33,328 bases of DNA. Origin: a candidate division FCPU426 bacterium (GTDB taxonomy: Bacteria > Oederibacteriota > JAAXVQ01 > JAUVAV01). Under the pieces are notes generated by a model that saw only the letters and a program-made list of their open reading frames with translations, was not told the origin of the DNA and did not search any database. Numbering within the stretch: the stretch's first letter is position 1; each line of letters starts with the position of its first letter. Below are positions 1-33,328 of the stretch, piece by piece. The stretch spans positions 1 through 33,328 of the forward strand of contig JAUVAV010000031.1 in assembly GCA_030591525.1 (NCBI GenBank). Reading direction: 5' to 3'. The position numbers were made by a program, and so were the translations under genes.

Positions 1-177
1 AGCCGAGCGGATGAACTGGGTTGGCTGACTCCGGCAGCCTATAATAATCTCGGCGTGCAGTATATGCAGCGGGCGGATTATGCCGAAGCCCAACGCTGCT
101 TCGCCCTGGCCTTGGAGCAGGCGCCGGGTTTGCAAGCCGCGCGCGATAATCTGGACCTGCTTGAAAAGAAACCGTAA
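1..177 (+). CDS. TPR-repeat protein, C-terminal part (5' end outside window)
   Basis: The frame is open from the first base and ends at TAA 175-177, giving the last 58 residues of a tetratricopeptide-repeat protein. The visible helices carry typical TPR spacing (AYNNLGVQYMQ, then YAEAQRCFALALEQAP), so it probably acts as a protein-interaction scaffold. The same 177 bases recur at 1998-2174 with no indel. The first 62 bases are identical and about 15 differences follow. No start is visible, so total length is unknown. The two copies bracket a Fic gene and gene scraps, so this is either one of two tandem TPR genes or the product of a local duplication. Confidence 0.75.
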   Translation, partial: SRADELGWLTPAAYNNLGVQYMQRADYAEAQRCFALALEQAPGLQAARDNLDLLEKKP

Positions 178-389
178 GCTGCCGGTTAGTTTCTCTATGG
201 AGAAATGTTGGCTGTTTTTTGATTTTCCAACTAAACAGCCCCGTTTTTTAGTAATTGACACACTATTTCGGATTTTGTTAAGCTTTTCTTGAGAATCGAT
301 TTTCTATCATCAGAAATTTATGTTTCGCATGTTATGTATTTAATGGCACAAAAATTATGTTTGGCAGTTTTTCCGATAAGGACACAACA
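178..389. other. intergenic stretch, no gene seen
   Basis: This is an AT-rich stretch without a convincing reading frame. It holds a 16-base match (266-281, TTTCGGATTTTGTTAA) to the gap after carB at 24197-24212. Both copies continue into a T-rich run. Confidence 0.5.
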
Positions 390-500
390 ATGGGCAATAA
401 AGATTACATTGAAACTGCATTCCTACATTTATCATTTGCCCTAAAGCTACAGCATGATCTTCCCCCCATGTTATGCCTTTTAAACCGAAGTTTACCATAA
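390..500 (+). pseudogene. N-terminal fragment of an unknown gene
   Basis: ATG 390 follows a good ribosome site (AAGGA at 378-382). The frame reads MGNKDYIETAFLHLSFALK and then loses coherence and stops at 498-500 after 36 codons. The start signal and the first 20 or so residues look like a genuine gene start. The remainder looks like frame noise after a deletion joint near 450-470. I do not recognise the family with confidence. Confidence 0.4.
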
Positions 501-565
501 CGCCTATGATCAATAAGGCGCTGGTTGAGATCGAGCGGGTGCGGGGAGAAAAGGATTCAATATGA
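473..565 (+). pseudogene. N-terminal fragment of a second Fic-family gene
   Basis: ATG 473 opens a 30-codon frame beginning MPFKPKFTITPMINKALVEI and ending in TGA at 563-565. The pattern (PKFTIT.. .INKAL..IE..RG) resembles the extreme N-terminus of many Fic/DOC proteins, which is family knowledge I am applying by eye. The rest of that protein is missing. An intact but different Fic gene starts 95 bases downstream. I read this as the stump of a deleted fic gene. It could also be a short peptide gene, which I think less likely. Confidence 0.5.
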
Positions 566-659
566 AATCATTGGACTTTGATTTTTTGAACCGAGAGTCA
601 ATTCCCATCGAGATGGGTGGATTTTTGTTTAGGGCAAAGCGAAAGAAACGGGGACAATA

Positions 660-1697
660 ATGAACTCATTCAAACCAGAGAATATAAAGCTTCCGTTAGG
701 TTCGGTCTGGCTTATGAACTCGATTGCCGAGTACAAAGGCAAGCAGGAACTCTACGTCAAGCAATCGCCTCAGATGTTAAAAACGCTGCTGGAAACAGCC
801 CTGATTGAAAGCGCGGAATCATCAAACCGCATTGAAGGGGTAACGGTTGATCACGCTCGATTAAAACCGCTGGTTATCGGCCACAGTAAACCCCGCGACC
901 GTTCGGAGGAAGAAGTCGCCGGATACCGCAAAGCGCTGGATTTGATACATAAAAAACACAAAAGTCTTCGGATTACTCCAGAGACGGTTAAAGCATTGCA
1001 TCGCCTCTGCCGCGGTGAGTCGTGGGACGCGGGCAAATGGAAAGAAAAAGACAACGACATTATTCGCAAGCACGCCGATGGCCGTGTGGAAGTGATTTAC
1101 AAGCCCGTGAGCGCCGCTGAAACACCGGAGATGATGAGGCAGTTATGTTTGTCATACGAGTATAGCGTTTCCCAGCTCAAATATCCCGACCTTTACGCGA
1201 TCACCTGCCTGGTGCTTGATTTTTTAAGTATCCATCCCTTCCGGGATGGCAACGGCAGGGCTTCGCGGCTTTTGACGTTACTGGCGCTTTATCAGCACGG
1301 ATTTATGGTCGTCAAGTATATCAGCCTTGAGCGTATCGTTGAACAGTCAAAAGAAACGTATTACGAAACTCTCAATAAAAGCTCGCAAAAATGGCATGCC
1401 GCAAAGCATGATGTGATGCCGTGGTTCAATTATTTCCTCGGGACGGTACTTGCGGCTTATAAGGAGTTTGAAGAGCGTGCGTCAAACTTCAAACCCGCTC
1501 GGGGAGCAAAAACAGCGCTACTAATGAAAGCGGTTGACAGTCAACAGGGAGAATTTTCTATCTCGGATATTGAACGCGCTTGCCCCTCGGTTAGTCGGGT
1601 ATTGATTAAAAAAGTGCTCCTTCAATTGCAAAAAGATAAAAAGGTCGCATGTCTGGGCAAAGGGCAGTCCGCAAAATGGAAACGAATGGTATACTAA
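660..1697 (+). CDS. Fic family protein (AMPylase-type) with C-terminal winged helix
   Basis: This is a 345-aa Fic-domain protein. Fic enzymes typically transfer AMP from ATP to a hydroxyl side chain of a target protein. The catalytic motif HPFRDGNGR lies at residues 192-200, with the catalytic His, the Asp that holds the metal and the GNGR phosphate loop intact. An N-terminal inhibitory-helix motif, SSNRIEG (54-60), matches the S/T-x-x-x-E-G type of class II Fic proteins, so the enzyme is probably self-inhibited. Residues about 280-340 look like a winged helix (SDIERACPSVSRVLIKKVL), suggesting DNA binding or autoregulation. ATG 660 overlaps the TAA of a short upstream frame. No separate antitoxin gene is adjacent, as expected for class II. 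The setting between two TPR-gene copies suggests an acquired gene. Confidence 0.9.
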   Translation: MNSFKPENIKLPLGSVWLMNSIAEYKGKQELYVKQSPQMLKTLLETALIESAESSNRIEGVTVDHARLKPLVIGHSKPRDRSEEEVAGYRKALDLIHKKHKSLRITPETVKALHRLCRGESWDAGKWKEKDNDIIRKHADGRVEVIYKPVSAAETPEMMRQLCLSYEYSVSQLKYPDLYAITCLVLDFLSIHPFRDGNGRASRLLTLLALYQHGFMVVKYISLERIVEQSKETYYETLNKSSQKWHAAKHDVMPWFNYFLGTVLAAYKEFEERASNFKPARGAKTALLMKAVDSQQGEFSISDIERACPSVSRVLIKKVLLQLQKDKKVACLGKGQSAKWKRMVY

Positions 1698-1773
1698 CTT
1701 TGCGAATGGTATACTGAATGGTATATTATTATCATTAATAAATAAAAAAATAGCCAGTAGAAACAGGGACTGT

Positions 1774-1808
1774 GATCGGGGCAAGATCATAATGATCTTG
1801 CCCCGATC
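1774..1808. repeat. perfect inverted repeat, 17-bp arms, 1-nt loop
   Basis: Arms GATCGGGGCAAGATCAT (1774-1790) and its exact complement (1792-1808) are separated by a single A. It lies 76 bases after the fic stop. It sits exactly at the point where coding similarity of the downstream TPR copy begins. There is no T-run, so a terminator is less likely than an insertion or excision end. Confidence 0.8.
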
Positions 1809-2174
1809 AAATGGATACACCTCCAAAAAGAATTTCACAGTAAAGCCGGCCAAGCCATCCGGCAGGGCCGGGTGAATGACGCGCTGGCCGAATGGATGCG
1901 CATGATAGAATTAGCGCCGGAATGGAAAGATACTTATGAAAACCTGGGATGGTTGTACCTTAAAATGAAGCGCCCGGAAGCAACCTTTAAAATGTATAGC
2001 CGAGCGGATGAACTGGGTTGGCTGACTCCGGCAGCCTATAATAATCTCGGCGTGCAGTACATGCAGCGCGCCCGTTATGCCGAAGCCCAACGCTGCTTCG
2101 CCCTGGCCCTGGAGCAGGCTCCGGATATGCAAGCGGCGCGCGATAATCTGGACCTGCTTAATAAGCAACCTTGA
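1809..2174 (+). pseudogene. TPR-repeat protein, 5'-truncated copy
   Basis: The TPR pattern is readable in frame from 1809 (LQKEFHSKAGQAIRQGRVND), which is before the first possible start, GTG 1872. The frame is closed by TGA at 1773-1775, inside the start of the 35-bp palindrome region. So the gene has lost its original 5' end. If translated from GTG 1872 it gives 100 aa with about two and a half TPR units. No Shine-Dalgarno is visible before 1872. The last 177 bases duplicate the fragment at 1-177. It is probably non-functional, or a short remnant protein at best. Confidence 0.6.
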
Positions 2175-2202
2175 ACGTGCCAATTTAAAAGAGGGACTAA
2201 TT

Positions 2203-3033
2203 ATGGAAATGCAAACTATCCACATCATAATTCTGCTAATCACCGGCCTGGGGGTTGGATTTGCGGGTGGACTTTTAGGCGTAGGCGGATGTTTTATTAT
2301 GGTGCCGATCCAGTTTTGGGTATTAACCTCGCTAGGGTTTGACGCTACCATGGCCATTAGAATTGCTTTTGGCACCGGACTGGCCGTGGTTTTACCTACA
2401 GCCATTAGCAGCGCCCTGGGACATCACCGCAAACATGTTGTTTATTGGAAAGCCGGTATTATCCTGGGTTTAACCGGTTTTGCCGGCGCCTTTACAGGCG
2501 GGTTCATTGCTACCCATGTTTCCGGCGATTTTCTAAAGGTCGGATTCGGGCTGGTTATTTTAGCCGGCGCGCTCAGAATGCTGACAGCCAAACCATTAAA
2601 AGTGGATGGAGAGCCGGTAGATAAGGTGTCAATTTTTATGCTCTGGGGATTTCCGCTGGGAATGGTATCCGGCATGTTAGGGATAGGCGGCGGGGTATTA
2701 ATAGTGCCGGTTATGGTTTATGCCCTGCGATTTAAAATCCATCAGGCTGTGGGAACCTCCTCGGCCTTAATGATAATTACCTCCATCGGAGCCATTATAG
2801 CTTACATGGTCAATGGATGGCATGTTTCAGGCTTGCCGTCCTATTCTTTAGGTTATGTTAATCTTTTGCAATGGATTATATTGGCGGGAACCAGCGTGCC
2901 TATGGCGCAATTGGGAGTGAAAGCCGCGCATAAGCTCCCGGCTAAACAGTTAAAGTGGATATTTATAATTATAATGTTTTACATGGGTTTGAAAATGACA
3001 GGGTTTTTTAGTTTGCTTCATGTGCCGATATGA
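2203..3033 (+). CDS. TauE/SafE family (TSUP) membrane permease
   Basis: A 276-aa polytopic inner-membrane protein of the TauE/SafE family. Members move sulfite, sulfonates, sulfolactate or similar anions; the substrate cannot be told from sequence. The two inverted-repeat halves each carry the family glycine signature: GLLGVGG near residues 23-29, and MLGIGGGVLIVP in the second half after a charged loop (LKVDGEPVDK). About eight membrane segments are visible. ATG 2203 is chosen because GAGGG lies 7 bases upstream (2191-2195). The frame is open further upstream but only across the TPR gene in another phase. No sulfur-metabolism neighbour supports a specific role. Confidence 0.88.
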   Translation: MEMQTIHIIILLITGLGVGFAGGLLGVGGCFIMVPIQFWVLTSLGFDATMAIRIAFGTGLAVVLPTAISSALGHHRKHVVYWKAGIILGLTGFAGAFTGGFIATHVSGDFLKVGFGLVILAGALRMLTAKPLKVDGEPVDKVSIFMLWGFPLGMVSGMLGIGGGVLIVPVMVYALRFKIHQAVGTSSALMIITSIGAIIAYMVNGWHVSGLPSYSLGYVNLLQWIILAGTSVPMAQLGVKAAHKLPAKQLKWIFIIIMFYMGLKMTGFFSLLHVPI

Positions 3034-3131
3034 TTTAGGATATAGGTTACCCACCTTAGACGGCACTTAGGTTACATCAATAATTGGTTACAAGTGGATT
3101 TATTTATAAGTATAAGGAGTCGTTGCTTTTA

Positions 3132-3869
3132 ATGAAAATCACGGTTTTAATCCCGGCTCGGAATGAACAGGAGACCATTCTGGAAATTTTGCATCGTGTC
3201 AAGATGGAATTTGAATATTTTGACGGCGAGATTATTGTGATTGACGACGGCTCGCACGACGCCACGGCCGAGCTGGTCGGTTCTGTTTCCGGGGTCTCGG
3301 TCATCCGCCTGCCGGTTTCCCGGGGCAAAGGCGCGGCCTTGCAGGCCGGACTGCGGCAAGCCCGGGGAGACATTATTCTAATCCAGGATGCCGACCTGGA
3401 ATATGATCCTACTGATTATCCGATATTGCTCCGGTCCGTACTAAAAGGGGAAGCCCAGGTAGTATACGGTTCGAGGATACTGGGCGCGGCCGCGGGACGC
3501 AGTACGGGTCTTCCCAGCCTGGAAAGGTATTGGGGAGGAAGATTTCTATCATGGTTGACCACAGCTCTTTATGGTGCTAAGATAACTGACATTAACACCG
3601 GGTATAAAGTCTTCCGTACGGCATGTTTGCGAAACCTGGAATTCCAGGCCGAGGGTTTTGAGTTTTCGGCTGAGATAACCGCCCAACTGCTTAAAAAGGG
3701 GATTCCGATTCTGGAAGTACCGATTGCCTACACTCCCCGAACCTTGGTTCAAGGAAAGAAATATTGCTGGAAAGATGGAATTAGGGCGTTAGGGATGCTA
3801 TTGAAAATGCGGTGGAAGCAACCGGAAGAGCAAGACAAAACAGGAGATTGTAAACTTGAAAAAGAATAG
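3132..3869 (+). CDS. glycosyltransferase family 2 (DPM1/DPG-synthase-like)
   Basis: A 245-aa GT-A fold glycosyltransferase. It has the N-terminal nucleotide-binding strand [10 protein letters not shown] (3-12), the DDG motif at 38-40, the metal-binding DAD at 86-88 (QDADLEYDP) and DINTGYK at 153-159, a combination seen in dolichol/polyprenyl-phosphate sugar transferases. There is no C-terminal membrane segment, so it is the short soluble or peripheral type. It probably loads a sugar onto a polyprenyl phosphate or glycolipid for envelope assembly (inference). ATG 3132 follows AAGGAGT (3114-3120). The 3' end overlaps the TTG start of purL by 14 bases, so it is co-transcribed with the purine genes, though no functional link is evident. 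Confidence 0.85.
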
Positions 3870-6162
3870 CCCGAAGAAGAAGGCATCTATGAAACGGGGC
3901 AAGCTTTTACCAGTGGCTGATCCGAAAGATCCGGAAATTACGCCTAAGTTGGTGAAAGAGCACGGTTTAACGCCACGGGAGTATAGCACTATTAATAAAA
4001 TTCTCGGGCGCCAGCCGACCTATACCGAGCTGGGTATTTTTTCCGTAATGTGGTCGGAACATTGTTCTTATAAAAATTCCCGGCCGGTGCTCCGGCAGTT
4101 GCCTACTCAGGGCCCCCGGGTCATTCAAGGGCCGGGCGAGAACGCGGGAGTAATGGATATTGGCGGAGGCCGGGCCGTATGTTTTAAGGTGGAATCGCAT
4201 AATCATCCCAGCGCGATTGAGCCGTACCAGGGAGCGGCTACCGGTGTGGGCGGAATTCTGCGGGATATTTTTACCATGGGAGCCCGTCCTGTGGCCTGCC
4301 TCGATTCCCTGCGGTTTGGAAAACTCAATCACCTGCGGGCCCGCCGCCATTTTACCGGGGTAGTGGCCGGGATAGCCGGTTATGGCAATTGCATTGGTGT
4401 GCCGACCATTGGCGGAGAAGTGATGTTTGATGATACTTATTTGGATAATTGCCTGGTAAACGTTATGGCCGTGGGATTCATGCGGCATAAGCATCTGACC
4501 CTGGGCCGGGCGCACGGGGTTGGCAACCGGGTTATATACATCGGAGCTACGACCGGAAGGGACGGAATTCACGGAGCCACTTTTGCGTCCGAGGAGTTAT
4601 CTGAGGAAGCTGAGGAACGGCGGAGCGCGGTCCAGGTAGCAGATCCTTTTATGGAAAAACTCCTCTTGGAAGCCACCCTGGAATTAATCCGGGGCGGACA
4701 CTTGGTCGGTATCCAGGATATGGGAGCCGCCGGTTTAAGCTGCTCGACCAGTGAAATGGCGGCCCGGGGACATACGGGTATTGATATCGAACTGGCCCAC
4801 GTACCCCAGAGGGAATCCGGGATGACGCCTTATGAAATCATGCTCTCCGAGTCACAGGAACGCATGCTGCTGATTGCCAAGCCAGGGCAGGAGAAGGCGG
4901 TAAAGCGCATATTGAAAAAATGGCATCTCCATGCCGCGGATATCGGATGCGTTACCAAGGACGGCCTGGTAAGAGTGAGATACCATGGGCAAGTAGTGGC
5001 CGAGATGCCGGCCGGTGCCTTGGCAGATACCAAGTTTCCGGGATATCCCACTTACCACCGGCCCGCGAGGCGTCCGGCTTATCTTGACAAGGTGAAAACA
5101 TTTCCCGCTGAGTTTCAAAGCCGTGAACCTGATCTGGAAAATGCGCTCTTGCGATTACTCGCGTCTCAGAATCTATGTTCCAAACGTTATATCTGGCAGC
5201 AATATGACCACATGGTCCGGACCAACACCCTGCTTCTGCCGGGTGCGGGCGCCGCGGTTTTACGGGTCAAGCATACTAAAAAAGCCGTGGCCGTGGCTAT
5301 GGACGGGAACAACCGCTATACTTATCTGGATCCTCATCTGGGCGGGCGCATTGCCGTGGCGGAAGCCGCCCGCAATGTGGCTGTCACCGGGGCGCTGCCG
5401 ATCGGCGTAACCAACTGCCTGAATTTTGGCAATCCCATGGATCCCGAGATATTCTGGCAATTCAAGCAGGCGGTAAAGGGAATGGCCGAAGCCTGCCGGG
5501 CCTTGAACCTTCCCGTAACCGGAGGAAACGTCAGTTTATATAATGAAAGTCCGGCCGGAGCAGTGGATCCTACCCCGATTGTGGGAGTGGTAGGCTTGCT
5601 GGAAGATCACGCCCTCATGGTTACCCCCTGGTTTAAAACCTCGGGGGATGTTATTGTCTTGCTGGGTAAAACCCATGATGAATTAGGCGGGTCATCCTGG
5701 CTCTATGAATTGCAGGGAATCAAGGCGGGAAAACCGCCGGTCTTGAATCTTAAACCTGAATCTGCGCTTCAGAAAGTCCTGGTCCAGGCCGCTGGTTTAG
5801 GTCTTTTAAGGTCGGCGCAGGACTGTTCAGACGGGGGGCTGGCCGTAGCTGCGGCGGAATGCACTTTTTTAGGCCGGACCGCCGGCCAGGTCTTAATGGG
5901 CGCGGAATTGAATTTGGGCACCGGACTTTCGGACACCAGCCTGCTTTTCTCGGAAAGCCAGTCCCGGGTGCTGGCGAGTGTTTCACCTCCGGATTTTCTG
6001 CGCCTGGTTGATTTATGCCGGAGCAAGGGATTGGACCTGATAGAAGTAGGCCGGGTCGGAGGGAAATTCCTGCGTGTCTATCATCATGGCAGGCCCCTGC
6101 TGGAACAAAAAACCGGGGATCTGTATTCCGCCTGGAAAAACGGATTAGCAGCATATGTTTAA
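3856..6162 (+). CDS. purL: phosphoribosylformylglycinamidine synthase subunit PurL
   Basis: PurL converts FGAR to FGAM with ATP, using ammonia delivered by PurQ. At 768 aa this is the small PurL type that works with separate PurQ (glutaminase) and PurS, not the roughly 1300-aa fused enzyme. Visible marks are [13 protein letters not shown] (65-77), ESHNHPS (113-119), the [12 protein letters not shown] loop (126-137) and a second AIRS-like half with [13 protein letters not shown] 3856 is taken as the start because GGAG (3843-3846) sits 9 bases upstream. ATG 3889 is an alternative with a weaker site. The extra lysine-rich N-terminus ([16 protein letters not shown]) is unusual. It overlaps purF by 8 bases. 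purQ and purS are not in this window. Confidence 0.96.
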
Positions 6163-7591
6163 GGATAAGCCCCGGGAGGCCTGCGGCGTAGCCGGGGTAT
6201 ATGGCGCGCCCGAGGCTTCCAAGCTGGTTTATTTAATGCTTTACGCTATGCAGCATCGCGGTCAGGAAGGCGCCGGAATCGTAGTCGCCAATGACCGCGG
6301 TTTTGATGCGGTGAGAAATACGGGTCTGGTGGCGGATATTTTCAACGCTGATAATCTCGCAGCTATGGCCGGCGTCTCGGCTATCGGCCACGTCCGATAT
6401 TCCACTACCGGATCTTCAGTGGAAAAAAACGCCCAGCCGATTATGGTGGGGTATAGCCGCGGAAACCTGGCCGTGGCGCATAACGGCAACCTGGTGAATG
6501 CTGATGAAATTCATCGCGAACTGGAGGAGTACGGTTCAATATTTCAGACCACGGCAGACACCGAGGTTCTCATCCATTTAATCGCCCGGAGTGCGGAAGA
6601 TGATTTTCTCGACGCCCTGACGGACAGCCTTAAAAAACTAAAAGGCGCCTATTCCCTGGTTCTATTGACCGACGATTCCCTGATTGCGGTTCGCGATCCC
6701 CAGGGTTTTCGTCCGCTGGCCCTGGGCAAGATTAAGGACGCCTATGTAGCAGCTTCCGAGACCTGCGCTTTTGATCTCATCGGTGCTGAGTATATCCGGG
6801 ATATCGAGCCCGGAGAGATTGTAATAATTGACCGGAAGGGGATGCGGTCCCGGCGCTTTGCGGAAAAAAATACCGGAGAAGCGCTCTGTATTTTTGAAAA
6901 CATTTACTTTTCCCGCCCGGATTCCTGGATTTTCGGCCACTCCTGCTGGGAATCCCGGCGCCGGCTGGGAATCATGCTGGCCCGGGAAAATAAGCATGCC
7001 GCCGATATCGTGGTTCCGGTTCCGGATTCAGGAGTATGCGCGGCGATTGGCTTTGCCGAGGAGTCCCGGCTTCCTTTTGCCATGGCTCTGATTCGTAACC
7101 ATTATGTCGGCCGAACATTTATTGAGCCTTCCCAATCCATTAGGGATTTCGGGGTGAGGCTGAAATTTAATTGTGTTCGGGAAGCGGTAAAGGGAAAACG
7201 CGTTATAGTAGTGGATGACTCCCTGGTCCGGGGCACTACTTCGCGTAAAATTGTCAGCATGATCCGGCAGGCCGGGGCCAGGGAAATTCATATGCGCTTA
7301 AGTTCGCCGCCGGTAAAGTATCCCTGCTTCTACGGTATGGATTTTCCCACGCGCCGTGAGTTAATCGCCGCCAATCATGATCTCGGGCAGATTGCCGAGT
7401 TTTTGCAAGTAGACAGCGTAGCCTACCTGTCACGCGAGGGTATGCTGAAGGCCATGCCGAACCACGAAGGGAATTTCTGCCAGGCTTGCTTCAACGGAGA
7501 TTATCCCGTGGATTTTAAAAACCGGCAGGAGATAAGCGGGCGGGATGTAAAAGAGAAGCAGGTTAGCAGGAAGCGCATCACTCAAATATAA
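6155..7591 (+). CDS. purF: amidophosphoribosyltransferase (Fe-S, propeptide type)
   Basis: PurF makes 5-phosphoribosylamine from PRPP and glutamine, the first step of purine synthesis. The 478-aa protein begins [10 protein letters not shown]. Cys10 is the expected N-terminal glutaminase nucleophile, so a 9-residue propeptide should be removed, as in the Bacillus-type enzyme. Four cysteines (C245, C391, C442, C445, the last two as CQAC) match the [4Fe-4S] cluster ligands of that class. The PRPP loop [14 protein letters not shown] (350-363) is intact. ATG 6155 lies inside the end of purL (8-base overlap), implying translational coupling. The last 20 or so residues are a basic tail. Confidence 0.97.
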
Positions 7592-7612
7592 AAAAATATG
7601 GGAGGGTCGGAA

Positions 7613-8653
7613 GTGAATAAAAATATCTCTCAGGACGCCTATGCCGCGGCCGGAGTGGACATTAAGGCCGGCCAGGAAGCCGTACGCCGGATGCGAAATC
7701 ATGTTCGTACCGCGCGAACCAAGGGAGTGCTGGGAGACCTGGGGGCTTTTGGAGGTCTTTTCCTGCTTCCCACGGGCTATAGTCAGCCGGTGTTGGTAAG
7801 TTCTACGGATGGCGTCGGGACCAAGGTCATGCTGGCCGCCGGGATGAACCGCTATGATACGGTCGGGCAAGACCTGGTAAATCATTGCGTGAATGACATT
7901 CTGGTCCAGGGGGCATGCCCGCTTTTTTTTATGGACTACTTTGCCACGGGCAAATTAAATCCCCTGGTGGCCGAACAAATCGTCAAGGGATTAGCCAAGG
8001 CCTGCCGGGAAAATCAGTGCGCGCTCTTAGGCGGAGAAACCGCCGAGATGCCGGGAGTTTACCATGGCGAAGATTTCGATCTGGCCGGCACTATAGTTGG
8101 TATGGTTGAGAAAAAATCAGTGATTGACGGCCAACGCATACGGCCCGGAGACGTGCTGCTGGGCCTGCCCTCCAGCGGCCTGCATACTAACGGGTATTCT
8201 CTGGTCCGCCGGATTTTATTCCAACAAAAGGGATATAACCTGCAGACCTTTATTCCGGAGCTTTCCCTGGGACTGGGGGACGAGCTTCTGAAAGTACACC
8301 GTTCCTACCTGGCGGTGATACAATCCCTGCTGAAGAAAATCCGGGTAAAAGGACTGGCCCATCTCACCGGCGGAGGCTGGCTGGAAAATATTCCGCGGAT
8401 TCTTCCGTCTGATTGCCAGGCGCTTGTTGAGCAGGGCAGCTGGCCCATACTTCCGATTTTTAATTATCTGCAAGAGAAAGGACGGCTGGATGAAACTACC
8501 ATGTACCGGACTTTTAATATGGGCATCGGCATGGTGATAGTAGTTGCCCGCTCAGAGGCGGATCAAGCCGTACAAGCCGTGAAGGCTCTGCGGGAACCGG
8601 TTTATCAGGTGGGAGAGATCGTAAAAGGCTCCAAGTGCGTCCGCCTCGTGTGA
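7613..8653 (+). CDS. purM: phosphoribosylformylglycinamidine cyclo-ligase
   Basis: PurM (AIR synthetase) closes FGAM to AIR with ATP, the step after PurL. The family marks are AYAAAGVDIKAG near the N-terminus, STDGVGTKV, NDILVQGACPLFFMDYFATG and GGETAEMPGVYH, and the length (346 aa) is normal. GTG 7613 is preferred over the in-frame ATG 7598 because the GGAGGG box (7601-7606) lies just before the GTG and inside the alternative frame. It sits 21 bases after purF, giving an operon purL-purF-purM. The stop codon (8651-8653) lies within a 14-bp sequence that is repeated after the next two genes. Confidence 0.96.
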   Translation: MNKNISQDAYAAAGVDIKAGQEAVRRMRNHVRTARTKGVLGDLGAFGGLFLLPTGYSQPVLVSSTDGVGTKVMLAAGMNRYDTVGQDLVNHCVNDILVQGACPLFFMDYFATGKLNPLVAEQIVKGLAKACRENQCALLGGETAEMPGVYHGEDFDLAGTIVGMVEKKSVIDGQRIRPGDVLLGLPSSGLHTNGYSLVRRILFQQKGYNLQTFIPELSLGLGDELLKVHRSYLAVIQSLLKKIRVKGLAHLTGGGWLENIPRILPSDCQALVEQGSWPILPIFNYLQEKGRLDETTMYRTFNMGIGMVIVVARSEADQAVQAVKALREPVYQVGEIVKGSKCVRLV

Positions 8654-8665
8654 CATGTCCCCTTA
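8652..8665 (+). repeat. 14-bp direct repeat, left copy
   Basis: GACATGTCCCCTTA overlaps the purM stop codon. It is repeated exactly at 9385-9398 on the other side of the following gene pair. Confidence 0.7.
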
Positions 8666-8703
8666 CTTACGGAACAATATTTTGGAACCAAAGGATTAGT
8701 TAA

Positions 8704-9045
8704 ATGAAAATAATCAAAGATGCTTTAACTCGGGCTGAACTCAATCAGGCGGCAGACGCGCTATTTGGCAATATGATAAAAGCCGTGGTTGATATTGACC
8801 GGAAAGTAATGGCAGTAGACGCGGAACTTCATTCTGATATAGAAGCATTGCTTTTAGAAGATGGTTCGAATCAAAAAAATCTCTGGGGAATCAATTTGTA
8901 TCCTGAAATTCCCGGAAATGATTTTGTGGAGTTTGATGCCATGATCAACCTGAAACCTTCACAGGGCAATCGAAGCCGCGGAGTAGAGGATGTAAAAATT
9001 CAGAAAGAAATCATGGCGGTGGTTGAAAAGTGGGTGAAAGGATGA
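8704..9045 (+). CDS. DUF5674 family protein
   Basis: A 113-aa protein that fits the DUF5674 family by eye: AVVDIDRKVMAVDAELHSDIEALLLEDGS, then WGINLYPEI, the acidic segment DFVEFDAMIN and the strongly conserved-looking PSQGNRSRGVED near the C-terminus. The function of the family is unknown to me. Its small size and pairing with a second small gene recall toxin-antitoxin or accessory modules (inference only). ATG 8704 follows AAAGGA with a 9-base spacer. Its TGA overlaps the next ATG (ATGA, 9042-9045), so the two are translated as a pair. The pair is flanked by exact 14-bp direct repeats, suggesting insertion after purM. Confidence 0.75.
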   Translation: MKIIKDALTRAELNQAADALFGNMIKAVVDIDRKVMAVDAELHSDIEALLLEDGSNQKNLWGINLYPEIPGNDFVEFDAMINLKPSQGNRSRGVEDVKIQKEIMAVVEKWVKG

Positions 9046-9374
9046 ATTACCAGCATAAAGATCTTGCGGCCGGAAGGTGGCAGCAGTTAAGCTTGATTGA
9101 ACAAATGGCGAATATCGGGAGTGAAGTTGAACGCTTTATAAATTGGCGAGTGAAGAAAAATGAGGTTTATTGTCAAAAGTCATTTGAACGGGCGCTGGAG
9201 TTATTGGATTTATCAATCGATAATTTTACAAAAGCTTTTCATTTAAAAGAGCTGGTACGGGTAAGAGAAGCTCTGGTGGATTTTTATTTAGAAGCGGGGC
9301 ACTTCAAAGCAACGGCGGAGTCCTGGAAAAAATACTTTTCCCATTTTACCTTTGCAGTGCGGAAAAATCATTAA
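9042..9374 (+). CDS. small helical protein of unknown function, partner of the DUF5674 gene
   Basis: A 110-aa protein starting MNYQHKDLAAGRWQQLSLIE. It is mostly helical with many charged residues (IGSEVERFINWRVKKNEVY, FERALELLDLSIDNF, KELVRVREALVDFYLEAG) and ends with an aromatic stretch (SWKKYFSHFTFAVRKNH). I remember similar hypothetical proteins from candidate-phylum genomes but know no function. ATG 9042 is chosen because it overlaps the upstream stop as ATGA. An in-frame start at 9030 is possible. It is probably made in a fixed ratio with the DUF5674 protein. Confidence 0.7.
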   Translation: MNYQHKDLAAGRWQQLSLIEQMANIGSEVERFINWRVKKNEVYCQKSFERALELLDLSIDNFTKAFHLKELVRVREALVDFYLEAGHFKATAESWKKYFSHFTFAVRKNH

Positions 9375-9384
9375 GGACATAGGG

Positions 9385-9398
9385 GACATGTCCCCTTA
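9385..9398 (+). repeat. 14-bp direct repeat, right copy, inside a palindrome
   Basis: GACATGTCCCCTTA is repeated from 8652-8665. Here it overlaps the perfect palindrome GGGGACATGTCCCC (9382-9395). Confidence 0.7.
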
Positions 9399-9526
9399 GG
9401 GGCCTGAGAGTAAGCTATCAGTTACGGTACTAAAATCGCAATGTGATAAAGTAAGCGTTGAGAATCGAAAATAGAAAATTGACCGCATTTGAATATTATT
9501 ATCTATGTTTAAGGTTCAAATGCTAC

Positions 9527-9567
9527 GTAACCTATCAGTCATGTTAGTGCCATGACTGATAGGTTAC
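9527..9567. terminator. perfect inverted repeat at the 3' end of pncB
   Basis: Arms GTAACCTATCAGTCATG (9527-9543) and the exact complement (9551-9567) enclose the 7-nt loop TTAGTGC. The stop codon of pncB (minus strand) lies in the loop, so the arm supplies the last codons of pncB. It could act as an intrinsic hairpin terminator, although no strong T-run follows on the minus strand. It could equally be an inserted palindromic element that replaced the original C-terminal codons. Confidence 0.6.
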
Positions 9568-11013
9568 GCCGGAGAGCATCTTTTCCTTGATGCGCGCCAA
9601 TTCCGGAGAAAGTCCCAGCCAATAAATTTCAGGATTTCGCAAGCGCAGGTATTCTTCCGGAAATTCCGCCAGCTTTTTCCGGGCGTAATTACGGATCTCC
9701 GACAGCGCGGGGCGGGCGGCAGTATTTTCTTTCGGCCGGATCACAGGCTGCAGCAGGTCCTCCACGTAAGCCACTCCGGTAATAGTGCGCTTCTGATGCA
9801 AATACCGGCGGTCAACAGCCAAAAGCTCAGGTCCTTGCGGCAGGGGTTCTTCCTCGAAAATCATAATATCCCCCAAAGGTTGATGCTTTTCATTATAGCA
9901 GCGTATGGGACGCTTCAGCCCCGGATCCGTGGTTTTTTCGGGATTTCCGGTCAGCTTGATGCGGGGAAGCCAGGATCCTTTTCTTTCCATAGCCACTAGT
10001 TTATACACGCCGTCCAGGGCCGGGTGATCCTTGGAAGTTATCAAATGAGTGCCCACGGCCCACATGTTGATTTTAGCGCCCTGGCGCTTTAAATCCGCGA
10101 TCAGGTCCTCATCCAGGTCATTGGTGCCGATAATGGTCACTTGCGGCATTCCGGCTTCTAAGAATTTATTATGAGCGGCTTTGGAAAGTTTTGCCAGGTC
10201 TCCGGAGTCAATACGGATGGCCGGTGGAATATGCGGCCGGGTCTTGAATACATCTATGGCGTTGGGCACTCCGCTGCGCAGCGTGTCGTAGGTATCAACC
10301 AGCAGGGCGCATCCGCGGGGAAAAGTATCGGCAAAGGCCTCAAAAGACTCCTTCTCATTAGGGAAGACCATGACCCAGGAATGGGCATGCGTGCCCCGAA
10401 CCGGAATATCGAAGAGCCGTCCGGCCAGGACATTACTGGTAGCCATGGCTCCACCGATATAAGCCGCCCGGCTGCCGGTCAGCCCGCCATCCGGTCCCTG
10501 GGCCCGGCGCAGGCCGAATTCGAGTACCGGATCGCCTTGGGCGGCCTGGCAGATGCGGGCGGTCTTGGTCGCGATGAGGGATTGGTAATTTAAAGCGTTG
10601 AGCAGAAAGGTTTCCACTAATTGCGCGTGCCCCAGCGGGCCGGTAACCCGGATAATGGGTTCATGGGGAAAAACCGGCGTTCCCTCGGGCATGGCACGGA
10701 TTTCCAGCGCGGGCTGGAACTTGGCCAAATAGTCCAGAGTGGCCTGGTCAAAGACCCGGAGGCTTTCCAGGTATTCCAGATCCGGGTGTGTAAAACGGAG
10801 ATTTTCCAGGTAATCCATGAATTGTTCCAGTCCGGCGGTCAGTACAAAACCGGTATGCGGAGGCAGTGTGCGGAAAAAATATTCAAAAGAAACCGGTTGA
10901 TCGGCTAAACCGTGTTTTAAATAACCGGCCAGCATGGTCAACTGGTAAAAATCCGTCATCAAGGCCATGCCTTGCCGGTGCAGCCAATGTTGCGAATTGG
11001 AAGAAGCAGGCAT
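9544..11013 (-). CDS. pncB: nicotinate phosphoribosyltransferase
   Basis: This enzyme joins nicotinate to PRPP (with ATP) to give nicotinate mononucleotide in the Preiss-Handler NAD salvage route. The 489-aa length is normal. The N-terminal MTDFYQLTMLAGYLKHG, the segment GGAMATSNVLAG, the GTHAHSWV motif (207-214) with the histidine expected to be phosphorylated, and IRIDSGDLAKLSKAA are all present. ATG 11013 begins 2 bases after the pncA stop, so the two form an operon in which nicotinamidase feeds its product to this enzyme. The last codons lie in a perfect inverted repeat, so the final 5-6 residues (TYQSWH) may not be original. Confidence 0.95.
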   Translation of the reverse strand: MPASSNSQHWLHRQGMALMTDFYQLTMLAGYLKHGLADQPVSFEYFFRTLPPHTGFVLTAGLEQFMDYLENLRFTHPDLEYLESLRVFDQATLDYLAKFQPALEIRAMPEGTPVFPHEPIIRVTGPLGHAQLVETFLLNALNYQSLIATKTARICQAAQGDPVLEFGLRRAQGPDGGLTGSRAAYIGGAMATSNVLAGRLFDIPVRGTHAHSWVMVFPNEKESFEAFADTFPRGCALLVDTYDTLRSGVPNAIDVFKTRPHIPPAIRIDSGDLAKLSKAAHNKFLEAGMPQVTIIGTNDLDEDLIADLKRQGAKINMWAVGTHLITSKDHPALDGVYKLVAMERKGSWLPRIKLTGNPEKTTDPGLKRPIRCYNEKHQPLGDIMIFEEEPLPQGPELLAVDRRYLHQKRTITGVAYVEDLLQPVIRPKENTAARPALSEIRNYARKKLAEFPEEYLRLRNPEIYWLGLSPELARIKEKMLSGVTYQSWH

Positions 11014-11015
11014 GA

Positions 11016-11597
11016 TTAAACCAGTTCCCGGCTGGAGGTGAGGTTTACACCGGCCGCTTGCATAATCTGCACGGCTTTTTCTTCGCTGCCAGGAGATATA
11101 TTCACGCCGCGTACCGCGTCCTGAATCAGCCAGACCTCGAATCCGGAGCGCAGCGCATCCAGAGCAGTGGCTTTAACGCAGTACTCCATAGCCACCCCGG
11201 TTACGAAAATCCGCTGAATATTACGCTGCTTCAGCCACTGGGCCAGATCCGTATCCTGAAATCCGGAGTAGGCCTCCTTATCCGGAGCCTCGGCCTTGCT
11301 GACAAGCTTATCAGCTGAACTGCTTTCCAGGTCCGGGTGAAATTCCGCGCCCCGGGTTCCCTGCACGCAATGCGCCGGCCAGGAACCATCCTTAAAAGCC
11401 GGGGAAACCGCAAAGCTGATATGATCAGCAGGGTGCCAATCCCGCGTAAAGACCCGGGTTGAAAAACCGGCCAGCAGACGATTGATCAGGGGGATAATCT
11501 CATCCCCTCCGGAAACCGCGAGCGCGCCGCCCGGCATAAAATCATTCTGCATATCCACGACAATCAAAGCGTCCGCGGGAGTAATAGTGAGCGGCAT
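11016..11597 (-). CDS. pncA: nicotinamidase
   Basis: PncA hydrolyses nicotinamide to nicotinate and ammonia. The 193-aa protein is an isochorismatase-fold hydrolase with D15 (ALIVVDMQNDF), K101 and C140 (GVAMEYCVKATALDA) as the expected catalytic triad, and metal ligands D53, H55 and H59 (TRDWHPADH). ATG 11597 is chosen over upstream in-frame starts because AGGAG lies 9-10 bases before it and the family normally begins a few residues before the DMQNDF strand. It is first in the pncA-pncB operon. A possible promoter lies about 50-80 bases upstream. Confidence 0.95.
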   Translation of the reverse strand: MPLTITPADALIVVDMQNDFMPGGALAVSGGDEIIPLINRLLAGFSTRVFTRDWHPADHISFAVSPAFKDGSWPAHCVQGTRGAEFHPDLESSSADKLVSKAEAPDKEAYSGFQDTDLAQWLKQRNIQRIFVTGVAMEYCVKATALDALRSGFEVWLIQDAVRGVNISPGSEEKAVQIMQAAGVNLTSSRELV

Positions 11598-11645
11598 GGC
11601 GGGTATCTCCTTTGTTTGAAGTTTGCTTCCCGTCCAGGGTGTATG

Positions 11646-11675
11646 TATTTTCCGTCTTTTGTAAATTAAAGTCAA
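11646..11675 (-). promoter_or_regulatory. possible pncAB promoter
   Basis: On the minus strand TTGACT (11675-11670) is followed after 18 bases by AAAATA (11651-11646), about 50 bases upstream of pncA. The -10 match is weak. Confidence 0.35.
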
Positions 11676-11730
11676 GCCGGGATGAGATATTCTAGTGTCA
11701 TGTTTCACAGGTACGTTGAATATATGTTTT

Positions 11731-11762
11731 GTCATTCCGGCATGCTTGAAGCCGGAATCCAG
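11731..11762 (-). repeat. REP-like palindromic repeat, left inverted copy
   Basis: Read on the minus strand it runs from CTGGATTCCGGCTT to CATGCCGGAATGAC. It matches 13835-13866 (plus strand) at 29 of 32 bases. Each unit is itself an imperfect dyad (GGATTCCGGC / GCCGGAATG). The two copies are inverted and bracket the AT-rich three-gene cassette. Confidence 0.75.
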
Positions 11763-12143
11763 AGGCTTTGATTTACAGATAGGAATTTGCTTTTTAGCTC
11801 ATCAGTGCTCAAATGTCAAAATGTCACGAATATTTCTTTTCCTTTTTCGTCGACACTGTCGTCGAAATTTGACCCCGCCGCGATCAATAAATATTTTCCT
11901 TTGTCCTGGTCTCACGATGTTATGTCAAGAAAAAAGTTATCCGCGAAAAAAAAGACTGCTCAGGGGAAAGAACATGGTGATTTTTTATTTAGGAGTTGGG
12001 GGAAAAATATCGTCATTGACGGCTGCTCCAGTTTTTGCTATATTATCATTCAAAAGCAATTACCTACCAGCTCAGCTTGCCGAAGATATTAGCAATTTAG
12101 TTAAAAAAGTATATCGATTATCAAAATAATTAGGAACGAAACA
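11763..12143 (+). other. AT-rich leader region before the cassette, no certain gene
   Basis: Two overlapping frames (11695-12129 and 11787-12092) are open here but show no family resemblance. They run into the left repeat and lack a good ribosome site. A fragment such as SSLTAAPVFAILSFKSN may be remnant coding. I do not call a gene. Confidence 0.35.
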
Positions 12144-12920
12144 ATGAATGCAGAAAATTATGACAATATTGAATATAAGGAAAATTTTTTAAAAGCAGTA
12201 ATATTTCGAATTGGTTTTAATAATATATTAAAAATATCACAAACTTTACCTGTTGCATTTCAAGATAAAATAAGGGCTAATTTTCCAATAACTGAAGAAC
12301 ACTCGGGGACAAAAATATTTACAGCCATTCAGGGTAATAAAAAGCAAGAACAAACAGAGTTTTATAAAGAATGGTGGTTTTTTAATAAAGATAAAACTAT
12401 GAAGGTTACTATAAATCCAGAAAGTTATGTATTTGAATCATTTAGTTATAAGAATTTTGAGGTTATTAATAAAAATATAAAAGAAACCTATGAAATATTT
12501 TCTCAGGAATATTCACCAATTGTATTTAATCGAATAGGTCTTAGGTACGTCAATGAATTATCTGTAAAGGATGGAAATCCTCTTAATTGGACTGAATATA
12601 TTGATGAAAATTTAACAAAAACAACAGACAGCTTTATCAAAGAAAAAGATAAAATATCTCGAGCTATGTCACAAATGCATTTAAACTATGATGATAAGAT
12701 GTTGATTTTTACATATGGTTTACATAACACGGAATTTCCTTCTAAAATAAGCAGGAAAGAGTTTGCTTTGGATCTGGATTGTTATACAACGGAATTTCCT
12801 GAAGAACAAAATATAAATATAGTCGAGGATTATCTGTGCACATTTCATAATTTGATTCAGAAGTATTTTGAAATGAGCATTAAAGATAAATTAAGAAATT
12901 TAATGGGGAGTAAAAAATGA
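12144..12920 (+). CDS. TIGR04255 family protein
   Basis: A 258-aa protein that fits the TIGR04255 family of unknown function: an opening YKENFLKAVIFRIGFNNILK, FP.. before residue 50, an aromatic middle (EWWFFNKDKTMKVTINPES), the FNRIGLRYVNEL segment and a C-terminal FHNLIQKYFE. There is no signal peptide or membrane segment, so it is likely cytoplasmic. ATG 12144 follows AGGAACG (12131-12137). Codon use is very AT-rich compared with the purine and NAD genes, pointing to recent transfer. Its TGA overlaps the next ATG. Together with two further overlapping genes it forms a compact cassette. A defence or other accessory role is my inference from setting, not from sequence. Confidence 0.8.
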   Translation: MNAENYDNIEYKENFLKAVIFRIGFNNILKISQTLPVAFQDKIRANFPITEEHSGTKIFTAIQGNKKQEQTEFYKEWWFFNKDKTMKVTINPESYVFESFSYKNFEVINKNIKETYEIFSQEYSPIVFNRIGLRYVNELSVKDGNPLNWTEYIDENLTKTTDSFIKEKDKISRAMSQMHLNYDDKMLIFTYGLHNTEFPSKISRKEFALDLDCYTTEFPEEQNINIVEDYLCTFHNLIQKYFEMSIKDKLRNLMGSKK

Positions 12921-13093
12921 ATAAATATTTTGAACAAAAAACAGAAAACTATTTTACACAAAACACCAAAGAATCAACAAAGAAGGATTCTGCAGAAAAA
13001 ATAAAATCGTATGATAAGGTTGAAATAGGCAAAGAATATAGTCGTAAAACTTCATCGTCTCGAGTAGTTGGATATGTTACAAAGCAAGATTGA
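12917..13093 (+). CDS. 58-aa basic protein, middle gene of the cassette
   Basis: ATG 12917 overlaps the TGA of the TIGR04255 gene (ATGA) and has GGGGAG 6 bases upstream. The product begins MNKYFEQKTENYFTQNTKES and is rich in Lys, Ser, Thr and Glu. It looks disordered apart from a possible short strand near the end (SSRVVGYVTKQD). Its last 20 bases overlap the start of the third gene. I recognise no family. Overlaps at both ends and a good ribosome site make it a probable real gene. Alternatively it could be part of a once-longer frame joined to gene three by a frameshift. Confidence 0.55.
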   Translation: MNKYFEQKTENYFTQNTKESTKKDSAEKIKSYDKVEIGKEYSRKTSSSRVVGYVTKQD

Positions 13094-13655
13094 GTCTTTT
13101 TATGAGAAACATAGTAAAAGTAGAGTTTGTCAGGGAGATATTCTTAGGGATTTTAAATTTAATATAGTTGCTGGAGATGAAATAATAGAGAAAGAGATAC
13201 TGTATGTTACGGTTGTTTCCCAAGATTGCGACTTGGATTTGAATAAGAAAAATAATCAAATATCAGATAGTGGCGAAGAAATAAATAATCAATTTTTACC
13301 CAACGCATTAATCCTACCAGCTTTTACTGTTAATGAATTTAAAGAGGGTGAACATTTAAAAGAATTGTATAAAGTAGTGCAGGAGCGAAAAAATCAAAAA
13401 ATAATTGACAAAATAAAAGAACAGAAAATGGAAAGGTATCATTTCATTCCACGAAATTTAGATTTTCAAATACCAGAGCTTATTGTTGATTTTAAAATAC
13501 ACTTTACAATTCCGCTAGGGGATATTGGGCAAACTTATAATGAGTGCTATTTAGCTACAATCAACGAGCTATTTCGTGAGAGACTATCGCAAAGATTCAC
13601 TACGTTTATTAACAGAATTGCTTTGCCGGAACTGGAGTTTGTAGCAGAACAATGA
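13074..13655 (+). CDS. unknown protein with VSQDCDL motif, third gene of the cassette
   Basis: A 193-aa soluble protein from ATG 13074 (an in-frame TTG lies at 13068), overlapping the previous gene by 20 bases. Features: an N-terminal segment with RVCQGDILRDFKFNIVAG, then a strand ending in the striking motif VVSQDCDLDLN with a paired Asp-Cys-Asp, a charged helical stretch (KVVQERKNQKIIDKIKEQK), and a C-terminal helix with basic and aromatic residues (ELFRERLSQRFTTFINRI). I have the impression that QGDI plus SQDCDL proteins form a loose family of hypothetical proteins, with no function known to me. The composition matches the AT-rich upstream genes, so all three moved together. Confidence 0.65.
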   Translation: MLQSKIESFYEKHSKSRVCQGDILRDFKFNIVAGDEIIEKEILYVTVVSQDCDLDLNKKNNQISDSGEEINNQFLPNALILPAFTVNEFKEGEHLKELYKVVQERKNQKIIDKIKEQKMERYHFIPRNLDFQIPELIVDFKIHFTIPLGDIGQTYNECYLATINELFRERLSQRFTTFINRIALPELEFVAEQ

Positions 13656-14090
13656 CCGAAATTTATAAATTGTTGGTACATTTCAACATGCTATTAAAAT
13701 ACTTGCTCGCCTATTTTTGAGCCATTTAAATCAAACGTGTATCTGTTGCGAAAACGCAATTTCTGGCAAATGCACTCCCATTTCGTCTCCACGGCGAAAG
13801 CCTGGGTCCAGGCCTGATTTTATCTATAAAGTCGCTGGATTCCGGCTAAAATCATGCCGGAATGACGGGCACTTCAGAACTTAGCACTTGGCTTAGGTTG
13901 CTTGAATTTGTCGTTTCCGCAACAGACATTAATTAAATTATCCGTTAAAATTACTTTGTTGTAAGCAGCATTGTTGTCCAAATTCCCCTTTGATTTACAC
14001 TTTTACAGCATATATTTTAATGAAATCCCTTATTTTTCAACACTTTTAAGTTTTTAGCGATAGATAGAGTCTATCCGGAGTCTCCCGGGT
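13656..14090. other. intergenic stretch with the right REP-like repeat
   Basis: This holds the repeat at 13835-13866. The rest is AT-rich sequence with no frame I can support on either strand. It separates the cassette from the convergent glcD-like gene. No convincing terminator hairpin is visible. Confidence 0.5.
13835..13866 (+). repeat. REP-like palindromic repeat, right copy
   Basis: CTGGATTCCGGCT...CATGCCGGAATGAC in plus orientation is the inverted partner of 11731-11762, with 3 mismatches in 32 bases. Confidence 0.75.
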
Positions 14091-15608
14091 TTAATCCAAA
14101 TATTTTTCCGGGAAAATGTTTCCGCGGTTTAGAATACCGGCCGGGTCGAAGATGCGCTTGACCCGGGCCATTTCCCGCAAGCCCGGCTCTCCCACCATGA
14201 TTTCCATAAAGGCATGCTTGATTTTACCGATGCCGTGCTCAGCGCTTACCGTACCGCCGCGGGCTACTGCTTCGCGGGCGAACTGTAAATAGAGATCTTT
14301 GGCAGCCTGGAATTCCGAGGCCTGACGGGGCAGTATATTGACGTGCAGATGGCATTCTCCAATATGCCCGAAAATTAAATATTGCAATCCCAGGCTCTCC
14401 AGGCCGCGGCGATAAATATTGAGCATTTCAGGAAAAGCTTTCTCCGGTACTGCCATATCGGTTCCCACCTTGGGGAAATTGCGCTGCCTTACCAGGCGGT
14501 TAACAGCTTCGGGCAGGGCATGGCGAAATTCCTGCAAACGCCGGACATCCGGTTCGGTTTCCGCATACCAGATCATGTTTTCCGATACGCCTCTTTGATC
14601 CAGAAATTCCGACCATTGTGCAAGTGCCTCATCCTGCTTGCCGGGAGAATACTCCTGTTCCATCAATAATACGGCCCGGCTGATATCAGGGATATTGGGA
14701 AATTCCGGCCGGAGCAAATCCAGAGCCTGCTGATCCATGAACTCCAACGAGGCCGGACCGGTCTGGAAGGCGGAATCTTTGGTCTGGTTGCGAATAATCG
14801 CGGCGCAATCAACCGCGCTCGGCATATCCGGGAAAAAGACGGCCAGCGTGAAACGGCCGGCCGGCGCGCGCAGCAATTTGAGTTTCAGAGAGGTAATTAC
14901 TGCCAGAGTACCGTCCATGCCGATTAACAGATCAATCGGGTCCATATCCGGCACGGAGAAGTATCCAGCCGCATTTTTAGTCACTTCCAGGGAGGGAAGC
15001 AAGGGGCGTTGGCATTCCAGTGTTCGGCCGGAAGACAGCGGGAATTTCAAGAGGTCTTGGGAGGTCCGGGATCGGCCGCGTTCCAGGCGCAGGATTTCAC
15101 CCGTGGACAGCACGGCGGTTAAAGCCAGCACGTGTTCGCGGGTGGCGCCGTATTTAAAACTCCGTCCGCCGCTGGCATTGGTTGACGCATTACCGCCCAG
15201 CGTGCCGGTTTTCTCCGTGGGATCCGGGCCGTAGAGCAGGCCGGCCTGGCTAGCCGCGGATATCAGGGTTTCCAGCCGGACCGCCGGGCCAAGAGTTACC
15301 CAGCCGCCTTCTCCGGTGAGTTCAATCTTATTGAGAGTATCCAGGCGTTCCATGGAAAGCAGGGTGCCTCCCTGGGCAATGCATCCCGCGCTTACTCCGG
15401 TACGGCCCCCCACGATGGTGATGCTTTCTTTCTTCCGGGAGGCTTGCTTTAAATATTCAGCGACCTCGGATTCGGTCTCGGGAATTACCAGGCGTTCGGC
15501 ATATCCCTGGGTGAAACCTGAGGCATCTTCCAAATACCCAGTTATGACAGACGGATCAATTTTAATCAGCAAGGCCGCGGCCTCCTCTTCTGCCGGATAT
15601 CCTAGCAT
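14091..15608 (-). CDS. FAD-linked oxidase, GlcD / D-lactate dehydrogenase family
   Basis: A 505-aa flavoprotein of the GlcD/DLD (2-hydroxyacid dehydrogenase) group. The PCMH-type FAD-binding half shows VIPETESEVAEYLKQA, ITIVGGRTGVSAG (63-75) and GTLGGNASTNASGG (135-148). The C-terminal half has the metal and substrate-site pattern HIGECHLHVN and the closing AEHGIGKIKHAFM. It probably oxidises D-lactate, glycolate or a similar 2-hydroxyacid and passes electrons to a quinone or partner iron-sulfur protein. No GlcE/GlcF-type partner is adjacent. The motif reads C-H where D/G-N-x-H is usual (GECHLH). ATG 15608 has no clear ribosome site. It stands alone on the minus strand. Confidence 0.85.
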   Translation of the reverse strand: MLGYPAEEEAAALLIKIDPSVITGYLEDASGFTQGYAERLVIPETESEVAEYLKQASRKKESITIVGGRTGVSAGCIAQGGTLLSMERLDTLNKIELTGEGGWVTLGPAVRLETLISAASQAGLLYGPDPTEKTGTLGGNASTNASGGRSFKYGATREHVLALTAVLSTGEILRLERGRSRTSQDLLKFPLSSGRTLECQRPLLPSLEVTKNAAGYFSVPDMDPIDLLIGMDGTLAVITSLKLKLLRAPAGRFTLAVFFPDMPSAVDCAAIIRNQTKDSAFQTGPASLEFMDQQALDLLRPEFPNIPDISRAVLLMEQEYSPGKQDEALAQWSEFLDQRGVSENMIWYAETEPDVRRLQEFRHALPEAVNRLVRQRNFPKVGTDMAVPEKAFPEMLNIYRRGLESLGLQYLIFGHIGECHLHVNILPRQASEFQAAKDLYLQFAREAVARGGTVSAEHGIGKIKHAFMEIMVGEPGLREMARVKRIFDPAGILNRGNIFPEKYLD

Positions 15609-15624
15609 GGAGCGGTATAAAATT

Positions 15625-15645
15625 GGAACAGCAATTCTCTTGATT
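15625..15645 (+). repeat. 21-bp repeat (copy also upstream of carA)
   Basis: GGAACAGCAATTCTCTTGATT matches 19658-19678 with one mismatch. Here it precedes the IS91-type fragment by about 50 bases. Confidence 0.55.
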
Positions 15646-15693
15646 CCATATTTAATTCAGCAATAAAAGGATAAATTCCATGTCTAACCAGAC

Positions 15694-16022
15694 ATGGGAG
15701 AAAAAATCTATAAATCCCGCCATCCTAAAAGAACTAAGTTGTGGCAATGTTTGCATGTCCATTTCGATGATTACCTTAACCATTATAAAGAGAAGTATGA
15801 AAAAAGCCATGGCTATTTGAGACCGATAGTTTTAGAAGTAGTAAAGAAATATCTGGAATGTGGGGATTTGAGCAAAGGCTTTGCGCGGATAGTATGCCAG
15901 AAGTGTAAACAAGAATATTTATTAGCCTTTTCCTGCCGGGGACGATGGTTTTGTCCCAGTTGTCATCAGAAAAAAGTATTGCATTTTGGTGAAAATATCA
16001 CCGCTAACATAGCCTATCCGGT
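15694..16022 (+). pseudogene. IS91-type transposase, N-terminal zinc-binding fragment
   Basis: From ATG 15694 the frame carries the N-terminal zinc-binding domain of IS91-like transposases: HGYLRPIVLEVVKKYLECGD, GFARIVCQKCKQEYLLAFSC and RGRWFCPSCHQKKVLHFGE. The paired CxxC sites (CQKC, CPSC) are intact. Similarity ends at about AYPV (16010-16020), just where family members continue with a PHRQ-type stretch. The reading frame runs on out of phase to 16146 through another gene's codons. The catalytic domain is gone, so it cannot transpose by itself. Confidence 0.8.
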
Positions 16023-16525
16023 GGATTATTTTAGGTCTGCTCCTGGCCGCTGGCAACGGAATTCAAGCTTCCCTTGCCGGCTTTGTCATCCTGCCCACCC
16101 TGTTAATGCTGCTGTTTTGCCAAAAATACCCGAAATGGTGGTTTGACTGGAATTTTAATCTCGCCGGTTTCGCGGCCCGTGTCACGGTTTATATCACGCT
16201 CCTAAGCGATGTCTATCCTTCCACCGATGAAGAACAGTACGTGCACCTTCAGCTCCCTTACCCGAATGCCAAAGAAGATCTCAACCGCTGGCTGCCCCTG
16301 GTCAAATGGTTTCTCGCCATCCCCCATTACATCGTCCTGGCCGTACTCAGCATTATCGTCATAATCGTCGTAATAATTTCCTGGTTCGCGATCCTGTTTA
16401 CAGGTCGCATTCCCAAGAATTTTTTTGAATTTATCGCAGGGGTGTTTCGCTGGCATTTGCGGGTGGCAGGGTATGCCCTGCTGCTAACCACAGACCAATA
16501 TCCGCCGTTTCGTTTAGTAGAATAG
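16019..16525 (+). pseudogene. DUF4389 family membrane protein, 5'-truncated
   Basis: In frame from about 16019 the sequence reads RWIILGLLLAAGNGIQ and FVILPTLLMLLFC, then KYPKWWFDWNFNLAGFAARV, PSTDEEQYVHLQLPYP, LVKWFLAIPHYIVL and a further membrane helix, ending at TAG 16523-16525. This is the DUF4389 pattern of conserved aromatic motifs between membrane helices. The N-terminal portion is missing and the preceding sequence belongs to an IS91-type transposase in another frame. An internal ATG 16106 could give a 139-aa stub. Function of the family is unknown. The remaining part is well preserved, so the truncation is probably recent. Confidence 0.75.
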
Positions 16526-16748
16526 GGCATAGGGGAACTCCAGAAGATCATCGCGTCCCGCTTTCATATTATTTTTATGGCGTCTTGGGAACTATAGCTT
16601 GCCAAAAAGGGAGTAGTTTAATAAAATGCAGCTTTAAAAGGTGCACAATAATTTATGCTGTAAAAATTCGGCAAAAGGAGGCGAAGACCGGCATAAAATA
16701 GCAGCCAGGCCGGCGGGCGGCAAACGAAAAAAACAGGAGGAAAACCGA

Positions 16749-18512
16749 ATGATAAAAAAGATTATGATTATCGTCCTGAGCGTATTCCTGACCGGCTCTT
16801 TGGCCAATGCTTGGGTAAGCTGGGAAACGTACGACAGCACGGCTGGTGTTTTTTTTGATGAAAACGGTTATGATTATATTCAGAAATACCCCCATCTCCT
16901 GGCCGGCAATCAAATGTCCGCGCGTTACCATCTCAGCGGCCTGGTTGACTGCCTGTCTTATCTTTCCAATTTCGACGATTTAAACCAGAATACTTTGGCT
17001 TCCAAATTCGGATTTGTCAGCCCTTATTTTATGGATATGTTCAATTTTGGTTTGAGTGTTGATCTCAATAAAAGTAATGACCCGAATGACGTGTACAAAA
17101 AAACAAATACCATCGGCTATGACCCGGATGATGACGGTATTTATGAACAAATTGATAAAAGTGTTTATGAGTATGGTAGAGAATACGAGGACGGAAATTC
17201 CACCCTTGATTTTGGATTGGGATGTAAAATAAATGAAAGCTTCAGCCTGGGCCTGTCTTATGAAATGTACGGCCTGGACCACAACTACACGAGGAACTGG
17301 ACCGAGGAATTCACACAACGCAACGCTGATGGGTTCCTGGGTTATAGCTCCACGCTTAATGATGAAACCCGCACCCAGTCACCGGATAAAAAGCAGAGCT
17401 TTATTTTAAGCGCCTTGCTGGCACTCGGCGAACAATTGCAAATTCATCCCCAACTCGGTTATGAAATAAACGCATGGCAGGAAATAAGGGAAAGGGAATA
17501 CCGGAGACTTACTGATCATGACCCGGAATCCACGAGTAATGGAGGATTGTACGGCCAGGCAAATACTGATGAACAAATAGGTTATAACATGGTTAACAGT
17601 ATTATTTTTAACTATCCCTATTATCTTAGTTCATCTTATTGGGAGAGAGCAGACGGCACCGAGGATTTAAATATGTTTTTTATCTGCCCGGAGGCTCATT
17701 ACCGGATAAATGACTCCTGCCTTTTCAAACTCATGCCTTTTTACCGAAGCGGCACGGGAACTATAAATAATGCCAAGCAAGATTATTATAAAGACGAAAC
17801 CAAAAGGCCCAATACCGCGGATTCTTTTACCGAGACAAGGACGGAAGAAAGGCTTTTGAATTACACGGAGACCGGAGACAATACCCTGACCAATTACGGC
17901 GCGCGGCTGGATACGATCTTTGATATAACGCCCAACATCCTGATCGGTTTGGGTTTATCCTGGCAAGTCAGCAATCAGGAAAAGGACATGTCCACCCAGG
18001 CGGATTATACCCGCTTACTTACATATGATAATGGAGACGGCTCGACTTTTAACGGATTTGATACTTTGGGTGGGTTTGCCGGAGAAGAAGGAACTCAAAC
18101 CATAAGAGAAGACAAGGAAGTGGAAATAACTAAGACCTCTTATGAGAATACCATCTCTCTGCCTATCGGCGTACAGGCAAAAATATTGGATAATTTGACT
18201 TTGCGTTGCGGCATGCGAAGAATCCATCAGGCTATAGCCGGAAAGGTAGTGTTCAAGACCGTCAGCGACGCTCAAACCGATACCTCGCTGGATTATGCCG
18301 ATCCCGCGGTGGATGATGAACAAATCGTCTCCACCAATACTGAGGATGCAATGGATGATGATGAAGAATATGTTTACATATCCGAAAGTCAGTGGACTGA
18401 TTATTCCTTTGGTTTTGGTTATGAACCATGGGAGAATATCCTGATTGATTTTTACTGGCAACTTAGTTACTGGTCCATGAATTCTTCCCTGACATTAACT
18501 TACCGGTTTTAA
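16749..18512 (+). CDS. putative outer-membrane beta-barrel protein
   Basis: A 587-aa exported protein. Signal peptide MIKKIMIIVLSVFLTGSLANA (1-21) has a cleavage site after ANA. The mature part alternates polar and aromatic residues, with many short amphipathic strands and Asp/Asn/Thr-rich turns (NKSNDPNDV, NDETRTQSPDKKQ, DDDEEYVYISES). It ends SSLTLTYRF, a typical outer-membrane barrel closing strand with a C-terminal Phe. I do not recognise a family. A channel, receptor or structural barrel are all possible. ATG 16749 is chosen because AGGAGG (16735-16740) lies 8 bases upstream; the frame is open to 16641 but without a signal. A lipoprotein gene follows 146 bases later. Confidence 0.65.
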   Translation: MIKKIMIIVLSVFLTGSLANAWVSWETYDSTAGVFFDENGYDYIQKYPHLLAGNQMSARYHLSGLVDCLSYLSNFDDLNQNTLASKFGFVSPYFMDMFNFGLSVDLNKSNDPNDVYKKTNTIGYDPDDDGIYEQIDKSVYEYGREYEDGNSTLDFGLGCKINESFSLGLSYEMYGLDHNYTRNWTEEFTQRNADGFLGYSSTLNDETRTQSPDKKQSFILSALLALGEQLQIHPQLGYEINAWQEIREREYRRLTDHDPESTSNGGLYGQANTDEQIGYNMVNSIIFNYPYYLSSSYWERADGTEDLNMFFICPEAHYRINDSCLFKLMPFYRSGTGTINNAKQDYYKDETKRPNTADSFTETRTEERLLNYTETGDNTLTNYGARLDTIFDITPNILIGLGLSWQVSNQEKDMSTQADYTRLLTYDNGDGSTFNGFDTLGGFAGEEGTQTIREDKEVEITKTSYENTISLPIGVQAKILDNLTLRCGMRRIHQAIAGKVVFKTVSDAQTDTSLDYADPAVDDEQIVSTNTEDAMDDDEEYVYISESQWTDYSFGFGYEPWENILIDFYWQLSYWSMNSSLTLTYRF

Positions 18513-18658
18513 GCAGTACAGCTCGGCCGGAGTTTTACTTTCCCGGAGAACGCCCAGAGAACGCGGCCTGGCGGGATTTGTTGAGTAAACTCCCAGCTTC
18601 ATCCCCAGCTGGAAAGCCGGGGAATTTGCGACTAACGTATTAAGGAGGATTGTGAATA

Positions 18659-19384
18659 ATGAAAACCAAGTTGTACATGATAATAACGGCCGGTTTACTG
18701 GCAGGTGTTTTATGTTCCTCAGGCTGCAGTAAGGGAGTTGGCGACAGTCCGGCCCTTTTTCCCAATGTGAGCGCCCCGGCCTTTGGGGCTGATACCACCA
18801 ATCCGGACCCTACTGGAATCCTGCTTAGTAATACCGGCTTTTCCGACACTAAAATGTTAGTGAAATTTGGTAACTTCTTTAGTTCAGTAGAGTATACATT
18901 CAATCTCTATGATGGAAGTGTGAAGCTTCTTGCTGGAAAGTCAATCCAGGATTACTGGAATGGGTGTTATTATGAAATAACCAAATCACCGGGAAGCAGT
19001 TATGATGTCGGGGTTGAACTTGTAGATGCCAGCGGCAATACCAGCGGCGTGTCGAATATAACCGGCACACTGGCTTCCGTGCCGGCCAATTGCCTGGGTT
19101 CAATCAGCGGAAAAATAATCTCTACTAACGGAGGAGTGCCAATTTTCGGCGCAGTGGTAATAGCCTTGCCCCATGTTTCCGGTTATTATAAAAGCACATT
19201 GACTAATGCCAAGGGCGAATACTCGCTGTCCGGTTTGGAATCATCCGGTTCAGGAGTTTCGTATGACATACTGGTTTTTTTGAAAAACCCGGATAATATC
19301 TGGTTTTATAAAACGTTTGGCACAACCTTACTGGAAGACTCCGTACCAGTGGAAAAGTTTAATTTAACCATTAGTCTTAACTAA
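18659..19384 (+). CDS. putative lipoprotein with a carboxypeptidase-regulatory-like domain
   Basis: A 241-aa protein with an N-terminal lipoprotein-type signal (hydrophobic stretch, then CSSGC with Cys23 as the likely lipidated residue; the -3 Ser is not ideal). Residues about 45-140 look like an Ig-like beta domain (VKFGNFFSSVEYTFNLYDG, YDVGVELVDASGNTSGV). From about 145 the pattern GSISGKIIST...PIFGAVVIAL...TNAKGEYSLSGL matches carboxypeptidase-regulatory-like or SpaA-like folds. It is likely anchored in the envelope. ATG 18659 has AAGGAGG (18642-18648). Its position after the beta-barrel gene suggests they belong together, although a repeat-like sequence lies between them. Confidence 0.65.
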   Translation: MKTKLYMIITAGLLAGVLCSSGCSKGVGDSPALFPNVSAPAFGADTTNPDPTGILLSNTGFSDTKMLVKFGNFFSSVEYTFNLYDGSVKLLAGKSIQDYWNGCYYEITKSPGSSYDVGVELVDASGNTSGVSNITGTLASVPANCLGSISGKIISTNGGVPIFGAVVIALPHVSGYYKSTLTNAKGEYSLSGLESSGSGVSYDILVFLKNPDNIWFYKTFGTTLLEDSVPVEKFNLTISLN

Positions 19385-19758
19385 TTTCCGGCGTTCACAG
19401 GGGTACGGCGCACCGTGCCTCTGCTTGCGTCCCGCTTTCATTCATAACTTAGGCCGCATTTTCATTTGTTTGGTTTTTTCCATCGTTCAAGTTTTGGTAT
19501 TCCTATAGTAAATAACCCTGCCAGGAATCCCGGAAACCCCATCTCCTTTAACTTTCCTTTTACCAAAACTTTCATTTCACCTGCTGTCATATCCGGCTGT
19601 AAAAACCGGACATTTCTAGTTTGGTAAAAATAGGACATTTCTACTTTGGGTTGACATGGAACAGTAATTCTCTTGATTTCACATTTTTATATGTTATATT
19701 ATAAAGAATTTTGTGGAAATCATGGAGAACAGTCTAACTATCTAAAACGGAGCAGAAG
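19385..19758 (+). other. intergenic region with IS-end-like repeats and carA promoter
   Basis: This holds a 17-bp direct repeat GGACATTTCTAGTTTGG / GGACATTTCTACTTTGG at 19608-19624 and 19633-19649 (25-bp period). It resembles ends of IS21-type elements. A 21-bp repeat (19658-19678) is shared with 15625-15645. No gene is visible. Confidence 0.5.
19673..19700 (+). promoter_or_regulatory. possible carA promoter
   Basis: TTGATT (19673-19678), a 16-base spacer and TATATT (19695-19700), about 60 bases before carA. The -35 element falls inside the 21-bp repeat shared with 15625-15645, so the promoter may have been supplied by the repeat. Confidence 0.45.
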
Positions 19759-20862
19759 TTGAGAGCTTTATTGGTACTTGAAGATGGCAGAGTATTCCAC
19801 GGCCGGGCTTTTGGCGCAGAAGGCGAGGCAGCGGCTGAGGTGGTATTCAATACCGGTATGTCCGGGTATCAGGAATTATTGACCGATCCTTCTTATTACG
19901 GACAGATCGTCAATATGACGTATCCTTTGATCGGTAATTATGGCGTCAATGACGAGGATATGGAGTCGGATCGCATCCAAGTAGCTGGTTTTATAGTCCG
20001 GGAACTTTGCCGCTGGCCTTCAAATTATCGCTCGCAGGGCTCCTTGGAAGCCTGGATGAAAAAGCAGGGGATTATCGGAATCGAAGGCATAGATACCCGG
20101 GCCTTGACCCGGCATATCCGGGAAGCCGGCAGTATGAACGGTGTGCTTTCTACCCATGATGAGTCTATCGAGTCTTTAAAAAGAAAGGCCCAAGCTGCGC
20201 CGCACATGGCAGGCCGGGATTTGGTTAAAAAAGTAACCTGTGCCCAAGCTTATGATTTCTCTGATCCGAAGCAACAGGCTGGCTCGCCGGTTTTTAAGGT
20301 AACCGTGATCGACTGTGGTGCTAAAAGCAATATCTGCCGGGAATTAACCTTGCGCAATTGCGGCGTGAGAGTCGTCCCGGCGCATACCCCAGCCGGGGAA
20401 ATATTGTCCGGACATCCTGACGGGATTATGGTATCTAATGGCCCCGGTGATCCGGCGGCGGTCCCATATCTGGCAAAGACTATCCGGGAACTCATAGGGA
20501 AAATCCCTATGTTCGGTATTTGCCTGGGCCATCAGATTATAGGTTTGGCCTTGGGCGGCCGCACGGTTAAGATGAAATTCGGCCATCGCGGAATAAATCA
20601 TCCGGTTAAGGACCTGGCTACCGGGCAAGTGGGCATTACCTCTCAAAATCATGGATTCTGTGTGGAGGCGGAAAGCCTGCCCCGGGAAATAGAGATTACC
20701 CATCTTAACATGAACGATAATAGCGTGGAAGGACTGCGCCATAAGGAAGAGCCGGTTTTCTCAGTGCAGTATCATCCCGAAGCCTCGCCCGGTCCCCATG
20801 ATGCCGCTGAATTATTTGATCGTTTTACCGGGATGATGGACAAGCATAAAAAACGCGGGTGA
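19759..20862 (+). CDS. carA: carbamoyl-phosphate synthase small (glutaminase) subunit
   Basis: CarA releases ammonia from glutamine for CarB, making carbamoyl phosphate for pyrimidine and arginine synthesis. The 367-aa protein has the N-terminal CPSase small-chain domain ([20 protein letters not shown]) and a class I glutamine amidotransferase domain. That domain has the nucleophile in [17 protein letters not shown], the oxyanion region SNGPGDPAA and the His-Glu pair in [15 protein letters not shown] 19759 is used, with GGAG about 6 bases upstream. No ATG is better placed, since the family begins ALLVLEDG. It is followed by carB after 61 bases that contain a short palindrome (20881-20897). 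Confidence 0.95.
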
Positions 20863-20923
20863 TGTATTCATATTGTAGAAACAGGTTTTAAACCTGTCTT
20901 AAAACTAATGAAGGAATTTTCTG

Positions 20924-23900
20924 ATGCCCAAACGCACGGATATTAAAAAAATACTGATTATCGGCTCCGGCCCGATCGTGATCGGCCAGGCTTGTGAATT
21001 TGATTATTCCGGGACGCAGGCCTGCAAGGCGCTGAAGGCGGAAGGCTATGAAATTGTTCTGGTCAATTCCAATCCGGCTACAATTATGACTGATCCGGAA
21101 ATGGCGGACCGGACCTATATTGAACCCATTACTCCGGAAGTTATGGAACGCATTATTGAAAAAGAGCGTCCCCAGGCAGTACTTCCGACCCTGGGCGGGC
21201 AGACCGGCCTGAATATAGCGGTGGAGACCTATAACCAGGGTGTTTTTGAAAAATATAAGGTGGAAATGATAGGACTCAATATAGACGCTATCCACCGGGG
21301 CGAGAATCGCGAAAAATTCAAAGCAGTTATTCAGGGCTTGGGACTTGACCTGCCGAAAAGCGGGTTAGGACGCAGCCTGGAGGAGGCTATCAAGGCCGCA
21401 GAATCTATCGGATACCCGGTGATTATCCGGCCGGCGTTTACCCTGGGCGGGACCGGCGGCGGGGTGGCCCGGAACGAGGAGGAGTTCAGGAAGATCGCGC
21501 GGCTGGGGTTGGAAAATAGTTTGATTCATGAAATATTGATTGAAGAATCCGTGATTGGCTGGAAAGAGTTCGAATTGGAAGTCATGCGGGATCGCAGAGA
21601 TAATGTAGTGATTATCTGCTCGATCGAGAATTTTGACCCCATGGGTGTCCACACCGGTGACAGTATTACCGTAGCGCCGGCCCAGACCCTGACGGACAAA
21701 GAGTATCAAAAGATGCGGGATGCCGGGATTGCCATAATCCGGGCCATTGGCGTGGAAACCGGAGGCTCGAATATCCAGTTTGCCATAAATCCCCAAGACG
21801 GACGCCTGGTGGTGATTGAGATGAATCCGCGCGTCTCCCGTTCTTCGGCCCTGGCGAGCAAGGCCACCGGGTTCCCGATCGCCAAGATCGCGGCCCTGCT
21901 GGCTGTCGGGTACACGCTGGACGAAATCCCCAATGACATCACGCGCAAGACCATGGCCTGCTTTGAGCCTGCCATTGATTATTGCGTGGTTAAAATCCCC
22001 CGCTTTGCTTTTGAGAAATTTCCCGGCGCTGATCCGGGACTGGGCATATCCATGAAATCCGTGGGCGAGACCATGGCCATTGGCCGGACTTTTCGCGAAG
22101 CCTTGCAAAAAGGGCTGCGGAGTCTGGAAATTCATCGCAGCGGGTATGAAGACTATCCCAAAATCGGCGCGGATCTTACTCCGGAAATCCTTAAAGCCCG
22201 GCTGGCCGTTCCTCACGCGGAGCGGCTCTTTACCTTGCGGGAGGCCATAAAACAGGGGATAAGTATTCCGGAACTTTATGCCATCACAGGCATTGATCCC
22301 TGGTTTCTATCCCAATTAAAAACCATTATTGATACGGACCAACAGGAAGTTGGACATGCCTGGGAAAACATGGATCCCGCCTGGTTGAAAAAAATGAAGC
22401 AGGAAGGCTTTAGTGATGCGCAGATCGCGGGTTGGGTGGGCCGGACCGAGATCGAGGTCCGGGAAAAGCGCAAAAACCTGGGTGTGCTGCCGACTTACAA
22501 ATTAGTGGATACCTGCGCGGCGGAATTTGAGTCTTATACCCCTTACTGCTATTCCACTTATGAAGAAGAAAATGAGATGGACCAGGCTTCGGAACAGCCC
22601 AAGATCATGATTCTGGGCAGCGGGCCCAACCGGATTGGGCAGGGGATTGAATTTGATTATTGCTGTTGTCACGCCTCTTTTGCTCTGCAGGACTTGGGGT
22701 ATGAAACCATTATGGTGAATTCCAACCCGGAGACCGTATCTACGGATTATGATACCTCGGACAAACTATATTTTGAGCCCCTGACCTTTGAAGACATCAT
22801 GAATATTATAGATTTAGAAAAACCCCTGGGCGTGATTGTCCAATTCGGCGGGCAGACACCCTTAAACCTGGCCCGCCGGCTCCAGGATGCCGGCGCTCCG
22901 ATTTTAGGCACGCCCGTGGAGGCGATTGAGCGCGCGGAAGACCGGGATCAATTCGCGAAACTAATGCTGGATTTGGACATGGCGCAGCCGGAAAACGGGA
23001 TTGCCCGGTCCCGGGACGAGGTTTTGGAAATAGCCAATACTATAGGCTTTCCGGTCCTGGTGCGGCCCTCTTTTGTGCTGGGCGGCCGGGCCATGCGGAT
23101 TGTATACGATCCCCAGTCCCTGATGGATTTTGTCCAGGAAGCCTTTGACGCGGCCGAAGGCCAGCCGGTTTTGATCGACAAATTTTTAGAAGATGCCATT
23201 GAGGTGGATGTGGACGCGGTTTGCGACGGGACCCGCACCGTAGTGGCCGGAATCATGGAACATATTGAGGAAGCCGGTATTCATTCCGGCGATTCAGCCT
23301 GCGTACTGCCGCCGCATACCTTGTCCGAAGAAGTGATGAACCGGATTAAAAAATACACAGAGCGCATTGCCCTGGCCCTGGGGGTTCGCGGTCTGCTGAA
23401 TATTCAGTTCGCGGTCCGGCGCGGCAACCTTTATGTGCTGGAAGTGAATCCCCGGGCCTCGCGGACCGTGCCTTTTGTAAGCAAAGCTACCGGCCGGCCC
23501 TGGGCGAAAATTGCCGCCCGGATCATGTCCGGCCAAACCCTGGATGAAATCAAGGTCACGGAATCGGAATCCATTCAGCACTTTTGCATCAAGGAATCCG
23601 TGCTGCCTTTCTCGCGCTTTGCCGGCGTGGATATCCATTTAGGGCCGGAAATGAAATCCACGGGCGAGGTCATGGGCATAGATAACTCTTTCGGCATGGC
23701 GTTTATCAAAGCCCAGGCCGCGGCCGGGCAGACCCTCCCGCTCTCCGGCCGGGTGTTTGTGAGCGTTAAGGATGATGATAAGCGTGATGTGGTTTTTATT
23801 GCCAAGAAACTCCGGGATATGGGTTTTGACCTGGTGGCCACCCCGGGAACGCATAAAGTGCTGAGGAGCAACAGCATTTTGGCTGACAAGGTGGATAAAA

Positions 23901-24151
23901 TCGGCCGGGAGACCAAGAGCGTTTTAAATCTTATCCGGGAGAAAAAAATCCAGATGATTATTAACACGCCCTTTGGCCCGGTGGGCCGGGAGCATGTCCG
24001 CCCCATTGGGACCACGGCCGTGGCCCATGGTGTTCCTTGTATTACCACCCTGCAGGGGGCCCAGGCCGCGGTCAACGGAATTGAGGCCCGGCAAGCCGCC
24101 GCCTTGACCGTCTCGCCTTTGCAGGAGTGGTACGGAAAAAGTAAGGAGTAA
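20924..24151 (+). CDS. carB: carbamoyl-phosphate synthase large subunit
   Basis: The 1075-aa CarB carries two homologous ATP-grasp halves. The first starts [20 protein letters not shown] and makes carboxyphosphate. The second starts [20 protein letters not shown] near residue 560 and phosphorylates carbamate. Between them lies the oligomerisation domain. The C-terminal MGS-like allosteric domain is visible as [15 protein letters not shown] and [15 protein letters not shown]. Glu/Asn metal ligands appear in [20 protein letters not shown] and in [19 protein letters not shown]. Length and domain order are normal. ATG 20924 follows AAGGAA. It is translated with carA from one transcript. UMP or ornithine regulation would act through the C-terminal domain. 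Confidence 0.97.
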
Positions 24152-24332
24152 AGGTTATAGGTGGATTAAGCATGGGAGTGTAAATTAAAGTTCGCGTTTC
24201 GGATTTTGTTAAACTTTTTTTTGCGCACTAATTTCTTATCATCTGCCACGCCCCTGGGAACCAGCTTGACAAGCATACAAATTTTGCTTATTCTAAAAAC
24301 TAATTCGTAAAAAATTTTAATGGAGATGACCC

Positions 24333-25562
24333 ATGCGCAAACATTATATGCACTTCTTCTGGATGTTACTGGTGAGCTTTGCCATTACGATCTCAACGGG
24401 TTCTGCTTTTGCCGGAGAATTCAATTGGAACCAATGGAAGGGGCCTGACCAGAATGGTGTTTCCCAGGAAACCAATTGGGATGCCCAAGCCTTGAAAAAA
24501 CCCTTGAAAATAAATTGGAAGAAAAATGTCGGTCTCGGTTATTCCAGCGTCGCCGTCCAAGGTGAGTACCTGTATGCCATGGGGTACAACAAGAAGAAAA
24601 AGAGAAATACCCTTTATTGCCTGGATGTCAAGACCGGCAAAGAAATATGGAAATATTCTGTTAAGGCCACCAAGGGTGAATACGCAGGATCGAAATCCAC
24701 GCCCGTGGTGGACGACGGATATGTCTATACCTTCAGTCAGGACGGTGATATTCTCTGTAATGATGCCAAGACCGGTAAAATGATCTGGAAAAAACAGGCG
24801 GTAAAGAAATTTGGAGCTAAGGTATTGCGCTGGCGCCTCTCGTCTTCCGTGCTGATCGAGGGGGACATGGCTGTTCTGAATGCCTGTGAATCCGGCCTGG
24901 CGCTTAATAAAAAAACCGGCAAGCTGATCTGGAAAAGCGAACCCGGCAAAGGAAACTACTCGACTCCCGTCAGCGTTGATATGGGAGAGGAAAAATATTT
25001 GGCCATATATGGAAAAAAGCATCTCTTCGCTGTTTCGGCCAAAACCGGAAAAGTGAAATGGTCATTCCCGTGGAAAAGCCAATATAACATTATTGCTGCT
25101 GATCCGGTGATTGTGGGACAACAGATTTTCTTGTCCAGCGGCTATGGAAAAGGTTGCGCGCTGATTGATTTTTCCTCCGGCCGACCCAAAGAAGTGTGGC
25201 AACATAAAGAGGTGAGTACTCATTTTTCGACCGCCATAGTTATTGACGGGTATCTCTATGCGGTTGACGGCAATGCCGGAACTGATGCCAGTATCAAATG
25301 TCTCGATTTCAAGGATGGCTCGGTGCAATGGAGCCAAGAACTGGGTTTTGGCAATATGATCGCGGCCAATGACAAGCTTATTTTCTTAAATGAGCATGGA
25401 ACGCTCTATATAGTCAAAGCGGATCCCCAAAAATACACACTGGTTTCTTCCCGGGAGGATGTGCTCGGCAGCACCTGTTGGACAGCGCCGGTATTGTGCA
25501 ATGCCAATTTATATGTAAAAAACAATAAGGGTGATCTGGTCAGCCTGAACCTGGCAAAATAG
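24333..25562 (+). CDS. secreted PQQ-type beta-propeller repeat protein
   Basis: A 409-aa exported protein. Signal peptide 1-27 (MLLVSFAITISTGSAFA core) is cleaved after AFA. The mature part is a beta-propeller of BamB/PQQ-like blades, each with the signature YxLDxKTGKxIWK: LYCLDVKTGKEIWKYS, DAKTGKMIWKKQ, ALNKKTGKLIWKSE, AVSAKTGKVKWSFP and later looser blades (IKCLDFKDGSVQWSQ). The opening WNQWKGPDQNGVS is typical of proteins of this group in diderm bacteria. It may be a scaffold or a periplasmic enzyme-like protein; whether it binds PQQ cannot be told. ATG 24333 has GGAG upstream. It converges with an AlgE-like barrel gene across a strong terminator. Confidence 0.85.
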   Translation: MRKHYMHFFWMLLVSFAITISTGSAFAGEFNWNQWKGPDQNGVSQETNWDAQALKKPLKINWKKNVGLGYSSVAVQGEYLYAMGYNKKKKRNTLYCLDVKTGKEIWKYSVKATKGEYAGSKSTPVVDDGYVYTFSQDGDILCNDAKTGKMIWKKQAVKKFGAKVLRWRLSSSVLIEGDMAVLNACESGLALNKKTGKLIWKSEPGKGNYSTPVSVDMGEEKYLAIYGKKHLFAVSAKTGKVKWSFPWKSQYNIIAADPVIVGQQIFLSSGYGKGCALIDFSSGRPKEVWQHKEVSTHFSTAIVIDGYLYAVDGNAGTDASIKCLDFKDGSVQWSQELGFGNMIAANDKLIFLNEHGTLYIVKADPQKYTLVSSREDVLGSTCWTAPVLCNANLYVKNNKGDLVSLNLAK

Positions 25563-25697
25563 GAATGGACACTATTCTTCTTTTCGCCCTTTAACCGGAT
25601 TGTTGGGGAGCGCAAAACGGGAGCCCAAATTGAGACTTAAGCCCTCTTCCCCTGTGAAAATTCAGCCTAAACCGCCCCATTTCATCAAAATTCAAGT

Positions 25698-25737
25698 ACC
25701 CATACCCCCTGGGAAAACATTCCCAGGGGGTATGGGT
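25698..25737. terminator. bidirectional terminator hairpin
   Basis: Perfect 17-bp arms ACCCATACCCCCTGGGA (25698-25714) and complement (25721-25737) with a 6-nt loop. It lies between two convergent genes (stops at 25562 and 25753). AT-rich bases on both sides fit termination from either direction. Confidence 0.75.
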
Positions 25738-25752
25738 TTATAAAAGCTTATA

Positions 25753-27087
25753 TTAAAAGTCGACTTTCATTGAAGCTATAATTCGATGAGCATTGGTATC
25801 GTTGATTTCGTTAAAAGTATTTCCGGCTAAATATATTCCGCCGTTTAAACCAAAGGTGATTTTCTCGGTGTAGGCATATTGAAGATCTAATTCTGCAAAA
25901 TTACCTAAAGTTTTTTCTGCTGTAAGTATATACATGCCATATACTCCAAAAAGAGGAGTGCCGGCAAGAGGTGCTTTGTCCCATATAAAGTGAGTAAATC
26001 TTATATTCGCAGTAAGCTCTTTTATGGGTTTAATTTGGGTAATAATGTGAAACAGATGAGCATTGGAGGGAGCCACCAATGCATTATCCAAACTGCCGCC
26101 TCCTTGACTTTCATACATTATATCCCAGCCAGTGTAGTTTCCTGCGATGTCGGCCGGGTCTTCACCTGAACGGTAATTATAGAGAAGCGTTATTGAAGGA
26201 AGGACCTTGATAGGAGTAAGTAAAGTTCCGGAAATGTCATATGCCCAGGCACTTCTTTTGCCGGGAAGGTGGGGTGCAAGTCCCCATACGCCGTTTGGTA
26301 ATCCACCCGGAAAGTCTCCGAATTGATGAGCTACTTCCGCTTGGAGGACAAAAGGCAACATCGCTGAATTGGGAGCGAAATTAGGACCAAAACTGCATCG
26401 CAATCCCACATTGTTTACTTCATCTTTTAAAATGGCGTCGGTATGTTTAACAAAATAATATATTTCACTAAGAGCATTATTTTTAGAAAAATTATAACGG
26501 GCATTTATTCCATAAAGATATATATCGTCATCGAGATTCACACTGTTTCCTTCATTAACCTGAGCAAAAAAAGGATCAATGGTTACGGGTGCAAGATCAA
26601 TGGTTGCCCGGATGCTATCAAAAGATTTCCGTGCACTCAAATCAATAGCGGTAATTTTTGATTCAGAAGATGCCAGCAAATTCGTATCCGGATCACCGAT
26701 AATCATCGCATTGCCAAAGCGCAATTCCTGGCGGCCGATTGTAAGGGTTAAAGGAGAAAAAAGCAGCTTGTTTACAGTAATATAGGCTAAATCCAGATCA
26801 AGATCATTACTATCAGGAGCAGTTGATTCTAATCCCCAATCTCTTTCACTGAGTAACCGTACAACTGCATTTAGATCATCGGATAAGGCAGCATCTAAGC
26901 GTAAGCGCAGGGTTGACATAAACCATGACCCATGGATATTTCCAGCTTGAAGATCAAGGCTTTCGTGATTTATTCCACGCATAGTAAGGTCACCACTAAT
27001 CTTGGTAGTTTGAGTTTCAGCGTATCCCACAGAGGTGATCGAAAAAACAAATAAAATCATTAAAACTAAGATTAAACGTTTGCCCAT
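25753..27087 (-). CDS. AlgE-like (alginate export family) outer-membrane protein
   Basis: A 444-aa outer-membrane protein. Signal peptide 1-23 (MGKRLILVLMILFVFSITSV...YA). The pattern follows the alginate-export/porin family: SGDLTMRGINHESLDL, a RLRLDAALSDDLNAVVRLLSE strand pair, TLTIGRQELRFGNAMIIGDP (the GRQ.L.FG...I motif is characteristic), DIYLYGINARYN, and paired C-terminal strands ending HRIIASMKVDF with a final Phe. It probably forms a barrel for small anionic or carbohydrate compounds; true alginate export is not implied. ATG 27087 is chosen over 27144 because AGGGG lies 8 bases upstream and the signal peptide starts there. It stands alone on the minus strand and is terminated by the shared hairpin. 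Confidence 0.8.
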   Translation of the reverse strand: MGKRLILVLMILFVFSITSVGYAETQTTKISGDLTMRGINHESLDLQAGNIHGSWFMSTLRLRLDAALSDDLNAVVRLLSERDWGLESTAPDSNDLDLDLAYITVNKLLFSPLTLTIGRQELRFGNAMIIGDPDTNLLASSESKITAIDLSARKSFDSIRATIDLAPVTIDPFFAQVNEGNSVNLDDDIYLYGINARYNFSKNNALSEIYYFVKHTDAILKDEVNNVGLRCSFGPNFAPNSAMLPFVLQAEVAHQFGDFPGGLPNGVWGLAPHLPGKRSAWAYDISGTLLTPIKVLPSITLLYNYRSGEDPADIAGNYTGWDIMYESQGGGSLDNALVAPSNAHLFHIITQIKPIKELTANIRFTHFIWDKAPLAGTPLFGVYGMYILTAEKTLGNFAELDLQYAYTEKITFGLNGGIYLAGNTFNEINDTNAHRIIASMKVDF

Positions 27088-27144
27088 TTTTTTAACCCCT
27101 TTCTGTATTTGTTTGCCTTTCTTTTTCAAATAATCCAGATGCAA

Positions 27145-27543
27145 TCATGCTAAACTAAATAAATTTGAAAAGATCAAGTTTAAACAGTTGATACGACTAA
27201 AAGATACCAGCCCTTTTAATAAATAACCCCAAAAAAATCTTCTAAAAATCATTTATTTACATCGCGATCTTTTATTGCTTTCGTGGATTTGACCTTTGTT
27301 TTCACCTCCTTAATGTTCTAATGTAAAGGTGTCACCAAAACGATACTTGAATTCTCTATGCGAAGGTTACCAAAAAGAGAATCATTGTCAAGCGGTTTTT
27401 AATTGGAGTAGTGTCAAGATGTATTCTGGCTTTCATTTTTAAGCACATTCTTTTCCTGCCGGCAGAATAAAAGGCACATCTTCATACCCTTTTTTTAAAA
27501 TAAAATTGCCTGCTTGCACTATCACCTATCAAGAATTACTGTC
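27145..27543. other. intergenic stretch, no gene seen
   Basis: AT-rich spacer between two minus-strand genes. It should hold the promoter of the AlgE-like gene, but I see only a weak -35-like TTGATC (minus strand, near 27174) without a good -10. No repeat or RNA is recognised. Confidence 0.4.
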
Positions 27544-28179
27544 CTAGTATTTAATTTCGACCAGCCGGTAGCAAAATTGTGGCGCGGGTGTTTGGGAAGT
27601 AACATCGAGAAAGTGGTATTCAGGCATGATGCCGATACAAACTGAAATTTGCGGCGTCTCTTGCTCCCAAGATGGCAGGGTTGCCATACCAATAATAAAA
27701 CCAATCGCCGCACCGGATAAACCGCCGATGCCGAGTCCAATCATGCCATGATAAAAATTGGAATCCGTTCTACTCTGGCGTCCAGTTTCATCCTCATGCT
27801 CGTCATCTTCCAAAGCCCAGGGAATCACAGCCCAGAAAGCACCCAGAAAAGCACCACCCAAAGCACCGATACCCGTAATGGCCAAAGGGTATTCTCCAGG
27901 AAAATCCTGACGGCTTGTCAGCTCATAGGCATCCAGCGTGACTCCCACGAGCGTGCCGGTAACCAATCCATAGACCGAATTGTCGAGAAGATGCAACGGA
28001 TTCATGTTTTTACTCAAACCATAATGGTGCAGACCCAAAAAACCACCCACCGCCAGACCGAGCATGGCGCAGCGACGCATTTCCTCAAACGTACATTTAC
28101 CGGAAGCAACTCCCGGACGAAAAGAAATGATAAGTAGAATTCCGCAAAGCATGAGAACATTAATTCGTTTTTTCCGCAT
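27544..28179 (-). CDS. exported glycine-rich membrane protein, unknown
   Basis: A 211-aa protein with a signal-like N-terminus (INVLMLCGILLIISFRPGVASG). Two glycine-zipper membrane regions are visible (AMLGLAVGGFLGL; ITGIGALGGAFLGAFWAVIPW), then an acidic loop (EDDEHEDETGR) and a third glycine-rich helix (GMIGLGIGGLSGAAIGFIIG). The C-terminal 45 residues (ISVCIGIMPEYHFLDVTSQ...) look beta-rich. I know no family. Glycine zippers suggest helix packing or oligomers in the envelope. ATG 28179 has no Shine-Dalgarno. A near-consensus promoter ends 6 bases before it, so translation is probably leaderless. Confidence 0.65.
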   Translation of the reverse strand: MRKKRINVLMLCGILLIISFRPGVASGKCTFEEMRRCAMLGLAVGGFLGLHHYGLSKNMNPLHLLDNSVYGLVTGTLVGVTLDAYELTSRQDFPGEYPLAITGIGALGGAFLGAFWAVIPWALEDDEHEDETGRQSRTDSNFYHGMIGLGIGGLSGAAIGFIIGMATLPSWEQETPQISVCIGIMPEYHFLDVTSQTPAPQFCYRLVEIKY

Positions 28180-28185
28180 TGCAAA

Positions 28186-28214
28186 ATTATAGTGTTATTG
28201 ATTAAATTTATCAA
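28186..28214 (-). promoter_or_regulatory. near-consensus promoter of a leaderless transcript
   Basis: Minus strand TTGATA (28214-28209), exact 17-base spacer, TATAAT (28191-28186). The ATG at 28179 follows only 6 bases after the -10 box, so the transcript should begin at or next to the start codon. Confidence 0.7.
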
Positions 28215-28224
28215 TAATAAATTA

Positions 28225-28240
28225 GGGGACGTTGGTTCTC
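28225..28240 (+). repeat. RAYT-associated terminal repeat, left end
   Basis: GGGGACGTTGGTTCTC is the inverse of the right-end motif GAGAAYCAACGTYCCC found at 29293, 30735 (with one difference), 32331 and 33182. It lies about 50 bases before the transposase gene. Confidence 0.75.
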
Positions 28241-28290
28241 AAGATGCGCTGGCCTTGACAAACTAACTTACGTTGCGTAAAATAATTTTT

Positions 28291-29280
28291 ATGCCACGCC
28301 AAGCCCGGTTAGACATTCCTGGTGCTCTCCACCATATTATGGTGCGGGGTATAAACAAATCTGCCATCTTTCAAGATGACCAGGACAAACTACAGTTTTT
28401 AGAACGGTTAGGCAAAAACATCACCACCGGACACTGTCAAATTTATGCTTGGGTTCTCATGCGCAATCACTTGCATATTCTCTTTAGAAGCGGCCAAGAC
28501 GGTATTTCCACTATCATGCGCAAGCTGCTCACGTGGTACGCTCAGTATTTTAACCGGCGGCATCATCGCACGGGTCACCTCTTTGAAAACCGATACAAAT
28601 CCATTCTCTGTGAAGAAGAAAAGTATCTTTTGGCCCTTGTCCGATATATTCACCTTAATCCAGTCAGAGCTAAAAGCATATCTTCAATAGAAGAAATGGA
28701 TCGCTATCAGTGGAGTGGACACCGCGCTATAATCGGAAAGACAGAATACCCCTGGATGGAGGTCAGTGACGTCTTGGCGCAATTCGGGGGCACCAAGAAA
28801 AAGGCGGTTAAAGAATACCGGCAGTTTATGAAGGATGGAATGGGAAGGGAAAGAACCGCTGAATTCTCCGGCGGCGGAATAATCAGGAGTCAAGGTGGAT
28901 GGTCACATGTAGTGGCCATGCGGAGAAAGGAGCAGCCGGAGGAGGGGGACGAACGGATATTAGGAAGCGGAGAATTTGTCCGTGCAATTCTCAAGAATAC
29001 GGAAGAGCGATATTTGCGCCAATTGAAACTACGTCGCAACGGCAGAAAAATAGATGATATAATTCAAGATGAATGCAAGCAGAGCAGAGTGAGTCCGGAG
29101 GAGTTGAAGCTGGGGAACAAAAGAAGTTTGGTCAGCATGATCCGTGAAAGCATAGCGATACGAGGCCGGGAAGAGCTGGGACTTAGCGGCGCAGAGATGG
29201 CTCGTCATTTGGGAGTGAATACTTCGAGCATCAATCGCGCGCTGGTGCGTTGTGAACAGGAGAGGGAAAAGGGTGCATGA
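28291..29280 (+). CDS. REP-associated tyrosine transposase (RAYT, Y1_Tnp)
   Basis: A 329-aa HUH-family single-strand transposase. It opens with MPRQARLDIPGALHHIMVRG, has the metal-binding HLH at 60-62 (RNHLHILF), a candidate nucleophile tyrosine in LTWYAQYFNRRHHRTGHLFE (Y83 or Y86), and the family block RYKSILCEEEKYLLALVRYIHLNPVRAKS. The C-terminal 60 or so residues form a DnaA-like helix-turn-helix (GLSGAEMARHLGVNTSSINRALVR), a long-form RAYT feature. ATG 28291 fits the family start; the in-frame TTG 28273 is less likely. Inverted terminal motifs at 28225-28240 and 29293-29308 define a unit of about 1.08 kb. Several partial right ends lie within 4 kb. It appears intact and possibly active. 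Confidence 0.9.
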   Translation: MPRQARLDIPGALHHIMVRGINKSAIFQDDQDKLQFLERLGKNITTGHCQIYAWVLMRNHLHILFRSGQDGISTIMRKLLTWYAQYFNRRHHRTGHLFENRYKSILCEEEKYLLALVRYIHLNPVRAKSISSIEEMDRYQWSGHRAIIGKTEYPWMEVSDVLAQFGGTKKKAVKEYRQFMKDGMGRERTAEFSGGGIIRSQGGWSHVVAMRRKEQPEEGDERILGSGEFVRAILKNTEERYLRQLKLRRNGRKIDDIIQDECKQSRVSPEELKLGNKRSLVSMIRESIAIRGREELGLSGAEMARHLGVNTSSINRALVRCEQEREKGA

Positions 29281-29292
29281 GCAATGCATCGT

Positions 29293-29308
29293 GAGAATCA
29301 ACGTCCCC
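29293..29308 (+). repeat. RAYT-associated terminal repeat, right end
   Basis: GAGAATCAACGTCCCC, 12 bases after the transposase stop, is the complement of the left end with one difference. Confidence 0.75.
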
Positions 29309-29393
29309 AATTTCGCCGCTCCAAGCTAAATATAACTTCATTTGAAAATTATATGTTACAGTTAATCATTAAAAAGAGGGGGTGAATTCTTTG

Positions 29394-30425
29394 ATGAATT
29401 ATTATAAAAAATATTTTTTCACAGTATTTATCTTATTATTTATAACCAGTTCTGCGATGGGCGCAACCACGCTATCTATCGGTGATGGTAGCGCTTTGCC
29501 GAACAATACAGATGTTGTTCCGATAATGATCAATGATGTTACCAATGCCGGAGCCATACAACTTATTCTGGTTTATGATCCGACCGTGGTGCAAGCCATT
29601 AATATCATAAATAGTGACTTCGACTTGCCTCCTGCGGACCCACCCCTGAACCCGGAATTTGGTAGTGTGACGATTAATGCTATGCAGATATTCGCAGGCA
29701 TAAGTGGAAATGTTAAATTTTGTGATGTGGTGCTGAAAGCCGTAGGCAGTTCATCCCAGTCCAGCTCATTGCAATTAACCGATATTCAGCTGCAAGATTT
29801 CGATATGCTTCCCATACCTATCGATAGTGTCATTAACGGCAACTTTGTCATACTGCCCACTACGCCGGTTTCTACCGCGACTATGACTCCGAACATTACC
29901 CAGACTTCGACCATCAGCGCAACCGTCACAGGTACGCCGACATACACACCCACATCCACAGAGATTGCCACATCGACATCTACGCCGACCGGCACACCTA
30001 CTTCGTTGGAAACCGTGATTGGCACCATGAGCGCTACCCGGACTTGTTCCCCAACCGCTGCCAGGACTTCGACACCTACCATGGTATGCTCAGAGACCTC
30101 AACCTTGACTCGGACGCCCTCCGTCGCCATGACGTTAACCCCCGCGCTCACGCCAACGATCGATAAAATCATGGCTTATCCAAATCCTGCGCACGATCAA
30201 GTGCACTTTGTCTGGCCGGAAGAAAACGTGCAAAAGGTAAGCATTGATATTTACAATAATTTGGGCGAAAGAGTTGCCACGATAAAAGTAAATCAGCCGT
30301 CAACGAATAAGGTGGTCTGGCTGACAGAGCAAGTGGCGACGGGTATTTACTATTACCGCTTGACGTTGACCCAGGAGGGGAATTCCAACAAGACCAGAAC
30401 GAATAGAGTAGTTATTATTAAATGA
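29394..30425 (+). CDS. secreted cohesin-like domain protein with Thr/Ser/Pro linker and C-terminal sorting-type domain
   Basis: A 343-aa exported protein. Signal peptide (MNYYKKYFFTVFILLFITSS...G) runs to about residue 24. Residues 25-150 resemble a cohesin-type domain (TLSIGDGSALPNNTDVVPIM, AIQLILVYDPTVVQAINI, GNVKFCDVVLKAVG). Then come about 100 residues of Thr/Ser/Pro-rich linker, and a C-terminal 80-residue FlgD-Ig/type A sorting-like domain (YPNPAHDQVHFVWPEE, SIDIYNNLGERVATI, ATGIYYYRL). The order suggests a surface protein with a binding head, a stalk and an export or anchoring tail. No dockerin is visible here. ATG 29394 has GAGGGGG about 11 bases upstream; TTG 29391 or GTG 29382 are alternatives. 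Confidence 0.72.
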   Translation: MNYYKKYFFTVFILLFITSSAMGATTLSIGDGSALPNNTDVVPIMINDVTNAGAIQLILVYDPTVVQAINIINSDFDLPPADPPLNPEFGSVTINAMQIFAGISGNVKFCDVVLKAVGSSSQSSSLQLTDIQLQDFDMLPIPIDSVINGNFVILPTTPVSTATMTPNITQTSTISATVTGTPTYTPTSTEIATSTSTPTGTPTSLETVIGTMSATRTCSPTAARTSTPTMVCSETSTLTRTPSVAMTLTPALTPTIDKIMAYPNPAHDQVHFVWPEENVQKVSIDIYNNLGERVATIKVNQPSTNKVVWLTEQVATGIYYYRLTLTQEGNSNKTRTNRVVIIK

Positions 30426-30787
30426 CCCCCGGCGGTGATTTCAGGTTGTCATCTTCAAGGCCACGGGGAAGTTTGAACAATAAAGGGAATAGCTAGCCAT
30501 TAAATCGATGGAGCGGGTAGGCGGCTCCGTGAAAATTAGGGACGGTGATTCTTAAATTACTCCGCCCTGAAGGGCGGGGAATTTGATGCGAGAGGTAGAA
30601 AGGCATTATTTGTATGGCCGCCTCATCCCCGCCTTGAACATGCATATCAATAATAATCTTCATCTCATGTCACGAAGTCAAGGCGGGGAATTCGTGGCGA
30701 CGTATTAAGATGTTTTAATTTTCGAACGCATTCTCAGAATCAACGTCCCCTATTTCACTATTTTAAGGATGAAAAATGAAATCTCAA
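30426..30787. other. intergenic repeat cluster
   Basis: No gene. It contains hairpin CCGCCCT-GA-AGGGCGG (30562-30577), a second pair CCCCGCCTTGA / TCAAGGCGGGG (30627-30637 and 30678-30688) and a RAYT right-end-like motif CAGAATCAACGTCCCC (30735-30750). It lies between two convergent genes, so the hairpins may also terminate transcription. Confidence 0.6.
30627..30710. repeat. GC-hairpin repeat with GGGGAATTCGTGGCGA tail
   Basis: Arms CCCCGCCTTGA and complement are 40 bases apart, followed by AATTCGTGGCGACGTATTAAG. Similar tails occur at 18618-18648 (GGGGAATTTGCGAC, then CGTATTAAG) and, inverted, at 33040-33075. It resembles ends of IS200/IS605-type elements. Confidence 0.5.
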
Positions 30788-31786
30788 TCAATTCATAATA
30801 TCAGGGTGCCATTTAAGCATTTGGATGATAATGAACGGAAACATTAAGGTGGTAATTAGGGCCATAACAATCAGACTGGAATAAAGAGATTCAGTAATTA
30901 AGCTACTGCGAAAGGCTACCAAAGCCAAAGCCAGTTCCAACGCCCCACGGGAATTCATTGCCCAACCTACCAAATTGAGTTGCTGCCAATTAAGGTTAGT
31001 CCATGGTTTTACAGCGAAAGCGCCTAACAATTTACTGATAACCCCTACTAGGAAAATCGTTATAAGCAGATAAGGATGCACTATTAGTGCTTTAAAATTA
31101 AAATGAATGCCAATAGCAACAAAGAAAAAGGGGATAATTAATGTGTTTAATCCTTTCTCAAGCATGAGGGTTAAGACATGGTGCCGGCTAATATAGTGTT
31201 TCAACCATAATCCTAAGAAAAAAGTGATAATCGACCCTATCACTAAAAACTGTTCTTTGGTAGCCGTTCCTTTAATTAAAAATGTAATCAGGACAAATAA
31301 GGATAAGCCAAGCATATCATCGATTAAGCCTGAACCCATTAGGACTGCGCCTAGCCGGGTGTTAATTTTTTTAAGTTCCAGCAAAACCTTAGCCCGGGTC
31401 GCTTCTGCGCTAATACTTAAGCAAACACCGACAACTATGGCTATAGAGAAAGGATATCCGGAAAGGACTATAACCAATGTCCCCAGAATCAAAGGAAAAA
31501 GCACACCAAACATCGCGATTAAAGCTGCATCCTTTTTTTCTTGATAGAGCAGTTGCCAAGAGCTCTCAAAACCAGCTAAAAACATTAAAGCCAACAGGCC
31601 TATGTCTCCCAGCAGGAAAATGACTTGATCATATTCGCCGACAAAGAAACTCTTAAATGGAGGTTGGCCCAAAACTAGTCCCACAACAATAAGTGCGACC
31701 ACAGAAGGAACTTTAATCCTTTTTGAAAGTTTCATCGAAAAAGCAGCTAAGGCTAAAACCAGAATGATCAATACCAGCAGGGTCAT
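30788..31786 (-). CDS. CPA2-type cation:proton antiporter (short)
   Basis: A 332-aa inner-membrane protein of the monovalent cation:proton antiporter-2 family with about ten to eleven membrane helices. Recognisable parts are KLSKRIKVPSVVALIVVGLVLGQ near the N-terminus, GLLALMFLAGFE, the ion-site pair Asp-Asp in SGLIDDMLGLSLFV (residues 156-157), PFFFVAIGIHFNF and GWAMNSRGALELALALVAF. The DD pair suggests sodium/proton exchange rather than potassium efflux (inference). There is no RCK/TrkA-N domain, unlike Kef proteins. ATG 31786 is preferred because GGGAG lies 5 bases upstream; ATG 31798 has no ribosome site. It probably serves ion and pH balance. It is transcribed alone. Confidence 0.85.
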   Translation of the reverse strand: MTLLVLIILVLALAAFSMKLSKRIKVPSVVALIVVGLVLGQPPFKSFFVGEYDQVIFLLGDIGLLALMFLAGFESSWQLLYQEKKDAALIAMFGVLFPLILGTLVIVLSGYPFSIAIVVGVCLSISAEATRAKVLLELKKINTRLGAVLMGSGLIDDMLGLSLFVLITFLIKGTATKEQFLVIGSIITFFLGLWLKHYISRHHVLTLMLEKGLNTLIIPFFFVAIGIHFNFKALIVHPYLLITIFLVGVISKLLGAFAVKPWTNLNWQQLNLVGWAMNSRGALELALALVAFRSSLITESLYSSLIVMALITTLMFPFIIIQMLKWHPDIMN

Positions 31787-31809
31787 CACGGCTCCCATGC
31801 GTCCATTTT

Positions 31810-31835
31810 AATTGATCTCTGCCAGGAGATCAATT
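31810..31835. promoter_or_regulatory. dyad upstream of the antiporter gene
   Basis: AATTGATCTC (31810-31819) and GAGATCAATT (31826-31835) are perfect arms with a 6-nt loop, 24 bases before the start. It could be an operator or a leader hairpin. On the plus strand it is followed by T's but no plus-strand gene precedes it. Confidence 0.4.
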
Positions 31836-32132
31836 TTTCAGGATGATCTATATTTATGAATTCTCCTACCTGGCAACAATTTTGTAAATTCTTTATTTCA
31901 GCAATACCATAAAATAAATATAGTGCCGGTCTGGCACCTTCCCTCAATCAAAAATCCCCTCCATCAACTCCGGCGCCTTCACCCCAAACATTCTTGCCAG
32001 TTTGTGATCAGGCATAGTTAATACTCGCCGAAGTATGGACTTCCCCTCAAACCTGTTACCGATGCCGCGGGGCCTTCCCTCATCGCTCGTGCCGCTTCAT
32101 GGCACACGGATGGATCTGGTCAGCCTGTGATC
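31836..32132 (-). other. possible coding remnant, otherwise empty
   Basis: On the minus strand a short open stretch ends at about 31967 and reads LTMPDHKLARMFGVKAPELM near its end. It has no start codon with a ribosome site. Next to it lies GTGCCGGTCTGGCAC (31923-31937), a palindrome typical of REP-like sequences. It may be the tail of a decayed mobile-element gene. I do not recognise it. Confidence 0.3.
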
Positions 32133-32235
32133 GGGGACGTTGTTCGGTAATACGGTTATCTTTATTTGATTAATCTTTGGATTTTTTCATAAATATTAGT
32201 GGTTTTGGATAACCGTATTACCGAACAACGTCCCC
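32133..32235. repeat. 103-bp inverted-repeat element with perfect 28-bp arms
   Basis: Arms 32133-32160 (begins GGGGACGTTGTTCGG) and 32208-32235 are exact complements around a 47-base AT-rich loop. Its GGGGACGTTG ends resemble the RAYT left end (GGGGACGTTGG). It has no coding capacity and is MITE-like or BIME-like. The perfect arms suggest it is recent or under selection. Confidence 0.8.
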
Positions 32236-32258
32236 CGTTATATAGGACGTCCCCCAGG

Positions 32259-32346
32259 ACTTCGAGCATCAATCGCGCGCTGGTGCGTTGTGAACAGGAG
32301 AGGGAAAAGGGTGAATGAGCAATGCATCGTGAGAACCAACGTTCCC
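32259..32346 (+). repeat. partial copy of RAYT 3' end plus right terminus
   Basis: Matches 29221-29308 over 88 bases with 3 differences. It includes the last 20 codons of the transposase, its stop region (TGA shifted by C to A in GTGCATGA) and the terminal motif GAGAACCAACGTTCCC. The upstream 90 percent of the transposase is missing. Confidence 0.85.
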
Positions 32347-32361
32347 TATTACCAGTGGTTA

Positions 32362-32829
32362 TTACGAAGTGATAATGCTGTTATACTTCGACATCAAGGC
32401 TTCATCAGTCTCACGCAAGCGTTTGATAAGTTTGGCGATAAATACTTTAAAAAACTTCAGCGCTGCTTTGGGAGCCGCATCGGCAAACTCGGTAAAATCA
32501 TCAGGTGTAAGTTTGCATAAGGTTGCATTGCCGCTGGCAATGGCGGTCGCTGATCTGGGTTGCGAATCCAAAAAAGACATATCTCCGAAAAAATTTCCTT
32601 CACTTAAAACCGCCAGTATTTGGGCGCTCGCGCCTTGACCCTTAATAATGTTAATTGCACCATCAGTGATAAAATAAAGCGCCTCATCGTCTTTTTGTCC
32701 TTCTTCAAACAGAATTTCGCCGTCTGAAAGACACACTTCCTGGCCGTGCTCCGCTAATTTACTTAACTCTTCGGAAGAAAACGGTTTAAACAACTGGTTT
32801 GCCTGCAGGACTTGAACCAAGTCTCCCAT
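32362..32829 (-). CDS. cyclic nucleotide-binding domain protein (stand-alone)
   Basis: A 155-aa protein that is essentially one cNMP-binding (Crp-type) domain. After an N-terminal helix (LVQVLQANQLFKPFSSEELS) come the beta-roll VCLSDGEILFEEGQKDDEA, LYFITDGAINII, and the phosphate-binding-cassette region GNFFGDMSFLDSQPRSATAIA with Gly, Asp/Met (Glu usual) and Arg. A helical C-terminus follows (FFKVFIAKLIKRLRETDEAL) but no helix-turn-helix, so it is not a Crp-type repressor or activator. It probably senses a cyclic nucleotide and acts on a partner. ATG 32829 has AGGAGG 8 bases upstream, better than the in-frame ATG 32922. The gene's 3' end lies just past a RAYT right-end copy. Confidence 0.85.
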   Translation of the reverse strand: MGDLVQVLQANQLFKPFSSEELSKLAEHGQEVCLSDGEILFEEGQKDDEALYFITDGAINIIKGQGASAQILAVLSEGNFFGDMSFLDSQPRSATAIASGNATLCKLTPDDFTEFADAAPKAALKFFKVFIAKLIKRLRETDEALMSKYNSIITS

Positions 32830-33138
32830 AGTATTCCTCCTACAATGGTTTCTTCCATAGTATCGGCTGGGTAAAATAAAAATATTAATAAAATTATGGA
32901 TTTTTATCTCATATCCCATCATAGCCTGAGTAATCGCCTATCTGCAGGTAGCCTCGATAACCCGTCAATATCAGCCGGTTTTTATCATTTCGACTAAACC
33001 AAAGAGAACATAATACCGCCAATATTATGAAAATTAATCCCTAGCCGCGAATCCCCCGCCTTTCAAGGCGGAATATTTTAGTATCTGAGATATCCACGAT
33101 CAGGAGGCAGAGTATGCCGAATCAGAGCCGTATAACCA
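32830..33138. other. intergenic stretch with a GC hairpin
   Basis: CCGCCTT-TC-AAGGCGG (33050-33065) is part of the IS200/IS605-like repeat family also seen near 30562 and 30627. No gene is visible. A short frame at 33115-33210 is generated by the adjacent RAYT right-end copy. Confidence 0.5.
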
Positions 33139-33197
33139 TTGTGAACAGGAGAGGGAAAAGGGTGCATGAGCAATGCATCGTGAGAACCAACGTCCCC
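33139..33197 (+). repeat. partial copy of RAYT right end
   Basis: Matches 29250-29308 over 59 bases with 1 difference. It is the shortest of the 3'-end copies and ends with GAGAACCAACGTCCCC. Confidence 0.85.
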
Positions 33198-33204
33198 TAT
33201 TTCA

Positions 33205-33328
33205 TACGCTAAAGGAATGATCGCCTATTGGGGAATTGAGGAATTAGGATTAAAAGGGGTTGAAATCGCATCTTATTTTAATGTAAAAAGACCAGCAATA
33301 AATAAGCTGACAAAGATGGGTGAAAAGG
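33205..33328 (+). pseudogene. C-terminal helix-turn-helix of a second, divergent RAYT (runs off the window)
   Basis: In frame the sequence reads GMIAYWGIEELGLKGVEIAS then YFNVKRPAINKLTKM. It aligns by eye with SIAIRGREELGLSGAEMARH LGVNTSSINRALVR of the intact RAYT at residues about 285-320. Only about 12 of 36 residues match, so it is from another RAYT lineage and not a recent copy. It starts directly after a right-end repeat without a start codon of its own, and continues beyond the window. Confidence 0.55.

Follow-up and report, generated by a model that had tools for sequence, protein, structure and literature searches.

A TIGR04255 operon in a candidate division FCPU426 bacterium: a putative tripartite toxin-antitoxin module with a predicted MazF-like protein

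Introduction

In TAC modules, SecB-like chaperones accompany the HigBA, HicAB or MqsRA pairs (PMC5105189), and the antitoxins carry a chaperone-addiction (ChAD) extension that is absent from chaperone-free homologues (PMC5105189, PMC6377645). In CmdTAC, once a phage capsid protein titrates the chaperone, the antitoxin undergoes degradation, which frees the toxin (PMC11618068). In the Panacea (PanAT) systems, accessory third genes are only rare (PMC8832971).

Here we describe a three-gene operon in a 33,328-nt contig of a candidate division FCPU426 bacterium; "the window" refers to this whole stretch of DNA. We give a probability of about 0.6 to the reading that the trio is a TAC-like tripartite toxin-antitoxin operon, in which gene 3 is the toxin, gene 2 the antitoxin, and gene 1 the third component. 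The reading builds on gene order, overlaps between the genes, a MazF-like predicted fold, toxin-antitoxin-like pairs that are swapped between loci, and longer N-termini of the middle protein in one family.

The operon resembles the TAC systems (Mtb HigBA1-SecB, MqsRA-SecB, HicAB-SecB and CmdTAC) in having three genes and in that one third-component family occurs with several unrelated toxin-antitoxin families; among its HEPN-type relatives, the putative antitoxin also has an extra terminal segment when the third component is present. It differs in that the third component is a TIGR04255 protein instead of a SecB-like one and is encoded first, the extension of those relatives is N-terminal, against C-terminal in TAC, and the toxin folds proposed here are MazF-like, HEPN, PIN and DUF7689. 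The likeness to MazEF/PemIK is that gene 3 is a predicted MazF/PemK barrel with a small partner encoded just upstream and overlapping it. However, gene 3 has no Pfam PemK match, it has an additional helix at the C-terminus, the motifs QxCD and ExxLSQ...RxGLP replace the catalytic Arg and Thr of MazF, gene 2 is unlike MazE, and there is a third gene. As in PanAT, one family swaps among many toxin folds, and a Panacea antitoxin is itself found in one TIGR04255 operon. In PanAT the common part is the antitoxin, whereas here a further gene upstream is what the operons share, and their middle genes differ.

Three overlapping genes of atypical base composition

Gene 1 (12144..12920, + strand) encodes a TIGR04255 family protein of 258 aa, the proposed chaperone- or sensor-like third component. 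Gene 2 (12917..13093, +) encodes a middle protein of 58 aa, the proposed antitoxin. Gene 3 (13074..13655, +) encodes a QxCD protein of 193 aa counted from the ATG at 13074, the proposed toxin with a MazF/PemK-like barrel. A sequence-only reading of this DNA had described three genes overlapping end to end, and the ORF coordinates agree: genes 1 and 2 overlap by 4 bases (ATGA), and genes 2 and 3 by 20 bases. The same reading had found the base composition far from that of the neighbours, which also holds. The G+C content of the operon is 28.6%, with a z of about -4.3 relative to other 1.5-kb windows of the same stretch, and GC3 is 0.20-0.26 in the operon versus 0.58-0.61 in neighbouring genes. 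Its assignment of gene 1 to TIGR04255 is confirmed by the NCBIfam model (E 2.9e-35; 122.3 bits for a cutoff of 30; profile positions 2-252 of 252). No Pfam, NCBIfam or PADLOC model matches gene 2 or gene 3 above threshold.

TIGR04255 operons across 384 genomes

TIGR04255 is present in 43 of 384 genomes from across the domain and in none of the 14 well-known control genomes that we checked, an absence that would be part of the reason why the family has been overlooked. Neither TIGR04255 nor DUF7689 is named in any open-library paper searched; subscription papers, preprints and supplements lie outside that search, and an earlier description of these operons elsewhere in the literature is possible. 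From the 384 genomes, 40 TIGR04255 loci are readable, and nearly all of them run on into two further genes on the same strand. The middle gene, with its start taken from the longest ORF, begins between -3 and +4 bases from the end of TIGR04255 in 28 of 39 cases.

The distal genes are of several types. Eight are HEPN-like and homologous to one another; Pfam recognizes HEPN in two of them, and profiles recognize it in all eight. Five loci have PIN and three have DUF7689 distal genes. The QxCD protein is distal in seven loci (L100, L105, L109, L116, L121, L124, L129), where L116 is assigned by motif and context only, L129 is a weak match, and L105 is broken. At least seven distal proteins belong to one further type, which ends in NWLEFL or GWP motifs and includes two BLAST clusters of 4 and 3 members, and many other distal genes belong to no known family. 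The middle proteins are mostly without HTH; in one operon (L130) the middle gene is the Panacea antitoxin mentioned above (3.4e-16). We suspected by eye that L119/L120 were HicA/HicB, and considered L108 as PemK; Pfam supports neither. Where a locus has no TIGR04255 match, a search for a divergent copy gives one weak candidate (L051, 38.5% probability) and no support at L074, L037, L084 or L029. In three loci (L013, L099, L101), TIGR04255 is followed by a gene of about 140-160 aa and then by a DUF7689 protein; the latter has the motif YNC[IV]AWAAG and by eye is a possible cysteine-enzyme toxin.

The AlphaFold2 model of gene 1 (pLDDT 92, pTM 0.89) has a beta-alpha-beta architecture in two halves; its PDB matches, to AdoMetDC/TBP-like folds, are all weak. 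SecB is absent from the top 50 PDB fold matches, and a single viral SecB match is not significant (prob 0.23). As far as fold matching of the model goes, TIGR04255 resembles neither SecB nor another known chaperone.

The N-terminal extension of the middle protein

In relatives, the gene at the position of gene 2 encodes either a protein of 59-140 aa or an HTH protein of 189-231 aa. For the short subfamily to which gene 2 itself belongs, every relative found has TIGR04255. An N-terminal motif with a Tyr common to all middle proteins looks suggestive by eye, and we do not claim it.

We compared the lengths of middle proteins with and without TIGR04255 in two middle-gene families, both distinct from the 58-aa subfamily of gene 2. 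For the HEPN type, a profile of the conserved domain of the middle gene identifies 16 loci in the 384 genomes. Where an intact TIGR04255 lies upstream, the domain is preceded by 56-86 residues (n=8, median 74), against 25-52 residues without it (n=6, median 29), which amounts to about 45 extra N-terminal residues. The difference has a Mann-Whitney P=0.002 (0.003 when one locus of uncertain start is added), for small numbers of related, non-independent sequences with predicted start codons. We excluded from the comparison one fusion locus (L148), where a deletion has apparently joined the N-terminus of TIGR04255 in frame with the HEPN-partner domain. The second type has 54-115 residues with TIGR04255 (six loci) and about 28 and 19 without it, in two loci only; the direction agrees, but from so few loci we draw no claim. 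Within the QxCD family, middle genes are shorter in most loci without TIGR04255, with uncertain starts and with L055 and L082 as exceptions. Four Methanothrix loci (L053, L075, L078, L081) have a middle gene and gene 3 without a recognized TIGR04255, and that middle gene may be only about 70 aa long.

An N-terminal extension linked to TIGR04255 suggests contact between the two proteins. This bears on a different reading, in which TIGR04255 would be a DNA-binding autoregulator, shaped like the TBP saddle and repressing the promoter where the antitoxin has no DNA-binding domain. Its position as the first gene and the scarcity of HTH domains in the middle proteins are what such a repressor would lead one to expect, and the gene 1 model has a weak fold likeness to TBP, to duplicated folds of the AdoMetDC type and to viral early transcription factors. 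However, the TM-scores of those matches are low (0.4 or below), TIGR04255 also accompanies HTH middle genes, where a second DNA-binding protein would be redundant, and the extension points to a protein partner. We consider the autoregulator unlikely.

Conservation of the trio

A plasmid search with gene 3 gives one match, in Methylocystis, where the same three genes are found in the same order and also overlap. A profile built from two gene 3 sequences has matches in six of the 384 genomes, the source genome included, and in each of the other five the neighbourhood shows gene 3 accompanied by TIGR04255 and by a middle gene that varies. Scanning 84,980 species genomes with gene 3 only identifies 65 contigs from many phyla, archaea included. 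Co-occurrence of TIGR04255 with the SQDCDL protein in unrelated genomes had been set beforehand as what the sequence-only reading should predict, and the pair does co-occur in unrelated bacteria and archaea: 45 of the 65 contigs have a TIGR04255 gene upstream on the same strand, with room for one middle ORF. The remaining 20 contigs have no recognized TIGR04255, and among these exceptions are contig ends, loci with a different upstream gene of about 220-250 aa, and loci with a middle gene and gene 3 only. Judging from these comparisons of sequence, the trio is real and old.

A long form found on plasmids combines an HTH middle protein with a QxCD protein of 263-305 aa. The homology between long and short forms rests on the motif and on an alignment with 17-22% identity, apart from L121, a long form that the short-form profile detects (3.9e-8). 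Viral contigs have no match with our first gene 3 and TIGR04255 alignments, and three matches with a broader gene 3 alignment.

The same genomic contexts can be read as those of an abortive-infection or defence complex, in which TIGR04255 is a phage sensor or an obligatory effector subunit, gene 3 is not toxic on its own, and the pair falls outside the classical toxin-antitoxin systems. In favour of it are related trios in viral contigs, the HTH/long-QxCD form on plasmids, the swapping of partners, which is typical of defence modules, and the genes for restriction-modification, JetD, PDC-S05 or abortive infection that adjoin some loci. Amongst 125 immediate neighbours of gene 3 loci, some match restriction-modification, JetD, HmaC or PDC-S05 models; we claim no enrichment from these counts, and the named families are mostly housekeeping. 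That prevalence of housekeeping neighbours argues against the defence complex, as do the lack of any PADLOC model match and the relatives (Methanothrix and others) that consist of a middle gene and gene 3 only, as a self-sufficient toxin-antitoxin pair would. We regard this reading too as improbable. A role in defence or stress had been proposed from the sequence; what stands is a toxin-antitoxin-like operon with a third component, while defence itself is not borne out by the neighbours.

The QxCD protein has a MazF-like predicted fold

For gene 3, the AlphaFold2 model has pLDDT 87.5 and pTM 0.83. The 50 PDB matches that Foldseek lists for it are MazF-family chains and one CcdB, with a modest best E of 7e-4, probabilities of 0.87-1.00, and TM-scores by target of 0.58-0.69 for most. 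Sequence methods find less: the Pfam PemK_toxin model (PF02452) has no gene 3 match at E<=1, and a PDB sequence search with the gene 3 profile has no match. Comparing gene 3 with hhalign to a profile of 13 PemK sequences drawn from the genomes searched gives a short and weak alignment (32% probability over 24 columns), where controls with unrelated profiles reach at most 0.2% in at least four of five comparisons. The alignment pairs VVSQDCDL...NALILPAF of gene 3 with VLVIQNDIGN...TVIVAAIT of MazF, and it places QDCD at the region of the "QNDIGN" loop. The catalytic residues of B. subtilis MazF, Arg25 and Thr48, fall in this weak and short alignment near Leu43 and Phe84 of gene 3, so there is no catalytic counterpart. 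By its predicted fold, gene 3 is a divergent MazF/PemK-like barrel, and we do not place it in the MazF family.

Across the alignment of 66 gene 3 sequences, the invariant residues are Q20, Q50, C52, D53, E169 and R181, and those near-invariant are G21-D22, D139-F140, Y167-R168, LSQ and GLP. An Asp-Cys-Asp motif had been called conserved from the one sequence. Its Cys and last Asp do not vary, but its first Asp does, and the motif is better written QxCD (here Q50-D51-C52-D53, 13221..13232, + strand). It is a possible metal or catalytic site.

The absence of the MazF catalytic residues and of a PF02452 match, together with how common SH3-like barrels are, could be taken to mean that the MazF-like fold is a coincidence, a small SH3-like barrel in a selfish or metabolic cassette outside toxin-antitoxin biology, which is the least probable of the alternatives given that the Foldseek top list is uniformly MazF/CcdB, that the profile alignment selects the matching strand-loop, and that PIN, HEPN and Panacea proteins occur in other TIGR04255 operons.

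A proposed mechanism

For the trio as a TAC-like operon, we propose that gene 3 would be a toxin, most simply an RNase, with the QxCD motif as its site, and that gene 2 would be a short antitoxin neutralising it. The TIGR04255 protein would bind the gene 2 antitoxin, probably via the N-terminal segment of the antitoxin, and keep it folded or protected. Titration or loss of gene 1 would then release the toxin. A phage product is one possible trigger, and by analogy one like that of CmdTAC is conceivable. Toxicity, neutralisation, the chaperone or sensor role of gene 1 and any phage trigger are what we infer from the comparative results.

A broader proposal, to which we give somewhat less than an even chance, is that TIGR04255 is a new dedicated third-component family (chaperone or infection sensor) distinct from SecB, and that many unrelated toxin-antitoxin pairs in both bacteria and archaea have adopted it by way of an N-terminal addiction segment in their antitoxins. 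The version in the window would then be a minimal one, its toxin being divergent and MazF-like. If so, about one in nine of the sampled prokaryote genomes would carry an overlooked toxin-antitoxin-like operon with a common third protein, and "chaperone addiction" would have had more than one origin, on protein folds that are unrelated. TIGR04255, a family of unassigned function, would acquire a testable role, and a divergent MazF-like toxin family and further candidate toxin families (DUF7689 and the NWLEFL/GWP type) would become available for the study of phage defence.

Insertion site and repeats

The cassette lies in the pncA-glcD intergenic region (11598..14090), between the pncA start at 11597 and the glcD end at 14091. 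The listed pncA ORF (11016-11735, - strand) is too long. In relatives the alignment begins no earlier than about residue 38-47, so the probable start of pncA is 11597, where we place it at the conserved methionine of MPLTITP..., and the left repeat described below is intergenic. In two family members without the cassette (G007 and G004), glcD and pncA have the same order with 72 bp and 120 bp between them; here they are 2.5 kb apart with the trio in between. Within the phylum, 2 of 45 genomes have TIGR04255. The cassette was acquired horizontally and inserted between glcD and pncA, and the earlier description of a horizontally moved module is borne out by the atypical G+C, the sporadic presence of the family, and the adjacency of glcD and pncA in relatives without it. 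In a congener (G006), glcD is followed downstream by other cargo, after which the contig stops, and the site is not readable through there. That cargo (L201) has an ORF for a membrane protein, another of 119 aa, and the beginning of what may be a SIR2-like ORF (FLFGAGLS...). That the congener carries something else on this side of the site suggests an insertion hotspot.

Two copies of a palindromic repeat flank the cassette in inverted orientation (11731..11769, + strand, and 13828..13866, - strand). They are 39 nt long and 87% complementary, with 29 of 32 positions matching over the 32 bp first described. The repeats are present as reported, but not as brackets or a vehicle of the cassette, and neither copy is part of the module. 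A strict palindrome pattern has 51 exact copies in the incomplete 2.7-Mb genome, against none for the reversed control pattern; the repeats are thus common genome-wide, the finding that had been named in advance as telling against a bracketing role. In G006, window bases 11840-11776 and 11685-11621 are joined directly. The left repeat sits in an indel of about 90 bp (11686-11775) relative to G006, inside native DNA upstream of pncA, with homology resuming at 11776-11840. Because this native homology runs past the repeat, the edge of the cassette lies to the right of 11840 and not at the left repeat. The flanking repeats are incidental to the cassette. We also considered them as transposon ends, which the genome-wide copies and the position of the left copy within native DNA rule out; by eye, the bases just outside the two repeats have no duplication.

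A REP-like origin of the dispersed palindromes is plausible. Four genes for Y1_Tnp/RAYT-type transposases are found in the genome, one of them in the window (28330-28653, + strand). Near this RAYT gene there are a second inverted-repeat family (28213-28248 / 30727-30762) and direct 92-nt repeats that are 72-96% identical (29221-29312, 32259-32350 and 33110-33201). Elsewhere in the window, an ORF at 15694-16146 (+) looks by eye like the zinc-binding part of an IS91-type transposase, apparently truncated.
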